Made by a program: the position numbers and the translations under genes. A DNA stretch of 64,000 nucleotides. It comes from Roseivivax jejudonensis. Its GTDB lineage: Bacteria; Pseudomonadota; Alphaproteobacteria; Rhodobacterales; Rhodobacteraceae. A model generated the notes under the pieces. The model saw only the letters and a program-made list of their open reading frames with translations. It made no database searches and had not been told where the DNA came from. This document shows positions 1-64,000 of the stretch, in pieces. The DNA is taken from contig NZ_FWFK01000002.1 in the NCBI RefSeq assembly GCF_900172265.1, positions 1 to 64,000 of the forward strand, in the 5' to 3' direction. Every line of letters starts with the position of its first letter. Position 1 is the stretch's first letter.

Positions 1-124
1 GCCACTTGTAAAACGTCGGCTCGCTCACGCCGTGCTTCCGACAGAGCTCCGCCGCGCTCAGCCCGGCCTGGTGCTCCTTCAGGATGCCAATGATCTGTTC
101 TTCGCTGAACCTGCTGCGCTTCAT
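1..124 (-). CDS. IS3-family transposase OrfA (helix-turn-helix subunit), N-terminal part
   Basis: The minus-strand frame begins at ATG (122-124) behind a good ribosome site (AGAGGAG) and encodes MKRSRFSEEQIIGILKEHQA, followed by GLSAAELCRKHGVSEPTFYKW. This is the typical N-terminal helix-turn-helix of IS3-family (IS407/IS2-like) OrfA, which recognises the element ends and is normally joined by a programmed frameshift to the DDE protein OrfB. The frame is open to the window edge, so whether the gene is intact cannot be judged. It belongs to the IS that interrupts the IS5 remnant next to it. Confidence 0.85.
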   Translation of the reverse strand, partial: MKRSRFSEEQIIGILKEHQAGLSAAELCRKHGVSEPTFYKW

Positions 125-189
125 CGTTCATCTCCTCTGTCGAGGAACAGACTAACCTCAGAGTGGGGAGGTTTCAGGGGAGCAGGTCA
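1..189 (-). mobile_element. IS3-family insertion sequence end (partial)
   Basis: The window opens inside an IS3-type element. Its minus strand carries the start of orfA (to 124). The bases up to about 189 read, on the minus strand, TGACCTGCTCCCCTG, which looks like a terminal inverted repeat. The element abuts an IS5-type transposase fragment at about 190, so this IS probably inserted into an older IS5 copy. Only one end is in the window. The exact boundary is inferred from where the IS5 reading frame resumes. Confidence 0.65.
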
Positions 190-541
190 GGCGTCCGATC
201 CGTCTCTTCATCACCGCCGGCCAGGTGAGCGACTACATCGGCGCGCGAGCGTTGTGGGGGTCCCTGCCGGCGGTCGAGTGGCTGATCGCCGACCGGGGCT
301 ACGACACCGACTGGTTCCGGGAAGCCCTTCATTCCCGGTAGAACCTCCCGCGGCAAAGCCGTCCGTTATGACAAGCGCCGCTACAAACGGCGCAACCGCA
401 TCGAGATCATGTTCGGTCGTCTGAAGGACTGGTGTCGGGTGGCAACCCGCTACGACCGCTGCCCCAAGGTCTTCCTCTCCGCCATCGCGCTCGCTGCAGC
501 CGTCATCTTCTGGCTATGAGGGTTAACGAGTCCTGACCCTA
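190..541 (+). pseudogene. IS5-family (IS427-like) transposase remnant
   Basis: The plus strand reads RPIRLFITAGQVSDYIGARA..., then ..EWLIADRGYDTDWFREAL, the second catalytic-Asp region of IS5/IS427 transposases. The frame then breaks at about 330-340 through what looks like a short internal deletion. It resumes one frame over as RTSRGKAVRYDKRRYKRRNR.. and ends at TGA 517-519 with the usual C-terminus ..VFLSAIALAAAVIFWL. The tail GGTTAACGAGTCCTGACCCTAG (to about 541) looks like the right terminal repeat. The N-terminal half is missing at the IS3 junction, so the copy is dead. Confidence 0.8.
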
Positions 542-768
542 GGTTTTTAAAGCACCGCAAGACCGTTGAGACGAACTGCAAGAAATTGGAACGAACTGCA
601 TGTTGCCATCATGTTCAGGACTTCGCATCAAGGGATGAATGGGGACCGTCGAGCGGCCCGAGGGTCCACGAACGTCGCAATGATTCAAGAAACTTAAAAT
701 GGCGCCACAGGCGACCGAATGACGCTCTGCGAAGGATGCGTGGGAAACAACGGACAAAGACCAAACAT

Positions 769-1605
769 ATGAAGATGAATTTCGATTTCGCGGTCGTGGG
801 TGGTCATCGCATCCGGTACGCCGCGGCTCGCAAGCCCGGTGCGTCCCAGATGTTGATGACGTCGCCCCAGCCCATGAGCGTTTTGACCTACAGGAATATG
901 TGGGGTCGCTTGGCCGAGCGGTTCGATCTCGTCGCGGTGGACTTGCCCAACCATGGAGGATCCGATGCAGCTTCCGATGTGGTGACCGTCGATCAGCATG
1001 GGGCCTTCTTGGGAGCGATCCTGGATCACTTCGAGCTTTCCCACCCGCATTTCGTCGGACCCGATATCGGTACGCCAGCCATCCTTCGGTTCATGGCCGA
1101 CAATCCCGGCCGGATCGCGTCGGTCGTCGGAGGCGACGCTGGGGTGATCTCACCCGTCGAAGGCGAGTTGATTTTCCGGTTGCTCGTAAACTCACGCTTG
1201 TTCGGCGTTCTGTTTCGCTCACTTGGCGGTCGCTTCTATGCCAAGGCTGCGAACGGGATCGGATTCCGCAAGGAACAGCCGCCGAAGGAGGTGCTCGAGG
1301 ATTTCAGCGATGGATCCATTGGCCCGGGCAAATTGCGCGGCCAGATCGGTTTCCTCGCGAGTTACCCGAGCACCGTCCCGAGATTGATGCATGCCTACCC
1401 CTCGATCCAGACGCCCGTTTTCGTGCTCCACGGCGAATTTGATACGTTCGTGGCAATGAGCAATTCGAAGCGGCTGAGCGAGCTCCTCCCGAACAGTAAG
1501 TTCGCCGTCATTCCCGACGCAGCGCATTACTCCTGGGAGGACAATGTCGAGACCTACCTCCAACACATTCTGGATTGGACGGCCAAGGTGGAGGCAGAAC
1601 GCTGA
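769..1605 (+). CDS. alpha/beta hydrolase, epoxide hydrolase / haloalkane dehalogenase type
   Basis: The 278-residue protein has the alpha/beta-hydrolase layout: an N-terminal VVGGHRIRYAAA strand, an oxyanion-region strand, VDLPNHGGSD, the nucleophile elbow FVGPDIGTPA, the acid HGEFDTF and a C-terminal DAAHYSWEDN. The elbow carries Asp99 where lipases and esterases carry Ser. This is typical of epoxide hydrolases and haloalkane dehalogenases, which form an ester on Asp. Asp225 and His253 complete the likely triad. The substrate is unknown. I start at ATG 769; the frame is open further upstream (to 586), but that part is Arg/His-rich and unlike the family. No strong ribosome site is visible. 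It lies 98 bp before a persulfide dioxygenase gene on the same strand. Confidence 0.75.
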   Translation: MKMNFDFAVVGGHRIRYAAARKPGASQMLMTSPQPMSVLTYRNMWGRLAERFDLVAVDLPNHGGSDAASDVVTVDQHGAFLGAILDHFELSHPHFVGPDIGTPAILRFMADNPGRIASVVGGDAGVISPVEGELIFRLLVNSRLFGVLFRSLGGRFYAKAANGIGFRKEQPPKEVLEDFSDGSIGPGKLRGQIGFLASYPSTVPRLMHAYPSIQTPVFVLHGEFDTFVAMSNSKRLSELLPNSKFAVIPDAAHYSWEDNVETYLQHILDWTAKVEAER

Positions 1606-1703
1606 CGGTTCACGCTTGGAGGGCGTTTAGTTGGGTTGCGGACCAACTTTTTCACAGGACGCTTCTCTCAGCATAAGCGGCATCAATTCAAGAAAGATCT
1701 GCC

Positions 1704-2750
1704 ATGCTTTTTCGACAATTATTCGACAGTAGTTCAAGCACATACACTTACCTGATCGCGAGTCGCACGGGAGGCGAGGCGCTGTTGATCGATCCTGTGC
1801 TCGAACAAACCGGTCGATATCTCAAACTCCTCGAGGAACTCGACCTTCGGTTGGTCAAGGTGATCGACACCCACATCCACGCCGACCACGTCAGCGCCAT
1901 GGGACGGCTGCGGGACGCTACCCGGTGCGTCACCGTCATGGGTGAGCAATCGCCGGCCGACTTCGTCTCGATGCGGGTCGGAGACAATGAGAAGATCGGT
2001 ATCGAGGGTTTGTCCCTGACCGCCTTGCACACGCCGGGCCACACAAGCGAGAGCTACAGTTTTCTCATGAATGATCGCGTCTTCACGGGCGACACCTTGT
2101 TGATCCGCGGCACGGGCCGAACAGACTTTCAGAACGGTGACCCATACGATCAATACCACTCCCTTTTTGATCGGCTCCTGAAGTTGCCGGAACAGACCCT
2201 GGTTTTTCCGGCACATGATTACAAAGGCGATACAGTAACCACGATTGGGGAGGAGAAAGCGCATAACCCGCGGCTTCAGGTGGGCTCAGCCGAGGAATAC
2301 GCGGAGCTCATGAATAGCCTCAACTTGCCAAACCCGAAAATGATGGACGTCGCCGTGCCGGAAAATCTCAGGCTCGGTTTGCGAATGGATGCTCAGGCAC
2401 GGGTGCGGGCGCATCCAGCGGAGGATATCCTGATGAATTGGCCCGCGACAGAATTTCGGTTGGTCGATCTGAGGGAAGAGAGCGAGCGCCGTCGCGATGG
2501 CGTGATACCGGGGTCCCTCCATATGCCCTATGACAAATTCGCAGCCTTTTGCGGGGCCTCAGGCGAGCTTCGGCAAGTTGCTGAGAGGAAGCCTGTGGTT
2601 CTCTATTGTGCTGTTGGCGAACGGTCTACCCTCGCGGTCGAGATTGCCGTCGAGGCCGGAATTACCAACGTCGGACATATGCCGGGCGGTTTCCGCTATT
2701 GGAAAACGGTTGGTGGTCCAGTCGAGTTCTATGGACCCAGCATAAATTGA
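1704..2750 (+). CDS. persulfide dioxygenase-rhodanese fusion (ETHE1-like MBL fold)
   Basis: The 348-residue protein joins two domains. Residues 1-230 are a metallo-beta-lactamase fold of the ETHE1/Blh group, with the metal motif THIHADH (His57, His59, Asp61, His62) and further ligands in HTPGHTSES, FTGDTL and VFPAHDY. Residues 235-345 are a rhodanese domain with active-site Cys302 in LYCAVGERS. Known PDO-rhodanese fusions oxidise glutathione persulfide to sulfite and move sulfane sulfur to thiosulfate, detoxifying sulfide in the cytoplasm. No sulfide:quinone reductase or ArsR-type regulator (BigR/SqrR) is next to it, which is unusual. The gene is preceded by a hydrolase gene and converges on an AraC gene. 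Confidence 0.88.
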   Translation: MLFRQLFDSSSSTYTYLIASRTGGEALLIDPVLEQTGRYLKLLEELDLRLVKVIDTHIHADHVSAMGRLRDATRCVTVMGEQSPADFVSMRVGDNEKIGIEGLSLTALHTPGHTSESYSFLMNDRVFTGDTLLIRGTGRTDFQNGDPYDQYHSLFDRLLKLPEQTLVFPAHDYKGDTVTTIGEEKAHNPRLQVGSAEEYAELMNSLNLPNPKMMDVAVPENLRLGLRMDAQARVRAHPAEDILMNWPATEFRLVDLREESERRRDGVIPGSLHMPYDKFAAFCGASGELRQVAERKPVVLYCAVGERSTLAVEIAVEAGITNVGHMPGGFRYWKTVGGPVEFYGPSIN

Positions 2751-2787
2751 AGCCGCTCGGAACGTCCAAGCCAATTCAATCTGGGGC

Positions 2788-3810
2788 TCAATATCTCGGA
2801 ACGTCCACTTTCTGCGCCGCCTTGCGCACCTCACCCGGCGTTCGACCCGTCCATGAACGAAATGCGCGGTGGAAGGCATTCGCGTCGCGGTAGGCCAGCA
2901 TGTTGGCGATCTGTTTGACCGGGATATCGCTCATCGTCAGGTAGCGCATCGTCAGCGTCTCCCGCGTCTCGTTGAGGAGATTCTGGAAGGTTGCTCCCTC
3001 TGACGCCAGCTCGCGCAAAAGTCCGGTACGGCTCCGGCCCAGTCGCTCGCATACATAGGCGATGGAGGGGTCTCGGTCGCTGATCGCCTCCTTGAGGCAG
3101 GCCCGAACACGATCGACGAAAGGCACGGCGTGGTTCGCGAGCACCGCCTCCGCCTCGAGATCCGCCTCGAAGGCCCGCCAGAGGCTTTCGTTCTCGGAAA
3201 TGAGTGGCAGCGCCGTGTCGAGTTCCCGGTAGATCAGTTCGGGGTCGCCTATCTCGACCGCCGTACCGAAAGCGGCGGCGAGGCTTTGTCTCTCCGGTTC
3301 GCCGACGGGTAGGCGCACGGAAACGGGCACGATGCGCCGCGCTGTCATGGCGCTCGCCTTCTCATTGATGACGATCAGGATCGTGGTCGCCATGCTGGCG
3401 GAAAGCTGCTTCCTCGTGTCGGGATGGGCCAGTCTGAGTTGAAGGCGTCCGGGCGTCTCCCGAACCGACATCAGAACGGGACCAAAGGCGTGCTTATAGC
3501 GCGCAAAGCGCTTGAGCCCCGTCGTGAGGTCGGGTGCGCAAGAAAGCGCGAAGAAGACAGGAGCCGCCGCACCCGCGGCAATCGCCGTTCCAAGAAACTC
3601 AAGCAGGTCGTCCCGATTGCTGGTGGCCAGCCCGGCATCCCATAGCGCGAAGAACTCATCTGCCGTGACGCGCACGCCGTGGCCTGTGGCGATGCGTGCG
3701 GGCAACCCGGCCCGCTGCACCAGATCGAGCGGCGTCACTCCAAACAATCGCGAGACGGCGCCGAACAGCACGGAAGTCGAATAGGTCGCGTGTCTTTCGT
3801 GGCTTTCCAA
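2788..3810 (-). CDS. AraC-family transcriptional regulator (paralogue 1)
   Basis: The 340-residue protein has an N-terminal arabinose-binding-like (PF12625-type) domain and a C-terminal double helix-turn-helix of about 100 residues. The second recognition region is AYRDANAFHRAFRSWTGRTP, a typical AraC signature. It is clearly paralogous to the regulator at 6416-7423: both share VFF.LSCAPD..TGL.R.A.. and AYRDAN.F.R.FR.WTG. It is transcribed away from the membrane-protein gene at 4005. A tandem repeat at 3881-3920 in the shared intergenic region is a likely operator. Regulators of this subtype often sense hydrophobic or aromatic ligands; the ligand here is not known. Confidence 0.85.
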   Translation of the reverse strand: MESHERHATYSTSVLFGAVSRLFGVTPLDLVQRAGLPARIATGHGVRVTADEFFALWDAGLATSNRDDLLEFLGTAIAAGAAAPVFFALSCAPDLTTGLKRFARYKHAFGPVLMSVRETPGRLQLRLAHPDTRKQLSASMATTILIVINEKASAMTARRIVPVSVRLPVGEPERQSLAAAFGTAVEIGDPELIYRELDTALPLISENESLWRAFEADLEAEAVLANHAVPFVDRVRACLKEAISDRDPSIAYVCERLGRSRTGLLRELASEGATFQNLLNETRETLTMRYLTMSDIPVKQIANMLAYRDANAFHRAFRSWTGRTPGEVRKAAQKVDVPRY

Positions 3811-3880
3811 GCGCTTTCACCGTGTCCACAGGGCATTGGCCGTCACTCTGTCCGGCGCCCACCCTTCACGCAAGACGCCC

Positions 3881-3920
3881 GGGACGAAATGCAAGCCGCC
3901 GGTCCGATATGCAAGTTGCT
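3881..3920 (+). promoter_or_regulatory. tandem 20-bp repeat, probable AraC operator
   Basis: GGGACGAAATGCAAGCCGCC (3881-3900) is followed directly by GGTCCGATATGCAAGTTGCT (3901-3920). The two match at 14 of 20 positions with the cores AAATGCAAG and ATATGCAAG exactly 20 bp apart. AraC-family proteins commonly bind head-to-tail half-sites about two helical turns apart. The site lies between divergent araC (3810) and the membrane-protein gene (4005). A related tandem array lies beside the paralogous regulator at 7491-7530. Confidence 0.55.
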
Positions 3921-4004
3921 ACATCGCGGTTCTGCGCTCACCCTCGACGACAGCGTGCCCTTCGCGTGACGCAGTAATTCCATGACACCTCAGGACAACA
4001 GGCC

Positions 4005-4556
4005 ATGACCGCCGAAGACCGCCGCAAACTCCACATACTCACGATATTCTCCGCAGCGGCCTTTGCCGGAGGAAATCTCTTCATCGGCCTGTCGATGGGC
4101 GCCTATTGGCTGAGCCTCGGCCCAGAAGATTACATCGCTGCCTTCTTCACGCAATGGCTGCGCTTCCTGCTAACGATCATGCCGCTGCTCCTGATGACGC
4201 TCTATGGCCTGATCCGGTCCGCGGCTCTCGACAAAGACGATCCCGCGCGTTGGCGGCTCTGGCGGAGGGCACTGGCCTTCTGGATCGCGACCTGCCTCAT
4301 CACGCTCGTCTTCCACATGCCGCTGAACCTGCGGCTCGGGGCCGCGACCTTCACGGCGGAGGAAGCTGCGGGCTCAGCCCTCTACGGCGTCTTGAGCATC
4401 TTCGGCACGGTCACGACGGAGAATGCGGGCTTCACACGCGCGATCTGGCTCTTGGGTCACATTCCGCGCGTCCTGCTGGCCATCGCGCTGTCCATTGTCG
4501 CGATGCAGGCCGTTTTTCAGTGGCATGAGATCGAAAGCAAAACTTCTCTCTCCTGA
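4005..4556 (+). CDS. four-helix membrane protein, DUF1772-like
   Basis: The 183-residue protein has four hydrophobic segments, at roughly residues 12-35, 48-68, 86-105 and 145-170, separated by short polar loops such as RSAALDKDDPARWRLWRRAL. The layout and the NL.LG motif (MPLNLRLG) resemble DUF1772/anthrone-oxygenase-type small membrane proteins, but I cannot assign a reaction. It is divergent from an AraC regulator across a region carrying a tandem repeat, so that regulator probably controls it. Downstream is a degenerate cupin gene which may once have been part of the same unit. Confidence 0.7.
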   Translation: MTAEDRRKLHILTIFSAAAFAGGNLFIGLSMGAYWLSLGPEDYIAAFFTQWLRFLLTIMPLLLMTLYGLIRSAALDKDDPARWRLWRRALAFWIATCLITLVFHMPLNLRLGAATFTAEEAAGSALYGVLSIFGTVTTENAGFTRAIWLLGHIPRVLLAIALSIVAMQAVFQWHEIESKTSLS

Positions 4557-4561
4557 CAGGA

Positions 4562-5076
4562 ATGGGAACAATTTTGCCGAAACTGCTCGCATCCCTGAGG
4601 GCAGCAGCCATCCCTGCCGTTTTCCAGTTCGTCGGACTTGCCAGAACTGCCCTGGCGCAAGCCTCGAAACTGCCGGATGAACCGATCCGTGTGCCGGTCG
4701 AAGAGATACCGCTCGCGCCGTTTCCGTCCCGAGCATCCAGGGCTAAGCGATCTGCGGCGGCCCCGGCACCGGCCTGTCGTCTCACGCGACGCCGCTCTGC
4801 GACCCAGAGACCTAACAAATCCTGCCGCACACCCACATCAGTGGATACTGGACGTTCGTGATCATGGGTCGGATGCAGCATTGGCAGTTGTCAGAGCCGG
4901 ACCGCGACCCGATCCGGGCCTCAGGGTCAAGCTGGTATCGGCCGTCAGACGTGCCACATGCAGACCGCTGCGTCGGACCGGAGGCGTATCTCGCCCTCAT
5001 CATTCTCACAGCGCGATCCGATTTCATCTCTGTTCAGGGACGTCTGCTGAAGCCGATGGGAAGGTCCGCTGTATGA
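4562..5076 (+). pseudogene. cupin-domain protein, frameshifted and with internal stop
   Basis: Coding sequence can be followed through three frames. The first frame (4562 on) gives a signal-like N-terminus (..RTALAQASKLPDEPIRVPVE). The next gives PEHPGLSDLRRPRH. The third (about 4816-5076) gives THISGYWTFVIMGRMQHWQ and then GSSWYRPSDVPHADRCVGPE, which resembles a cupin barrel with its His-containing metal motifs (HTH and PHADR). A TAA at 4813-4815 stops the last frame. At least two shifts are needed to join the parts, so this is a dead gene rather than a sequencing slip. Confidence 0.6.
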
Positions 5077-5161
5077 TTCTGAATGTGAAACGGACGATCA
5101 CGCTCCTGAAGGGCCCCACGATCCTCCGTGCTCTGACCATCCTGTCCTGCCCGATCTGCAG

Positions 5162-5314
5162 ATGTTCGGCGGCCCCGCGCCCGATGGCTGGTTCGGCCTA
5201 TGGCTCAGCGACACGATCATCGGTTCTGCAGCGGCGGTGATGCTCTACCTGTTCTGGACCCGGCGTCGTGTGGCGGTCTGGGGCGCGATCAAATTTTATC
5301 GTGTATTCTTATAG
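5162..5314 (+). pseudogene. short membrane-protein remnant
   Basis: From ATG 5162 a 50-codon frame reads MFGGPAPDGWFGLWLSDTII, then a hydrophobic stretch ending LYLFWTRRRVAVWG, and stops at TAG 5312-5314. It looks like the last transmembrane helix of a larger protein. No ribosome site is visible and the upstream bases in this frame are not clearly coding. It follows the broken cupin gene and fits a decaying region. The family cannot be named. Confidence 0.35.
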
Positions 5315-5361
5315 ATCCAGGGGAAAGAGCTTTTAATCATGTAGAAAGCATAGACTTGCAA

Positions 5362-5397
5362 AAGCAACACCGGCTGTCACGATGGACCGCCGGTGCT
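5362..5397 (-). terminator. probable Rho-independent terminator for the minus-strand small gene
   Basis: On the minus strand a perfect 7-bp stem GCCGGTG-pairing-CACCGGC (plus coordinates 5389-5395 and 5368-5374) is followed by TTGCTTTTGC. It lies just after the TAA (5412-5414) of the minus-strand frame at 5412-5765, which supports that frame having been a transcribed gene. Confidence 0.5.
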
Positions 5398-5411
5398 ATA
5401 AACCCAACTCT

Positions 5412-5765
5412 TTAAAAGACGATGTTGTCTCCATCGTCGTGACGCAACTGCGCAACCTTAAAACGCGGAAACAAGTTATCGTCGTTAGGCGGGATAACGA
5501 TCACTCGGGTAGCCATCCCAAGTTCCTCGATGAAAACAGGGTATACAGTTGGCACGTCAATTTGGCTAACCCTTTCAGCCGATCTTTCACACACAATTTG
5601 TTCAAAAGCAGCTACTGAACCGGCACGCGCTTGACCTTCGATCTCCAGTTCATCTGATACCCCGACAAGCTATCCCCTGCAATTGACGAGATTCGATGTA
5701 GCGAGTGCCAGCACTGCAAGCACCGAGAAAATCCCAGCGAACGCGGCCAGATTATAGTGATTCAT
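5412..5765 (-). pseudogene. small exported protein gene interrupted by one in-frame TAG
   Basis: A minus-strand frame of 118 codons starts at ATG (5763-5765), with AGGA about 10 bases upstream. It opens with a signal-peptide/membrane helix (MNHYNLAAFAGIFSVLAVLA..), reads to Gly31, meets TAG at 5670-5672 (codon 32), and continues without another stop as LVGVSDELEIEG..., ..VPTVYPVFIEELGMATRVIV.. to TAA 5412-5414. A terminator-like hairpin follows. The continuation looks coding (mixed, acidic and hydrophobic strands, low repeat content). Whether it is a simple nonsense mutation, a sequencing error or a readthrough site cannot be told. No family recognised. Confidence 0.5.
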
Positions 5766-6415
5766 TTATGTTATCCTATTGGTTCGTTGGCTGATATCTC
5801 AACGCTAAAGGAGGATTGCTGACGTTGCGAGATGTAATTTCGTTCAATTCTATTCATTTCAGGTCAGGCTTTGCGGGGCTTCAGTTCGGATCCGCTTGAT
5901 TGGCATTTGGCGTATTGCAATCCCGCCCCGCTTCTCGTATTCTTATTTACTATATAATTAAATTAAGGTGGATGTATTGCGGAAATTTACTTATTGAAAA
6001 AATGCCGCCCTATTCATTAAGTGCCTCTCGGCGGTAACTAAGAACCCGCTATGGAGATAATTTAAGACACAGCGCCCACTCAAGGAACAAATAGAGCTTT
6101 CATTCATCGGCGCCTCAAGTTTGGAATATGGTATTTCTTATTGCGAAATGGTCGCACTATGCAAAAGCTTAAAGCGGTCCGCAATCACATAGCAACGGGC
6201 CCACTTCTGTTTTTCAGACAGCCTCGATTTATTAAATGGTTGGATCATGAATGCCCCGCCCGACGCAGAAATCCTCGTCGCGTGTAAGCGGAACTGGCTC
6301 CTGACACGGTGTCAGTGCATGGTAGGATAGAATTGTAATGAGCGCGACACCAACCGTCGGGCGGAAAAAAATTTTCGAGATGATCCTCGTAGTGACGGAT
6401 TTCTTCGGTTACTCT
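5766..6415. other. AT-rich gap without recognisable gene
   Basis: About 650 bp separate the small minus-strand frame from the AraC gene. The stretch 5930-6240 is markedly AT-rich against the GC-rich surroundings, for example TATATAATTAAATTAAGG near 5950, which suggests imported DNA. I see a hairpin GCCGCC..GGCGGT at about 6003-6036 and a perfect dyad at 6301-6315, but no reading frame that looks coding. Confidence 0.6.
6301..6315. promoter_or_regulatory. perfect 15-bp dyad CTGACACGGTGTCAG, orphan operator candidate
   Basis: The arms CTGACAC and GTGTCAG pair perfectly around a single base. Dyads of this size and spacing are typical of TetR-type operators. No intact TetR gene or downstream reading frame is close, so this may be the leftover of a deleted regulator-promoter unit. 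Confidence 0.3.
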
Positions 6416-7423
6416 CTAAGTGAAATTCCGGTCATTCGCCTCCCGGAATTCAGTTGGCGAAAAGCCCGTCCACGTGCGGAAGCTTCTCGAAAAGCTGTTG
6501 GCGTCACGGTAGGCTAGGATGCTTGCAATCTCGTCGACGCGCAGGGTGGACTTGGTGAGATATCGGATCGCCATGTCGCGCCGCGTGGCGTCGAGGAGCA
6601 CCTGATACGACGTCCCTTCCTCGTGCAATCGCCGCTGGAGCGTGCTGCGGCTGATCCCCAGGGCCAGGGCCACATCTTCGGCTCCTTTGCGGCCCGAGGG
6701 CATCAGATCGATCAAGGCTCCCCGGACCCGATCGGCGACGGGCCAACGATTGTTCTGTGCCGCCAGCTGAAGGCTGAGGTCGGCCTCGATATCGGCCCAG
6801 AGGGCAGGGTTCTCGGAGACGAACCGGCGCTTGGCATCCTCGGGCGCAAAGGCCACGTATGCGGCCTGCGACCGCTCTGGCATGACTCCGAGATGACCGG
6901 CGATCATATGCCGATCCTCTTCCGACCCGTCGAAACCGGCTGCGACAGCGCAGACCGGATGGGCGGTCGCGCCGCGAATGTTCTCCACCACGGTGACCAG
7001 GTGGAGGGCACCGAGGTTCGGCGGCATCGGCACGCGGGCGTCAACGCTGTCGAATTCCAGTCGCAACAGCCCGCCATCCCAGAACACGCGCATCAGCGTC
7101 GGGCCGAGCAGCGACTTGAATTGCGCCAAGCGCAACAGCCCCGTTTCCGTGTCGGGCGCGCAGGACAACGTGAAAAAAACCGGGATCACAGGTCCGCGCG
7201 AGATCGCAACACCGAGGTGTGGCACATAGTCAGGGCGCGGCGACAACACCTCCATCGTGTTCCAGCAGTCAAAATACTGCTTCGCCGTCCCGCGCAGCTC
7301 GCTTCGTCCGTAGGGAAGCGCGCCAAGGCCGGAGGTCTCGAGCATCACCTGTGGGTCCACGCCAAGGATCCGGCACACCACGTCGGTCGCCATGAAAAGG
7401 GGATAGGTCTGTGAGTTATCCAT
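6416..7423 (-). CDS. AraC-family transcriptional regulator (paralogue 2)
   Basis: The 335-residue protein has the same plan as the regulator at 2788-3810: an N-terminal sensor region (about 1-220) with VFFTLSCAPDTETGLLRLAQ, and a C-terminal AraC helix-turn-helix pair ending AYRDANSFSRSFRTWTGFSP. It is divergent from the iorAB-type oxidoreductase operon starting at 7606, which it probably controls through the tandem repeat at 7491-7530. Similar AraC proteins accompany aromatic N-heterocycle and phenolic catabolic genes, but the inducer is not visible here. Confidence 0.85.
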   Translation of the reverse strand: MDNSQTYPLFMATDVVCRILGVDPQVMLETSGLGALPYGRSELRGTAKQYFDCWNTMEVLSPRPDYVPHLGVAISRGPVIPVFFTLSCAPDTETGLLRLAQFKSLLGPTLMRVFWDGGLLRLEFDSVDARVPMPPNLGALHLVTVVENIRGATAHPVCAVAAGFDGSEEDRHMIAGHLGVMPERSQAAYVAFAPEDAKRRFVSENPALWADIEADLSLQLAAQNNRWPVADRVRGALIDLMPSGRKGAEDVALALGISRSTLQRRLHEEGTSYQVLLDATRRDMAIRYLTKSTLRVDEIASILAYRDANSFSRSFRTWTGFSPTEFREANDRNFT

Positions 7424-7490
7424 GTGCGCGAGCTTTCAAATGCCTCGCCTCGATGCCACGGGCGGGCGGGCAGGACTACCCCTGAATGGC

Positions 7491-7530
7491 GCCTGACCCG
7501 ATCTGCATGTGCCTGACCTAATATGCATGT
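7491..7530 (+). promoter_or_regulatory. tandem 20-bp repeat, probable AraC operator of the iorAB operon
   Basis: GCCTGACCCGATCTGCATGT (7491-7510) is followed immediately by GCCTGACCTAATATGCATGT (7511-7530), matching at 17 of 20 positions. The core ATxTGCATGT recurs exactly 20 bp apart, the head-to-tail geometry expected for one AraC-family activator. It lies 76 bp before the iorA-type start codon and between the divergent regulator and its presumed target. The core resembles the ATATGCAAG core next to the paralogous regulator at 3881-3920. Confidence 0.65.
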
Positions 7531-7605
7531 CGCCGTCCTGCGCTGTTGGGCTTAGCATGAGGAATGAAACGCTAAATTTCATCCACTAGCCGACTGGAGA
7601 AAGCT

Positions 7606-8064
7606 ATGGACCTTACGATAAACGGCTCCAGTCACACGGTTGACCTGCCAGATGACATGCCTTTGCTCTGGGCGCTGCGGGACGGTCTGAATATCACCAG
7701 CGTCAAATATGGCTGCGGCATTGCACAATGCGGGGCCTGCACTGTCCATATTGATGGTTTGGCGGTGCGGTCCTGTCAGGTGGCCTTGGCCGATGTCTGG
7801 GGTGAGATAACGACGATCGAAGGGCTGGGCACGCCAGACGTGCTGCATGCAGTGCAAGAGGCCTGGATCCAACACCAGGTGCCGCAATGCGGATACTGCC
7901 AATCGGGGCAGATCATGCAGGCCGCCGATCTCCTGGCGCGCAACCCTGAACCGACCGACGAAGATATCGACGCCGCAATGTCGGGCAACCTGTGCCGCTG
8001 CGGCACCTATCCGCGCATCCGCGCCGCCGTCCACGCTGCGGCCAGCGTGATGCGAGAGGCCTGA
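7606..8064 (+). CDS. iorA: isoquinoline 1-oxidoreductase-type 2Fe-2S subunit
   Basis: The 152-residue protein has two [2Fe-2S] domains in the order typical of the xanthine-oxidase family small subunit. A plant-type ferredoxin domain has Cys in [14 protein letters not shown] and RSCQ. An all-helical domain has Cys in [11 protein letters not shown] and [11 protein letters not shown]. It passes electrons from the molybdenum site to an acceptor. The length and the fused two-subunit organisation (no separate FAD subunit) match IorA of the isoquinoline/aldehyde oxidoreductase group. The next gene, the Mo subunit, follows after three bases. Confidence 0.85.
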
Positions 8065-8067
8065 GCC

Positions 8068-10311
8068 ATGGGTCGCGCCAGCACCATTGCCCGCCGTACT
8101 TTCCTGATCGGATCGGCCACGATTCTCGGCGGGGTCGCCTTCGGGGCTTACTTCGTCAGCCGCCCGACCTCCAACCCCTTGCTGAAGGGTCTGCCCGAAG
8201 GCCAGGCTGCCCTGACGCCCTTCGTCAAGATCACGCCGGACGGGATCACCCTGATCGTGCCGCGCGCCGATGTGGGCCAGGGCATCGCCTCGACCCAGGC
8301 CATGCTGATCGCCGAGGAACTGGATATCGACCCAAGCACTACGACGCTCGACCCCGGACAGCCACATCAGGCTTATTTCAACGCCGCCGTCGCCGCAGAT
8401 AGCCTTCCTTTTCCGGCCTGGAACCATGGTTTCGTCGCAAGCACGGTGCGCGACCTGATGGGACAGGTCGCGCGGCTGACCAGTTCGCAGTTCACCGGCG
8501 GATCGACGTCTGTCGCCGACCTGCACGAAACCCTTCGCCTTGCCGGCGCGACCGCCCGCGAGACTCTCAAGGCCGCCGCTGCGGCGCGCACGGGCGTGCC
8601 GAGGTCGCACCTGCGGACGGAGGACGGGCAAGTCGTGCTGCCTGACGGCACGCGCATTCCCTATACCGAGCTTTCGGCCGAGGCGGCGGCCATGGATACC
8701 GTACTGGATGTGACGCTACGCCCCGCCTCCGAATGGACGCGTTTGGGCAAGCCCTACCAACGGCTCGACATCGTCGCAAAATCGACCGGGACGCAAGGCT
8801 ACGGCATCGACGTGGTCCTGCCCGGCATGCTCCACGCCACCGTGCGCGCCAATCCGGGACGTGGCGGAACAATGGCGGGTTATGACGCCGAGACGGCCCT
8901 TTCCATGCAAGGGGTGCGGTCGGTCGTCGAGGTAAACGAAGGGCTGGCGGTTATCGCCGAAAACACCTGGTTCGCGTTTCAGGCGGCGCAGGCGCTCGAC
9001 GTCGAGTGGCTGCCCCCCGCCTATCCCGCCAGCTCCGCCGCAATGTGGCAGGTGCTGGCGGATGCCCGCACCGACGAGTTCCGCAACAGCCGCCTGCGCG
9101 ACGACGGCGATATCAAGGCGGCGTTGGACGGCGCCACAGTGATCGAGGCGGAATACCGATCGCCTTTCCTCGCCCACGCCGCGCTCGAGCCGCTCAGCGC
9201 CACGGTACTGGTCGAGGCGGATAGGGTGCAGATCTGGACCGCGACGCAGATTCCCGCCGTGGTGCGCGACGCGGCGGTCGCGCTGACCGGCCTGGTTCCT
9301 TCACAAGTCACCGTCCATGTCCTGCCCGCGGGTGGCAGCTTCGGCCGCAGGCTCGACCACGATTACGTGGTGCAGGCGATCCAGATCGCCGCCACCATGC
9401 CCGGCACGCCGATCAAGACCACCTGGAGCCGGGAAGAGGACATGACCCATGACTACCCCCGGCCGCTGCACATGGCCGTTGGCCGGGGCGCCGTGTCGGA
9501 TGGCCGCGTGCTGGCCTACGACCTCGACAGCGTCAGCCCATCGCTGATCTCGTCTTGGTTCGGGCGCATCGCAAGCATTCCGCCGGGGCCTGACACGGCG
9601 CTGGTCTGGGGTGCCTACGACCAACCGTATGCCATCCCCAACTATCGGGTGACGGGCTATGCTGCACCGCCGCTGGTGCCCGTTGGATCGTGGCGGTCGC
9701 CCGGTGCCTGCTCCAACAGCTTCTTCCACGAAAGTTTCCTGTCCGAATTGATCCATGCCGCCGGGTCCGACCCGCTGGAGGAACGACTGCGTCTGATAGC
9801 CGACGCCAACTCGCGCCTCGTGCTTGAAGCGGTCGGCGAGATGTCGAACTGGGCGGGCGTGGACATCGGGCCGGGGCGCGGGAGGGGCATCGCTTTCGCC
9901 CATACCCATGGCGTTCCGGTGGCCGAGGTCATCGACGTGACCGTGACCGAAAGGGGCATCCGCATAGACGAGGTCTGGATCGCCGCCGACTGCGGCACCG
10001 TCCTCGACCCCGTCAACGCCGAGGCACAATTGACTGGGGCCGCTATTTTCGGCCTTGGCCACGCGATGAATTGCGAGCTGACTTACGAGAACCATGCCGT
10101 GCAGCAGACCAACTTCCATGCCTTCGAGGGGATGCGCCTGCACCAGACGCCGCTGTTTCATACAAGGCTTCTGGAGCGCGCCGAACAGGTGCGCGGACTG
10201 GGCGAACCGGCCACCGCACCTGCGGCCCCGGCGCTTGCCGACGCGATCTTCGCCGCAACCGGCCAACGCCTGCGCGAGATGCCCTTCAACAAATCGGTGG
10301 ACTTCGCATGA
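8068..10311 (+). CDS. iorB: molybdopterin aldehyde/isoquinoline oxidoreductase large subunit
   Basis: The 747-residue protein starts with a twin-arginine-type leader (ARRTFLIGSATILGG), so the folded enzyme is probably exported. Two Mo-binding domains follow; PVGSWRSPGAC (about residue 535) and the late GLGEPATAPAAPA, with its conserved Glu, are characteristic of the IorB/xanthine dehydrogenase family, where the Glu takes part in hydroxylation next to the Mo. These enzymes hydroxylate N-heterocycles or oxidise aldehydes, using water as oxygen donor. The substrate here is not shown. The last codon overlaps the start of the cytochrome gene (ATGA), indicating coupled translation. Confidence 0.87.
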   Translation: MGRASTIARRTFLIGSATILGGVAFGAYFVSRPTSNPLLKGLPEGQAALTPFVKITPDGITLIVPRADVGQGIASTQAMLIAEELDIDPSTTTLDPGQPHQAYFNAAVAADSLPFPAWNHGFVASTVRDLMGQVARLTSSQFTGGSTSVADLHETLRLAGATARETLKAAAAARTGVPRSHLRTEDGQVVLPDGTRIPYTELSAEAAAMDTVLDVTLRPASEWTRLGKPYQRLDIVAKSTGTQGYGIDVVLPGMLHATVRANPGRGGTMAGYDAETALSMQGVRSVVEVNEGLAVIAENTWFAFQAAQALDVEWLPPAYPASSAAMWQVLADARTDEFRNSRLRDDGDIKAALDGATVIEAEYRSPFLAHAALEPLSATVLVEADRVQIWTATQIPAVVRDAAVALTGLVPSQVTVHVLPAGGSFGRRLDHDYVVQAIQIAATMPGTPIKTTWSREEDMTHDYPRPLHMAVGRGAVSDGRVLAYDLDSVSPSLISSWFGRIASIPPGPDTALVWGAYDQPYAIPNYRVTGYAAPPLVPVGSWRSPGACSNSFFHESFLSELIHAAGSDPLEERLRLIADANSRLVLEAVGEMSNWAGVDIGPGRGRGIAFAHTHGVPVAEVIDVTVTERGIRIDEVWIAADCGTVLDPVNAEAQLTGAAIFGLGHAMNCELTYENHAVQQTNFHAFEGMRLHQTPLFHTRLLERAEQVRGLGEPATAPAAPALADAIFAATGQRLREMPFNKSVDFA

Positions 10312-10946
10312 GACCGACTTTGCGCTTTCCCCTGATCGTCGCGACCAGTCTCGCGCTCGGAACCCTTGCCTTTGCCGAGTATGAACACAGCCTCGACCTG
10401 TCCGCGCTGCCGGAGGTCGGGACCGTCCCGACCAAGGACGGGCTGGCTGCCTGGGACAATATCCACACGGTGTTGTCGCACCCCCGCTGCCTCAACTGCC
10501 ATGTGGGGGCGGACAACGTTCCCCTCTGGGGCACGGCAGAGACTCCGGACCGCATCCACGGCATGGCGATCAACGCCGGTGAAAGCCGGATCGGGGCCGA
10601 GACGCTGTCGTGCAACGCGTGCCACCAGACCTCGACCCGGCCTAATACCACGCACCATGCCGCGCCGCATACCGGCATGGACTGGCGACTGGCGCCGGTC
10701 GAATTCCAATGGACCGACCGCAGCAGCGCCGAGATCTGCGCCCAGATGCGCGATCCGGCGCGTAATGGCGGACGCGACGCGGCCGGGCTGATCGACCACA
10801 TCCTGCACGATGCCGAGTTGATCGGTTTCATCACATGGAGCTTCGAGCCCGGCGCGGGCCGCGACCCGGCCCCCGGCAACTTGCAGGCGCATCTGGAGGA
10901 TATGGCGATCTGGACAGCCGCCGGGATGCCGTGCCCGGAGCAGTAA
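10308..10946 (+). CDS. periplasmic multi-haem c-type cytochrome of the oxidoreductase operon
   Basis: The 212-residue protein has a signal peptide (MRPTLRFPLIVATSLALGTL..) and two haem-binding motifs, CLNCH and CNACH, with possible axial Met/His further on. Its start ATG overlaps the stop of the Mo subunit, so the two are co-translated. The third gene of IorAB-like operons is usually a cytochrome which takes electrons from the 2Fe-2S subunit to the respiratory chain. That, together with the Tat leader on the Mo subunit, points to a periplasmic oxidation linked to respiration. Start chosen by the overlap and the signal peptide. Confidence 0.82.
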   Translation: MRPTLRFPLIVATSLALGTLAFAEYEHSLDLSALPEVGTVPTKDGLAAWDNIHTVLSHPRCLNCHVGADNVPLWGTAETPDRIHGMAINAGESRIGAETLSCNACHQTSTRPNTTHHAAPHTGMDWRLAPVEFQWTDRSSAEICAQMRDPARNGGRDAAGLIDHILHDAELIGFITWSFEPGAGRDPAPGNLQAHLEDMAIWTAAGMPCPEQ

Positions 10947-11043
10947 TGGCCACATCCGCGCTATCCCGGACGGCGCGCAACAACTTGAGCGCGCACGATA
11001 ATGCAGGATCATCCTGTCAAAGCCTATATGAAAGGCCCCATCC

Positions 11044-11328
11044 ATGAGCACGACCGAACACCCCCGAGGCGCGATGGCGCAGCTCGGCGAGGAGGCCACC
11101 TTAGCCAGCTTGCGGCAGTCGTTCGGCTTTTTCGAGAACTTCGAATGCGCTAGGGAATTTGTCGGTGACAAGAGCCATGCGCAGGAGTTTCGGTATCGCG
11201 TCGGCGATGCGGCCTTCAACGGCATGGACAGCATCCGCCTGGATGCCGCGGGCAAGGTGAGTGACCTTGTCGTCTTGGTTCGACCCGTGTCGGACATAAT
11301 GAAGCGCGGCGAAGAGGCCGCCCGATGA
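11044..11328 (+). CDS. short NTF2-like (SnoaL-fold) protein, probably N-terminally reduced
   Basis: The 94-residue product ends with GMDSIRLDAAGKVSDLVVLVRP, the usual last strands of NTF2-like/SnoaL small-molecule-binding proteins. Such proteins are normally 110-140 residues. Here the N-terminal helices are shortened or replaced by an unrelated-looking head (MSTTEHPRGAMAQLGEEATL). AAGG lies 8 bases before the ATG, and the stop overlaps the next start (ATGA), so it may still be translated. Function unknown. Confidence 0.6.
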   Translation: MSTTEHPRGAMAQLGEEATLASLRQSFGFFENFECAREFVGDKSHAQEFRYRVGDAAFNGMDSIRLDAAGKVSDLVVLVRPVSDIMKRGEEAAR

Positions 11329-11864
11329 TCCTCGGGCACGCGGCAACGACACTGGTTGCGAAACGCGCGGCCCCAGCCATGCCTTGGTGGCTTCTTTTCG
11401 TCAGCGCATTCCTTATCGACATCGCGATGTTCACCTTCGTGGCGCTTGGCATCGAAACCATGGAACCGACCGGTGCGGATGGGCCAACACTCGCCACCAA
11501 CGTGACCCAGATGACGTTCAGCCACGATCTTGTTCCCCAGATCGGCTGGACGTTGCTGGCCGGTGCGATCGCTTTCGCGGTGACGAGGCAGCGCATGTTC
11601 GCGCTGATCGCTATGGCATTGTCACTCGGCCACTGGCTGGGCGACCTCTTTGCCGGCTACGGACACCATGTGTTCGGACCGAATAGCCATCCGATCGGAA
11701 CCGACTGGTATCATTTGAATCTGCCGGCGGCGTTGGCATTCGAGGCCGCGCTTGGTGTCCTCTGCGTGTTTGTCTTTATACGCGGGCGATCCTTCTCGCC
11801 CGGCGCACGGCTGGGGCTCTACGGCCTGTTCGGTGTTTTTCCCTTCACTTTCCTCGTCATCTGA
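11325..11864 (+). CDS. multi-pass membrane protein, possibly DUF457/YdjM-like
   Basis: The 179-residue protein starts by ATGA overlap with the NTF2-like gene. It has about five hydrophobic segments and conserved-looking polar motifs at helix ends: MILGHA, SAFLIDIAMF, FSHDLVPQIGW and LGHWLGDLFAGYGHH. The spaced His/Asp pattern is like that of DUF457 membrane metal-dependent hydrolases (YdjM group), but this is only a resemblance. With its upstream partner it forms a two-gene unit between the oxidoreductase operon and a MATE exporter. Confidence 0.6.
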   Translation: MILGHAATTLVAKRAAPAMPWWLLFVSAFLIDIAMFTFVALGIETMEPTGADGPTLATNVTQMTFSHDLVPQIGWTLLAGAIAFAVTRQRMFALIAMALSLGHWLGDLFAGYGHHVFGPNSHPIGTDWYHLNLPAALAFEAALGVLCVFVFIRGRSFSPGARLGLYGLFGVFPFTFLVI

Positions 11865-11983
11865 CCTCAACTCCTGGATAGTTCAGCGCGTTTCGGCAAA
11901 CGACCCCATGCGCCGGAACCGGAGGTTCAGCCCTTCGTCGCAAGCGCGGGGCGGATCGATCAGAAACCAACCCCTGAGGCCCG

Positions 11984-13378
11984 ATGGCCGAAGCGCGCGC
12001 CGTTTTTCTCGAGGGCAACCTATTTCGCCACATCACGGTGATGGCGCTGACCTCTTCCGTCGGTTTGATGGCGGTCTTTGCGGTCGACTTCATCGACATG
12101 GTGTTCATCGCGATGCTGGGAAACGCGGAACTGGCCGCGGCGGTGGGCTATGCGGGTGCGATCCTGTTCTTCACCACCTCCTTTGGCATCGGCATGGCCA
12201 TCGCGGCGGGCGCGCTGGTGGCCCGCGCAATGGGACAGGGCGACGCGGAGTTGGCACGCGCGCAGGCCGCCGCGGCGCTGGTCTGGGGAGTCGTCTTCGG
12301 CACGGTTTTCGCGGCAGCGGTCTGGCTGAATCTTGCCTCGCTGGCGTCCCTCATGGGCGCCTCGGGAGAGACGCTCGACCTTGCCGTTCACTACCTCCAG
12401 ATCATCGTGCCCAGCCTGCCGTTCCTGATCGTCGGCATGGTGGGCGGCGCGATCCTGCGCGCGCATGGCGATGCGCGCCGCGCGATGATGGCAACGATCT
12501 GGGGCGCGCTGGTCAACGCGGTGCTCGACCCGATCCTGATCTTTGGCCTGGGGCTCGACCTGACGGGCGCGGCTCTGGCCAGCGTTGCGGCGCGGCTGGT
12601 GATCGCGGGAACCGCGCTGATCCCGATCTTTCGCCACCACGGCGGGCTGGTGCGACCCGGCATCCGCGAGATGTCGGTCGCATTCGTGCCCATCGTGACC
12701 ATCGCCGGCCCGGCGATCCTGACCCAACTTGCCACGCCGTTGGGACAGGCCATCGTGACGCGAGCCATGGCCAGCTTCGGCGAGGCGGCGGTGGCGGGCA
12801 TGGCCATCGTGGGCCGGATGACGCCGCTGGCCTTTGGCGTAATCTTCGCGCTGTCGGGCGCCATCGGGCCGGTGATCGGCCAGAACTTCGGAGCCGGTCG
12901 GATGGATCGGGTGCGGCAGGCCTGGCGCGACGGGCTGCTGTTTTGCGGGCTCTTCACGGTGGCGATGACCGCGATCCTCTTTGCCCTGCGCGGACCCATC
13001 ATCGCGCTGTTCGGGGCCGAGGCGGTGACGCGCGACCTTCTGGTGCTGTTCTGCGGCCCGCTGGCGCTGGCGTTCTTCTTCAACGGGGTGATCTTCGTCG
13101 CCAACGCCGCGTTCAACAACATGGGCCATCCCTTCCGCTCCACCTGGATCAACTGGGGGCGGCACACGCTGGGGACGGCGCCCCTCGTGCTGGCGGGCGG
13201 CGCAATGTTCGGCGCCGAGGGGGTGCTGATCGGGCAGGCAATGGGCGGCGTCATTTTTGCGGGACTCGCTGCGGTGATGGTCCAGCGAATGATGGATGGA
13301 CAGGCGGGGCCACGGGTAGCGGAAGAACCCTTCGACCGGCAGGCGCGGCTGATGAGCCTGACGCATCGTCGCAGGTGA
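11984..13378 (+). CDS. MATE-family multidrug/Na+ efflux transporter
   Basis: The 464-residue protein has 12 predicted transmembrane helices in two similar halves, as in MatE (PF01554) transporters. The first half has ..FVDFIDMVFIAMLGNAELAA.., the second ..LSGAIGPVIGQNFGAGRMDR.., a typical MATE signature. MATE proteins export cationic drugs and metabolites with Na+ or H+. It stands alone after a 119-bp gap. An IS5 remnant begins about 100 bp after its stop, and a broken LysR gene follows that remnant; that LysR may once have been its regulator. Confidence 0.88.
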   Translation: MAEARAVFLEGNLFRHITVMALTSSVGLMAVFAVDFIDMVFIAMLGNAELAAAVGYAGAILFFTTSFGIGMAIAAGALVARAMGQGDAELARAQAAAALVWGVVFGTVFAAAVWLNLASLASLMGASGETLDLAVHYLQIIVPSLPFLIVGMVGGAILRAHGDARRAMMATIWGALVNAVLDPILIFGLGLDLTGAALASVAARLVIAGTALIPIFRHHGGLVRPGIREMSVAFVPIVTIAGPAILTQLATPLGQAIVTRAMASFGEAAVAGMAIVGRMTPLAFGVIFALSGAIGPVIGQNFGAGRMDRVRQAWRDGLLFCGLFTVAMTAILFALRGPIIALFGAEAVTRDLLVLFCGPLALAFFFNGVIFVANAAFNNMGHPFRSTWINWGRHTLGTAPLVLAGGAMFGAEGVLIGQAMGGVIFAGLAAVMVQRMMDGQAGPRVAEEPFDRQARLMSLTHRRR

Positions 13379-13486
13379 TCAGCCAATGCGGTCGCTGCTT
13401 CACTGCGGACAGACCCCATGTGACCGTCCGAGATGGGTATGCCCGCGAAAAGAACCCAGCAAGTGCTGCAACGCAGGTCCTGGTAA

Positions 13487-14038
13487 TGGCGCAAGATCCA
13501 CCTCGGGATCGATGAGCAAACGCTGGAGGTTCGGGCCGTCGAGATCACGGGGAGCCACATTGGCGACGCGCCCATGCTGCCAGAGCTGCTCGCCCAGATC
13601 CCGGCCCATGAAGAGATAGGGTCCGTGACGGCCGACGGTGCTTACGACACCCGCAAGTGCCAGGAGGTGATTGCGGAGCGGGGCGCTCACGCCGTCATAC
13701 CGCCACGCCGGAACGCCAAGCCCTGGAAGCCCTCAAGCGCTGGCGCCGTCACCCGCAACGAGGCGCTGCGGGCCTCAAAATATCTTGGTCGAGCGCTCTG
13801 GAGACGATGGAGCGGATACCACCGCCGGAGCCGCGTCGAGACAAAGATGCATTGTGTGAAGCTGCTGGGTCAGGGCCTGATGGCTCGAGACTTCGACCGT
13901 CAGGTCGCGGAACTGCATGTCCGCATCGCTGTGCTCAATGGCTTCACTGCGCTCGGCATCCCGATGACAGAGGCCGTAGGATAAATCCGTCCGGGGAAAG
14001 CGGCATTCCGTCCACCGCCGGCTTTGCGCAACAGAGCC
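13487..14038 (+). mobile_element. IS5-family transposase remnant with right end
   Basis: From 13487 the frame reads WRKIHLGIDEQTLEVRAVEI.., then VTADGAYDTRKCQE (catalytic Asp region) and RRWSGYHRRSRVETKMHCVK (catalytic Glu region). It ends at TAA 13982-13984. An in-frame TAA (13484-13486) lies directly upstream and the N-terminal third is missing, so it is inactive. GCTTTGCGCAACAGAGCC (14021-14038) resembles the terminal repeat of IS5/IS903-type elements, placing the right edge next to the LysR remnant. It differs from the IS5 fragment at 190-541. Confidence 0.8.
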
Positions 14039-14224
14039 CTCTACGCCCTCTACGCGTCGCGCCGGAACCTGCCCGCCGCCACCCGTGCCTTCATCGATTT
14101 CGCCGCCGAGAAGATCGGGGAAAATGAGATGTTTCGGACGGGAAAAGGCCGATCCCGGACGGCGCGTGTGCCGGTTCCGGGGGGCTGCGAGTGTCGCACC
14201 CGGTCAGGTCCCGGGCGGCGTTGA
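14039..14224 (+). pseudogene. C-terminal fragment of a LysR-family regulator
   Basis: Immediately after the IS5 end the plus strand reads LYALYASRRNLPAATRAFID and FAAEKIGE, the typical end of the LysR effector domain (PLYALYPSRRHLP..FIDF). It continues to a stop at 14222-14224, overlapping the end of the convergent MocR gene. The N-terminal DNA-binding part is absent from the window. The gene was therefore truncated by the IS or by a deletion that followed. Confidence 0.7.
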
Positions 14225-15571
14225 CGTGATATAGGCCAGCAGTCCCAGGGCGTCATGCAGTTCGCTGCGCGAGATCTGTCCCCCGAGACAGACGCGCAGG
14301 CTTTCCGAGGGCTCGCCCGTCACGGTGAAGGCATCTGCCGGCATGATGCCCACGCCGGTGCCCGCCATGCGGCCGATCACGTCCGCACGGCTCAGGCCCT
14401 CGGGCAGTTCCATCCAGACGTTGAAGGCGTGGGGTTCGGACTCGTAGGTGGCGCCGGTCAGCACCTTGGCCGCGATCGCCTGTCGCGCCAGCGTTTCCTC
14501 GCGCACGAAGCGGCGGATGCGGTCGGCCGTACCGTCGGTGATCCAGCGGGTGGCGAGCGCCATCATTAGCGGCGAGGGCATCACCGAGATGGTCTTGAGC
14601 TGGTGGGCGAGGTCGCGCGCGGCGTGGCTGCTGGGCGCGACGGTGTAGGCGAGCCTTAGGCCCGCCCCGATGCACTTGGCGAGCCCGCCGATATGCCAGA
14701 CGAGGTCGGGGGCGAAGGCCGCCAGCGGCGCGGGCGGATGCGGAGGGATGAAGCCGTAGGCGTCGTCCTCGATCAGCGGCAGATGATGGGCGGTGATGAT
14801 CTCGGCGATGCGTTCGCGCCGCGCGGGCGTGATGGTCCGCGTCGTCGGGTTCTGCAGAGTCGGGTTGAGGTAGAGCGCCTTGGGGGCGTGGCGGTGGATG
14901 GCCTCCGACAGGGCGCCCGGACAGATCCCCTCGCGGTCGCCGGGCAGGCCGATCACGCGCAGGCCCAGCCGCCCGGCGATGGCGCGTAAGCCAGGATAGG
15001 TCACGTCCTCGCAGAGCAGGCAGTCGCCGGGCGCGGCGAGGCTCATGAGGATGGCCAGCATGGTGGGATGCGCCCCGGGCGTGACGGCGATCCGGTCGAG
15101 CGACGGCACGAGGCCGCGCAGCGACAGCCAGGTCGACGCGGCCTCCTTGTCGATCTGCCCGCCCGTCACCGACTGGTAGCGCAAGAGGTCGATCAGGTTC
15201 GACGACACCGCCTGCAGCCCGTCCTGCATCCGGGCCAGCAGGTTGGGGTCCTGCGGTTCCGGCGGCAGGTTCATGGTCAGGTCTACATCGGCGCGGCGCC
15301 GGGTCTCGCGCGCGTCGTCATGCGTCCGGTCGCGGGCGACGAAGGTGCCGCGGCCGACATGGCTCGTGACCAGCCCGCGCCGCTGTGCCTCGGCATAGCC
15401 TCGCGAGACGGTGGTGAAGTCTATGCCCAGCCGGTCGGCGAGACGGCGCTGCGGCGGCAGTCGGTCGCCGAGGCCCAAAACGCCGTCGGCGATGCCCTCC
15501 GCGATCGCGTCGGCCAGTTGAAGATAGCGGGCGGGGCCGTCGCGGCGCAGGGAGGGAGTCCAGGGATGCAT
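14204..15571 (-). CDS. MocR/GabR-type regulator (GntR DNA-binding domain fused to aminotransferase fold)
   Basis: The 455-residue protein has a winged-helix GntR domain (residues 1-75: [12 protein letters not shown].., [15 protein letters not shown]) followed by a fold-type I aminotransferase domain with its PLP-lysine region [17 protein letters not shown]. MocR proteins use PLP to sense an amine or amino acid rather than to catalyse. Start ATG at 15569-15571 gives the canonical [10 protein letters not shown] head. It is divergent from the Nit1C operon (15827 on) across a 255-bp AT-rich region, so it is the likely regulator of that operon. In the pseudomonad nit1C clusters the regulator NitA is instead a sigma-54 activator. 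Confidence 0.85.
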
Positions 15572-15826
15572 GGCGACAGGATACCGGCGATTCCCGGAGA
15601 TTGAAGCGGTTTGTATGGATTTTTGCGGCCGGATCCTAGTGCAGACTTTTGCGCTGCGAAGTTCTGTGCCGTTTCGAGTCGAAATTCGGTTGAAAATCGG
15701 GCAGGCAGTAAATCTATCCCAAATAATTGTATGTATAATTGATTTGAATATTGATTGCAGTCTTTTCCGCTTCCACCGTCGGAGAACATCATGACACGGA
15801 AGTTGTCCAACACCCGGAGGAAGCGC

Positions 15827-16309
15827 ATGCCCGCAGTCACCATGGAAAAGCACAAGGACGGAGATTTCTTCGTCGATTACGAGGACAAGGTCTTCGAGGA
15901 CGTGAAGGCCGAAGAGGGCCAGAAGGCTCTCGTGACCTTCCATACCGTGGCCTTCGAGGGCTCCATCGGGCTCGTGAACATCCTCAACGCCATCCGCCTC
16001 AACCGCAAGGGGTTCGAGACCTCGATCCTGCTTTACGGCCCCGGCGTGACCCTGGGCATCCAGCGCGGGTTCCCGACGCTGGGCGACGCGGCCTTTCCGG
16101 GCCATCAGAACTTCGCCGACAACCTCAAGAAATTCATGTCCGAGGGCGGCAAGGTCTATGCCTGCCGGTTCGCGCTGCAAGCGCTTTACGGCCACGGCGA
16201 GCCGTCGCTCCTGGAGGGCATCATCCCCATCGCGCCGCAGGACGTGCTGGATCTGAAGCTGATCCATGTCCGCGACAACGCCGTGATCGTCGACACCTGG
16301 ACGGTCTGA
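15827..16309 (+). CDS. nitB: Nit1C cluster protein, MSMEG_0572/Sll0783 family nitrogen-starvation response protein
   Basis: The 160-residue protein begins [20 protein letters not shown], the characteristic head of the MSMEG_0572/Sll0783 family. These are soluble proteins of unknown function, found as the first structural gene of Nit1C clusters. Start chosen at ATG 15827 because GGAGG sits six bases upstream; two upstream in-frame starts (15755 TTG, 15791 ATG) have weaker context. Its upstream region is AT-rich and shared with the divergent MocR gene. The nitrilase gene follows after 49 bp. Confidence 0.85.
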
Positions 16310-16358
16310 TCGCCCTTGCCGGGGCCGTCCTTGGTCCCGGCACCAAACCGGAGGTCCC

Positions 16359-17324
16359 ATGTCGCGCATCGTCAAAGCCGCCGCCGTGCAGATCGCTCCC
16401 GATCTGACCAGCCGCGAGGCGACCCTTGCCCGGGTTCTCGACGCCATCGACGAGGCCGCTGGCAACGGCGCGGACCTGATCGTCTTTCCGGAAACCTTCG
16501 TTCCCTACTACCCCTACTTCTCGTTCGTTCTGCCGCCCGTCCAGCAGGGCAGGCCGCATCTCGCGCTCTACGAAGAGGCCGTGACGGTCCCCTCGGACGA
16601 GACCCGCCGCGTGGCCGAACGCGCCGCGCATCACGGCGTCGTCGTGGTGCTGGGGGTGAACGAACGCGACCACGGCTCGCTCTACAACGCGCAACTGATC
16701 TTCGATGCCTGCGGCACGCTGCGGCTGAAACGGCGCAAGATCACGCCGACCTATCACGAGCGCATGGTCTGGGGGCAGGGCGACGGCGCCGGGTTGCAGG
16801 TGGTCGACACCCGCGTCGGGCGCCTGGGCGCTCTGGCCTGCTGGGAGCATTACAACCCGCTCGCCCGCTACGCGCTGATGACCCAGCACGAGGAGATCCA
16901 CGCGGCGCAGTTCCCCGGCAGTCTGGTCGGGCCGATCTTCGCCGAGCAGATCGAGGTGACGATGCGCCACCACGCGCTGGAATCGGGCTGCTTCGTAGTC
17001 AATGCGACCGGCTGGCTGACCGGGGAGCAGATCGCGAGCGTGACCCCCGACGAGGCCCTGCAGAACGGCCTGCGGGGTGGCTGCATGACCTGCATCATCA
17101 CCCCCGAGGGCCGCCACGCCGCGCCGCCGCTGACTGAGGGCGAGGGCATCCTCTACGCCGATCTCGACATGGGCCTCGTGACCAAGCGCAAGCGGATGAT
17201 GGATTCGGTCGGCCACTACTCCCGGCCCGAGCTTCTCTCGTTGCGCCACGACCCGACACCTGCCGCCAATCGGCGCGTCACCGCGCCCGAGACCCCGTTC
17301 CAATCGATCCCGCTGGAGGACTGA
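16359..17324 (+). CDS. nitC: Nit1C nitrilase (cyanide/nitrile hydrolase family)
   Basis: The 321-residue protein is a carbon-nitrogen hydrolase with the nitrilase triad: Glu45 ([14 protein letters not shown]), Lys127 ([14 protein letters not shown]) and Cys161 ([11 protein letters not shown]). The Glu and Cys contexts are those of the plant/bacterial nitrilase branch, and in this setting of the Nit6803/Nit1C subgroup. Members convert nitriles to acid and ammonia. In cyanide-assimilating pseudomonads this gene is needed for growth on cyanide as nitrogen source. It is the second gene of the operon; GGAGG at its 3' end serves the next gene. Confidence 0.9.
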
Positions 17325-17328
17325 TCCC

Positions 17329-18447
17329 GTGCCAGAGACAGGCAGCATCATCACCGACCTGCAGACCCGCGGCATGCGCATGATCGACCCGCGCGCCGGC
17401 GCCGACAGCCGCCGCGGCGGCGCGGGGCCGACCGACCACAAGGCGGTGACCATCGACGGGATGACCTTCATGATCCCGGTCCACACCCATGCCGCCTTCG
17501 ACAGCCCCTACCTCGTGGACGCGCCCGACGAATCGGGCCGTGCGCGCGTGACCAAGGACGGCGCGTTCGTCGCCGATGTGAGCTTTCCGAAGCGCGCCAG
17601 TTTCCTCGATCTCGCCACCGCCGACGGCGTCCCCTACGGCCACATCGCGCAACTGCACGCAAAGGACGTGCTCGCCACGACCGTGCTGCAGACCTGCATC
17701 CGCTACGAGAGCCGCAAGAAGACCTGCAAGTTCTGCGCCATCGGCCAGAGCCTCGCCGCCGGGCGCACCATCGCCCACAAGTCGCCCGCGCAGCTGGCCG
17801 AGGTCGCCGCGGCCGCCGTGCGTCTGGACGGCGTCAAGCACATGGTGATGACCACCGGCACGCCTGCGGGTAAGGATCGCGGGGCCAAGGTGCTGGCCGA
17901 GAGCGCCGAGGCCATCCGCGCCGCCGTCGACCTGCCGTTGCAGGGCCAGTGCGAGCCGCCCGAGGATGACGCGTGGCACCGCCGCATGAAGGATGCCGGG
18001 ATCGACAGCCTCGGCATGCATCTCGAGGTCGTGACGCCCGGGCTGCGGGCCGAGATCATGCCCGGCAAGGCGCAGGTGCCGCTGGAGAAGTACTTCGACA
18101 GCTTCGCCGCCGCGGTCGAGGTCTTCGGCTGGGGCCAGGTCTCGACCTACATCCTTGCGGGGCTGGGCGACACGGCGGAGGCCATCCTCGAAATTTCAGA
18201 AAAGCTGACGGCGATGGGCGTCTACCCCTTCGTCGTGCCCTTCGTGCCGGTCTCGGGCACGCCGCTGGAAAGCCACCCCGCGCCAACGCCGGCCTTCATG
18301 CATTCCGTACTGCCGTCGCTCGCGCGGATGATCCGCGAGAACGGCATGAGCGCGGGCGACATCAAGGCCGGATGCGGGCGCTGCGGCGCGTGCTCGGCGC
18401 TCTCGGCCTTCGAGAAGTTCGCGCCGAGGGAAAGGGCCATCGCATGA
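17329..18447 (+). CDS. nitD: MSMEG_0568-family radical SAM protein of the Nit1C cluster
   Basis: The 372-residue protein begins at GTG 17329 behind GGAGG located in the end of nitC. It has a radical SAM core with a cysteine cluster CIRYESRKKTCKFC (a spacing unlike the plain CxxxCxxC), followed by a TIM-barrel pattern (..MVMTTGTPAG.., LQGQCEPPEDD). A late CGRCGACSAL cluster may hold a second Fe-S centre. Radical SAM members of Nit1C clusters have no proven reaction. Overlap of its stop with the next start (ATGA) shows tight coupling. Confidence 0.85.
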   Translation: MPETGSIITDLQTRGMRMIDPRAGADSRRGGAGPTDHKAVTIDGMTFMIPVHTHAAFDSPYLVDAPDESGRARVTKDGAFVADVSFPKRASFLDLATADGVPYGHIAQLHAKDVLATTVLQTCIRYESRKKTCKFCAIGQSLAAGRTIAHKSPAQLAEVAAAAVRLDGVKHMVMTTGTPAGKDRGAKVLAESAEAIRAAVDLPLQGQCEPPEDDAWHRRMKDAGIDSLGMHLEVVTPGLRAEIMPGKAQVPLEKYFDSFAAAVEVFGWGQVSTYILAGLGDTAEAILEISEKLTAMGVYPFVVPFVPVSGTPLESHPAPTPAFMHSVLPSLARMIRENGMSAGDIKAGCGRCGACSALSAFEKFAPRERAIA

Positions 18448-18989
18448 TCATCGAGAAGCCCCAAGCCTTCGTCACGCCGGAATTCCTGATCCGCCAGGCG
18501 ACGCAAGCCTGGGAAATCGGCGGCGCGGCCTCGCTGCGGCACCGCACCTTCGTGACCGAGCAGGGCATCTTTCCCGATCACGACCGCGACGCGGTGGACA
18601 AGGTGGCGCTGCCGCTGGTGGCGATCTCGACCATGGCCTCCGAGGCCGACGAGGTGGTGGGCACCGTGCGCATCCACGAAACCGACCCGAACGTCTGGTG
18701 GGGCTCGCGCCTTGCCGTCGCGCAGGGCTACCGCCGCGTGGGGCGGCTCGGGGCCGAGCTGATCAGGCTGGCGGTGGGCACGGCGCATGCGCGGGGGGCG
18801 AAGCTGTTCCTGGCCTATGTCCAGGCGCAGAACGTGGCGCTCTTCGAAAAGCTGCATTGGCAGTCGCTGGGGGCGCAGGACCTGCACGGTCATCCGCACA
18901 TGAAGATGCGCGCCGACCTCGCCGCCTACCCGCCGATCGTCGATCCGGCGCGGGGATGGATGGCGCTGACCCGGAAGCGCGCGGCATGA
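18444..18989 (+). CDS. nitE: MSMEG_0567/Sll0787-N family GNAT N-acetyltransferase
   Basis: The 181-residue protein starts in ATGA overlap with nitD. It has the GNAT fold: a core strand ..EVVGTVRIHETDPN.., the acetyl-CoA loop RLAVAQGYRRVGRLGAELIR and a final ..AYVQAQNVALFEKLHW. In some genomes this domain is fused to the AIR-synthase-like protein encoded next (Sll0787); here they are separate, overlapping genes. Substrate unknown. The fixed neighbourhood suggests it modifies an intermediate made by the radical SAM protein or the nitrilase. Confidence 0.83.
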   Translation: MIIEKPQAFVTPEFLIRQATQAWEIGGAASLRHRTFVTEQGIFPDHDRDAVDKVALPLVAISTMASEADEVVGTVRIHETDPNVWWGSRLAVAQGYRRVGRLGAELIRLAVGTAHARGAKLFLAYVQAQNVALFEKLHWQSLGAQDLHGHPHMKMRADLAAYPPIVDPARGWMALTRKRAA

Positions 18990-19963
18990 CCGATCTCGCG
19001 GCCCTGGCCGCGACGTTGGCCGCGCATCCCAACGTGACCGGGAAGCGCGACATCGACGCGGTCTGCGGCGCGCTGGGACTGGGGCAGTACAGTCCCGGCC
19101 GCCCGGGCGACGACGCCGCCGCCCTGCGCGACGGCGACGGCTGGCAGCTGATGGCGACCGAGGGGTTCATGAACGACTTCGTGGCCGAGGCGCCTTGGTT
19201 CGCGGGATGGTGCGCGGTCATGGTCAACGTCTCGGACATCGCCGCGATGGGCGGGCGGGCGACGGCGCTGACCAACGCGCTCTGGGCGCCGGATGCCGCC
19301 ACCGCCGCCGAGATCCTGCGCGGCATGGCGGAGGCCAGCGCGGCCTACGGCGTCCCCATCGTCGGCGGCCATTCGAACCTGCGCACCGACCGGCCGCAAC
19401 TGGCGGCGTCGATCTGGGGGCGGGCAAAATCGCTGATCACCAGCTTCGACGCGGCGCCGGGCGACGTCCTGATCGCGGCGACGGATCTGCGCGGATGCTA
19501 TCCGGGCGCCGCCGACACCTTCCCGGCCTTCCTAGATGCCCCCCACGACCGGCTCCGCGGCGATCTTGCGCTCTTGCCGGAGCTGGCCGAGGCCGGGCTT
19601 GTCCGAGCCGGCAAGGATATCAGCCAGGGCGGCATCGCGGGCACGGCGGTGATGCTGGCCGAATGCTCGGGCGTGGGGATCGAGATCGACACCGACGCCA
19701 TCGTCCTCCCGCCGGGCACGGAGCTGGCGCGGTGGCTGGTCACCTTTCCGAGCTTCGGCTTCCTTCTGGCGACCAGACCAGAGGACGCGGCTGAGATCTG
19801 CGCGCGCTTCGCCGCCCGCGACATCGCCGCCGCCGCCATTGGCCGGATCGTCGACGGTAGCGCCGTGACGCTTCTCGCGGGGAGCGCGCGGGCCACGCTC
19901 TGGGATCACGCGGCCGCGCCCTATCTCGGTCTTGCCGCGGCACAGGAGCCTGCCCATGCCTGA
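18986..19963 (+). CDS. nitF: Sll0787-family AIR-synthase-like protein
   Basis: The 325-residue protein starts in ATGA overlap with nitE. It has the PurM/SelD/HypE-type ATP-grasp-like fold of AIR synthases: GDDAAALRDGDGWQLMATEG (substrate loop), VNVSDIAAMGGRATAL (Asp-Mg signature) and GKDISQGGIAGTAVMLAECS. PurM relatives activate a carbonyl or amide oxygen with ATP, often forming a ring. It is probably the ATP-using step of the Nit1C pathway. The reaction has not been shown for this family. Confidence 0.83.
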   Translation: MTDLAALAATLAAHPNVTGKRDIDAVCGALGLGQYSPGRPGDDAAALRDGDGWQLMATEGFMNDFVAEAPWFAGWCAVMVNVSDIAAMGGRATALTNALWAPDAATAAEILRGMAEASAAYGVPIVGGHSNLRTDRPQLAASIWGRAKSLITSFDAAPGDVLIAATDLRGCYPGAADTFPAFLDAPHDRLRGDLALLPELAEAGLVRAGKDISQGGIAGTAVMLAECSGVGIEIDTDAIVLPPGTELARWLVTFPSFGFLLATRPEDAAEICARFAARDIAAAAIGRIVDGSAVTLLAGSARATLWDHAAAPYLGLAAAQEPAHA

Positions 19964-20234
19964 AGTCGATTTCCGCATCCGCTGGCCCGACGGGTCGGAG
20001 GAGACCTGTTATTCCCCCTCGACCGCGATTCGGACCTATCTGAGCGCCGGCACGAGCTATCCGCTGCGCGACTTCATGGATCGCAGCCTCGCCGGGCTCG
20101 ACCTGGCCGCGCAGCGGGTCGAGGCGAAATACGGCTTCCGCTGCACATCCGCCGACGCGCAGGCCGCGCGCCTGACCGCCCGCGCGGCGGAGTTTTCCCC
20201 GGAGGAGACGATCAAATGCCTGTCCATGACCTGA
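19956..20234 (+). CDS. nitG: MSMEG_0570-family nitrogen-starvation response protein
   Basis: This 92-residue protein starts at ATG 19956 inside the last codons of nitF. It reads MPEVDFRIRWPDGSEETCYS, then a helical segment DFMDRSLAGLDLAAQRVEAK, and ends in [14 protein letters not shown], typical of the small MSMEG_0570 proteins of Nit1C clusters. No catalytic motif is evident; it could be a subunit or regulator. The next gene starts 19 bases before its stop. Confidence 0.82.
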   Translation: MPEVDFRIRWPDGSEETCYSPSTAIRTYLSAGTSYPLRDFMDRSLAGLDLAAQRVEAKYGFRCTSADAQAARLTARAAEFSPEETIKCLSMT

Positions 20235-21505
20235 AGGCGCCCGAGGCGGCGCGCACCCACCGGCCGGTCGTCGTCATCGGCGCGGGGCAGGCCGGGATGT
20301 CCGCGTCGTGGTACCTGTGCCGCGCCGGGGTCGACCACGTGGTGCTTGAGCGCAACGAGCGGTTCCATGCGTGGAAGAACCAGCGCTGGGACAGCTTCTG
20401 CCTCGTCACCCCGAACTGGCAGTGCCGCCTGCCGGGGCATCCCTACCGGGGCGACGATCCCCATGGCTTCATGCTGAAGGACGAGATCGTCGACTATGTC
20501 GAGGCCTTCGCCGACAGCTTCGACGCGCCGCTCCGCGAGGACGTCACGGTCACGCGCGTGGCGCGCCGCGACGATGGGGTCTACGAGGTCGATACCGATG
20601 CGGGGCTCTGGTCGGCCGATCATGTGATCGTCGCCTCGGGCGGCTATGACCGGCCCGTGACGCCGCCCTATGCCGCCGATCTCGACCCGTCCATCGCGCA
20701 GCTCCACACCCGCGACTACGCCCGGCCCGAGGATGTGCCCCCGGGCCGCTGTCTTGTGGTGGGCACGGGCCAGTCCGGCGTGCAGCTGATGGAGGATTTG
20801 CGCATCGCGGGCCGCGACGTGGCCTTGGCGGTGGGGCCCGCGCCGCGCAGCCCGCGCCTCTACCGGGGCCGGGACGCCACCGACTGGCTGTTCGAAATGG
20901 GCTATTACGACCGCACCATCGCGGAGCAGCCCGACCCGAAGGCGACGGAGGCCAAGACCAACCACTACATGTCGGGGCGCGACGGGGGACACGAGATCGA
21001 CCTGCGCGCCTTCGCCCGCGACGGGCTACAGCTCTACGGCTCGGTCACGGGCATGGAGGGCACGACGATCCGCTTCGCCCCGGATCTCGAGCGCAATCTC
21101 GACGATGCAGACAAGAGCTACCTTGGCATTCGCGACATGATCGACGCCTACATCGCCCAACAGGGGATCGACGCGCCGGCGGCCGAGCCGTTCGAGACGG
21201 TCTGGCGTCCGGAGCGCGAAATCACCGAGATCGACGCGCGCGCCGAGGGGATCACCTCGATCCTGTGGTGCATCGGGTTCCGGCCGAACTACGACTGGCT
21301 GCGGGTGGGGTGCCTCGACGACACCGGCCGCCCCGTCCATCGCCGCGGGGTCTGCGACGTCGCGGGGATGTATTTCCTGGGCCTCGGCTGGCTGCACACC
21401 TGGGGCTCCGGCCGGTTCCTGGGCGTCGGCGAGGACGCGGAGCATGTCACCGATCACATCATCCGGCGCCTCGCCGAACCGGAAAAGCGCCGCCTGAAGG
21501 CATGA
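20216..21505 (+). CDS. nitH: MSMEG_0569-family flavin-dependent oxidoreductase
   Basis: The 429-residue protein resembles flavin-containing monooxygenases. Residues 18-36 have the FAD-binding [17 protein letters not shown], and a second Rossmann motif [13 protein letters not shown] (about 180) would bind [22 protein letters not shown] is characteristic of this branch. It closes the Nit1C operon: the stop at 21503-21505 is followed by a beheaded SDR gene on the other strand. As the last enzyme it may oxidise or hydroxylate the cluster product. Overlap with nitG supports one transcript. Confidence 0.88.
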
Positions 21506-21607
21506 AGCGATCTGTGCGGGCCTTGGATTGCTGCAAGAGCTTGTTCTATCAGGTCCAAAAGTTCCGGCTGGTTCCCTCAGTGGCCGCACCGCCGCCGTCG
21601 ATCGTTC

Positions 21608-22300
21608 TCAACCGGCGGTCGCGCCGCCATCGACCGGCACCAGCGCCCCTGTCATGTAGGCAGCCCCCTCCGACGCGAGAAACGCCGTCACGCGCGCGAT
21701 GTCGACTGGCGTGGCGACGCGACCCAATGGGACCGATGCGCCGAATACCGCGAGTGCCTCGGCGCGCGCCGTGCCGCTCAGACCGGCGGTCAACATCTGC
21801 GTGTCCGTGTCTCCGGGACAGACCGCGTTCACGCGGATCCCGTCGGCGGCGCGATCGAGGGCCATGCATCTCGTCAGCTGTGCGACCGCGGCCTTCGAGA
21901 CCGCGTAAGCCACCGCGCCGCGCGCCCCGGTCAGCGCCCAGTCTGACGCGATGTTGACGATGCAGCCGCGGTGCGCCCTGAGCGCCGGTATGGCCGCGCG
22001 CGACAGCCGGAACACTGCTCCGAGATTGACATCCATGATGTGGTCCCAGTCGGCATCCGACGTGTCCTCGGCGGTGCCCTGTATCAGGACGCCCGCATTG
22101 TTGATCACGACATCCAGCCGGCCGAAAATCTCGATTGCGGCCTCCACCGCCTTGCTTGAGGCGGCCGGGTCCCGCAGGTCCGTCGCGAGAAAATGGGCGG
22201 CGGCGCCTGTGGCACGAAGCTCCTCCGCCACCTTTTCCCCCTCGGCCGTCCTGCGCCCGAGCAAAAGAAGCGCGAATCCGTGGTGGCCTGCTCGAGAAGG
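21608..22300 (-). pseudogene. short-chain dehydrogenase/reductase missing its N-terminus
   Basis: On the minus strand the frame runs from just after TAG (22301-22303) and reads GFALLLLGRRTAEGEKVAEE, then VVINNAGV (NNAG motif), IVNIASDWA (catalytic Ser), AYAVSKAA (YxxxK) and a C-terminal GALVPVDGGATAG. The first 25-30 residues, including the cofactor-binding GxxxGxG, are absent and no start codon with a ribosome site is visible. The break at about 22300 marks a rearrangement, perhaps the edge of the mobile segment that follows. Confidence 0.75.
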
Positions 22301-22685
22301 CTATCCACAAATATGAGCGCTGGATGGCCGGTAAAGGCGATGCTGGATCTGGCAGGTAGGAAAGGATCGCGGGCACAAAAGGAGGAAGTTGCCTGCCATC
22401 CTTTTAACTCGCCAGACTTGAGCTCGATGTCCTCGATCTAGCGAGATATTCCGTGGCGCAAGCGGGTGGCGGAAGGCGCAGCCGCCATGAGAAAGCTGTA
22501 TACGCTCCAAAGACGTAATAATGCCGCCCGCGCGCGTCATGGCCTTCAGACCGCGCTGAACGTCCGCACGAATTCGCTGGCGGGGTTCGTGCGAATGTCC
22601 GCAGGCGGACTGTTGTCATTCCCACTCTTTGTCTACGCGAAACCGGAGCCCAGCGCTCAGATTGACCTAGGAGCGCTGGTGCCTA
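22301..22685. other. gap after the SDR break, no recognisable gene
   Basis: About 385 bp of mixed composition lie between the beheaded SDR gene and a small minus-strand gene. Frames are open in places, but none has a recognisable domain, good start context and sustained coding character. The stretch is lower in GC than the Nit1C operon. The junction at 22300 suggests this DNA arrived with, or was rearranged by, the neighbouring transposition module. Confidence 0.5.
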
Positions 22686-23045
22686 TCAGGCGGAATCCGT
22701 GGACTGGCTGAGTAACCTCGACAAGTAGGCATGAAGTTCGGCGGCAGCTGCTTCCGCATCTTCTCGGGCAAGATCACGCATCTCGATCAGCTTCGGCCCC
22801 TTCGCGGGGACGGCCCACTTGTGCGGGTATTTGTTGTAGATCTCGTCGACGGCGCCACGGATCTCCTCGGCGTGCTAGTCGAGAGCCTTGGTCTGCTCCA
22901 CGCCAAGGCTGATGTAATCGAACCGGACGTCGGCCTGCGTCCGCCTATAAAGACAGAGAACGTAAGGTTCGCCGCTGGCTTCGCACTCCGCGTAGTATCG
23001 ATTGATGCTGTCGGTATCGGTTTGCGCTGCCGAAAGGTGGGGCAA
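22686..23045 (-). pseudogene. small protein gene with an in-frame TAG at codon 57
   Basis: The minus-strand frame starts at TTG (23043-23045) with ACAGGAGA just upstream, a strong ribosome site. It reads MPHLSAAQTDTDSINRYYAE..., ..GEPYVLCLYRRTQADVRF.. to Asp56, then TAG (22875-22877). It continues without another stop as HAEEIRGAVDEIYNKYPHKW.. and ..LAREDAEAAAAELHAYLSRL.. to TGA 22686-22688. Both halves look coding, and the second is a charged helix. The total would be about 118 residues. No family recognised. A nonsense mutation is the simplest reading, but this is the second such case in the window. Confidence 0.55.
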
Positions 23046-23084
23046 GGTTCTCTCCTGTCAGGTGGTTTGTCGCACTTCGTTCGG

Positions 23085-23264
23085 TCAGGTCATCGCGTCG
23101 TCGTCTAAGCAGGCGAGGACTGAACGTCCGTCGCCGAAGCTGACCCTCCCGGCCATCATTCTTTGAATCGCGGATACAGGTTTGACGTTCGGATCGCCAC
23201 CAAACGAAGGGAGGGCGATCACAGCGCCGTGAGGCGCGGGCGTAGTCTCGTCAAAGAGGTCCAC
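23085..23264 (-). CDS. small hypothetical protein, 59 residues
   Basis: The minus-strand frame runs from GTG (23262-23264) to TGA (23085-23087). It encodes VDLFDETTPAPHGAVIALPS, then FGGDPNVKPVSAIQRMMAGR and VSFGDGRSVLACLDDAMT, mixed-composition residues with no repeats. It lies 39 bp upstream of the TTG-started small gene on the same strand, so the two could be an operon. The start has no clear ribosome site, which weakens the call. No known domain. Confidence 0.4.
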   Translation of the reverse strand: MDLFDETTPAPHGAVIALPSFGGDPNVKPVSAIQRMMAGRVSFGDGRSVLACLDDDAMT

Positions 23265-23587
23265 GCGAGATCGTCAGTCTCTCATTTTTTCGCAACAAAA
23301 ACAGATGATTGACTCCTCTTGCCCCAGAATCAACAAGGCCTGCGAAGTTCTTCTTTTGGATTTTCACGGACTGCGAAGACCTATCGTGGGCGGCCGGCAG
23401 ACTTCGGCTGACGCAATGACGAAAGAAAAAAGGCGCGCCATACCGGCGCGCCCATGAGTAAAGGGCCTGATCGCCCCAGTAACACTTGTCACGGTAGAGG
23501 CCGAGAACGGTCCGGACAAGCGCGATCCCAGGTCCTGTGAAGGAAATCGCTACCCCGGAGCGCGTGCGGTCCGGGAAGGAGGAAGTC
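23265..23587. other. leader region of the transposition operon
   Basis: These 323 bp separate the small minus-strand genes from the tnsA-like start. They hold the minus-strand hairpin at 23426-23452 and two similar stretches CTGCGAAG (near 23340 and 23370). In Tn7-like elements the tns genes read inward from one end, so a transposon end may lie in or just left of this stretch. I could not identify a convincing TGT..ACA terminus. Confidence 0.35.
23426..23452 (-). terminator. strong Rho-independent terminator on the minus strand
   Basis: Two copies of the palindrome GGCGCGCC (23432-23439 and 23445-23452) can pair into an 8-bp all-GC stem with a 5-base loop. On the minus strand the stem is followed by TTTTTT. 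No minus-strand gene is recognised on its upstream side (23453 onward), so it may shield the small genes from antisense transcription or end an unseen small RNA. Confidence 0.6.
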
Positions 23588-24325
23588 ATGTCCTATTTCC
23601 TGGACGAGGAAACGGGCCGCCACCCGACGGGAAAGAAGCCGGCGCTTCAAGTCGCCCCTATCCATGGGGTTCTGCCGTACGACGGTTGCCGGAACCCGAT
23701 GACCCGCAGCACCGTCTCGAGCCGTGTCTCGGCGACGTTCGCGCTGCCGGCGACAAACGGGGTCCCGAAGGTCTTCCATTTCGAGAGCAAGTCCGAGTTC
23801 GCTGTCGCCCTCGATGCGCTGTTGGACCCGAGCGTTTTCGGCTTGGAAGTCCAGCTCCCGCCGGTGCGCTACTGGTGCCGCACGAGCCAAAAGCGCCGGT
23901 CCCATCACTTCGACATGAGATTGACCTTCGACGACGGGCTTCGGCGCGCGGTATTTGTCCGGAACGGCGACAGCCTTTCCAAGCGCAAGACGCAAGACGA
24001 GATCGAGGACATCTTCAACGCGATCCCTGAGGATTTCGCGGACGAGGCCATCGTCGTGAACGGTGACCACTTTACGAGAGCTTACCGCGACAATCTGCGC
24101 CGGATCTGGGAAGCATCCGCGGAGGAGGACGCTGACGCCGATGAGCGGCTCGAAGAGGCCGCACGGACGACCAATTACTGGCTGCTTCAGGATCTCATCA
24201 AAAAGAGCGACCTGCGCTCACCGCGTGCCTTCGGCGCTGCTTTGAGGCTCCTCGGTCGTCGGATCCTGCGGGCAGACTGGCATGCTGTGATTGGCGTCCA
24301 CTCCCGCATCGAGTTGAACGCGTGA
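23588..24325 (+). CDS. TnsA-like transposition endonuclease with altered active site
   Basis: The 245-residue protein begins at ATG 23588 behind GGAGG and is the first gene of a Tn7/Tn5053-like module. Residues 62-130 follow the TnsA/restriction-endonuclease core: FHFESKSEFAVALDALLDPS (Glu66/Glu70), then HHFDMRLTFDDG (Asp109). The strand that should carry the (E/Q)xK pair reads RRAVFVRNGD, giving Phe123 and Arg125 in its place. TnsA normally cuts the 5' ends so the element leaves by cut-and-paste; loss of these residues would favour copy-in cointegrates or a purely structural role. The assignment rests on fold pattern and operon position. It overlaps the transposase gene by GTGA. Confidence 0.65.
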   Translation: MSYFLDEETGRHPTGKKPALQVAPIHGVLPYDGCRNPMTRSTVSSRVSATFALPATNGVPKVFHFESKSEFAVALDALLDPSVFGLEVQLPPVRYWCRTSQKRRSHHFDMRLTFDDGLRRAVFVRNGDSLSKRKTQDEIEDIFNAIPEDFADEAIVVNGDHFTRAYRDNLRRIWEASAEEDADADERLEEAARTTNYWLLQDLIKKSDLRSPRAFGAALRLLGRRILRADWHAVIGVHSRIELNA

Positions 24326-26478
24326 CAAGCACGCCCCTCTATAAGGTTCCTTCGGGATCACGCCTTGTTCTGGAGGGGCGTCACTGGCTGGTCACCGGCC
24401 GCGAAGAGTACGGCTACGCCGTGGAAGGCGTAGAAGATGGCGAGTGCCTCACTCTCTCTTATGCCCGCGTCGACAGCGCCATCAAGGAACGGGTCTGCGA
24501 GGTCATCAAGCCAGCGGACGCCGAGGTGCGCGAGGCATTGGTCAAGTTCACCGGCGGCTTGGAAATCTTCGAGCAATTGTCACCGGAGCAGCAGGACACG
24601 GTGAGAGCTCGCCTCGCGATCGTCACGGCGATGGACGAACTCGAAGCCGAAGGTTTGCGCTTGACGCAACGGAGCATCAGCGAGAAGGGCGCACTCCGCT
24701 CCACTCTACTGAACCGCGCGACCGAGCTGTCGAAGGGCAGGAAGTTCATTGAGGCCGCACGTGGGGGAAAGTTCAAGCGGCTTTTCCAGTGCCCGCAGGG
24801 ACGCACGCTTGCGCGGTATCGGCAGAATTACCATCGCTATGGTCGGAACCCGGTTGCCCTGATCGATCGAGATCATTTGAAGGGACGGCCAGCTGAGCGC
24901 CTCAGCTACCTCCAGGAGCGCTTCATCGACTACATTATCGAGCAGTGGAACCGGGTCGAGAAGCCGACGCTGGCAACGCTAGTCGAGGACGCAAAGCCGG
25001 TTTTCCATGTCCCCCCCGAGCAGATCGCCGACGGCTTCAAGTTTCCGTCGATCACCACAATTCGTGCCCGTATCAAGGCGATGTCCGAGGTGGTTAAGGC
25101 GATCGGTCGAAGCGGAGTGCGGCATGCGACGAACCTCAAGGGAGCAGGGTCGACCGACGTCCGAGCCTTGATGTACGGCGAAAAGGCCGAGATTGATCAA
25201 GTCTATTTGTCGATCTTCACGGATGACAGCGGTGCAGTCAGGTCGCGCGTCATCAACCCGAATGAGGTCGATGAGGACCTGGCAGAAAACGAAATCCGGA
25301 GACTGTGGCTTCACGCGATGTTCGACGTGGCGACGCACCTCCCGCTCGCATCGATCATCGCCGAGACGGCCGATGCCGATCACAGCCAGGCTCTGCTGCG
25401 CATGGCGACGCGGGACAAGACCCGGGAAAAGGTTCGTTACGAGTGCAAGCGGGATCCGGCGCCGGCGGTCCATATCGCAATGGCAACGGCAGATAATGGC
25501 AGCGCAACGCGCAACGGCGCGATTTACGCCAGCCAGCTAGGCATGGGGACAGTGGTCGAACTCGGCCGCGCCTACCATGCGACCGACAAGCCCTGCGTTG
25601 AGCGGGCGTTCGGAACCATGCAGTGGCAGGTCCTGAATTTCCTCCCGGGATACACCGGCAGCCGGCCCGGAGAACTTGAGGGCTACGAGCCGAAAAAGTC
25701 CGCGAAACTCACACGTGATCAGCTTTACGGGATTATTACCCGCTTCCTCGTCGACGACTACTCGCATAGCGAGCACCGTGGCACAGGCATGTTCAATGCC
25801 ACGCCTTGGGAAAAGCTCGAGGAAGCCGTCTCCGTTTATGGGGGAATCGACGCGCCTTCGCAAATGCGACGCTGTCTGCACCTCGGCGTGAAGACGCAGG
25901 CCAGCACAACGTCCGAAGGCGTGCTGGCGTTCTACCTCCCGTTCAATTCGACCGAACTCCAGCGGTATGCCGGGGGCACGTCGAAGCGTGTCACGATCCA
26001 CATGGATCCGGATGATCTTCGGAAGGCATACGTCACAGCTGAAAAGCATGACAAGGTCATCGAGGTCGACCTCAGAATGACCGCTCTGCAGGATCTGACC
26101 CTCGAGGAAGCCATCGAAGTCATGGAAGCAGCCTGTCGGCGTGATCCGAAGGCGCAGGAACTTCATGATCGCCACCTTCATGAAGTGCGGAAGCGCTTCG
26201 CACAGGAGTCGGGTTTCTTCCCGGACTCGCGCGATCCCTCGAATTACCAGACCATGGACAAGCTCAGGCGGCGGGCTGACCGGCTCGCGCAGGTGGAGAT
26301 GCGTCCGACCGGTATCACGGGGCCGACCGCGCCGCCTGGCCAGGTAACGGATCGCTCCTCGGGCAATCACGTCTTCAAGGTTAAGAAATCTGGTGCGCCT
26401 GATCAGGGCATCGGGGACAAGAAGCCCTCCAAGTCGGGGCAGGCAAGTTTCAAGCCAATCAAGGAGAGCATGCTGTGA
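24322..26478 (+). CDS. tniA: TniA/TnsB-type DDE transposase
   Basis: The 718-residue protein has N-terminal DNA-binding helices (about 1-230) and an integrase-fold core with the catalytic triad Asp292 (KAEIDQVYLS), Asp391 (TADNGSATRN) and Glu427 (KPCVERAFGT). There are 35 residues between the last two, the DD(35)E spacing of Mu/TnsB/TniA enzymes. A Mu-type C-terminal beta-barrel and basic tail follow, where TnsC/TniB would bind. The triad is intact, so the enzyme may be active. Start is GTG 24322, overlapping the stop of the TnsA-like gene. Confidence 0.87.
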   Translation: MTSTPLYKVPSGSRLVLEGRHWLVTGREEYGYAVEGVEDGECLTLSYARVDSAIKERVCEVIKPADAEVREALVKFTGGLEIFEQLSPEQQDTVRARLAIVTAMDELEAEGLRLTQRSISEKGALRSTLLNRATELSKGRKFIEAARGGKFKRLFQCPQGRTLARYRQNYHRYGRNPVALIDRDHLKGRPAERLSYLQERFIDYIIEQWNRVEKPTLATLVEDAKPVFHVPPEQIADGFKFPSITTIRARIKAMSEVVKAIGRSGVRHATNLKGAGSTDVRALMYGEKAEIDQVYLSIFTDDSGAVRSRVINPNEVDEDLAENEIRRLWLHAMFDVATHLPLASIIAETADADHSQALLRMATRDKTREKVRYECKRDPAPAVHIAMATADNGSATRNGAIYASQLGMGTVVELGRAYHATDKPCVERAFGTMQWQVLNFLPGYTGSRPGELEGYEPKKSAKLTRDQLYGIITRFLVDDYSHSEHRGTGMFNATPWEKLEEAVSVYGGIDAPSQMRRCLHLGVKTQASTTSEGVLAFYLPFNSTELQRYAGGTSKRVTIHMDPDDLRKAYVTAEKHDKVIEVDLRMTALQDLTLEEAIEVMEAACRRDPKAQELHDRHLHEVRKRFAQESGFFPDSRDPSNYQTMDKLRRRADRLAQVEMRPTGITGPTAPPGQVTDRSSGNHVFKVKKSGAPDQGIGDKKPSKSGQASFKPIKESML

Positions 26479-27437
26479 GTTCGTTCCTAAACGAAGCCGT
26501 CGCCCAGGCCGCGAACGCCAACAACGGCCTTCACTATCCGCTCGACCGCGGGAGCACGCTCCGCAAGTCGTTCAGTGATCTCCTCAGTCGGCACGTCGGT
26601 AGGCTGCGGGGGTCCGCCCGGTTCGAGGCCGAAATCCTCGTCGTCACGGGCCTGAGTGGGACCGGCAAAACCCGGGAAATCACCAAGATGCTCGACGAGT
26701 TCAATGGGGACGAGCTTCCGCTGCCCGACGGAAAGCCGGCACGCGTTGTCCATTGTCTTCTTGACCGGAAGGGCGGCTGGAAGGACCTCGGACGCAAGAC
26801 CTTGAAGGCGATGGGCTACTCCCTCTCCGAGAGAGCGCGGCTGACACAGAGCGAGATCTGGGAGCGCGTCGCGTTCCAGGCCCGGGCCCAGGGCATCATC
26901 GGAGTCTACTACGACGAGGCGCAGCACATCTTCGCGGGTAAGTCGGACAACGACCGCGAGACCATCCTCGACAGCTTCAAGACCCTGCTGAAGTCGCATG
27001 ATTGGCCGCTGATGCTGATCATGTCGGGCGTTCCCGAGCTCGCCCCTCACGTCAGGTCGCTGGATCAGGTCTATTCCAAGGTGACCTACCTTCATTTCGA
27101 AAAAATCGACCTTCCGAACAATTACGAAGTCGTCCACGAGATCGTGGGCAGCTACGCCTTGAAGAACGGTCTGGCCGTTGAAGATGAGATCGTCAGCCAT
27201 GAGTTCTATCACCGGCTCGCCACTGCCGCTGCCTTCCGGTGGGGGCTGCTCATCAACATGGTTATCGAGACGACCGCGAGGGCCGTCGAAGCCGGGTGCG
27301 AAACCCTGAGTTGGCAGCACTTCACGGATAACTGGGTGGCAAAAACGCAGATGAACCAGATCGCCACGCCGTTCACCCATGAGGGCTACGAGACGATGTT
27401 CCGGCCGGACAAGCCGTTCCAGACAGCGATCGGCTAG
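26475..27437 (+). CDS. tniB: TniB/TnsC-type AAA+ transposition regulator
   Basis: The 320-residue ATPase has Walker A GLSGTGKT (residues 59-66) and Walker B with Asp147-Glu148 (GVYYDEAQHIF). The sensor-1 strand LMLIMSGVPEL and the AAA+ lid follow, as in TniB/TnsC. These proteins form ATP-dependent filaments that mark the target and activate the transposase, usually recruited by a TniQ/TnsD protein. None is found in this window. Start is GTG 26475 in GTGA overlap with tniA, and a terminator follows 30 bp after its TAG. Confidence 0.87.
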   Translation: MSSFLNEAVAQAANANNGLHYPLDRGSTLRKSFSDLLSRHVGRLRGSARFEAEILVVTGLSGTGKTREITKMLDEFNGDELPLPDGKPARVVHCLLDRKGGWKDLGRKTLKAMGYSLSERARLTQSEIWERVAFQARAQGIIGVYYDEAQHIFAGKSDNDRETILDSFKTLLKSHDWPLMLIMSGVPELAPHVRSLDQVYSKVTYLHFEKIDLPNNYEVVHEIVGSYALKNGLAVEDEIVSHEFYHRLATAAAFRWGLLINMVIETTARAVEAGCETLSWQHFTDNWVAKTQMNQIATPFTHEGYETMFRPDKPFQTAIG

Positions 27438-27466
27438 CCGCATCATAAGCTCCAGACCCTTGAATG

Positions 27467-27492
27467 AACCCGCGCTTCGGCGCGGGTTTTTT
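27467..27492 (+). terminator. Rho-independent terminator of the transposition operon
   Basis: AACCCGCG, loop CTTCGG, CGCGGGTTTTTT: a 6-bp GC stem (27469-27474 with 27481-27486) with a UUCG-type loop and six T, placed 30 bp after the tniB stop. Confidence 0.85.
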
Positions 27493-27498
27493 CGTGTC

Positions 27499-27656
27499 TG
27501 CGCATGGCGCAGAGCAGGGGAGAAGTTCAGTATAAGCCTGCGCATGCTTTTACGGTTTGCGCACGCATTGGCGTTTTTCGGCGCGGATGCGCGATTAAGT
27601 AATTGATAATAATGATGAAATAAGGAAGGCGAATCGCAGGCGTGCATTCTTGCGCA
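27499..27656. repeat. cluster of TGCGCA motifs after the transposition operon
   Basis: TGCGCA occurs at 27499, 27539, 27558 and 27651, with a near-copy TGCGCG at 27588, all in about 160 bp. In between is an AT-rich patch (AAGTAATTGATAATAATG). Repeated short motifs next to transposase operons are often transposase-binding sites of the element end. I find no matching cluster left of tnsA, so the interpretation is weak. Confidence 0.35.
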
Positions 27657-27782
27657 CTGTTTTGCCGTGTCTGACTGTTTCACCGGTCGCAGGCGGCGCG
27701 GAGCCGGGCGGCTGATCGGGCAGGGGGCCCTGCGTCCGCAGCGGCGCTGGACCGGTGCCGGTTCGGGACGATATTGGCCGGC

Positions 27783-29228
27783 ATGATCCGTCGCCACATC
27801 AAGGCCGTGACCGCCGCGCTGGCTGCCGTGCTGGCACTCCTGTCGATCTGGCAGCTGGAGCAGGCGCGCGCCGGGATCGACCGCGACGCGGTGCGGCTCG
27901 ACGGCACGCCGGCGACGATCTACCGCGCGCCCGGGTCCGGGGGACAGCTCGTGCTCGTCTCGCACGGCTTCGCGGGGTCGCGGCAGATGATGGAGGCGAT
28001 CTCGCTGACCCTCGCGCGCGCGGGTCACGTCGTTGTGGCCTTCGACTATCCCGGGCACGGCCGCCACCCCGGACGGTTGTCGCCCGACATCACGCGTCTG
28101 ACCGGGACGACCGCCGATCTCGTGCGCCAGACCCGCGCGATCGCAGAGGCCGCACGGGCGCGCACGGGGATCGCGCCGGTGGCGCTGGTCGGACACTCGA
28201 TGGCGACCGACGTGATCGTCCGCGCCGCGGCTGACCTCGACGGGGTGACCGGGGTCGCGGCGATCTCCATGTATTCCGATCGGCTGAGCCCCACGCATCC
28301 GCAACGGCTTCTCGTCGTGTCCGGTGCGCGCGAGACACGGCTGCGCGAGGTGGCGCGCACCGCGGTGGCGCAGGTCGAGCCCGTGGCGCCGGGCGATGTC
28401 GCGCGGGACGGGGCCGTGGAGCGCCGCGCGGTCGTCGCGCCACGCGTCGGGCATGTGGGCGTGCTCTGGTCGCCGGCGACGCTGCGCGCGGTTGCGGACT
28501 GGTTCGGCCCCGTGCCGGATCTCGCGCGGACCGGCCCGTGGATCGCGGTGTTGCTGGCTGCGATCCTGGCATTGGCCTGGCCGTTGACGGCGATGCTTCC
28601 GCGCGGTGCGCGCGACGGCGCGCCGGCGCCGCTGCGGCGCGCGGCGATGGCCGCGGCCCTGCCCGCGCCGGTGGCGGCGCTCGCGGCGATGAGCGCGCTA
28701 CCGGTCGGCGGGTCCGCCGGCTTTGGCGGGCTGGCGCTCGGCCTGTTTCTGTGGGGGACCGGCGCGCTTGCGATCCTGCGGCCTCGGCTGCGCCTCGGGT
28801 GGCCGGACGTGGCGGCTGCCGGTTTCGTCATCCTGTGGGGTCTCGGGGTCTTCGGCCTCGCGCTCGACCGCTACGGGGCGGCCTTCGTGCCGGCCGGGCC
28901 GCGTCTGCCGCTGATGGTCGCTCTCCTGCCCGCGACGCTCGTCGTCGGTCTTGCCGACCGGGCGCTCGTGGAGGGGCGCGGAATTCCGGCGCGGCTCCTG
29001 TTGCGCCTGCCGCTGCTGCTCGCGCTCGGCGCGGCGATGGCGCTCCGGCCGACGAGCGTCGGGCTTCTGTTCACCATATTGCCGGTCCTTGTGCTGTTCG
29101 TGCTCGTACACGGCTCCATCGCCCGTTGGGCGGGCATGCGGGGTCGCCGCGACGGCGCCGCGCTGGGGCAGGGCGTCGCGCTTGCCTGGGCCATCGCGGC
29201 GTCGACGCCGCTCTTCGCGACGGCCTGA
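27783..29228 (+). CDS. alpha/beta hydrolase with C-terminal multi-helix membrane domain
   Basis: The 481-residue protein has an N-terminal signal-anchor helix, an alpha/beta-hydrolase domain (about residues 45-240) with VLVSHGFAGSRQMM, FDYPGHGRHPG, the nucleophile elbow LVGHSMATD (Ser) and a late APRVGHVGVLW (His), and then about eight hydrophobic helices from residue 255 to the end. The soluble domain probably faces the periplasm. Such hydrolase-membrane fusions are uncommon; substrate unknown. Start may be ATG 27783 or TTG 27774; neither has a strong ribosome site. It follows the transposition module and could be cargo or resident DNA. Confidence 0.72.
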   Translation: MIRRHIKAVTAALAAVLALLSIWQLEQARAGIDRDAVRLDGTPATIYRAPGSGGQLVLVSHGFAGSRQMMEAISLTLARAGHVVVAFDYPGHGRHPGRLSPDITRLTGTTADLVRQTRAIAEAARARTGIAPVALVGHSMATDVIVRAAADLDGVTGVAAISMYSDRLSPTHPQRLLVVSGARETRLREVARTAVAQVEPVAPGDVARDGAVERRAVVAPRVGHVGVLWSPATLRAVADWFGPVPDLARTGPWIAVLLAAILALAWPLTAMLPRGARDGAPAPLRRAAMAAALPAPVAALAAMSALPVGGSAGFGGLALGLFLWGTGALAILRPRLRLGWPDVAAAGFVILWGLGVFGLALDRYGAAFVPAGPRLPLMVALLPATLVVGLADRALVEGRGIPARLLLRLPLLLALGAAMALRPTSVGLLFTILPVLVLFVLVHGSIARWAGMRGRRDGAALGQGVALAWAIAASTPLFATA

Positions 29229-29532
29229 CAGGGCGGCTTCCGCGCAGGCGGAGCGCGTCCCGCCAGATCGCCTGCGGCATCCATCACGGCGCGCGGAGAG
29301 AGCGGATTAACCAGAGAGGAAGCCGAATCGCGCTAGCGTTCTGCGGCGTTCGACGTGCGAGGATTGTGCTCTTGGCCCCTGTTTCCAGTCATTCCATGCG
29401 AGCGGTGTGCACGGCACTGGCTGCCGTCTTTCGGGCGTGGTCGTGTGGCGCGGGCCGGGATTCCGTCAGTGTGGCCGGGCCATGGCCGACCGCATCGCCG
29501 CGCAGCGGTTTTGCCACCGGCAGGGCACGCGC
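29229..29532. other. gap without recognisable gene
   Basis: About 300 bp of GC-rich sequence lie between the membrane hydrolase and the Hsp20-like gene. A frame in phase with the Hsp20-like gene is open back to 29407 but reads as Cys/Arg-rich, non-domain sequence. I see no convincing promoter or repeat. Confidence 0.5.
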
Positions 29533-29994
29533 ATGACGAGCCTCGGCCCTCCCGCGACGCCCGCGGCAAGTGGTGCGACCGGTCCACCGCTCTGGGCGTT
29601 GGGCCAACCGCTGTCTGTCGTGCTCGACCGGATTTCCGCCGAAGAGGCCGTGCGCGAGGCCATTCAGCCTCGCGCGCATGGTAGGTCCGGCATTGGACAC
29701 GATGATAGTTGGCCGAGGCGTCCGAAAACCCGGCCCGGACCGGACCCGATCGCGGCGTCCGTCCTTGTCGATCGCGGTAGGTGGTCGGCCTGTGCCGAAT
29801 TGCCCGGCGTTCGGGCCGGTGATATCCGGCTGTCCGCGCGCCACGGCACCCTGATCGTGGAGGTCGTGCGGCCCGAGCGCCGCGCGCGCGGCGCAATCGC
29901 CTTCCCGGACGCAATCTTGCCCGAGGATCTGTCGGTCACGCTTCGCAATGGAATCCTGCACGTGGCGGCCGATCTTCCGCCAGCTGCTCGATGA
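29533..29994 (+). CDS. Hsp20/alpha-crystallin-like protein
   Basis: The 153-residue protein has a variable N-terminal half and a C-terminal alpha-crystallin-like domain (about residues 75-150): ACAELPGVRAGDIRLSARHG, then LPEDLSVTLRNGILHVAADL, matching the ELPGV..DI and GvL.i signatures of small heat-shock proteins. The usual C-terminal IxI tail is missing, so it may not form standard oligomers. Its stop overlaps the start of the AAA ATPase gene (ATGA), implying that the two proteins act together. Start ATG 29533 preferred (AGGG upstream); 29482 is possible. Confidence 0.7.
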   Translation: MTSLGPPATPAASGATGPPLWALGQPLSVVLDRISAEEAVREAIQPRAHGRSGIGHDDSWPRRPKTRPGPDPIAASVLVDRGRWSACAELPGVRAGDIRLSARHGTLIVEVVRPERRARGAIAFPDAILPEDLSVTLRNGILHVAADLPPAAR

Positions 29995-32133
29995 CGCGGG
30001 GGACCGCACAGCCCACGACGGAATCCGGGGCGAAGGCCCAAACCCTTCGCGCGACCTGCCTCTCGCGACCCGGTCGCGGCCTTGTCGGTCTGGGGCGCGC
30101 CGCGCTGACGCTCGGGCGCCTGCAACCGGGTGATACGGTCCGTATCGCGGGCGCATCGGTCACGTACGGACGGGTGATCGCCGCGACAATGGCCGATGAC
30201 GCCGTTCTCCTCGACGGCGATATCGCGACGAACGCGGGCGTTGTGGACGGCGACTCCGTGACTGTCGATCCGGCAGAGCTGCGGCCACTGTCGAGCGTCG
30301 CATTGCGCTTCGAAGCAGCCGGCGCGCCAGACCCCGGCTCGTTGCGCGACAGCCTCGTCGACATGGCATTGAGCGACGGCGACGTCCTGACCCTCGCGAC
30401 CCCGGCTGGCGGGACGCTGCGCGCGGAGGTAGCCGCCTGCCGCCCCGCCAACGCCGGCCTTGTCGGGGACGCGGCGCGCTGCGTGGTGGCAGAAACGCCG
30501 GACCCGGACGACGAGCGGCGTTGGGGGGTGCGCGCCCACGTCGCCGAGGCCATGCAGAGCGTGGCAGGGCCTCTGTTGCGGCCCGAGGCCGCGGCGCGGC
30601 TGGGCCTGGTCCAGCCTCGGGGATGGCTGCTGAGCGGAGCAAGCGGCAGCGGCCGGATCCGCATGGCGCGCAGCCTCGCAGCACGCGCCGGCGCGCGATT
30701 CCTGAGCCTGCCCGCGACCGAGATCGGTGACGCCCCGTTCGGCGACGGCGGCGCGATGCTTCGCACGGTCTTCGACGCGGCGATTGCCCATGCACCGGCG
30801 ATCCTCCTGATCGAGGAGATCGACGCGCTTGCGACCAGCGGCCGACGCCGTCGCGCGGCGGCGGCGGAGCTCATCACCCTGATCGACGGCCTCGCTCCGG
30901 ACGCCCGCGTCGTTGTGCTCGCGACCACGTCGGACCCCGCGCGGCTCGATCCGGCTCTGCGACGCCCCGGTCGGTTCCAACGCGAGATCGTCCTCGCCCC
31001 GCCGGGCCGCCGCCACCGGCGCGACATTCTGGTCGCCGGCCTGTGCGACACGCAATGCGATCCGGACCTCGACCTCGAGGCGCTGACGGATGCGACCGAT
31101 GGCTTCACGGCCGGGGAGATCATGCAGCTGCTGCGCGATGCCGCGCTCGCGGCGTTCGATCGGGTATGCTGCGCGGAATACGCCGAAGCTCGGTCGGCCG
31201 TGGACGACATCGTCCTGACCCAAGCGGACGTGGACCAGGCGCTGTCCGACATTCGTCCTCACAGCGTCGCAGGAGGCGCCGAGCCGGCAGCGATGCCCTG
31301 GGCCGACCTGCGGGGCCTCGACGTGGCAAAAGCGGCGCTCGACCGCGCGGTGCTGCGGCCGCGCCGAACGCCCGAACTCGGCCGCCGGCTCGGCGCACGT
31401 CCGGCGCGGGGCATCCTGCTCGTCGGTCCGCCCGGCTGCGGCAAGACGCTGCTCATCAACGCGCTGTCCAAGGAGGCCGGCCTGCGGCGTGTCACCGTCA
31501 CGCCGGCGGACTTCCTTGCGCTCGACGCCACGGACGCGGCGCAGATGATCGCAGATCGTTTTGACGCCGCGCGGCAAGACGCCGGAACGCTCCTGGTCTT
31601 TGACGCGATCGACTCGCTCGCGCCGCGGCATCCGGAATGCATTCGATATCTCGTCGACGGGATTGACCGGCTCGAGGATGGCGGTGTCGTGGCGGTCACG
31701 GCTCACAGCGTCGAGGGGCTCGATCCCGCGCTGCTCCGGTCCGGCCGCATCGATGTCACCGTCGCCTGTCCGATGCCCGATAGCGCCGCGCGGGCCGCGA
31801 TCCTCGCGCATCACCTGGCCGGACGGCCCTTGGCGCGCGGTCGATCTGCGGGCGGTCGCCGCCGATACCGAGGGCATGTCTGGCGCGGATCTCGCTTCAC
31901 TCGCCGCCGGCGCAGCCCGGAACGCGCTGTTCCGCGCGGCGTCCGCCAGCGCGCGTCCCGGCGGTGCGCGCCTCACGCGCGCCGATATCGACGACGCGAT
32001 CCGGGCGTGGCAGGCTACGCTGGCGCGGCATGACCCCGAGAAAGCAGAAAGAGCTGGTGCGTGTGGCGCCACACCCACCGGAACGCGGGCCGCAGGCAGG
32101 CTTGGCCGGCTTGGCGCGCGGCCGCTGGCATGA
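29991..32133 (+). pseudogene. double-AAA (Cdc48/VAT-like) ATPase, frameshifted, both modules degenerate
   Basis: The first 610 or so codons encode an N-terminal double-psi-barrel-like region (..GLGRAALTLGRLQPGDTVRI..) and two AAA modules. Module 1 has GASGSGRI at residues 216-223 (Arg222 and Ile in place of Walker A Lys-Thr) but keeps LLIEEIDAL and Arg fingers LRRPGRFQRE. Module 2 has an intact GPPGCGKT (Lys485) but Walker B reads LLVFDAIDSL, with Ala539 where the catalytic Glu belongs. Near 31820-31842 the frame shifts by one: the expected end (AVDLRAVAADTEGMSGADLA..) continues in the other frame to TGA 32131-32133. It overlaps the Hsp20-like gene. Could be a pseudogene, a sequencing indel, or a frameshifted but regulatory protein. 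Confidence 0.7.
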
Positions 32134-32172
32134 TATCCGGCCGCTTTCACGACACAGCAACTCGTCCGCGTC

Positions 32173-33219
32173 ATGTCCATGCACCGCCCAGACTCGCACA
32201 TGCCCGGAGTCCCGGACCCCGCACAGGCCGTTGCAACGGCGGCACGGCTGTCCGTGGCGCCGATGATCGACTGGACCGATCGGCATTGTCGCGTGTTTCA
32301 CCGGCAACTGTCGCGCAACGCGTTGCTCTACACGGAGATGGTGACCGCTCCGGCGCTTGTCCGAGGGGGCGCCTTGCACCTTCTGGATTTCTCGCCCGAA
32401 GAGTACCCCGTCGCGCTGCAACTCGGCGGATCGGATCCCGCCGAACTGGCCGAAGCCGCGCGCCTTGGCGCGGCGCGGGGCTATGCCGAGATCAACCTCA
32501 ACGTCGGTTGCCCGTCGGACCGCGTGCAATCTGGCACGTTCGGCGCCGTTCTGATGCGCTCGCCCGATCTGGTCGCGCGCTGCGTCGCTGCGATGCGGGA
32601 GGCGGTCGAGATACCGGTGACGGTGAAATGCCGGATCGGGGTCGAGGAGCAGGAGCCGCGCGCGATACTGCCCGAATTTCTGTCACGGATCCGGGAGGCG
32701 GGCGCAGACCGCGCCATCGTGCACGCCCGAAAGGCGTGGCTTCAGGGCCTGTCGCCCAAGGAAAATCGCAACGTGCCGCCGCTCGACCACGATCTCGTGG
32801 AGGAGATGGGCGCTGCGTTTCCCGAGCTTGCGATCTCGATCAACGGGGGGATCGGCACGCTCGCGGACGCGGAGGCGTTCCTCGCGCGGGGAGTCTTCGG
32901 CGTGATGATCGGGCGCGCCGCGTATCAGCGCCCGTGGGACATCCTCGCCGAGGCCGATGCGCGGATCTTCGGGGCGGATCGGCCCGCGCCGGACCCGGTA
33001 GAGATCGTCGCGGCGATGCGGCCCTATCTGGAACGCCACGTTGCCGCCGGCGGCCGACCGCACCAGGTCACGCGGCACATGATGGGCCTGTTTGCGGGGC
33101 GCCCGGGCGCCCGGGCGTGGCGACGCGCGCTGTCAGAGCTCGGAACTCGGCCCGATGCCGGGGCGGAGAGTCTGGACGTGGCGCTCGCGGCAGTGGGCGC
33201 GGAGCGTGACGCGGCCTGA
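32173..33219 (+). CDS. dusA: tRNA-dihydrouridine synthase A
   Basis: The 348-residue flavoenzyme reduces U20/U20a in the tRNA D-loop. It has the Dus TIM barrel with FMN contacts and motifs in order: SVAPMIDWTDRHCRVF, LLYTEMVTA, ALQLGGSDP, EINLNVGCPSDRVQ (catalytic Cys), VTVKCRIG, IVHARKAWLQGLSPKENR and SINGGIGT. The insert GLSPKENR..PPL is typical of the DusA subclass. Start ATG 32173. It is an ordinary core gene and may mark the right edge of the accessory region. Confidence 0.93.
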   Translation: MSMHRPDSHMPGVPDPAQAVATAARLSVAPMIDWTDRHCRVFHRQLSRNALLYTEMVTAPALVRGGALHLLDFSPEEYPVALQLGGSDPAELAEAARLGAARGYAEINLNVGCPSDRVQSGTFGAVLMRSPDLVARCVAAMREAVEIPVTVKCRIGVEEQEPRAILPEFLSRIREAGADRAIVHARKAWLQGLSPKENRNVPPLDHDLVEEMGAAFPELAISINGGIGTLADAEAFLARGVFGVMIGRAAYQRPWDILAEADARIFGADRPAPDPVEIVAAMRPYLERHVAAGGRPHQVTRHMMGLFAGRPGARAWRRALSELGTRPDAGAESLDVALAAVGAERDAA

Positions 33220-33380
33220 TCTTCTGCCGCATTTTCCACCCGCATTTGGTCGCTTCACGGCGACAATACACGCTATGCAGGTGCACTGATTTCCATATGT
33301 GGACGCCTGTCAGGTTGTTTTAGACAACATCTTGGATTTCTGGCAAAGACTGAGGCGCGAATCCGACCGGAGCTTGGCCG

Positions 33381-33945
33381 ATGTCCCTGTGGCTGTCCCT
33401 GCTCCCGTTCCTGCTCGCCGCGCCGGTCGTCGCTCGCGACGAGGGCGACGACATCGCGGACGGAACGGACGCGCCCGACAGGGCGCAGGACAGCAGCACG
33501 GTGTCCGGGGGGACCGACGACGCGGTCCCGGTCGGAGATGCAACGGCGCCCGAGGCGGCGGCCGGCCAGACTGAGAGACCTGGCCCGGCCGCCGCCGAGA
33601 GGGGCGACGCACCGTCAGACGTCGTGGTCGCGCTATCCCTGACCGCCGGGCCCGAGGCAGAGGTCTTCGCTGGCGGGTGACACGGCCCCGGGCGCGAGCC
33701 CCGTTCAGATCGACGGCGTCATCATGCCCATAGGTCCGGACGCCGTCGATGCGCATCTGCGACACGGCGTGTATATTTCTTGCGTCACCCGCGTGAGCGG
33801 GGCGGCCCCAGCCTTCGGGACCGATCACGTGCGGCTGGTCGACACCGGCCGAGCGGTCATTCGCGCTGGCGCGCGGCCCGCCGCGCCGCGCGGCCGCCGC
33901 GCCGGCGGGTCAGCCGATCGGTCCGCGACGGCAGCTCTGCCATGA
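33381..33945 (+). pseudogene. exported acidic protein of unknown function, apparent frameshift
   Basis: The frame at 33381 begins with a signal peptide (MSLWLSLLPFLLAAPVVARD) and an acidic, Ala/Asp-rich low-complexity stretch, and stops at 33678-33680. The next frame is open across this point and looks better conserved after it: DTAPGASPVQIDGVIMPIGP and then DAVDAHLRHGVYISCVTRVS. A one-base indel near 33660-33675 would join both into a protein of about 185 residues. Its 3' end overlaps the convergent DUF1289 gene. No known family. Confidence 0.45.
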
Positions 33946-34099
33946 CGGCGCTGCGCTCCTCTTGGCTCATCATGCTCCAGGTCGCGATCTCGTCGATCGA
34001 GCGCAGGCAGCCGGTGCACAGGCGCGATTCGGGTTCGATCACGCAAACCTTGATGCAGGGGCTCTGCACTTCCTTCCGGGACCAGACGTCGTCGTTCAT
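33857..34099 (-). CDS. DUF1289-domain small protein
   Basis: The 80-residue protein has the DUF1289 motif SPCIKVCVIEPESRLCTGCL, with four Cys that probably bind metal, followed by RSIDEIATWSMMSQEERSAV and a basic tail. Start ATG (34097-34099) behind GGAGGCGAC overlaps the last bases of ruvX. DUF1289 proteins of unknown function regularly sit beside ruvX in Rhodobacteraceae. The last gene of a ccmI-ruvX-DUF1289 operon. Confidence 0.88.
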   Translation of the reverse strand: MNDDVWSRKEVQSPCIKVCVIEPESRLCTGCLRSIDEIATWSMMSQEERSAVMAELPSRTDRLTRRRGGRAARRAARQRE

Positions 34100-34584
34100 G
34101 TCGCCTCCGGGTCGATGCCGTCGAGATGGATAAGGCGGTCGAGCGCGCCTTGCAGGATCACGGCCGCAGCCACGTGATCGATGACCTGCGCGCGGCGGGC
34201 CCGCGACGTGTCGGCCTCGAGCAGCGCGCGTTCGGCCGCCACGGTCGAGAGTCGCTCGTCCCAGAACCCGATCGGACCGGTCCAGAGCCGCGAGAAATTG
34301 CGCGCGAAGGCCCGGGTCGACTGGCATCGCGGGCCCTCGCTGCCGTCCATGTTGCGCGGCAGGCCAAGGATCACGCCAGCGATCTCCCGCGCGGAGAGAA
34401 TCTGAACGAGCCGCTCCGCGTCGGCGGTGAACTTCTTGCGGCGGATCGTCTCGAGCGGCGAGGCGACGCTGCGCCGGCGGTCCGACACCGCGACCCCGAT
34501 GGTCCGCTCGCCAAGGTCGAGTCCGGCCACGGCGGCGTTGCGGGGCAGGGCCGCCACGAAGGTCTCGATCTCGTCGTGGATCAT
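34096..34584 (-). CDS. ruvX: putative pre-16S rRNA nuclease / Holliday junction resolvase-like YqgF
   Basis: The 162-residue RNase H-fold protein has AGLDLGERTIGVAVSD (first Asp), VILGLPRNMDGSEGP and GFWDERLSTVAAERAL (acidic residues of the active site), ending VIDHVAAAVILQGALD. YqgF trims the 5' end of 16S rRNA precursors. The start ATG overlaps the ccmI stop by ATGA and its own stop overlaps the DUF1289 start, so the three genes are translationally coupled. Confidence 0.9.
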   Translation of the reverse strand: MIHDEIETFVAALPRNAAVAGLDLGERTIGVAVSDRRRSVASPLETIRRKKFTADAERLVQILSAREIAGVILGLPRNMDGSEGPRCQSTRAFARNFSRLWTGPIGFWDERLSTVAAERALLEADTSRARRAQVIDHVAAAVILQGALDRLIHLDGIDPEAT

Positions 34585-35828
34585 TGCCCGAGCCCCACGC
34601 TTTCGGCCGCGGCCTCGATGCGCTCGAGCCCGGCCTGATCCCGCGCGAAGACCTGCTGCGCCTCCGCGTAGATCGTCGCGGCCCGCTCCCGCTCGCCGAT
34701 CCTGACCAGTGAGGTGATGAGCCGGGCCCATTCGGCGGCGGAGCCACCCTGCGTCGCGAGCCGGTCGGACAACTGGGAGACCATGCCACGGATCATCTCG
34801 TCGCGCGCGGCGGGGTCCATGCCCTCGGCCGCGCGCATCTGCTCTTCCGTGGGGCCGGGCGGGGTGATGGAGTCACCGCCGGGCAGTTCGGGCGGCACGT
34901 AATCGTTCACGCCGGCGCGCGACGCGACGGACTGGATCTGGCTCATCACCGGCGGCACCCACGGGTCGTCCGCGCGGCTGTTGCGCAGGAGCGTGTCCCA
35001 GATGCGGAAGGCGCGGTCGGGCCGGCCGGTCTGGGCGTAGGACAACCCGGCATAGTAGCGCGCCGCACCGTTCGACGGATCGCGCTCGAGCGCCTCGGAA
35101 AACGCGGCCTCCGCCTCCGGCGACACGTAGCCGCCCGCGGCCAGCACCATCATGTCGCCCAGGTCGGCATAATCCGCCGCGGTCGCGTCATCGCCCTTCA
35201 GCGTGACGATCCGCTCCTGCGCGCGCCAGGCCGCGTCGAAATTGCCGAGCGCGGCCTCGGACCGGGCCAGGAGCCGGAACCCCTGCAGGTCGTCCGGTCG
35301 CTCCGCGACCGCACCGCGCAACCGCTGCACCAGCGCGGCGTATTCGGCGTTCGGCGGCTCCTGCGGGGCGGACTCGGGCACCTGCGCCTCGGCCTCTTCC
35401 TGGGTCGGGCGTTCGGCGCGGGCGGCCTCGGCCTGCGCGATGCGCGTGCGCAGCCCAAGATCGCCGTATCCCGGCGCGCCGAGGCTGAGATAGAGGCCGT
35501 AGCCGCCGCCGATCAGCAGAAGCCCGATCACCGCCGCTGTCGCCAGCCCGAGCGTAGCCGGCTGGCCGCCCCCGTCCTGCGCCGCGCGAGCGCGCGCATC
35601 CGCCGCCAGAAGGCGCCGCGAGACCTCTGTGCGCAGCCGCTCCGCCTCCTCGGGCCCGATCGTGCCGCGTGCGGCGTCGCGCTCCACCTCGGTCAGCTGA
35701 TCGCGATAGACCTGCAGGTCGAACGCCTCGCCTGCCCGCGTGTCGCGTCGCCCGCGCAAGAGTGCCAACACGAGCAGCGCCGCCACCAGCGCCGCCAGCG
35801 CTCCCGTCAGGATCAGAAAACCCGTCAT
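34581..35828 (-). CDS. ccmI: cytochrome c biogenesis protein CcmI
   Basis: The 415-residue protein has an N-terminal membrane helix (MTGFLILTGALAALVAALLV..), a cytoplasmic loop with a Leu/Arg-rich helix (YRDQLTEVERDAARG), a second helix (LGLATAAVIGLLLIGGGYGL) and a periplasmic TPR-containing part. CcmI/CycH chaperones apocytochrome c to the haem ligase CcmFH. It is unlinked here from other ccm genes but in the ccmI-ruvX-DUF1289 order common in this family. Confidence 0.88.
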   Translation of the reverse strand: MTGFLILTGALAALVAALLVLALLRGRRDTRAGEAFDLQVYRDQLTEVERDAARGTIGPEEAERLRTEVSRRLLAADARARAAQDGGGQPATLGLATAAVIGLLLIGGGYGLYLSLGAPGYGDLGLRTRIAQAEAARAERPTQEEAEAQVPESAPQEPPNAEYAALVQRLRGAVAERPDDLQGFRLLARSEAALGNFDAAWRAQERIVTLKGDDATAADYADLGDMMVLAAGGYVSPEAEAAFSEALERDPSNGAARYYAGLSYAQTGRPDRAFRIWDTLLRNSRADDPWVPPVMSQIQSVASRAGVNDYVPPELPGGDSITPPGPTEEQMRAAEGMDPAARDEMIRGMVSQLSDRLATQGGSAAEWARLITSLVRIGERERAATIYAEAQQVFARDQAGLERIEAAAESVGLGQ

Positions 35829-36027
35829 CGCGTCCCTATCGTGGCCCTGTGCCTAGGTATGCCGCATTCGCGCGCGCCGAAAGGGCAAATGCCCATGGTG
35901 GCCTGAGGCGATCTGCCTCGTCCGCATGTCGCGAATCCGTCGCAGAGTGACGGTTGCGACCGAGGCAGCACCGCCACGAAGGGTGCAAACAGGCCGGCAA
36001 GGGAATCCCCCAGAATCGAGGCGCCAC

Positions 36028-37275
36028 ATGAAGCATTATTCCGCTTTTGCCATCGCCCGCGAGGCGCTGCGCGGCCACACCGGGTGGGAGCGCGCGTGGC
36101 GCAAGGCGAGCCCGAAGAAGCGCTACGACGTCGTGATCGTCGGTGCCGGCGGGCACGGTCTCGCGACCGCCTACTACCTCGGCAAGAACCACGGCATCCG
36201 CAACGTCGCGATCCTCGAGAAGGGATGGCTGGGCGGCGGCAATACCGGGCGGAACACCACGATCATCCGCTCCAACTACCTGCAGGATCCCTCGGCCGCG
36301 ATCTACGAAAAGGCCCGCTCGCTCTACGAAACGATGAGCCAGGATCTCAACTACAACGTCATGTATTCCCCGCGCGGCGTGATGATGCTCGCCCAGACCG
36401 AGCACGAGGTGCGCGGCTACCGGCGCACCGCGCACGCCAACGCGCTGCAGGGCGTCGACACGCAATTCATCTCGCCCGAGCGGGTCAAGGAACTGTGCCC
36501 GATCATCGAGCTCAGGGGTCCGCGCTACCCGGTCCTCGGCGCGCTGTGGCAGCCGCGCGCCGGCACGGCCCGCCACGACGCGGTCGCCTGGGGCTACGCG
36601 CGCGCCTGCTCGGACATGGGCATGGACATCATTCAGAAATGCGAAGTGACCGGCGTGCGCTCCGAGAACGGGCAGGTGTCCGGCGTCGAGACCTCGCAGG
36701 GCGCCATCGACTGCGGCAAGCTCTGCATCGTCGTCGCGGGCCATTCCGGGCACCTCGCCGAGATGGCGGGCTTTCGCCTGCCGATCGAGAGCGTGGCGCT
36801 TCAGGCGCTGGTGTCCGAACCGATCAAGCCCTGCATGGACGTGGTGGTCATGGCCAACACCGTGCACGGCTACATGAGCCAGTCCGACAAGGGCGAGATG
36901 GTGATCGGCGGCGGCGCCGACGGCTACAACAACTACACCCAGCGCGGCTCCTTCCACCATATCGAGGAGACCGTGCGCGCGCTGATCGAGACCTTTCCGA
37001 TGATCTCGCGGCTCAAGATGCTGCGCCAGTGGGGCGGCATCGTGGACATGACCGGCGATCGCTCGCCGATCATCTCTAAGACGCCGCTCGGCAACTGCTT
37101 CATCAACTGCGGCTGGGGCACGGGCGGGTTCAAGGCCATCCCGGGCTCGGGCTGGGCCACGGCCGAGATGGTGGCACGGGGCGAGCCGGGACCGCTCGCC
37201 GCCGAGTTCTGCATGAACCGGTTCCGCGAGGGGAGGTTCATCGACGAGAGCGTCGCGGCGGGGGTCGCGCACTGA
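36028..37275 (+). CDS. soxB: sarcosine oxidase beta subunit
   Basis: The 415-residue flavoprotein has an N-terminal FAD-binding site (VVIVGAGGHGLATAYYLGK), the beta-subunit signature GWLGGGNTGRNTTIIRSNYL and a C-terminal GWGTGGFKAIPGSG. In heterotetrameric sarcosine oxidase it holds the substrate FAD and the covalent FMN at the interface with alpha. Start at ATG 36028 (GAGG upstream), giving the usual MKHYSAFAIAREALRGH. First gene of the soxBDAG set, which is split here by a small membrane protein gene. Confidence 0.93.
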   Translation: MKHYSAFAIAREALRGHTGWERAWRKASPKKRYDVVIVGAGGHGLATAYYLGKNHGIRNVAILEKGWLGGGNTGRNTTIIRSNYLQDPSAAIYEKARSLYETMSQDLNYNVMYSPRGVMMLAQTEHEVRGYRRTAHANALQGVDTQFISPERVKELCPIIELRGPRYPVLGALWQPRAGTARHDAVAWGYARACSDMGMDIIQKCEVTGVRSENGQVSGVETSQGAIDCGKLCIVVAGHSGHLAEMAGFRLPIESVALQALVSEPIKPCMDVVVMANTVHGYMSQSDKGEMVIGGGADGYNNYTQRGSFHHIEETVRALIETFPMISRLKMLRQWGGIVDMTGDRSPIISKTPLGNCFINCGWGTGGFKAIPGSGWATAEMVARGEPGPLAAEFCMNRFREGRFIDESVAAGVAH

Positions 37276-37390
37276 TGACCACCGGGGGGGCAGTGCCGGC
37301 AGCCTTCTGCCGACCCGCAGGCGGGCGCGGAACCTTTCGCGCCGCGGTCGGCGTTTCTTCGCCAACTCAAGTCATTGTGCGGAGAACGTC

Positions 37391-37774
37391 ATGTCCGACC
37401 CCAACACGACCCCGAACACCCACACGCGCGAGACGCATGTCGAACGCCGCGGCAGCGGCGGCACCGGCGTGCTCGCGTTCATCGTCGGCGGCCTCGTCGT
37501 GGCCGTGGGCATTCTCGCGTTCCTGTTCTGGGGCGGCAGTGCGCCGGAGGGCGGCGGCGAAGCCGCGTCCGGTGGCGGTGACGTCTCCATCTCGGTCGAT
37601 GGCGGGGACGCCGCGGCCGAAGGCTCTGCCGGCGGCGACGACGAGGGCGCCGGCGCAGCCGCGTCCGCCGAGGGTGGCGGCGCATCCGATGCCGCCGGCG
37701 GCGACGCCGCGGCCGGCGCGTCGGCCGATGGCGGCGGTGCATCTGCCGGCGCCGACGCCGAAAGCGGCAACTGA
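37391..37774 (+). CDS. small single-helix membrane protein with Gly/Ala-rich tail
   Basis: The 127-residue protein has a polar N-terminus (MSDPNTTPNTHTRETHVERR), one transmembrane helix (about residues 27-47) and a long low-complexity tail of Gly, Ala, Ser and Asp/Glu. GGAGA precedes the ATG. It lies between soxB and soxD, followed by a terminator-like hairpin. It is not part of known sarcosine oxidase complexes, so it may be an independent insertion. The tail is repeat-like and likely disordered. Confidence 0.65.
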   Translation: MSDPNTTPNTHTRETHVERRGSGGTGVLAFIVGGLVVAVGILAFLFWGGSAPEGGGEAASGGGDVSISVDGGDAAAEGSAGGDDEGAGAAASAEGGGASDAAGGDAAAGASADGGGASAGADAESGN

Positions 37775-37845
37775 TCTCGGCACCTGCGGTGCCGTCACGC
37801 GGCCGTCGTTCCTGACGGCGACGCCGCGTCCCGACCCTGCAATCG

Positions 37846-37878
37846 TCCCGGTCGCGCCTTGCGCGCGGCCGGGATTTT
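37846..37878 (+). terminator. terminator/attenuator hairpin before soxD
   Basis: TCCCGGTCGCGC-CTT-GCGCGCGGCCGGGA followed by TTTTTC forms a long GC stem. It ends the transcript of the small membrane protein and would reduce readthrough from soxB into soxDAG, so soxDAG may need its own promoter or antitermination. Confidence 0.7.
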
Positions 37879-37900
37879 TCGTGTCGAAAGGGGCGTTTCC

Positions 37901-38206
37901 ATGCTGATCCTCACCTGTCCCTATTGCGGCGTCGCCGCGGACGAGACCGAACTCGCGCCCGGCGGCGAGGCGCATCTGCGCCGCCACGGCCCGGACAGCT
38001 CCGACAGCGATTTCGAGGCGTATCTCTTCCTGCGTCGCAATCCGCGGGGACTGCATCTCGAACGGTGGCGCCACGCCCATGGTTGCGGCAAGTGGTTCCA
38101 CGCCGCGCGCGACACGATGACGATGGAAGTGCTGGGCACCTATCCCGCACAGGTCACCGCGCCCCCGCCCGAGATCGTGCACGCCTCCGACGCCGACACC
38201 GCCTGA
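37901..38206 (+). CDS. soxD: sarcosine oxidase delta subunit
   Basis: The 101-residue protein has the zinc-ribbon start MLILTCPYCGVAADETEL and a second ligand pair in RHAHGCGKWFHAARDTMT. SoxD is a structural Zn subunit of heterotetrameric sarcosine oxidase. Start ATG 37901 follows a GAAAGG site. It lies just after the terminator-like hairpin, and a 32-bp intergenic repeat begins two bases after its stop. Confidence 0.92.
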   Translation: MLILTCPYCGVAADETELAPGGEAHLRRHGPDSSDSDFEAYLFLRRNPRGLHLERWRHAHGCGKWFHAARDTMTMEVLGTYPAQVTAPPPEIVHASDADTA

Positions 38207-38208
38207 TC

Positions 38209-38240
38209 TTCTTCTTGGCCCAAATACTCCCGCCGGAGGC
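38209..38240 (+). repeat. 32-bp intergenic repeat, copy A
   Basis: TTCTTCTTGGCCCAAATACT followed by CCCGCCGGAGGC, two bases after the soxD stop. An identical copy in the opposite orientation lies at 55704-55735. It includes the partial palindrome CTCCCGCCGGAGG. I recall similar sequences near gene ends in Rhodobacteraceae, consistent with a genome-wide intergenic repeat. Confidence 0.85.
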
Positions 38241-38274
38241 ATCCGCCGTCTCCGCCATCGCAAGGTCCCGCACA

Positions 38275-41200
38275 ATGAGCCATCGCCTGTCCTCCGGCGG
38301 CCGCCTGATAGACCGCTCGACCTCGGTCCGCTTCACGTTCAACGGCACCTATCTGCGGGGCCATGCCGGCGACACGCTCGCCTCGGCGCTGCTCGCCAAC
38401 GACCGGATGCTGATGGGCCGCAGCTTCAAGTATCACCGGCCGCGCGGCGTCGTCGCCAGCGGCGCCGAAGAGCCGAACGCGCTCCTTGGGCTGGGGACCG
38501 GCGACCGGTTCGAGCCGAACCAGCGCGCCACGGTCACCGAGCTCTTCGAGGACGCGGCGCTGTCCTCCCAGAACCACTGGCCGACGCTGGAGGCGGATGT
38601 GGGGGCGGTGAACGCCTGGCTCTCGCGGTTCCTGCCGGCGGGCTTCTACTACAAGATGTTCATGTATCCGCGTCCGTTCTGGAAACATGTCTACGAGCCG
38701 TTCATCCGCCGCTCGGCGGGGCTCGGACGGGCGCCCGCGGCCGACGCGCGCGATCCCGATCGCTACGAGCATTTCTACATCCACACCGACGTGCTGGTGG
38801 TCGGCGGCGGGGTCGCCGGACTGGCCGCCGCGAAGGCGGCGGGCGAGGCCGGTGCGGAGGTCCTGCTGATCGAGCAGGATCCGCACTGGGGCGGGCGCGC
38901 CGTCGTCGATGGCGGCGAAATCGACGGCATGGCGCCGGAGGCCTGGGTGACGGCGACGCTCGCGGCTCTGAAGGCCATGGACAACGTGCGGATCCGCACG
39001 CGGACGATGGGGTCGGGCGTGTACGATCACGGCTATGCGCTCGCCTACGAGCGCGTGGCCGATCATGTTCCGGGATCCGAGGCGCCGCGGCACCGTCTGT
39101 GGCGGATCCGCGCGCGCCGGATCGTGACGGCCACAGGTGCGATCGAACGGCCGCTGGCCTTTGCCGGAAACGACGTCCCGGGCGTGATGCTCGCCTCGGC
39201 GGTGCGCGACTACGTCGTGAACTACGGCGTCGCGACTGGCCAGCGCACGGTGATCGCCACCAACAACGACGACGCCTACCGCACGGCGCTTGCGCTGCAT
39301 GACGCCGGGCTGGAAGTGCCCGCGATCCTCGATGCGCGCGACGGCGGCGGCGGGGCCCTCGCGGATGCGGTGCGCGCGCGGGGCATCCGCGTGCTGGCCG
39401 GCCGCGGCATCGCCAAGGTCAAGGGCGGCAAGCGGGTGACCGGTGTCGCCATCTGCCGCCAGTCGGGCGAAGGCGGGGTGCTCGACATGATCCCCTGCGA
39501 CTGCGTCGCGATGTCGGGCGGCTGGTCGCCGGTCGTGCACCTGTGGTCCCATGCCGGGGGCAAGCTCACCTGGGACGCGACCGAGGCGATGTTCCGTCCC
39601 GACGGTGCCCGGGCGCCGCGCGATCAGGACGGAGACGCGATGGTGCGTGCGGTCGGCGCCGCCAACGGGCATCTTGGGCTCGCCGAGGCGCTGTCGGACG
39701 CGTGGGAGGGCGGCACGGCCGTCGCCGGCGGCGGCGGCACCGCCAGCGAGATGCCGCGGGCCGCGTCCCGCGACGAGGCGCCGCTGGCGCCGGTCTGGAT
39801 GATGCCCGCGGCGGCCAAGCCCGCGCTGCGGCGAAAGGCATGGCTCGACTTCCAGAACGACGTGAAGGTGTCGGATGTGGCGCTCGCCGCGCAGGAAGGC
39901 TTCGAAAGCGTCGAGCACGCCAAGCGCTACACCACGCTCGGAATGGCAACAGATCAGGGGAAACTGAGCAACATCAACGGTCTCGCCGTTCTGTCTCAGG
40001 CTCTGGGAGAGGATATTCCGCAGGTCGGCACGACGACGTTCCGTCCGCCCTATACCCCGATTTCCCTCTCCGCCATCGCCGGCGAGGCGCGCGGCGAGCT
40101 GTTCCAGCCGATCCGCAAGACTCCGCTTCACGACTGGCACGACGGGCAGGGCGCGGCCTGGGAGCCGGTCGGCCATTGGCGCCGGCCCTACTGCTTCCCC
40201 AGGTCGGGCGAGACCAAGCACGATGCCGTCACCCGTGAAATCACGGCCACGCGCGGAGGCCTCGGCCTGCTCGACGCGTCGACGCTTGGCAAGATCATCG
40301 TGAAGGGTCCGGATGCCGCCCGTTTCCTCGACATGCTCTACACCAACATGATGTCGTCGCTGAAGGTCGGTGCCTGCCGCTACGGCCTGATGTGTTCGGA
40401 GAACGGCTTCCTGATGGACGACGGCGTGGTCGCGCGGCTCTCCGAGGACACGTTCCTCGTCCATACGACCACGGGCGGCGCGGACCGGATCCACGGTCAC
40501 ATGGAGGAATGGCTCCAGACCGAGTGGTGGGACTGGAAGGTCTGGACCGTCAACGCGACGGAGCAATACGCGCAGATCGCCGTCGTCGGGCCGAAGTCCC
40601 GCGCCGTGCTGGAAAAGCTCGGCGGGATGGACGTGTCGGCCGAGGCGCTGCCCTTCATGCGCTGGAGCGACGGCACGCTGGCCGGGATCCCGGCCCGGGT
40701 GTTCCGGATCTCGTTCTCGGGTGAACTCAGCTTCGAGGTCGCGGTGCCCGCGAACCGGGGACGGGCGCTGTGGGACATGCTGCTCGAGGCAGGTGAAGAG
40801 TTCGGCGTAACGCCATACGGAACCGAGGCTTTGCACGTCATGCGGGCCGAAAAGGGCTTCATCATGATCGGCGACGAGACCGATGGAACGGTGATCCCGC
40901 AGGATCTCGGGCTCGACTGGGCGATTTCGAAGAAGAAGGAGGACTACATCGGCAAGCGCGCGCAGGCGCGGTCGCACATGGCCTCTGCCGATCGCTGGAA
41001 GCTCGTGGGCCTCGAGACGCTCGACGGCGCGGTGTTGCCGGACGGGGCGTATGCCATCGCCGATGGGCGCAACGCCAACGGTCAGCGCAACACACAGGGC
41101 CGTGTCACCTCCACTTACTACTCGCCGACCCTCAAGCGGGGGATCGCGATGGGCCTCGTGAAGGACGGGCCGGACCGCATGGGCGAAGAGATCGATTTCA

Positions 41201-41295
41201 CCCGCGTCGAAGACGGGACGACCGGAGGCACCATGCGCGCCCGCATCGTCTCCACCGTATTCTTCGATCCGGAAGGGGAGAAGCAGAATGTTTGA
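38275..41295 (+). CDS. soxA: sarcosine oxidase alpha subunit
   Basis: The 1006-residue protein has an N-terminal 2Fe-2S-ferredoxin-like fold (VRFTFNGTYLRGHAGDTLAS), a pyridine-nucleotide-binding domain (VLVVGGGVAGLAAAKAAGEA, about 175-195), and a GcvT-like folate-binding C-terminal half (..YGTEALHVMRAEKGFIMIGD..). In the complex it binds NAD+ and tetrahydrofolate and turns the demethylated formaldehyde equivalent into methylene-THF. Start ATG 38275 gives the usual MSHRLSSGGRLIDR. Its stop lies 8 bases inside the next gene. Confidence 0.93.
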   Translation: MSHRLSSGGRLIDRSTSVRFTFNGTYLRGHAGDTLASALLANDRMLMGRSFKYHRPRGVVASGAEEPNALLGLGTGDRFEPNQRATVTELFEDAALSSQNHWPTLEADVGAVNAWLSRFLPAGFYYKMFMYPRPFWKHVYEPFIRRSAGLGRAPAADARDPDRYEHFYIHTDVLVVGGGVAGLAAAKAAGEAGAEVLLIEQDPHWGGRAVVDGGEIDGMAPEAWVTATLAALKAMDNVRIRTRTMGSGVYDHGYALAYERVADHVPGSEAPRHRLWRIRARRIVTATGAIERPLAFAGNDVPGVMLASAVRDYVVNYGVATGQRTVIATNNDDAYRTALALHDAGLEVPAILDARDGGGGALADAVRARGIRVLAGRGIAKVKGGKRVTGVAICRQSGEGGVLDMIPCDCVAMSGGWSPVVHLWSHAGGKLTWDATEAMFRPDGARAPRDQDGDAMVRAVGAANGHLGLAEALSDAWEGGTAVAGGGGTASEMPRAASRDEAPLAPVWMMPAAAKPALRRKAWLDFQNDVKVSDVALAAQEGFESVEHAKRYTTLGMATDQGKLSNINGLAVLSQALGEDIPQVGTTTFRPPYTPISLSAIAGEARGELFQPIRKTPLHDWHDGQGAAWEPVGHWRRPYCFPRSGETKHDAVTREITATRGGLGLLDASTLGKIIVKGPDAARFLDMLYTNMMSSLKVGACRYGLMCSENGFLMDDGVVARLSEDTFLVHTTTGGADRIHGHMEEWLQTEWWDWKVWTVNATEQYAQIAVVGPKSRAVLEKLGGMDVSAEALPFMRWSDGTLAGIPARVFRISFSGELSFEVAVPANRGRALWDMLLEAGEEFGVTPYGTEALHVMRAEKGFIMIGDETDGTVIPQDLGLDWAISKKKEDYIGKRAQARSHMASADRWKLVGLETLDGAVLPDGAYAIADGRNANGQRNTQGRVTSTYYSPTLKRGIAMGLVKDGPDRMGEEIDFTRVEDGTTGGTMRARIVSTVFFDPEGEKQNV

Positions 41296-41854
41296 TGCCA
41301 TGTCGCCCAAGACCGGGGCCCGCTACGAGGGCCGCGTGACCGTCGCGGAGGCGGGGCTCTCCGGCATGATTACCCTGCGCGGCGCGCTCGACACCATCGC
41401 CCAGCCGGTCGCGGACGCGACCGGGCTGGAGGTGCCGGACACGCTCGGCATCGTCGAGGAAGGCGGACGCGCCCTGGCGTGGATGTCGCCGGACGAGATG
41501 ATGCTGTTCTGCGCCTACGAGGATGCGGCGGACCTCGCCGCCCGGCTTGCCGAGGCGACGGCCGACGAGCATGCGCTTGTCGTCGACATGTCGGATGCGC
41601 GCGCGATCTTCGTGCTCACCGGCGCGGAGACCTCGCTGCGCGAGACCCTGGCCAAGCTCACGCCCGCGGACGTGCGGCCCGAGGCGTTCCCGGCGGGCAT
41701 GGTCCGGCGCTCACGTCTGGCGCAGGCGGCCGCGGCGTTCTGGATCGCGAATGACGGCACACTGCGGGTGATGTGCTTCCGTTCTGTCGCCGACTACGTT
41801 TTCGCGCTGTTGTCGCACGCGGCGCACCCGGAGGGCGCGGTCGATCACTTCTAG
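41288..41854 (+). CDS. soxG: sarcosine oxidase gamma subunit
   Basis: The 188-residue protein starts inside the last codons of soxA. It resembles the GcvT C-terminal barrel (..GGRALAWMSPDEMMLFCAYE.., RRSRLAQAAAAFWIANDG) of SoxG, which packs against alpha near the folate site. The last gene of the set; glyA and purU, often next to soxBDAG, are not adjacent here. Stop is TAG, rare in this window. Confidence 0.9.
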   Translation: MFDAMSPKTGARYEGRVTVAEAGLSGMITLRGALDTIAQPVADATGLEVPDTLGIVEEGGRALAWMSPDEMMLFCAYEDAADLAARLAEATADEHALVVDMSDARAIFVLTGAETSLRETLAKLTPADVRPEAFPAGMVRRSRLAQAAAAFWIANDGTLRVMCFRSVADYVFALLSHAAHPEGAVDHF

Positions 41855-41957
41855 GACAAGGCGGCCCGGTCGCGGCGCCAACGGCGACGCACCGGGTTGC
41901 GGCCTGCCGCGCGGACCGCGATAGTCCGCCGGCAGTCTTGGAAGAAGGGTTCGTCCA

Positions 41958-42362
41958 ATGAAGTCCGTCCTGCTCGCGCTGCCGCTCGTCCTTGCCGCGG
42001 CGAAAGGGCAGGCGGCGGAGACGCTCCTGTGCGAACTGACCCAGTTCGGCTCCGGCAACTGGATCCCGGAGATCCTGTTCGTCGGCTACGAGGAGGGCGC
42101 GGACACCGCGGTGGTGTCCGACCCGGTGATCCTGACCTTCAACGGCGGCCCGACGCAGGCGCAGATCGTCGCGGACAACGCGCGGCGGATCACCTTTGCC
42201 TGGGACTTGCGCGCGAACGACGGGCGCGGCAACTATGTCGGCCGGTTCATCTATCGTGCGACCCTGCAGAAAGGGTCGTTGCAGATGACCATATCTGCCA
42301 CGCCGGCGGGCTACGCCAACCGCTTCACCGGCCGGGGAACCTGCCGCAGGGAGGCGCGTTGA
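41958..42362 (+). CDS. small exported protein of unknown function
   Basis: The 134-residue protein has a signal peptide (MKSVLLALPLVLAAAKGQAA) and a mature part with two Cys (LLCELTQFG and GRGTCRREA) that could form a disulfide joining the ends of a beta-rich domain. It resembles small Rhodobacteraceae periplasmic proteins of unknown function. It lies alone between soxG and sodB. Confidence 0.7.
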   Translation: MKSVLLALPLVLAAAKGQAAETLLCELTQFGSGNWIPEILFVGYEEGADTAVVSDPVILTFNGGPTQAQIVADNARRITFAWDLRANDGRGNYVGRFIYRATLQKGSLQMTISATPAGYANRFTGRGTCRREAR

Positions 42363-42467
42363 TTTCACGACACGTGACGCGCCTGTGATCGGCGGTCTTG
42401 ACCCCATGTGACCGTGGATCACTTTCGGCGTAGTCGATCAAATTTTCATCCAATCACGAGGACAGTC

Positions 42468-43076
42468 ATGGCTTTCGAACTTCCCGACCTTCCCTATGCC
42501 CACGACGCGCTCGCCCCGAAGGGCATGTCGGCGGAGACGCTCGAGTTTCACCACGACATCCACCACAAGGCCTATGTCGACAACGGCAACAAGGCGATCT
42601 CCGGCACCGAGTGGGAGAACAAGCCGGTCGAGGAAATCATCAAGGGCACCTACGACCCGAACGCGGTGGCCCAGTCCGGCATCTTCAACAACGCCTCGCA
42701 GTACTGGAACCACAACCAGTTCTGGGAAATGATGAGCCCCGAGCAGAAGGGCATTCCGGGCGAGCTGGAGAGTGCGCTGACCGAGGCCTTCGGATCGGTC
42801 GACAAGTTCAAGGAAGAGTTTTCCGCCGCCGGCGCCGGCCAGTTCGGTTCGGGCTGGGCGTGGCTCGTCAAGGACAAGGACGGCAGCCTCAAGGTCACCA
42901 AGACCGAGAACGGCGTGAACCCGCTGTGCTTCGACCAGACCGCGCTCCTCGGTGTCGATGTGTGGGAGCATTCCTACTACATCGATTTCCGCAACAAGCG
43001 CCCGGCGTACCTGCAGAACTTCCTCGACAACCTCGTGAACTGGGAGAACGTGGCGGAGCGGCTCTCCAAGGCCTGA
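42468..43076 (+). CDS. sodB: iron superoxide dismutase
   Basis: The 202-residue Fe/Mn-SOD has all ligands: His in LEFHHDIHHKAYV, His in NNASQYWNHNQFW, and DVWEHSYYIDFRN (Asp, His). The Gln of ASQYWNH occupies the position used by Fe enzymes (Q69 type), where Mn enzymes have Gly, so Fe is likely. It removes superoxide in the cytoplasm. ATG 42468 follows GAGGACAG; the in-frame 42408 extension is not family-like. A terminator follows. Confidence 0.93.
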   Translation: MAFELPDLPYAHDALAPKGMSAETLEFHHDIHHKAYVDNGNKAISGTEWENKPVEEIIKGTYDPNAVAQSGIFNNASQYWNHNQFWEMMSPEQKGIPGELESALTEAFGSVDKFKEEFSAAGAGQFGSGWAWLVKDKDGSLKVTKTENGVNPLCFDQTALLGVDVWEHSYYIDFRNKRPAYLQNFLDNLVNWENVAERLSKA

Positions 43077-43106
43077 TCGCCAGCACCCATCGCGCAAATT
43101 CGGATG

Positions 43107-43135
43107 CCCCCGCAGCTTCGGCTCGCGGGGGTTTT
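43107..43135 (+). terminator. Rho-independent terminator of sodB
   Basis: CCCCCGC (43107-43113), loop AGCTTCGGCTC, GCGGGGG (43125-43131), then TTTT. Confidence 0.85.
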
Positions 43136-43223
43136 CGTTTCCGGGACGGCAAGATGGAAAAGGCGGGAACGCCGCGGCGTCCGGCCGCATTTGCTTCATG
43201 ACACGTCAATGAAGGAGGCCATC

Positions 43224-43454
43224 ATGGCAGAGCGCCAGAGATCAAAGGACGGGCACCGCGAAACCGAGGACGTTCTCGGCCAGAAGCCCGAAGATCTGCC
43301 GAAGAGCCCGGACCACGCCAACCGCGCCGGCGGTGAACTGCAGCGCAAGGTCGGCACGCGTGACGAAGAAAAGCGTCACGACGAGGGCTCGGCCGGCACG
43401 ACGCGCCCGCTCGCGCAGGATCAGGACGGCTCCGGCGACAAGGAGGACGTCTGA
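43224..43454 (+). CDS. small very hydrophilic protein
   Basis: The 76-residue protein, behind a good GGAGG, is almost entirely charged or polar (MAERQRSKDGHRETEDVLGQ.., ..KVGTRDEEKRHDEGSAG..) and probably disordered. It overlaps the next gene by TGATG, so the two are translated together. No domain recognised; comparable hydrophilic proteins accompany stress responses in this family. Confidence 0.65.
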   Translation: MAERQRSKDGHRETEDVLGQKPEDLPKSPDHANRAGGELQRKVGTRDEEKRHDEGSAGTTRPLAQDQDGSGDKEDV

Positions 43455-43909
43455 TGTCCACGCTCACGCGCGACACCTGGGTGCTGATCGCGGACAGCGA
43501 AAAGGCGCTGTTCATCCGCAACGAAACCGACGCCGAGAATCCGAACTTCGTGGTCGTCCGCGAAGAAGAGCAGGACAATCCCAAGGACGTCGCCCAATCG
43601 GCCAACAAGCCCGGCCGGATGCAGGATAGCGGCGTTCAGCAGATGTCGGCGGTGGAAGACACCGACTGGCACGAATTGGCCAAGGAACGCTTTGCCGACG
43701 ATCTGGCGGGGATCCTCTTCAAGCAGGCCGAGAAGCACAAGTTCGAGCGCATCGTCCTGTGCGCTGCGCCGCAGGTGCTCGGCGCCCTGCGCGACAAGCT
43801 CCACAAGGAGGTGTCGTGGCGCGTCGTGGCCGAGGTCGACAAGAACCTCACCAACCATCCGCTGGATCAGATCGAGGCGAACCTGCGCCGCGAACTGGAA
43901 TCCGTGTGA
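43454..43909 (+). CDS. host-attachment-type protein (PF10116)
   Basis: The 151-residue protein has WVLIADSEKALFIRNETDAE at its start, ..FADDLAGILFKQAEKHKFER.. in the middle and WRVVAEVDKNLTNHPLDQIE at its end. This is the pattern of the 'protein required for attachment to host cells' family, first linked to AtsE-type adherence in Agrobacterium. Its biochemical role is not known; it looks like a cytoplasmic nucleotide-binding-like fold. Translationally coupled to the hydrophilic protein upstream. Confidence 0.85.
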   Translation: MSTLTRDTWVLIADSEKALFIRNETDAENPNFVVVREEEQDNPKDVAQSANKPGRMQDSGVQQMSAVEDTDWHELAKERFADDLAGILFKQAEKHKFERIVLCAAPQVLGALRDKLHKEVSWRVVAEVDKNLTNHPLDQIEANLRRELESV

Positions 43910-44034
43910 TCCAAGCGTCCGCGGCGGCGATGGTCGCCGCGGATGCCACCCCTTGCCTCCGGCGACACGACCCGTAGAGATGCGCCTGCGCGCCGATTGG
44001 CGGCGCCGCGCCATCACGACCCGGGAGAGCCGGC

Positions 44035-44952
44035 ATGACAGACGCCCGCGCCGGGCTCCTCGCGATGATCGGAGCCTGCACCATCTGGGGGCTCTCGCCG
44101 CTCTACTACAAGCTTCTCGCGTCTATTCCACCACTTGAAGTTCTGGCCCACAGGACGTTGTGGTCGCTTGCCTTTTTTGCCAGCCTGCTGTTCTTGCGGG
44201 GCCGCATCGCAGAGGTCGAGGCCACGTTGCGCTCGTCCGAGTTGCGGCGCCGCCTGACGGTGTCGGCACTGGCGATTTCGTCGAATTGGTTCCTGTTCAT
44301 CTACTCGATCCAGATCGCTCGCGCGACGGAAGCCAGCCTCGGCTACTACATCTTCCCGCTCGTTGCGGTACTGCTGGGTGTCGTCGCGTTCGGGGAGCGG
44401 CTGACACGGACGGAGATCGTGGCCGTTGCGCTGGCCGCCGTCGCGGTCACGGTCCTGGCCGTGCGCGAAGGGCAGGTGCCCTACGTGTCGCTTGTGCTTG
44501 CGATGACGTTCGGGATCTACGGGCTGGCCAAGAAACGTCTGACAATCGGCGCGGTCGTGTCCGTCACGACCGAGGTGGCAATCCTCGCGCCGCTGGCGCT
44601 TGGCTGGCTGGCGTTCGTACATCTGGGGCAGGGCGGCGGCACCTTCGGGCACGATCTCGCGCTGTCGGGGTTGCTGATGCTGTCGGGGCCGCTGACGGCG
44701 CTGCCGCTGATCCTGTTCAGCTTTGCCTCGCAGCGGATCGCGCTCAGCACCGTCGGCTTGATGCAGTATCTCAATCCGACGCTACAGTTCCTGTGCGCCA
44801 CGCTGGTCTTTCGCGAACCCTTCGGCCTGTCGCAGGCACTGGCCTTCGCGCTGATCTGGACGGCGCTTGCGCTTTATTCCGGGGCGCGGCTGTCAGCCGA
44901 CGCCACGCGGCGCAGGGCGGCGGTCAGATCTTCCACCGACGTGCAGGACTGA
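44035..44952 (+). CDS. rarD: RarD-type EamA-family transporter
   Basis: The 305-residue membrane protein has ten predicted helices and two EamA repeats. The N-terminus MTDARAGLLAMIGACTIWGL and the stretches PPLEVLAHRTLWSL and YYIFPLVAVLLGVVAFGERL fit the RarD subgroup. Its substrate is not proven (chloramphenicol sensitivity in E. coli). Its 3' end overlaps the convergent LOG-family gene by 79 bp. Confidence 0.85.
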   Translation: MTDARAGLLAMIGACTIWGLSPLYYKLLASIPPLEVLAHRTLWSLAFFASLLFLRGRIAEVEATLRSSELRRRLTVSALAISSNWFLFIYSIQIARATEASLGYYIFPLVAVLLGVVAFGERLTRTEIVAVALAAVAVTVLAVREGQVPYVSLVLAMTFGIYGLAKKRLTIGAVVSVTTEVAILAPLALGWLAFVHLGQGGGTFGHDLALSGLLMLSGPLTALPLILFSFASQRIALSTVGLMQYLNPTLQFLCATLVFREPFGLSQALAFALIWTALALYSGARLSADATRRRAAVRSSTDVQD

Positions 44953-45446
44953 ACGCTGTCGACAAGCCCGCGAGAGGCGAAGCCGGTGTCGACCACATGC
45001 TCGAGCAGCGCCTGCAGAGGTGCCCAGAAGCCGTTGACGTCGAGCAGGAAAATCGGCTTCGCGTGCAGCCCGAGCTGGCGCCATGTCAGCGCTTCGAAGA
45101 ATTCGTCGAGCGATCCCGCGCCGCCGGGAAGGACGACGATCGCATCGGCGTTCATGAGCATGACCTTCTTGCGCTCGTGCATCGTCTCGGTGACCACGAA
45201 GCGGGCGAGGTCGCGCTTGCCGACCTCCATCGCGAGCAGGTGCTGAGGGATCACGCCGAACGTGTCCGCGCCCGCGGATTGCGCGGCCCGGGCCACGGCG
45301 CCCATCAGCCCCACGTCCCCGGCACCGTAGACGAGACGCCAGCCGTTGTCGCCGATGGCGCGGCCCGTCGCCTCGGCCGTGGCCATCCAGGCAGGGTCGG
45401 TGCCGGCGCGTGCGCCGCAATAGACGCAGACGGACAGGTCGGTCAT
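44874..45446 (-). CDS. LOG-family (lysine-decarboxylase-like) nucleotide phosphoribohydrolase
   Basis: The 190-residue protein has the LOG motif [12 protein letters not shown] and the Arg-containing helix before it ([20 protein letters not shown]). LOG enzymes release free bases (cytokinins in plants) from nucleoside monophosphates; bacterial substrates are mainly AMP-type. It overlaps rarD tail-to-tail by 79 bp. Confidence 0.87.
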
Positions 45447-45555
45447 GGGAAGGGCGCCTCCAGGCCTTTGTTTTGACCGCCGATACTGGCATTGCTATGC
45501 TCGCGCAACCGCGGGGTTACCGGGCAATCCGGGCCCGGCTGAGGGGATGGACAGG

Positions 45556-47286
45556 ATGAGCAGATACGCGTGGGCCGGCGGAACTGCGGGCATGATGCTC
45601 GGCGGCGCCGCGGCGTGCGTTGTGGTCGCGCTCGGTTTGTACGCCGCAAGCCAGATCGATCCCGCCGGACCTGACGCCGACAGCACGACCAACGCGGAGA
45701 GCCCGGCGCGCGCGATCAATGCCACGGCGGACCCGTCTGCCGGCCCTGACCCAGCGTTGCCCGCGGACAGCGACGCGGCATCCTTATCGGCGACGAGTGC
45801 GGACAGTGACCCGCCACCCTCATCTCCGACGAACGCGGCGCGCGATACCGAAGCTTCGCAGCCCGCGCCCACGCCCGCGCCGATGTCGACGGAGGGGAAC
45901 GCGGTTGGCAGCGCGCGGCAGACGGCGGAGCCGCCCCCGGCGGCGCCTGGCAAAACCGGGCCGGTCCGCGCGGACGCTCGCCCGCCCGCGGCTTCGACGC
46001 CCGAAACGGTGGACGGTGCGCCCGTTCAGACCATCGCCGGCGGGCCCGTGTCCGAGGGTGGCGCGCCGGTTGCCGGCGGGCAGGAGGACGCCGTGCGCGA
46101 CCTCAACACCGCGGCCCAACGCGAACAAGCTATGGCGTCTTTGCCCGACGGTGCGCCCGAGCGGAGCGACGGGGCGCGCGATGTCGGCGGGGCCGCGTCG
46201 GCCCCCGCCCCGAGCGCGCAGTCGGACCGCCCCGAAGACATCGCCGCGCTGCAACCCGGCGCGCCTGCGGGACCTGCGCCGGAGGCGCGCGACGCGCGGC
46301 CCGCGCCGAGCGCCGAGGCCCCGCCCGAACCGGCACCGCAGGTAACGCCGCCGCGCTTCGACCTTGTGCGGGTCGAGCCCGACGGCACGGCGCTGATCGC
46401 GGGACGCGCCGCGCCCGGGGCAGAGGTCCTGCTCGATCTCGGTGACACCCGGGTCGGCACGGCGACCGCGGACCAGAGCGGCGGGTTCGTCGCCTTCCTG
46501 TCGCTGCCGGAGCGTACGACCCCGCGGACGCTGACGCTCGCGATGCTCGACGACGGCTCGACAGTGCGCGCGCCTGAGGAGGTCGTGATCGGCCCCGGCC
46601 CATCGCCGGAGCGCGCGCCCGCCACGGCCGTTGCGGCGGTCCAGCCGGATGCGCCCACGCCCGACATCGGCTCAGCCGGGGCGCCGGCCACCGACATCGC
46701 GCCCGGGGCCGATACCGCGCCGGCGCCCGCGCCGCAGCAGGCGGCGATCCTACTGTCCGATGCCGATGGCGTGCGCCTGATCCAGCCGGCAACGCGCGAA
46801 CTGGCGCCGCATCCCGGCCGCGGCGATGCCGTATCGATCGACACGATCAGCTATTCCGCCGCCGGTGCGGTCGACCTGTCCGGCCGTGCCGGCGATCGGC
46901 CGGGATCGGTCCGGGTCTACCTCGACAACCGGCCGGTGACCGCCGCGAACGTCACCGCGGCGGGCCAGTGGTCGGTCGACCTCGCCGACGTGGAGCCGGG
47001 CGCGTACACCTTGCGGGTCGACCGGCTCGACGCGGCGGGGCAGGTGGTGGCGCGGGCCGAAAGCCCGTTTCTGCGCGAAAGCGGCGAGGCCCTGCGCGCC
47101 GCGCTGCCGGAAGGCGCCGAGCGCGTGACGGCCGTGACCGTCCAGCCGGGCAACACGCTTTGGGCCATCGCCCGCGCGCGCTACGGCGAGGGCATCCGTT
47201 ACGTGAAAGTCTACGAGGCCAATTCCGATCAGATCCGCGACCCCGACCTGATCTATCCCGGCCAGATCTTCGACCTTCCGGACTGA
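45556..47286 (+). CDS. membrane-anchored LysM-domain protein
   Basis: The 576-residue protein has a short cytoplasmic N-terminus, one membrane helix ([20 protein letters not shown]), a long Pro/Ala/Asp-rich disordered stretch (residues 35-290), Ig-like segments (..[20 protein letters not shown]..) and a C-terminal LysM domain ([28 protein letters not shown]) that would bind peptidoglycan. Common in Rhodobacteraceae; probably bridges the inner membrane and wall. Start ATG 45556 (GAGGGG nine bases upstream); 45547 is possible. Confidence 0.82.
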
Positions 47287-47289
47287 CCC

Positions 47290-48186
47290 TCAGCGGGGCA
47301 GGGGATCGTCTTCGTCCTCCGCCTGCCCGGCGAGCCAGTCACGGAAGCGCACGAGCGCCGGACTCTGGCCCCGGTCGTCCGGCCAGACGAGGTGATAGGC
47401 GCCGAGCGTGACCGGCGCCACGTCCACCGCCCGGACCAGACGACCGTCGGCCAGTTCCGTTTCCACGAGGTAATCCGGCAGGAGCGCCACGCCGAGCCCG
47501 GCTTCGGCCCCGACACGCATGGCAGCGAACTGGTCGAAGCTGGTGCCGGCGCCGGGGGCGGTCACGGCCACGCCCTGCGCCGCGAACCAGTCGCGCCACG
47601 CATCGGGGCGCGTGTCCATCTGCAGAAGCGGCAGATCGGCAAGCGCGCCGGGCGCCGCGCGGTCACCCGGGGCCAGCGCCGGCGCGCAGACGGGCAGCAT
47701 CCGCTCGGGCCGCAGGCGCAACCGCCGTGTCCCGGACCGCGGCGTGGCGCCGCCGAACTCGATCGCCGCGTCGAAGGGATCGACTGCGAAATCGCAGGGC
47801 CGGATCCGCGTGGCGAGGTTGACCGTCACGTCGGGATGGCGGCGCGCGAAATCGGGCAGGCGCGGGATCAGCCAACGCATCCCGAAGGTTGGCAGCATCG
47901 CCAGCTCCAGGCTGCCGGCGCGCGCGGGGATCCGCAGCGCGAGGGAGGCCTGCGCGATCCGCTCGAGGCTCGCGCGAACGGTCACGGCATAGTCGTGCGC
48001 GGCCGGGAGGAGCTCCAGCCTCCGGCCCTGTCGCTTGACGAGCGCGACGCCAAGACCCTCCTCCAGCGTGCGGATCTGCCGGCTGACGGCGCTTTGGCTG
48101 AGGTCGAGCTCGCGCGCGACGGCCGTGGCCGATCCGAGGCGGTCCAGCGCCTCCAGCGCGCGCAGCGCGCCAAGCGGCGGGATCAT
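47290..48186 (-). CDS. LysR-family regulator, probably of gcdH
   Basis: The 298-residue protein has an N-terminal winged helix ([37 protein letters not shown]) and a periplasmic-binding-like effector domain. It is divergent from the glutaryl-CoA dehydrogenase gene, and LysR regulators in that position (GcdR) are common. The start is uncertain: ATG 48184-48186 matches the family head ([13 protein letters not shown]); 48213 and 48222 add 9-12 residues. None has a clear ribosome site. Confidence 0.82.
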
Positions 48187-48298
48187 GCGGCGTGAGAGCG
48201 ATGACACTTGCATAAACCTCATGCTTTCTTGCGATATGGTCGCTTTGGCATGCGCGTGGTGCAAGCTATATTGCGGAAAATCGATCAGGAGGACCGTC

Positions 48299-49531
48299 AT
48301 GAACGACATGAGCCCCAACAAACCGGCCCTGAAGGCCAAGGATGCACCGGACCTCGGCGGCTTCGACTGGGAGGATCCGTTCCGGCTGAGCGACCAGCTC
48401 GAGGAAGACGAGCGCATGATCGCCGAGAGCGCGCGCGCCTACGCTCAGGAGAAACTGCAGACCCGCGTCGGCCCGGCCTTCGAGGACGAGACGGTCGAGC
48501 CCGAAATCTTCCGCGAAATGGGCGAGATGGGCCTGCTCGGCGTGACCGTGCCCGAAGAATACGGCGGGCTGGGCGGCTCTTACGTGTCGTACGGTCTCGT
48601 GGCGCGCGAGATCGAGCGCGTCGATTCCGGCTATCGCTCGATGATGTCGGTGCAGTCGAGCCTCGTGATGTATCCGATCTATGCCTACGGCTCGGAAGAG
48701 CAGCGCAAGAAGTACCTGCCGAAGCTGTCGTCGGGCGAATGGATCGGCTGTTTCGGCCTGACCGAACCCGATGCCGGCTCCGACCCCGCGGCAATGAAGA
48801 CCAGGGCCGAGAAGACCGATAGCGGATACCGTCTCACCGGCTCCAAGATGTGGATCTCGAACTCGCCCATCGCCGATGTCTTCGTCGTGTGGGCAAAGTC
48901 CGACGCGCATGACGGCAAGATCCGCGGCTTCGTGCTCGAGAAGGGCATGAAGGGGCTGTCGGCGCCGAAAATCGGCAACAAGCTCAGCTTGCGCGCCTCC
49001 GTCACCGGCGAAATCGTGATGGACGGTGTCGAGGTGGGCGAAGACGCGCTCCTGCCGCACGTGCAGGGCCTCAAGGGGCCGTTCGGGTGTCTCAACCGGG
49101 CCCGCTACGGCATCTCGTGGGGCGTGATGGGCTCGGCCGAGTTCTGCTGGCACGCGGCGCGCGCCTACGGGCTCGACCGCAAGCAGTTCGGACGCCCGAT
49201 CGCGCAGACGCAGCTGTTCCAGAAGAAGCTCGCGGACATGCAGACCGAGATCGCGCTGGGACTGCAGGGCTGCCTGCGCGTCGGGCGCCTGATGGACGAG
49301 GCCAAGGGTGCGCCCGAAATGATCTCGATCCTCAAGCGCAACAATTGCGGCAAGGCGCTCGACATCGCGCGCATGGCCCGCGACATGCACGGCGGCAACG
49401 GTATCTCGGGCGAGTTCCAGGTGATCCGCCACATGGTCAACCTCGAGACGGTGAACACCTACGAGGGCACTCATGACGTGCACGCGCTGATCCTCGGGCG
49501 GGCGCAGACCGGCTTGCAGGCATTCTTCTGA
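48299..49531 (+). CDS. gcdH: glutaryl-CoA dehydrogenase
   Basis: The 410-residue acyl-CoA dehydrogenase family flavoenzyme oxidises and decarboxylates glutaryl-CoA to crotonyl-CoA in lysine/tryptophan breakdown. It has [40 protein letters not shown] (substrate/FAD region), [12 protein letters not shown] and the C-terminal catalytic-base segment [20 protein letters not shown], whose Glu abstracts the alpha proton. ATG 48299 follows AGGAGG. Divergent from its likely LysR regulator. Confidence 0.93.
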
Positions 49532-49559
49532 GGCTAATTAGCCGGACGCGTCCTGCTCG

Positions 49560-52218
<2,659 letters not shown>

Positions 52219-52608
52219 GGGACGTCCTCGCGCATCCTGACGCAGCAGGCATACCCGATAGACGCGGTTCAAACCAGTGACAGGGTGGCGCGGCCAGCCT
52301 GCGTCCGTAAATCGTATAATCAGTATTATGTAAATATAGTGCGTATGCGCAGCGAGGCCCATCGTACCGAAGACCTCGTGGAACCTCAGCGCCTTGCGGA
52401 GCACGCTTGATCGATCGTGCAGCATTGCCCCGCGAGTGATCGAGACAGCGCGCGCCTGGCGATCCGATGCGCAACGGCGATCTTACTGCCTTTGTACCTG
52501 ACGTTGAGTCACGTCAAAGCTGGACAGCCGTTCATCCGGGCCGCTATCCATTGGTCCGGATCGGCGCCGCGCGCGCAAAAATGACTTGGCTCATTCAGGT
52601 GTTTTTCG
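52219..52608. other. intergenic region between cytochrome b561 and luxR-type gene
   Basis: This 390-bp gap holds an AT-rich patch near 52315-52345 (ATTATGTAAATATAGTG), probably promoters for the divergent genes, and the dyad at 52499-52516. No coding frame is evident. Confidence 0.5.
52499..52516. promoter_or_regulatory. lux-box-like dyad upstream of the luxR-type gene
   Basis: TGACGTTGAGTCACGTCA has 6-bp arms TGACGT/ACGTCA around six bases, flanked as ACC...AAG, close in size to LuxR-type operators. It lies about 90 bp before the ATG of the LuxR-type gene, suggesting autoregulation. A related dyad is at 53420. Confidence 0.45.
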
Positions 52609-53370
52609 ATGACGATGTGCGACCGCGACCACCTTATCGCGCTGACCAATGCAGACAGTATCGAGACGCTCTGGGCCATGCATTGCGCGCGGATGGCAGA
52701 TTTCGGATTCGATCGGCTGCTCTACGGCTTCACGCGCTTCAAGACCGCGACCTCGCTCGGCGATCCCAACGACTTCGTCATGCTGTCGAACCACGATCCG
52801 GCCTATACGGACGCCTTCGTGGGCGGACGCCTGTATCACCACGCGCCGATGGTGCGCTGGTCGCTCGACCATGACGGCGCGTGTTCGTGGAGCGTCCTGC
52901 AACAGATGATCGGGTCCGGCACGCTGACCCAGGACGAGCAGCAGGTCATCGAGTTCAACCAGGCGCATGGCGTGACGGCCGGCTACTCGATCAGCTTCCG
53001 GTCGGTGTCCAACCGGGCGAAGGGCGCGATCGCACTGACGGCGAAGTCGGGCTTTCGGCAGGACGCTGTCGACGCGTTGTGGGAGCGTCACGGCAACGAC
53101 ATCGTGCTGATGAACAACGTCGTGCACCTCAAGATCCTGACCCTCCCCTACAACCAGCCCAACCAGGCGCTCACCCGGCGCCAGCGGGAGACGCTGGAAT
53201 GGGTCGGCAACGGCAAGACGACGGCAGACATCGCGCAGATCATGGGACTGACACAGGCCACGGTGGAGAAGCATTTGCGCCTCGCGCGCGAAGCGCTGAA
53301 CGTCGACACGACCGCGCAGGCGGTGATGAAAGCGGCGTTCCAGAACCAGATGTACGTCCTCGATTTCTAA
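52609..53370 (+). CDS. LuxR-family regulator with autoinducer-binding domain, no luxI nearby
   Basis: The 253-residue protein has an N-terminal autoinducer-binding-type domain (about 10-165; ..LYGFTRFKTATSLGDPNDFV.., ..HHAPMVRWSLDHDGACSW..) and a C-terminal LuxR helix-turn-helix (LTRRQRETLEWVGNGKTTAD..GLTQATVEKHLRLAREALNV). No acyl-homoserine-lactone synthase (luxI) is in the window, so it may be a LuxR solo sensing an external or distant signal. Start ATG 52609; 52615 also possible. Flanked by two similar dyads. Confidence 0.85.
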   Translation: MTMCDRDHLIALTNADSIETLWAMHCARMADFGFDRLLYGFTRFKTATSLGDPNDFVMLSNHDPAYTDAFVGGRLYHHAPMVRWSLDHDGACSWSVLQQMIGSGTLTQDEQQVIEFNQAHGVTAGYSISFRSVSNRAKGAIALTAKSGFRQDAVDALWERHGNDIVLMNNVVHLKILTLPYNQPNQALTRRQRETLEWVGNGKTTADIAQIMGLTQATVEKHLRLAREALNVDTTAQAVMKAAFQNQMYVLDF

Positions 53371-53419
53371 GTTCCGGCCACCGTGAAAACTCCGTGAATT
53401 CAAAGGCATCTCGAGAAAT

Positions 53420-53434
53420 CTGACGTAGGGTCAG
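53420..53434. promoter_or_regulatory. second lux-box-like dyad, downstream of the luxR-type gene
   Basis: CTGACGTAGGGTCAG has 5-bp arms CTGAC/GTCAG around five bases and shares TGACGT with the dyad at 52499. It lies 50 bp after the luxR-type stop; no gene starts nearby on the plus strand. Confidence 0.35.
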
Positions 53435-53707
53435 GAAATCCTTACTTTCCCTGTCGGCGAGAAATTGCCAATTTGTAAACGTTCCGTGAGTGATGACCGC
53501 AAGGTTAGGGACACCGGTTGGATCCTTGCATTTTCGAGGCCCTCCGACCAACCAGGCTACGCCTCTGGCGGTTCGGCTCGCTATATTCCAGCGGGCCGAC
53601 CGCACGCCCGGCCAGCTTCCGTTTTCATCCCCAATGTCGCGCGGGAGCTGGTCGGGTTCGCGCCTGGTCTCGTGCTGCTGCCGCGTCCGGCGTAAACGTC
53701 TCGAGAT

Positions 53708-53738
53708 GAAAAAAAGCCGCCCCGAACGGGACGGCTTT
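53708..53738 (-). terminator. Rho-independent terminator of tsf
   Basis: On the minus strand AAAGCCGTCCCGTTCGGGGCGGCTTTTTTT: a stem AAAGCCGTCCCG/CGGGGCGGCTTT with a short loop and a T-run, starting about 25 bp after the tsf stop. Confidence 0.9.
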
Positions 53739-53761
53739 CCATTTGCTCACGGAGAGGTCGG

Positions 53762-54637
53762 TCAGCCCTGGGCTGCCTTCGCGACCTCGGCCGCGAAATC
53801 CTCTTTCTCCTTCTCGATGCCCTCGCCCACGGCAAGGCGCACGAAACCGGTGATCTCGACGCCGGCATCCTTCGCGGCTTCGGCAACGGTCTTGTCTGGA
53901 TCGACGACGAAGGCCTGGCCGAGCAGCGTGATCTCGGAGAGATACTTCTTCATGCGGCCCTCGATCATCTTCTCGATGACGTTGTCGGGCTTGCCGGATT
54001 CACGCGCGATGTCGATCTGGATCTGGCGCTCCTTCTCGAGGATCGCGGGATCGAGATCGGCCTCGGACAGCGAGGCCGGGCTTGCCGCGGCGATGTGCAT
54101 CGCGACCTGCCGGCCGAAGCCCGCGTTGTCGCCGGTCATCGCCACCAGCACGCCGATCTGGCCCATGCCGTCTGCGGCCGCATTGTGCACGTAGGTCGCG
54201 ACGCTTTCGCCCTTGATCTTGGCCATCCGGCGCAGCGACATGTTCTCGCCGATCTTGGCGATCTTGTCGGTAATCGCGTCGCTCACCGATTTGCCGCCCA
54301 TGTCGGCAGTGGCCAGAGCGTCGGTGTCGTCGACCTCGAGCGCCTTCTTGGCGATGTCGGCGACCATCGACTGGAACTCGGCGTTCTTGGCGACGAAGTC
54401 GGTCTCGGCGTTGACCTCGACCGCGACGCCGGTGCCGCCCGACACCTCGACCGCCACGAGACCTTCGGCCGCGGTGCGGCCGGCCTTCTTGGCGGCCTTG
54501 GCGAGGCCCTTGGTGCGCAGCCAGTCGACGGCGGCGGTCATGTCGCCGTCGTTCTCGGTCAGCGCCTTCTTGGCGTCCATCATGCCTGCGCCGGTCATCT
54601 CGCGCAGCTCTTTCACCTGTGCAGCAGTGATCGCCAT
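53762..54637 (-). CDS. tsf: translation elongation factor Ts
   Basis: The 291-residue protein has the EF-Ts signatures [36 protein letters not shown] and a dimerisation domain, ending ..[18 protein letters not shown]-Ts exchanges GDP for GTP on EF-Tu. I start at ATG 54635-54637 behind GAGGAGA; an in-frame GTG lies directly before it. The usual rpsB-tsf order. Confidence 0.96.
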
Positions 54638-54727
54638 CACGCTCTCCTCATCTTCGCTCCTGGGGTGGGCCGGACCGACGGCCCTGCCCTCATGTCACGG
54701 GGGCGTGTCGCTTTTGCGACAGCCTTC

Positions 54728-55513
54728 TCAGGCGGTCTCGCCGGTCGCCGGAGCCTCGGCGGTGCCTTCGAGATCCTCGGCCGGCGCCTCTTCGAGCGCT
54801 CCGAGATCCACGCCCGCACCCTCGAGCTGCGCCGACATGCCGTCGAGCGCGGCGCGGCTGGCGAGATCGCAGTAGAGCGAAATGGCCCGGGCGGCGTCGT
54901 CGTTGCCGGGGATGATGTAGTCCACGCCCTCGGGCGAGCAGTTGGTGTCGACCACCGCCACGACCGGGATGCCGAGCTTCTTGGCTTCGGCCACGGCGAG
55001 CTGCTCTTTCTTGACGTCGATGACGAAGAGCAGGTCGGGCACGCCGCCCATCTCGCGGATGCCGCCGAGCGACGCCTGCAGCTTGGCCTGCTCGCGCTCC
55101 ATGCCGAGGCGCTCTTTCTTGGTCAGGCCCTCGGCGCCCTGCTCCATCTGCTCGTCGATCGACTTGAGGCGCTGGATCGACTGCGAGACGGTCTGCCAGT
55201 TCGTGAGCGTGCCGCCGAGCCAGCGGTGATTCATGTAGTACTGCGCGCATTTCTCGGCCGCCTCGGCGATCGGCTGCTGCGCCTGCCGCTTGGTGCCGAC
55301 GAAGAGCACGCGGCCGTTCTTGGCGACCGTCTCGCGGATGACGTTGAGCGCCGCGTCGAGCATCGGCACGGTCTGCGTCAGGTCGACGATGTGGATGCCG
55401 TTGCGCGCGCCGTAGATGAACTCGCCCATGCGGGGGTTCCAGCGCTGCGTCTGGTGGCCGAAGTGAACGCCAGCCTCGAGCAGCTGGCGCATGGAGAACT
55501 CGGGAAGAGCCAT
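54728..55513 (-). CDS. rpsB: 30S ribosomal protein S2
   Basis: The 261-residue protein starts [20 protein letters not shown] and contains [40 protein letters not shown] and [20 protein letters not shown], all S2 signatures. The acidic C-terminal extension (..[19 protein letters not shown]..) is usual in alphaproteobacteria. Start ATG 55511-55513 behind AAAGGA. Upstream of tsf by 90 bp. Confidence 0.96.
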
Positions 55514-56040
55514 GCGTCCGTATCCTTTCCGGTTTCGAGCCTCGGCGGAGCGCATGGACCTGTCGGCCCAACCGGTGGACGCCCGGGGATGTCTGTCCCG
55601 GTCCGCCCTGCCCCGCCTGCGGAGTTGAAGTGGCGCGCGTATACCTGTCGCGGACGCAGGGCGCAAGCGGGTTCGGCGCCGGCGCGCGTGGCGGGTTCGG
55701 GACGCCTCCGGCGGGAGTATTTGGGCCAAGAAGAAGGCGGGGTCGTTCGCGTGTTCGGGGCCGGTCCCGTGCCGCGGCAGACGCAGCCGCGCGCTTCGGG
55801 CGATCGGTCGACCGGGCCGGCGCCGGCCGGATCGCCGACGGCGAGGCACGGGCGACGACCCGGCAGACGGAAGATCGGGGTTGTCGCGGAGAGATCGGCC
55901 GCCTGCAGGAGCGGATCGGCGGGGCGGAGACCGCGCGGCCGCGCGGATTGCCGGGCACCAGAGAGGGACGCGCGCGGTGCCGCGGCGGATCGCGCTGCGG
56001 GGCGCTTGCGCCGCGCGCGGGCCTCGGCCAAGAGTCCGGC
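55514..56040. other. gap between rpsB and psuK, holding a 32-bp repeat
   Basis: This 527-bp, very GC-rich region must hold divergent promoters for rpsB and psuK. The only definite feature is the repeat copy at 55704-55735. Open frames across it are Arg/Gly-rich and without domains, consistent with non-coding DNA. Confidence 0.55.
55704..55735 (-). repeat. 32-bp intergenic repeat, copy B
   Basis: The plus strand reads GCCTCCGGCGGGAGTATTTG then GGCCAAGAAGAA, the exact reverse complement of the copy at 38209-38240. It lies in the rpsB-psuK gap, away from any stop codon I can define. Confidence 0.85.
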
Positions 56041-56940
56041 ATGGATGCCGCCCGCCGCCCCGAGATCCTTTGCATCGGTTCCGTCCTGTGGGACGTGATC
56101 GGCCGCTCGCCCAGCCACATGGCCAAGGGGGCGGACGTGCCGGGGCGCATTGTCACGCTGCCCGGCGGCGTCGCGCTCAACATCGCGATGACGCTGGCGC
56201 ATCTGGGCCTGCGTCCGGCGCTCCTGTCGGCGGTGGGCCGGGATGCAGAGGGCGACCGCCTGGTGGCGGAATGCGCGCGCATGGGGCTCGAGACCGCGCA
56301 TCTCTATCGCTCCGAAGATCTGCGCACGGACCGCTACATGGCGGTCGAGGGCGCGAACGGCCTGATCGCGGCGATCGCCGACGCGCATTCGCTCGAGGAG
56401 GCCGGCGCCAAGATCCTGCGGCCGCTGCGCGACGGCGCAATCGCCGACGCGGCGACGCCCTATGCCGGGCTGGTGGCGCTCGACGGCAACCTGACCGCCG
56501 CGCTTCTCGAGGAGATCGCGGGAGATCCCGCGTTCCGCGCCGCGGACCTGCGGGTTGCGCCGGCCTCGCCGGGCAAGGCCGAGCGGCTGCTGCCGTTCCT
56601 GCGGGCCGGTCGCGGCACGCTCTACGTCAACCGCGAGGAGGCGGCGCTGTTGTGCGGCACGCCCTTCGAGGATGCGCAGACGGCCGCCGCCGCGCTCGTC
56701 GCGCGTGGCGCGGCGCGTGCGCTGGTAACCGACGGCGCCGCGGAGAGCTGCGATTCCGACGGCCGCGCCACCGTCCGCCGCCGTCCGCCCGAAGTGCTCG
56801 TGACCCGGGTGACCGGCGCGGGCGACACGTTCATGGCCGCGCATATCGTGGCCGAGCGCGGCGGTGCCGACCGCGAGACCGCGCTCGCCCGCGCGCAGGC
56901 CGCCGCCGCCGCCCACATTTCCGGAGACACCCCGTCATGA
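56041..56940 (+). CDS. psuK: PfkB-family sugar kinase, probably pseudouridine kinase
   Basis: The 299-residue protein has the ribokinase/PfkB fold: [40 protein letters not shown] (substrate Gly-Gly) and a C-terminal [20 protein letters not shown] with the catalytic Asp of GAGD. It precedes psuG by ATGA overlap; the pair breaks down pseudouridine through its 5'-phosphate. Start at ATG 56041; the frame upstream is non-coding. Confidence 0.87.
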
Positions 56941-57854
56941 GCCTTGTCACCCCCTCGCCCGCGGTCGCGGCAGCGCTGGCCGACGGCCGGCCCGTCGTCG
57001 CGCTGGAATCCACGATCATCACCCACGGCATGCCGTGGCCGCAGAACCTCGAGATCGCCCGGCGCATAGAGGCGGTGGTGCGCGAGGGTGGCGCCGAGCC
57101 GGCGACCGTGGCGGTCCTGGGCGGGACGCTGCGCGCGGGCCTCGAGGATGCGCAGATCGAGGCGCTGGCGCAGGCGCGCGGAGTGGCCAAGCTCAGCCGT
57201 GCCGATCTCGCGGTGTGCATGGCCGAAGGCGGTACCGGCGCCACGACGGTCGCGGCGACGATGATCGCCGCGGCGATGGCCGGGATCGAGGTCTTCGCCA
57301 CGGGGGGCATCGGCGGCGTGCATCGCGGCGCAGAGCAGAGCTTCGACGTCTCCGCGGACCTGCAGGAGCTGTCGCAGACCCCGGTGACCGTGGTCGCGGC
57401 GGGCGCCAAGGCGATCCTCGATCTGCCGAAGACGCTCGAGGTGCTGGAAACGCTCGGCGTGCCCGTCATCGCCTACGGGCAGGACGCGCTGCCGGCGTTC
57501 TGGTCGCGCTCGGCGGGGTTGCGGGCGCCGTTGCGGATGGACGAACCGGGCGCGATCGCACGGGCGCACCGGATGCGGCGGCGGCTGGGCCTGCCTGGCG
57601 GACAGCTCGTGACGAACCCGATCCCCGAAGAGGCGGAGATCCCGCGGGCGGAGATGACGCCGGTGATCGGGCGCGCGATGCAGGACGCGGAGGATCACGG
57701 CATCCACGGCAAGGATCTGACGCCGTACCTGCTGCAGCGGATCTACGAGCTGACCGAGGGCCGCTCGCTCGATGCCAATGTCGCGCTCGTCCTCGCCAAC
57801 GCCGCGCTCGCCGCCCGGATTGCCGCCGAAATGGTCAGCCTGCCCGCGGAATGA
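56937..57854 (+). CDS. psuG: pseudouridine-5'-phosphate glycosidase
   Basis: The 305-residue protein cleaves the C-C bond of pseudouridine 5'-phosphate to ribose 5-phosphate and uracil. It has VVALESTIITHGMPWPQNLE, FATGGIGGVHRGAEQSFDVS, KAILDLPKTLEVLETLGVPV and QLVTNPIPEEAEIP, all IndA/PsuG signatures with a metal site. Coupled to psuK. Confidence 0.93.
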   Translation: MSLVTPSPAVAAALADGRPVVALESTIITHGMPWPQNLEIARRIEAVVREGGAEPATVAVLGGTLRAGLEDAQIEALAQARGVAKLSRADLAVCMAEGGTGATTVAATMIAAAMAGIEVFATGGIGGVHRGAEQSFDVSADLQELSQTPVTVVAAGAKAILDLPKTLEVLETLGVPVIAYGQDALPAFWSRSAGLRAPLRMDEPGAIARAHRMRRRLGLPGGQLVTNPIPEEAEIPRAEMTPVIGRAMQDAEDHGIHGKDLTPYLLQRIYELTEGRSLDANVALVLANAALAARIAAEMVSLPAE

Positions 57855-57941
57855 TCCGGATACGGCGGCATGCCATTGTATCGCGCCGAGGCGCCGCCTA
57901 ATTTGCGGTAAACGACGCCTTGCACGGATCGGTCCGCCGCG

Positions 57942-58643
57942 ATGACCACGCCCTTCGACCCCCAGCCGCGCCGTCCGGGGATGCTCGCCCGGCTGCGCGC
58001 CAGCTTCCTGACCGGGATCGTCGTGATCGCGCCGGTCGGGCTGACGGTGTGGCTGATCTGGACGGTGATCGGCTGGATCGACGGATTCGTGCTTCCGCTC
58101 GTGCCGCAGAGGCTCGATCCCGAACAATATATCGGGATCAACCTGCGCGGCATCGGGGTGATCTTCTTTCTCGGCTTCACGGTGCTGGTCGGCTGGATCG
58201 CCAAGGGTATCATCGGGCGGTCGCTGATCCGCTGGGCCGAGGGGCTGGTCGCGCAGCTGCCGATCGTGCGGTCGGTCTACAACGGCGTGAAGCAGATCGC
58301 CGAGACGGTGTTCGTGCAATCCGAGCGGAGCTTCGAGAAGGCCTGCCTGATCGAGTATCCGCGCAAAGGGATCTGGGCCATCGGCTTCATCTCGACGGAG
58401 ACGCGCGGCGAGGTGGCGCGGCGCGCGGTGACCGGCGGCGGGCTGATCTCGGTCTTCGTGCCGACCACGCCGAACCCGACATCGGGATTCCTGCTGTTCT
58501 TCCCGAAGGAAGACGTGATCGAGCTCGAGATGAGCCTCGAGGACGCGGCGAAGCTCGTGATCTCGGCGGGTCTCGTCTATCCCAACGAGCGCGATCCCTC
58601 GGCCCCGCCGGTGGTGCACAGCCCCGCCCGCGCGGCCGAGTGA
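57942..58643 (+). CDS. DUF502-domain membrane protein
   Basis: The 233-residue protein has two N-terminal helices (SFLTGIVVIAPVGLTVWLIW and GVIFFLGFTVLVGWIAKGII) and a conserved cytoplasmic domain with LPIVRSVYNGVKQIAETVFV and VFVPTTPNPTSGFLLFFPKE, the DUF502 signature. Function unknown. Separated by 87 bp from psuG, probably its own unit. Confidence 0.88.
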   Translation: MTTPFDPQPRRPGMLARLRASFLTGIVVIAPVGLTVWLIWTVIGWIDGFVLPLVPQRLDPEQYIGINLRGIGVIFFLGFTVLVGWIAKGIIGRSLIRWAEGLVAQLPIVRSVYNGVKQIAETVFVQSERSFEKACLIEYPRKGIWAIGFISTETRGEVARRAVTGGGLISVFVPTTPNPTSGFLLFFPKEDVIELEMSLEDAAKLVISAGLVYPNERDPSAPPVVHSPARAAE

Positions 58644-58670
58644 CCGGCGGGCGAGCGCCGGGCGACGGGA

Positions 58671-58838
58671 TCAGATCCCGTCGTCGTCGTCGCAGTTGAC
58701 GCCGGGCGGACGGTTCGGAACGTCGAGGTCGCAGCCGCTGGGCGTGACCGGAGCGTTCGCCGACGTGGTCGCCATGCCGCCCGCCGTGCAGGCGCCGAGC
58801 GTCGCGAGCATCGCGACGAGGCTGAGCGATCTGATCAT
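58671..58838 (-). CDS. small lipoprotein
   Basis: The 55-residue product has a signal peptide ending in the lipobox LGAC (MIRSLSLVAMLATLGACTAG), so Cys17 would be lipidated. The mature part has two more Cys (SGCDLDVPNRPPGVNCDDDD), perhaps a disulfide, and an acidic end that may bind Ca. AAGGATC is upstream. Common type of small envelope protein; function unknown. Confidence 0.65.
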   Translation of the reverse strand: MIRSLSLVAMLATLGACTAGGMATTSANAPVTPSGCDLDVPNRPPGVNCDDDDGI

Positions 58839-58966
58839 CTCGGATCCTTTCTGGTCTGTCGATGTCCGCTCGGACCTAGCCGGACGCCGATCAACGTCGA
58901 CGGCTCTCACGCGGGCGTGACCCGGGGCGCGGGGCCGAGCCCCCTGCCCCGGACGCCCGGCGCCGG

Positions 58967-60001
58967 TCAGTTGAACATCTTCACCAGGTCGGCCGATTGC
59001 CGGACGCCGATATCGTCCCTGTGGTGATAGAGAAAGTCGCCGGCGGCTCGGCGTCCGGCCTCCTTGAGCTGCAGGATGACGGTCGAGATCGGCACGAGCT
59101 TCGTGGCGACCGACAGGCGGTTCATCAGCTCGTCGTCGGAGACCATGTGCACGAGGACGCGCTTCATCGCGCCCTCGGCCACCGATCCGGCGGAGATCAG
59201 GCGCTGCACGAACTCGATCGCGCGCAATTCGCGCAGGAGCGAGGAATTGAAGCTGATCTCGTTGATCCGGTTCTGGATCTCCTGCGGCGTGACCGGCAGG
59301 CGATCGACCTCCAGCGGGTTGATGTTCACGATCAGCACGTCGTCCGGCAGCTCGGGCTGGAACAGCGGGAAGAGCGCCGGATTGCCTGTATAGCCACCAT
59401 CCCAGAACGCCTCGCGCTCGCCGCTGAGCGGACAGGTCGCGTAGACCGCCTGGAACACCGTCGGCAGGCAGGCGGAGGCGAGGATCGCCTCGGTCGTGAT
59501 GTGTTCGCCCGAGAAGACCCGGACCTTGCCGTCGCGCACCGCCGTGGCGCAGATGTAGAGGTCGGGACCGCCCGCGGCGCAGACCTCGCCGAAATCGAGC
59601 CGCTCGGCGATGGGTTGCACCGGGTTCTGGTAAAGCGGGCCCCAGGCATAGGGCGACAGGGCGCGGGTCAGCCCGTCGCCCGCCGCGAAGGCCGGGGAAT
59701 ACTCCACCGCGAGGCTGAGGATGCCGGGATCGGGCAGCCACGCGTTCATCCATTCCGGCAGGCTCAGGCTGTCGAGGCGACCGACCTCGGTCCAGACCCA
59801 GTCCAGCATTTCCTTGGCGCCCTCGCGGCCGTTGCGGATCATGCCGGATTTCAGCGCCGCGCCGTTCAGGGCGCCGGCCGAGGTGCCGGAGATCGCGGCG
59901 ATCTCGATGTCGTCTTCTTCGAGGATGCGGTCGAGCACGCCCCAGGTGAAGGCGCCGTGCGCGCCCCCGCCCTGCAGCGCGAGGTTGATGCGTTTGGTCA
60001 T
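58967..60001 (-). CDS. patatin-like phospholipase
   Basis: The 344-residue protein starts MTKRINLALQGGGAHGAFTW (oxyanion-hole GGGAHG), then AAISGTSAGALNGAAL with the Ser of GTSAG, and EAFWDGGYTGNPALFPLF with the Asp of DGG, the Ser-Asp dyad of patatin-type acyl hydrolases. It probably cuts lipids or polyhydroxybutyrate-related esters in the cytoplasm. Start ATG 59999-60001. Confidence 0.9.
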   Translation of the reverse strand: MTKRINLALQGGGAHGAFTWGVLDRILEEDDIEIAAISGTSAGALNGAALKSGMIRNGREGAKEMLDWVWTEVGRLDSLSLPEWMNAWLPDPGILSLAVEYSPAFAAGDGLTRALSPYAWGPLYQNPVQPIAERLDFGEVCAAGGPDLYICATAVRDGKVRVFSGEHITTEAILASACLPTVFQAVYATCPLSGEREAFWDGGYTGNPALFPLFQPELPDDVLIVNINPLEVDRLPVTPQEIQNRINEISFNSSLLRELRAIEFVQRLISAGSVAEGAMKRVLVHMVSDDELMNRLSVATKLVPISTVILQLKEAGRRAAGDFLYHHRDDIGVRQSADLVKMFN

Positions 60002-60114
60002 GACGTCCCGCCGGTTCGCTGTGTCCGCGACGAAGGTATGCCCGTCGGCCGGTCGCGCAAGACCATTTTTCTGCGCCGCAGCGTGCCTGCCCGCCGCGCG
60101 CGCCCCGGCCGCAG

Positions 60115-60888
60115 TCAGGGACCGTGCAGTCGCGCGATGTAGAAGCCGTAGCTGACGTGCCGGGCGTGGCGTTCGAACAGCGCGATCTCGTGGCGCTCCG
60201 CCTCGACGATCTGCCGCGCCCTCGGGTCGCCCGGATGGCGTGCGAGGAACGCGTCGAAGCGGGACGCGAGCGGGCCGTAATAGGTGTCGATCCACGACGA
60301 GACCGGCAGCGGAAAGTACCCGAGCGGCACGAGGCCCGCCGCCTCGATCTGCGAGATCTTCGTCCCGGCGGTTGCGATGCCGGGATAGGCCTCGTCCCAG
60401 TGACGCTGCAGCTCGGCCGGGCGGTCGGTGGTGAGCCAGGTGAGTTCGGACACAGCGAGGATCCCGCCGGGCGCGAGGAAGCGCTGCCACGCGGTCAGAC
60501 CGGCCTCGAAGCCCATCGTGTAGATCGCGCCCTCGGACCAGATCGCGTCGAAGCCGCCCTCGGCCAGGGGCAGCGCGTCCATCGACGCCTCGACCGTGTC
60601 GATCCTGTCGGAGAGACCGGCGTCGCGCGCCCGGTCGGTCAGGGCCGAAAGGAAGTCCGGCAGCAGGTCGACCGCCGTGACGTGCGCGTCGAGCTGGCGC
60701 GCCAGGTCGAGCGTCGCGGCGCCTGTGCCACAGCCGATATCGGCGATCCGCAGCCCGGATCTGCCCGCGAGGCCCGACAGCGCGATCGCGCGGGCGGTGT
60801 CCTCGGCGCTGCCGGGGCCCTGGCGCGCCCCGGCCAGATGCAGGTCGACAAGCAGCGCGAGATCATGGTCTTCGGGTGTGTCGCTCAC
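60115..60888 (-). CDS. class I SAM-dependent methyltransferase
   Basis: The 257-residue protein has the Rossmann SAM-binding motif LRIADIGCGTGAATLDLARQ, the acidic strand end VTAVDLLPDF, and FDAIWSEGAIYTMGFEAGL. Its substrate is not clear. Start GTG 60886-60888 overlaps the phoB stop by GTGA, so it may be co-expressed with the pho regulon. Confidence 0.85.
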   Translation of the reverse strand: MSDTPEDHDLALLVDLHLAGARQGPGSAEDTARAIALSGLAGRSGLRIADIGCGTGAATLDLARQLDAHVTAVDLLPDFLSALTDRARDAGLSDRIDTVEASMDALPLAEGGFDAIWSEGAIYTMGFEAGLTAWQRFLAPGGILAVSELTWLTTDRPAELQRHWDEAYPGIATAGTKISQIEAAGLVPLGYFPLPVSSWIDTYYGPLASRFDAFLARHPGDPRARQIVEAERHEIALFERHARHVSYGFYIARLHGP

Positions 60889-61574
60889 CCGAGCGCGTAG
60901 CCCGCGCCGCGCACCGTCCGGAGCGGGTCCGGGCCGCCGTGCTGGCACAAGGCCTTGCGCAGACGCCCGATATGGACGTCCACGGTCCGGGTGTCGACAT
61001 AGATGTCGCGGCCCCAGACACGGTCGAGCAGCTGTTCGCGGGACCACACGCGGCCGGGCTTTTCCATGAAGGTGGACAGCAGCCGGAACTCGGTCGGCCC
61101 GAGCTTCAGCGCCTGACCGTCGCGCACCACGCGGTGCGTTTCGCTGTCGAGAACGATATCCTCGTATTCGAGGCGCACGCCGGCCGAGGCGGGGCGCGTG
61201 CGGCGCAGCTGCGCCCGCACGCGGGCCATCAGCTCGATCACCGAATAGGGCTTGACCACGTAGTCGTCCGCGCCGGTTTCGAGCCCGCGCACCTTGTCGA
61301 CCTCCTCGGAGCGGGCCGAGAGCATGATGACCGGCACGCCACGCGTTTCGGGCTTGGTCTTCAGCTGGCGGCAGACCTCGATACCGCTCGTCTTCGGCAG
61401 CATCCAGTCGAGCACGATGATGTCCGGGTTCTCCTCGGACACCAGCAGGAGCGCTTCCTCACCGTTGGCCGCCTTGGCCACGCGAAAGCCCTCGGCCTCC
61501 AGATTGTAGCCCAGGACCTCGCGCTGCGCTTCCTCGTCCTCGACGACAAGAACGATCGGCTGATCGGCGGGCAT
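60885..61574 (-). CDS. phoB: phosphate-regulon response regulator PhoB
   Basis: The 229-residue protein has a receiver domain (VLVVEDEE.. acidic pocket, IIVLDWMLPKTSGIEVCRQL with the phospho-Asp, VIMLSARSEE, DDYVVKPYS) and a C-terminal winged helix (..KLGPTEFRLLSTFMEKPGRV.., VDVHIGRLRKAL). It activates pho-box promoters at low phosphate. Downstream of phoU by three bases. Confidence 0.94.
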   Translation of the reverse strand: MPADQPIVLVVEDEEAQREVLGYNLEAEGFRVAKAANGEEALLLVSEENPDIIVLDWMLPKTSGIEVCRQLKTKPETRGVPVIMLSARSEEVDKVRGLETGADDYVVKPYSVIELMARVRAQLRRTRPASAGVRLEYEDIVLDSETHRVVRDGQALKLGPTEFRLLSTFMEKPGRVWSREQLLDRVWGRDIYVDTRTVDVHIGRLRKALCQHGGPDPLRTVRGAGYALG

Positions 61575-61577
61575 GGA

Positions 61578-62321
61578 TCAGTCCTCCCCCTCGCCGGCTT
61601 CTGGCGAAAACCGCGGGTCGGTCGAGGTGGCGTCGGCCTTGGGGCGTTTTTGCTCGGGCATCGCGCCCTCGACGAGGAAGACGACCTGTTCGGAGATGCC
61701 CGTCACGTGGTCGCCCATCCGCTCGATGTTCTTGGCGATGAAGTGCAGGTGCATGCAGGCGGTGATGTTGCGCGGGTCCTCCAGCATGAAGGTGAGGAAC
61801 TCGCGGAACGCGGTGTTGTACATCTGGTCGACGTCGCGGTCGCGTTCGATCACGTCGCGCGCCAGTTCGGGATCGCGCTGGATATAGCTGTCGAGCGCGT
61901 CCTTGAGCATCAGCTCGACCTCGCGCGCCATGCGCCGCAGGCTGGCGGCGGCACCGTCGATCGGCTGCAACTGCACGAGCACGCCCGTGCGCTTGGCCAT
62001 GTTCTTGGCCAGGTCGCCGATGCGTTCGAGGTTGTTTGACATCCGCAGGACCGACAGGGCGACGCGGAGGTCGGTCGCCGTCGGCGCGCGCAACGCGATC
62101 ACGCGCGCGGCCTCCTCGTTGACCAGCGTGTCGAGTTCGTCGATCGAGGCGTCGCGGCGGCGGACCTCTTCGGCGAGTTCCTCGTCGCGGCTCTCGAGGC
62201 TCTTTGCGGAGTCGCGGATCGCGGCCTCGACGAGGCCGCCCATCTTCATGATGTGCGCCTGGATGCCCTCGAGGTCCCGGTCGAAGGCCGAGACGATGTG
62301 TTGACTGAGTTGGCTGGCCAT
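61578..62321 (-). CDS. phoU: phosphate-signalling protein PhoU
   Basis: The 247-residue all-helical protein has two PhoU repeats with E(I/L)xxxxR and metal-binding motifs (RRDASIDELDTLVNEEAARV, MSNNLERIGDLAKNMAKR, NIERMGDHVTGISEQ). It links Pst transport to PhoR/PhoB signalling. Placed between pstB and phoB. Confidence 0.95.
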   Translation of the reverse strand: MASQLSQHIVSAFDRDLEGIQAHIMKMGGLVEAAIRDSAKSLESRDEELAEEVRRRDASIDELDTLVNEEAARVIALRAPTATDLRVALSVLRMSNNLERIGDLAKNMAKRTGVLVQLQPIDGAAASLRRMAREVELMLKDALDSYIQRDPELARDVIERDRDVDQMYNTAFREFLTFMLEDPRNITACMHLHFIAKNIERMGDHVTGISEQVVFLVEGAMPEQKRPKADATSTDPRFSPEAGEGED

Positions 62322-62334
62322 TTGGGTCCTCGTA

Positions 62335-63138
62335 TCAGCCGATCCGGCCGGTGATGTAGCTTTCGGTGCGGCTGTCCTGCGGGTTCGTGAAGATCTTCTC
62401 GGTCTCGTCGTACTCGACGAGGTTGCCCAGGTGGAAGAACGCGGTCTTCTGGCTCACGCGGGCGGCCTGCTGCATCGAGTGGGTGACGATGACCACCGAG
62501 TAGTTCTGCTTGAGCTCGTCGATCAGTTCCTCGACCTGGCTGGTTGCGATCGGATCGAGCGCCGAGCACGGCTCGTCCATCAGCAGGACCTCGGGTTCGG
62601 TCGCAACGGCTCGGGCGATGCACAGGCGCTGCTGCTGACCGCCGGACAGGCCGGTGCCCGGCGCGTCCAGCCGGTCCTTCACCTCGTCCCAGATGGCGCC
62701 GCGGCGCAGGGCGCGCTCCACGATATCGTCGAGCTCGGACTTGTTCTTGGCGAGGCCGTGAATCTTCGGGCCGTAGGCGACGTTGTCGTAGATCGATTTC
62801 GGGAACGGGTTCGGCTTCTGGAACACCATGCCGACCTTGGCACGCAGCTGAACCGGATCCACGCGCTTGTCGTAGATGTCTTCGTTGTCGATGTGGATGT
62901 CGCCCTCGACCCGGCAGATCGGGATCGTGTCGTTCATCCGGTTGAGACAGCGCAGGAAGGTCGACTTGCCGCAGCCCGACGGGCCGATGAAGGCGGTGAC
63001 CAGCCGGTCCTCGATGTCGACAGACACATCCTTGATCGCATGGGTCTCGCCGTAATAGACTTGAACGTTCTTTGCAGCGATCTTGATGTCTGCCTGACCC
63101 ACGCGGTTCTCCGTCCGGTTTTGATCTGCGTCGTACAT
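62335..63138 (-). CDS. pstB: phosphate ABC transporter ATP-binding protein
   Basis: The 267-residue ATPase has Walker [11 protein letters not shown], the Q-loop [20 protein letters not shown], the ABC signature [14 protein letters not shown], Walker [13 protein letters not shown] and the H-loop [11 protein letters not shown]. This is the usual PstB. ATG 63136-63138 chosen because GGAGTCACCCA lies before it. Confidence 0.95.
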
Positions 63139-63149
63139 TGGGTGACTCC

Positions 63150-64000
63150 TTACCACCTGCGCTCGAACTTGCGCCGCAGGAAAATCGCCAGTGCGTTCAT
63201 GAATAGAAGGAACACCAGCAGCACGATGATACCGCCCCAGGCCTTTTCGTAGAAGGCCGGGTCGGCGCGCGCCGCCCAGGTGTAGATCTGCGCCGGCATC
63301 GCCGAGTTGGGATCGAGAAGACCCGAGGCGAGCCCGTCGGGGTATTGCCGCGCGACGAAGCCGACCATGCCGATAAGCAGCAAGGGCGCGGTTTCGCCGA
63401 GCGCCTGCGCGAGGCCGATGATCGTGCCGGTCAGGATGCCCGGTGCGGCGAGCGGCAGCACATGATGGAATACCGCCTGCATCTGCGAGGCGCCGACGCC
63501 GAGCGCGGCGGCGCGGATCGACGGCGGCACCGATTTCAGCGAGGCGCGCGTCGAGATGATGATGGTCGGCAGCGTCATCAGCGTCAGAACGAGGCCACCC
63601 ACCAGCGGCGCCGATTGCGGCAGGTGCGCGAACTGGATGAACACCGCGAGACCGAGGATGCCGAACACGATCGACGGCACCGCCGCGAGGTTCGAGATGT
63701 TCACCTCGATGAGGTCGGTGAACTTGTTCTGCGGCGCGAACTCTTCGAGGTAAATGGATGCCGCCACCCCGATCGGGAGCGCCAGCACAAGCACCACGAA
63801 CATCATGAAGAACGAACCGATGACCGAAGCGCCGATGCCCGCGCCGCCGGGGTTGTCCACGCCCGAGTCGGTTCCGGTTATGAAGGTCCAGTCGAAGGCG
63901 TTGGCCATGACGCCGCTGTCCACGAGCCGGTCGACGATGTCGAGGTCCTCGGGCTCGAGGAAACGGCTGTTGGTCAGGTCCTCGCGGCTGAGCGCGCCGT
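63150..64000 (-). CDS. pstA: phosphate ABC transporter permease, N-terminus outside the window
   Basis: This frame is open to the right edge. Its C-terminal 280 or so residues include [20 protein letters not shown].. and [14 protein letters not shown], the BPD permease domain, and the EAA loop ..[20 protein letters not shown].. facing PstB. The upstream bases ([16 protein letters not shown], preceded by [17 protein letters not shown]) show an extra periplasmic region typical of alphaproteobacterial PstA. pstC and pstS presumably lie beyond the window. Confidence 0.92.

Follow-up and report, generated by a model that had tools for sequence, protein, structure and literature searches.

The three-gene module at positions 23588–27437 of the window (the whole 64,000-nucleotide stretch of Roseivivax jejudonensis DNA analysed here) is, with a probability that we put at roughly 0.78, the intact right-hand half of a Rhodobacterales Tn7-like transposon: a left-truncated remnant with a conserved, probably antisense, RNA in its leader and with a TniQ encoded elsewhere in the genome. 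Because the missing target-choosing gene is present in the same genome, the module is mostly ordinary.

The module comprises tnsA (23588–24325, ATG start), encoding a TnsA-type endonuclease subunit, tnsB (24322–26478, GTG start), encoding a DDE transposase, and tnsC (26475–27437, GTG start), encoding an AAA+ regulator, all on the plus strand. All three frames are intact, both neighbouring pairs (tnsA/tnsB and tnsB/tnsC) overlap by GTGA, and the operon ends at an intrinsic terminator, a hairpin with a T-tail at 27466–27489 (plus strand), as a sequence-only reading had described for genes that it called TnsA-like, TniA and TniB. The DD(35)E triad of TnsB that it listed (D292, D391 and E427) is invariant in 17 of 17 aligned proteins. 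TnsB matches the PADLOC TnsB model at 5.6e-14, and its profile retrieves Tn7-like TnsB structures from the PDB, the best being PseTnsAB (2.3e-26). TnsC has the intact Walker A (GLSGTGKT) and Walker B (YYDEAQ) motifs expected from the same reading, as seen by inspection of the sequence, and matches Pfam TniB above the cut-off (7.6e-06); the only TnsC matches that its profile retrieves from the PDB are to VchTnsC, and they are weak (0.012). TnsA was recognized by its predicted fold. Searches of Pfam and NCBIfam gave no significant family match (the NCBIfam score is sub-threshold, 15 bits against 110), and a profile search of PDB sequences retrieved no TnsA. The AlphaFold model (mean pLDDT 84.5) has TnsA of Tn7 as all four of its top Foldseek matches in the PDB (E values 9.1e-09 to 1.6e-06; 1t0f, 1f1z and 9bw1 among them), with TM-scores of just 0.38–0.51 by query length. 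E70, Q89 and D109 are invariant across 25 aligned TnsA sequences, and the position of R125 is a lysine in L113 and in the copy on contig C12 of the same genome.

Upstream of the operon, a conserved structured element lies antisense to the tnsA leader (23414–23533, minus strand), identified by a covariance model and compensatory changes. It occurs in 22 of 32 family loci, each time beside tnsA; the ten misses are L101, L103, L114–L117, L119, L120, L127 and L128, and two more distant sets outside the 32, on C12 (L030) and in G047 (L039), gave no match. The alignment comprises 20 leader-bearing loci, the ten element-less loci and the element-bearing L125 being left out. The window scores 95.7 bits and is itself one of the 20 sequences from which the model was built. 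Both sides have changed in 9 of 25 pairs, a count that none of 500 shuffles equalled. On the minus strand, a terminator-like hairpin (23431–23453) is followed by five to eight Ts within eight bases in all 20 sequences, compared with zero to three on the plus strand, and G–T cells outnumber A–C cells (46 versus 10, or 19 versus 10 without the two closing pairs). Structure and conservation of the element are evident in this alignment; from them we infer its transcription and effect, and the element is probably a cis-antisense RNA. No Rfam family reached its cut-off, either in window positions 22200–27800 (top match suhB, 24 bits against 41) or in six relatives.

The element could instead be a structured 5′ leader of the plus strand, or an operator in the DNA, bound by a repressor or by TnsB. 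As in a binding site, the loop CCGTTTTCGG is nearly unchanging across the leader elements, as are the words CTTG and TCTA; the plus strand can also form hairpins, and a scan found no sigma-70-like promoter on either strand. The minus-strand T-run and G–T excess argue against such a role, to which we nevertheless give an appreciable, if minority, chance. On the antisense reading, CTTG..TCTA may be the minus-strand promoter, although this is our own reading of the words. TTGACTC at 23309–23315 (plus strand) is a candidate −35 element of tnsA; it is conserved 219–293 bases upstream of the gene in 20 of the 22 loci examined, with TTGACGC in L104 and none in L122.

TniQ is missing locally, as had been claimed: there is none in the 64-kb window. 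A search of the remaining genome, which the sequence-only reading had proposed, found two TniQ genes, on contigs C12 and C14. Of 29 related loci, 12 have a TniQ gene on the contig of tnsA, situated upstream and transcribed divergently. Palleronia abyssalis and Tritonibacter scottomollicae are examples of strains whose tnsABC and TniQ share a contig. At the genome level, TniQ is found in 26 of the 28 genomes that have a related tnsA; in the other two (G002 and G168), tnsA is cut or truncated. In L112, L115 and L125, TniQ lies, whole or in part, downstream of tnsC, and T. mobilis was not counted as complete because its nearest TniQ is beyond the right end. At genus level and higher, though not inside the species, relatives carry TniQ within the same element. 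The C14 TniQ is family-matched and stands beside nrdJ, with a matching left end. In the TnsB tree, the window, whose row is labelled C14-type, falls in a starred clade (98/95, 11 rows) with five C14-type partners and one C12-type partner, and five of the six C12-type rows fall in a different starred clade; L113, a C14-type row, lies outside the clade of the window. The tree omits L108, L110, L119, L123, L124 and L126, which have short or broken frames.

The right end of the transposon extends from 27438 to 27676 (plus strand), the point at which two other Roseivivax copies cease to be homologous. Its outermost part, TTGCGCACTGTTTTGCCGTGTCTGACT, occupies 27650–27676 (plus strand), and extra TGCGCA words lie near 27498, 27538 and 27557. 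Identity over the right end is 98% to R. marinus and 82% to R. sediminis, and beyond 27676 all three flanks differ. Pattern examination found a right end of like kind 239–263 bp 3′ of tnsC in 12 of 14 copies, a count that leaves out L113, which has no such end within 420 bases.

The left end in R. marinus adjoins the 3′ end of nrdJ, which encodes a B12-dependent ribonucleotide reductase. The outward flank of this left end is GTAGA and that of the right end is TCTAC, its reverse complement, indicating a 5-bp target duplication. Duplications of this length had been anticipated together with TGT..ACA ends, but the ends are instead TCTGRCT. Among 11 stretches scanned for a target duplication, four had a left end by pattern: that of R. 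marinus fits the expected flank, those of S. pallidus and of C14 do not, and that of P. abyssalis has no expected flank, leaving three comparable pairs with one duplication. In S. pallidus, a second left end lies directly behind the right end. nrdJ is in view of the C14 kind of TniQ in 6 of 14 stretches (several of the other eight are short) and of TniQs nearest the C12 kind in 0 of 8.

In the window copy, scrambled sequence takes the place of the left end. It includes a foreign segment (22287–22441) that matches a place in G001:C17 at 84% identity and is joined at 22287 to a seemingly 5′-truncated SDR gene (about 21608–22287, minus strand). Searches found no left end in the window and, by pattern, none elsewhere in the genome save at C14:2350–2377, between TniQ and nrdJ. 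The pattern was derived from the C14 end, so its 0 mismatches there hold by construction, which is not so for the matches in R. marinus and R. sediminis. The flanks of the window right end (GTTTC) and the C14 left end (ACGCC) are not a target duplication, so the two halves cannot simply be read as the two ends of a single undisturbed insertion. As tnsABC is intact but has no recognizable left end, and the only left end found accompanies TniQ beside nrdJ on C14, the window copy has most likely lost its left part and, as such a remnant, should not be mobile as a unit. The suggestion that a factor acts in trans is upheld as far as a family-matched TniQ and matching left end on another contig; TnsABC from the window could work in trans with this TniQ, a step that we infer. 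The C14 TniQ begins just behind the apparent end of an IS3-like transposase, making its expression doubtful, and by our reading C14 itself begins inside the IS3-like element.

The window right end adjoins a hydrolase gene, which in G003, G004, G007 and G008 is on a separate contig from nrdJ or 2.6 Mb away, and a sequence search found no nrdJ in the window. The window copy may therefore have landed at a site other than nrdJ. The ancestral place of the hydrolase was uninformative as a clue to insertion: an amidase and an XRE regulator flank it in G007, yet these adjoin each other at C9:156 kb in the genome studied here.

It had also been proposed that the module is being domesticated, the host keeping tnsABC for another task. 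The frames are intact, the window holds the only close tnsABC copy in the genome, no left end is recognizable, and dN/dS against R. marinus is 0.13–0.25, indicating purifying selection. However, a mobile life predicts such selection too. R. marinus and R. sediminis each carry a close copy that is cut, and the sites differ, so a conserved host locus is lacking. With no positive evidence for it, we consider domestication very improbable. About as improbable is a truly TniQ-independent element in which TnsC (TniB) alone selects targets, TniQ having been lost with a new way of life. The intact tnsABC and right end, the position of that end away from nrdJ and the TniQ-free window would suit it, but relatives retain TniQ, both TniQ-less genomes have a damaged tnsA and no left end was found near the window copy. 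Finally, the junction at 22287 is most unlikely to be an assembly chimera concealing a tnsABC that runs on into the TniQ and left end of C14: as we read it, C14 starts within an IS3-like element that neighbours TniQ, and the genome searches gave a single close right end and a single left end, but the assembly continues through tnsABC, about 1.1 kb separates the junction from the RNA element, and GTTTC and ACGCC form no target duplication.

The remnant can be placed in a complete form assembled from several relatives, which would run from the nrdJ 3′ end through the left end, TniQ (divergent from tnsABC), cargo, leader and tnsABC to the right end. By analogy with Tn7, whose mechanism is established, TnsB and TnsA would cut out both ends, a TnsD-kind TniQ bound at the nrdJ 3′ end would mark the target, and TnsC would couple end-cutting to the target-bound TniQ. 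An antisense RNA of about 70–120 nt, transcribed leftward through the tnsA leader as far as the conserved terminator, probably lowers tnsA expression. In this genome, the tnsABC half would have been kept at another site while the left end and TniQ stayed beside nrdJ on a separate contig. The whole proposal, of a Rhodobacterales family homing to nrdJ, a dedicated cis-antisense RNA controlling tnsABC, and an engine and selector at separate loci acting in trans in this strain, is tentative, and we rate it somewhat below even odds.

The window contains TnsA, TnsB, TnsC and a right end of Tn7-like type, the duplication being seen in the R. marinus copy only. The family shares with Tn7 (TnsABC with TnsD at glmS) the TnsA fold, a DDE TnsB, an AAA+ TnsC, a TniQ-family protein beside the 3′ end of a conserved gene and, in R. 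marinus, the 5-bp duplication. It differs in having nrdJ rather than glmS beside its left end, TCTGRCT ends where those of Tn7 are TGT..ACA, a tnsABC that points toward its own end with TniQ divergent, and a tnsA leader overlain by a conserved, putative RNA element. Type I-F3 CASTs (PseCAST, Tn6677) provide the nearest TnsB among solved structures and the sole TnsC structure matches. Unlike them, the module has no CRISPR-like direct repeats at 14–38 kb, in keeping with the sequence-only reading, and the TniQs of its family are about 570–690 aa long. The leader RNA was rejected as a guide to nrdJ: the longest word that it shares with the nrdJ end is 8–9 bases in four of four species, a length reached by 30–82 of 100 shuffles. 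Tn5053/Tn402-like transposons are tniABQR elements with a resolvase and without TnsA, whereas TnsA is present here. The closest parallel in mode for the putative leader RNA is RNA-OUT of IS10, described (PMC6601013) as a short RNA complementary to the 5′ region of the transposase mRNA; here, the operon is Tn7-like, and the putative RNA has hairpins and an intrinsic terminator. The literature searched contained no report of Tn7-like elements homing to nrdJ or of a tnsA-leader RNA.

These results strike a supposed TniQ-less transposon from the list of odd cases and give the Rhodobacterales Tn7-like family a likely home site at the nrdJ 3′ end, both of its ends and an architecture. Should the leader RNA prove genuine, a Tn7-like transposase would have a brake at the RNA level, whereas the regulators named in excerpts of two papers (PMC11406308, PMC9938897) are transcription factors.

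Analysis of the module confirmed the compact three-gene unit described by the sequence-only reading: tnsA (23588-24325), tnsB (24322-26478) and tnsC (26475-27437) are linked through GTGA overlaps, with a terminator behind them at 27466-27489. By Pfam and PADLOC, the second gene resembles Mu/TnsB transposases, with Pfam Mu-transpos_C slightly below cut-off, and the third is TniB. A profile built from 17 TnsB proteins matched TnsAB of a type I-F3 CAST (2.3e-26), Tn6677 TnsB (7e-17), TnsB of 7svw/8aa5 (6e-10) and Tn7 TnsB (6e-06), and the previously proposed DDE triad (D292/D391/E427) is invariant in all 17. The tnsA product had no significant match in family searches, and a profile search of PDB sequences with it returned no TnsA. 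The fold that AlphaFold predicts for it from 22 sequences (mean pLDDT 84.5) nevertheless has its four best PDB matches in TnsA of Tn7, with modest TM-scores. A Paracoccus ferrooxidans protein links this TnsA to a second TnsA of the R. jejudonensis genome, on contig C12 (24%, 3e-08), which itself is barely at the Pfam TnsA cut-off. Across 25 sequences E70, Q89 and D109 are invariant, and position 125 is R, replaced by K in L113 and the C12 copy. The TnsB profile matches and the TnsA fold thus uphold the Tn7-like half of the earlier "Tn7/Tn5053-like" label and not the other: the module is a Tn7-like TnsABC set. All three genes are intact, and their dN/dS ratios (against R. marinus 0.13 for tnsA over 186 codons, 0.22 for tnsB and 0.25 for tnsC; against R. 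sediminis 0.12 for tnsC and 0.20 for tnsB over 251 codons) show past selection, not present use.

Upstream of tnsA lies a 120-base element (23414-23533) that is strongly conserved among loci whose TnsA identity is 45-60%. The fold of its minus strand comprises a nested hairpin, another of the form GGGC..GCCC and a GC-rich one with T behind it. Pairing reaches 95.2% of cells across the 20 loci aligned and falls to 34-49% in a control with slid partners. Changes on both sides occur in 9 of 25 pairs, as high as in none of 500 shuffles, although the tool warns that related sequences may exceed shuffles without structure. The T-tail (5-8 of 8) is present on the minus strand in all 20 sequences, against 0-3 on the plus strand. 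Of 32 distinct tnsA loci of the family, 22 score at least 69 bits with a covariance model, every match lying upstream of tnsA; the model itself was built from 20 of the 22, the other two being L125 and L168. Among 147 related genomes, matches above 31 bits were confined to R. jejudonensis, Wenxinia marina (G058) and G054, where the match also adjoins a tnsA fragment; with weaker matches (E up to 0.01) 26 genomes are reached in all. The element is absent from 10 of the 32 loci by this model (best 17 bits) and is therefore not essential to the family. Across 7 sources searched, no Rfam family reached cut-off, and no antisense or other noncoding RNA of this sort is described for Tn7-like elements in the titles or abstract openings of the openly licensed PubMed Central papers retrieved. 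Further upstream, 20 of 22 loci examined carry TTGACTC; a tnsA mRNA could be started from it and would then hold the complement of the minus-strand RNA in its leader. We read the element as a putative cis-antisense RNA restraining tnsA; its transcription and effect we infer.

TniQ (PF06527), first noted as missing for several kilobases on both sides of the module, is absent from the whole window, and the proposed search of the remaining genome recovered two copies, on contigs C12 and C14. The former belongs to a separate set ordered TniQ-tnsA-tnsB-tnsC (L030, C12:84000-103999; within it TniQ at 7038-9110 on the minus strand, tnsA at 9444-10349, tnsB and tnsC to 13572), with a TnsB 26% identical to that of the window. 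Scanning the TnsA alignment against the genome_contigs collection (one genome per species, 84,980 species) gave 29 loci in 28 genomes, Rhodobacterales by title as far as recognised. In 12 of the 29 loci (L102, L104, L105, L109, L110, L113, L114, L116, L118, L120, L125 and L127) the contig with tnsA also carries TniQ, divergently oriented and some 0.5 to 32 kb upstream, so target choice through TniB alone is not supported. P. ferrooxidans pFER4 has the same arrangement but two TniQs (L086, 8477-13910); between them, upstream of tnsA, is an ORC/CDC6-like AAA protein that could be an extra target-selection part. L112, L115 and L125 carry a whole or partial TniQ downstream of tnsC. TniQ is found in 25 of 26 genomes of the main count, or 26 of 28 with R. 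marinus and G075 added; in one of the two exceptions (L124) tnsA is truncated and tnsB is not within reach, and the other is R. marinus, with an interrupted copy. According to PMC8649781, tnsD/tniQ is carried by 73-97% of Tn7-like transposons, depending on the clade, so a copy that lacks it is in itself no rarity.

TniQ types, named after C12 and C14, clustered on the TnsB tree (11 and 6 of 500 shuffles as low; two changes needed). The starred clade of the window (11 rows), whose own row we labelled C14-type, holds 5 C14-type and 1 C12-type partners besides the window, and 5 of 6 C12-type rows fall in another starred clade; L113 (C14-type) lies outside the window's clade.

The right end of the window copy is TTGCGCACTGTTTTGCCGTGTCTGACT. 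Homology to R. marinus (97%) and R. sediminis (92%) ends at the same base, 27676, beyond which the flanks of the three copies differ. Ends of the same kind lie 239-263 bp 3' of tnsC in 12 of 14 copies examined; L101 and L111 gave no match to the pattern. What we read as insertion-sequence ends interrupt tnsA in the R. marinus copy and tnsB in that of R. sediminis.

On C14, the 610-aa TniQ begins directly behind an element end that we read as that of an IS3-like transposase. Behind TniQ come an end of the kind seen at the right of the window copy and, after it, the 3' end of a gene that we call nrdJ, 80% identical to a Cereibacter gene annotated adenosylcobalamin-dependent ribonucleotide reductase. 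A 28-mer from the C14 left end has one site each, with 0 mismatches, in R. jejudonensis, R. marinus and R. sediminis, and its reversed control has none. In R. marinus the left end adjoins nrdJ with the outward flank GTAGA, and the right-end flank, TCTAC, is its reverse complement, which makes a 5-bp target duplication (a single comparison would agree by chance once in 1024). Both R. marinus contigs terminate in apparent IS21-like ends, and so the element interior is broken there. nrdJ is present in 6 of 14 stretches whose TniQ is nearest the C14 kind (R. jejudonensis, R. sediminis, L163, L167, L169 and L176) and in 0 of 8 nearest the C12 kind, several stretches being too short to be informative; L163 has its left end next to nrdJ, with TniQ 6.7 kb off. 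A TTGACA-like word, a possible outward promoter, lies about 50-60 bp inside left ends (L031, L200, L092, L167, L169, L176 and L037), reading outward to nrdJ in the ends printed. TniQ and tnsB fragments a few kilobases from the nrdJ 3' end in L034 (G059) and L087 (Cereibacter sphaeroides) are probably an old decayed element at this home site. Home sites named for Tn7-like elements in PMC10293859, PMC8649781 and PMC11406308 include glmS, tRNA genes, comM, guaC, yciA, ffs, rsmJ and parE. Neither PMC10293859 nor PMC11406308 contains the word nrdJ, and titles and abstract openings of the openly licensed PubMed Central papers retrieved describe no nrdJ homing of such elements.

No left end was found within the window. 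Sequence left of tnsA is scrambled, with an apparent 5'-truncated SDR gene joined at about 22287 to a foreign segment that shares 84% identity with part of G001. A reading frame at 22716-23045 (minus strand) has a plausible ribosome-binding site, an in-frame stop at 22875-22877 and no Pfam match at cut-off. In the R. jejudonensis genome a 106-base right-end piece matches solely the window copy and the left-end pattern solely C14. Their flanks, GTTTC and ACGCC, do not pair, and thus a single undisturbed insertion does not account for both ends. In four related genomes, nrdJ lies far from the hydrolase gene that here borders the right end of the module. Elsewhere, by our reading, 5 bp separate the right and left ends of neighbouring elements in R. 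sediminis (TGCAC) and in L111 (ATAAG); the gap is 1-6 bp in L110 and L102, where a right end almost abuts an inverted left end (near 12212 and 12141, respectively); we read the latter two as tandem elements at one site. The window and C14 pieces are most simply read as what is left of two insertions, or of a tandem pair, after each lost one half.
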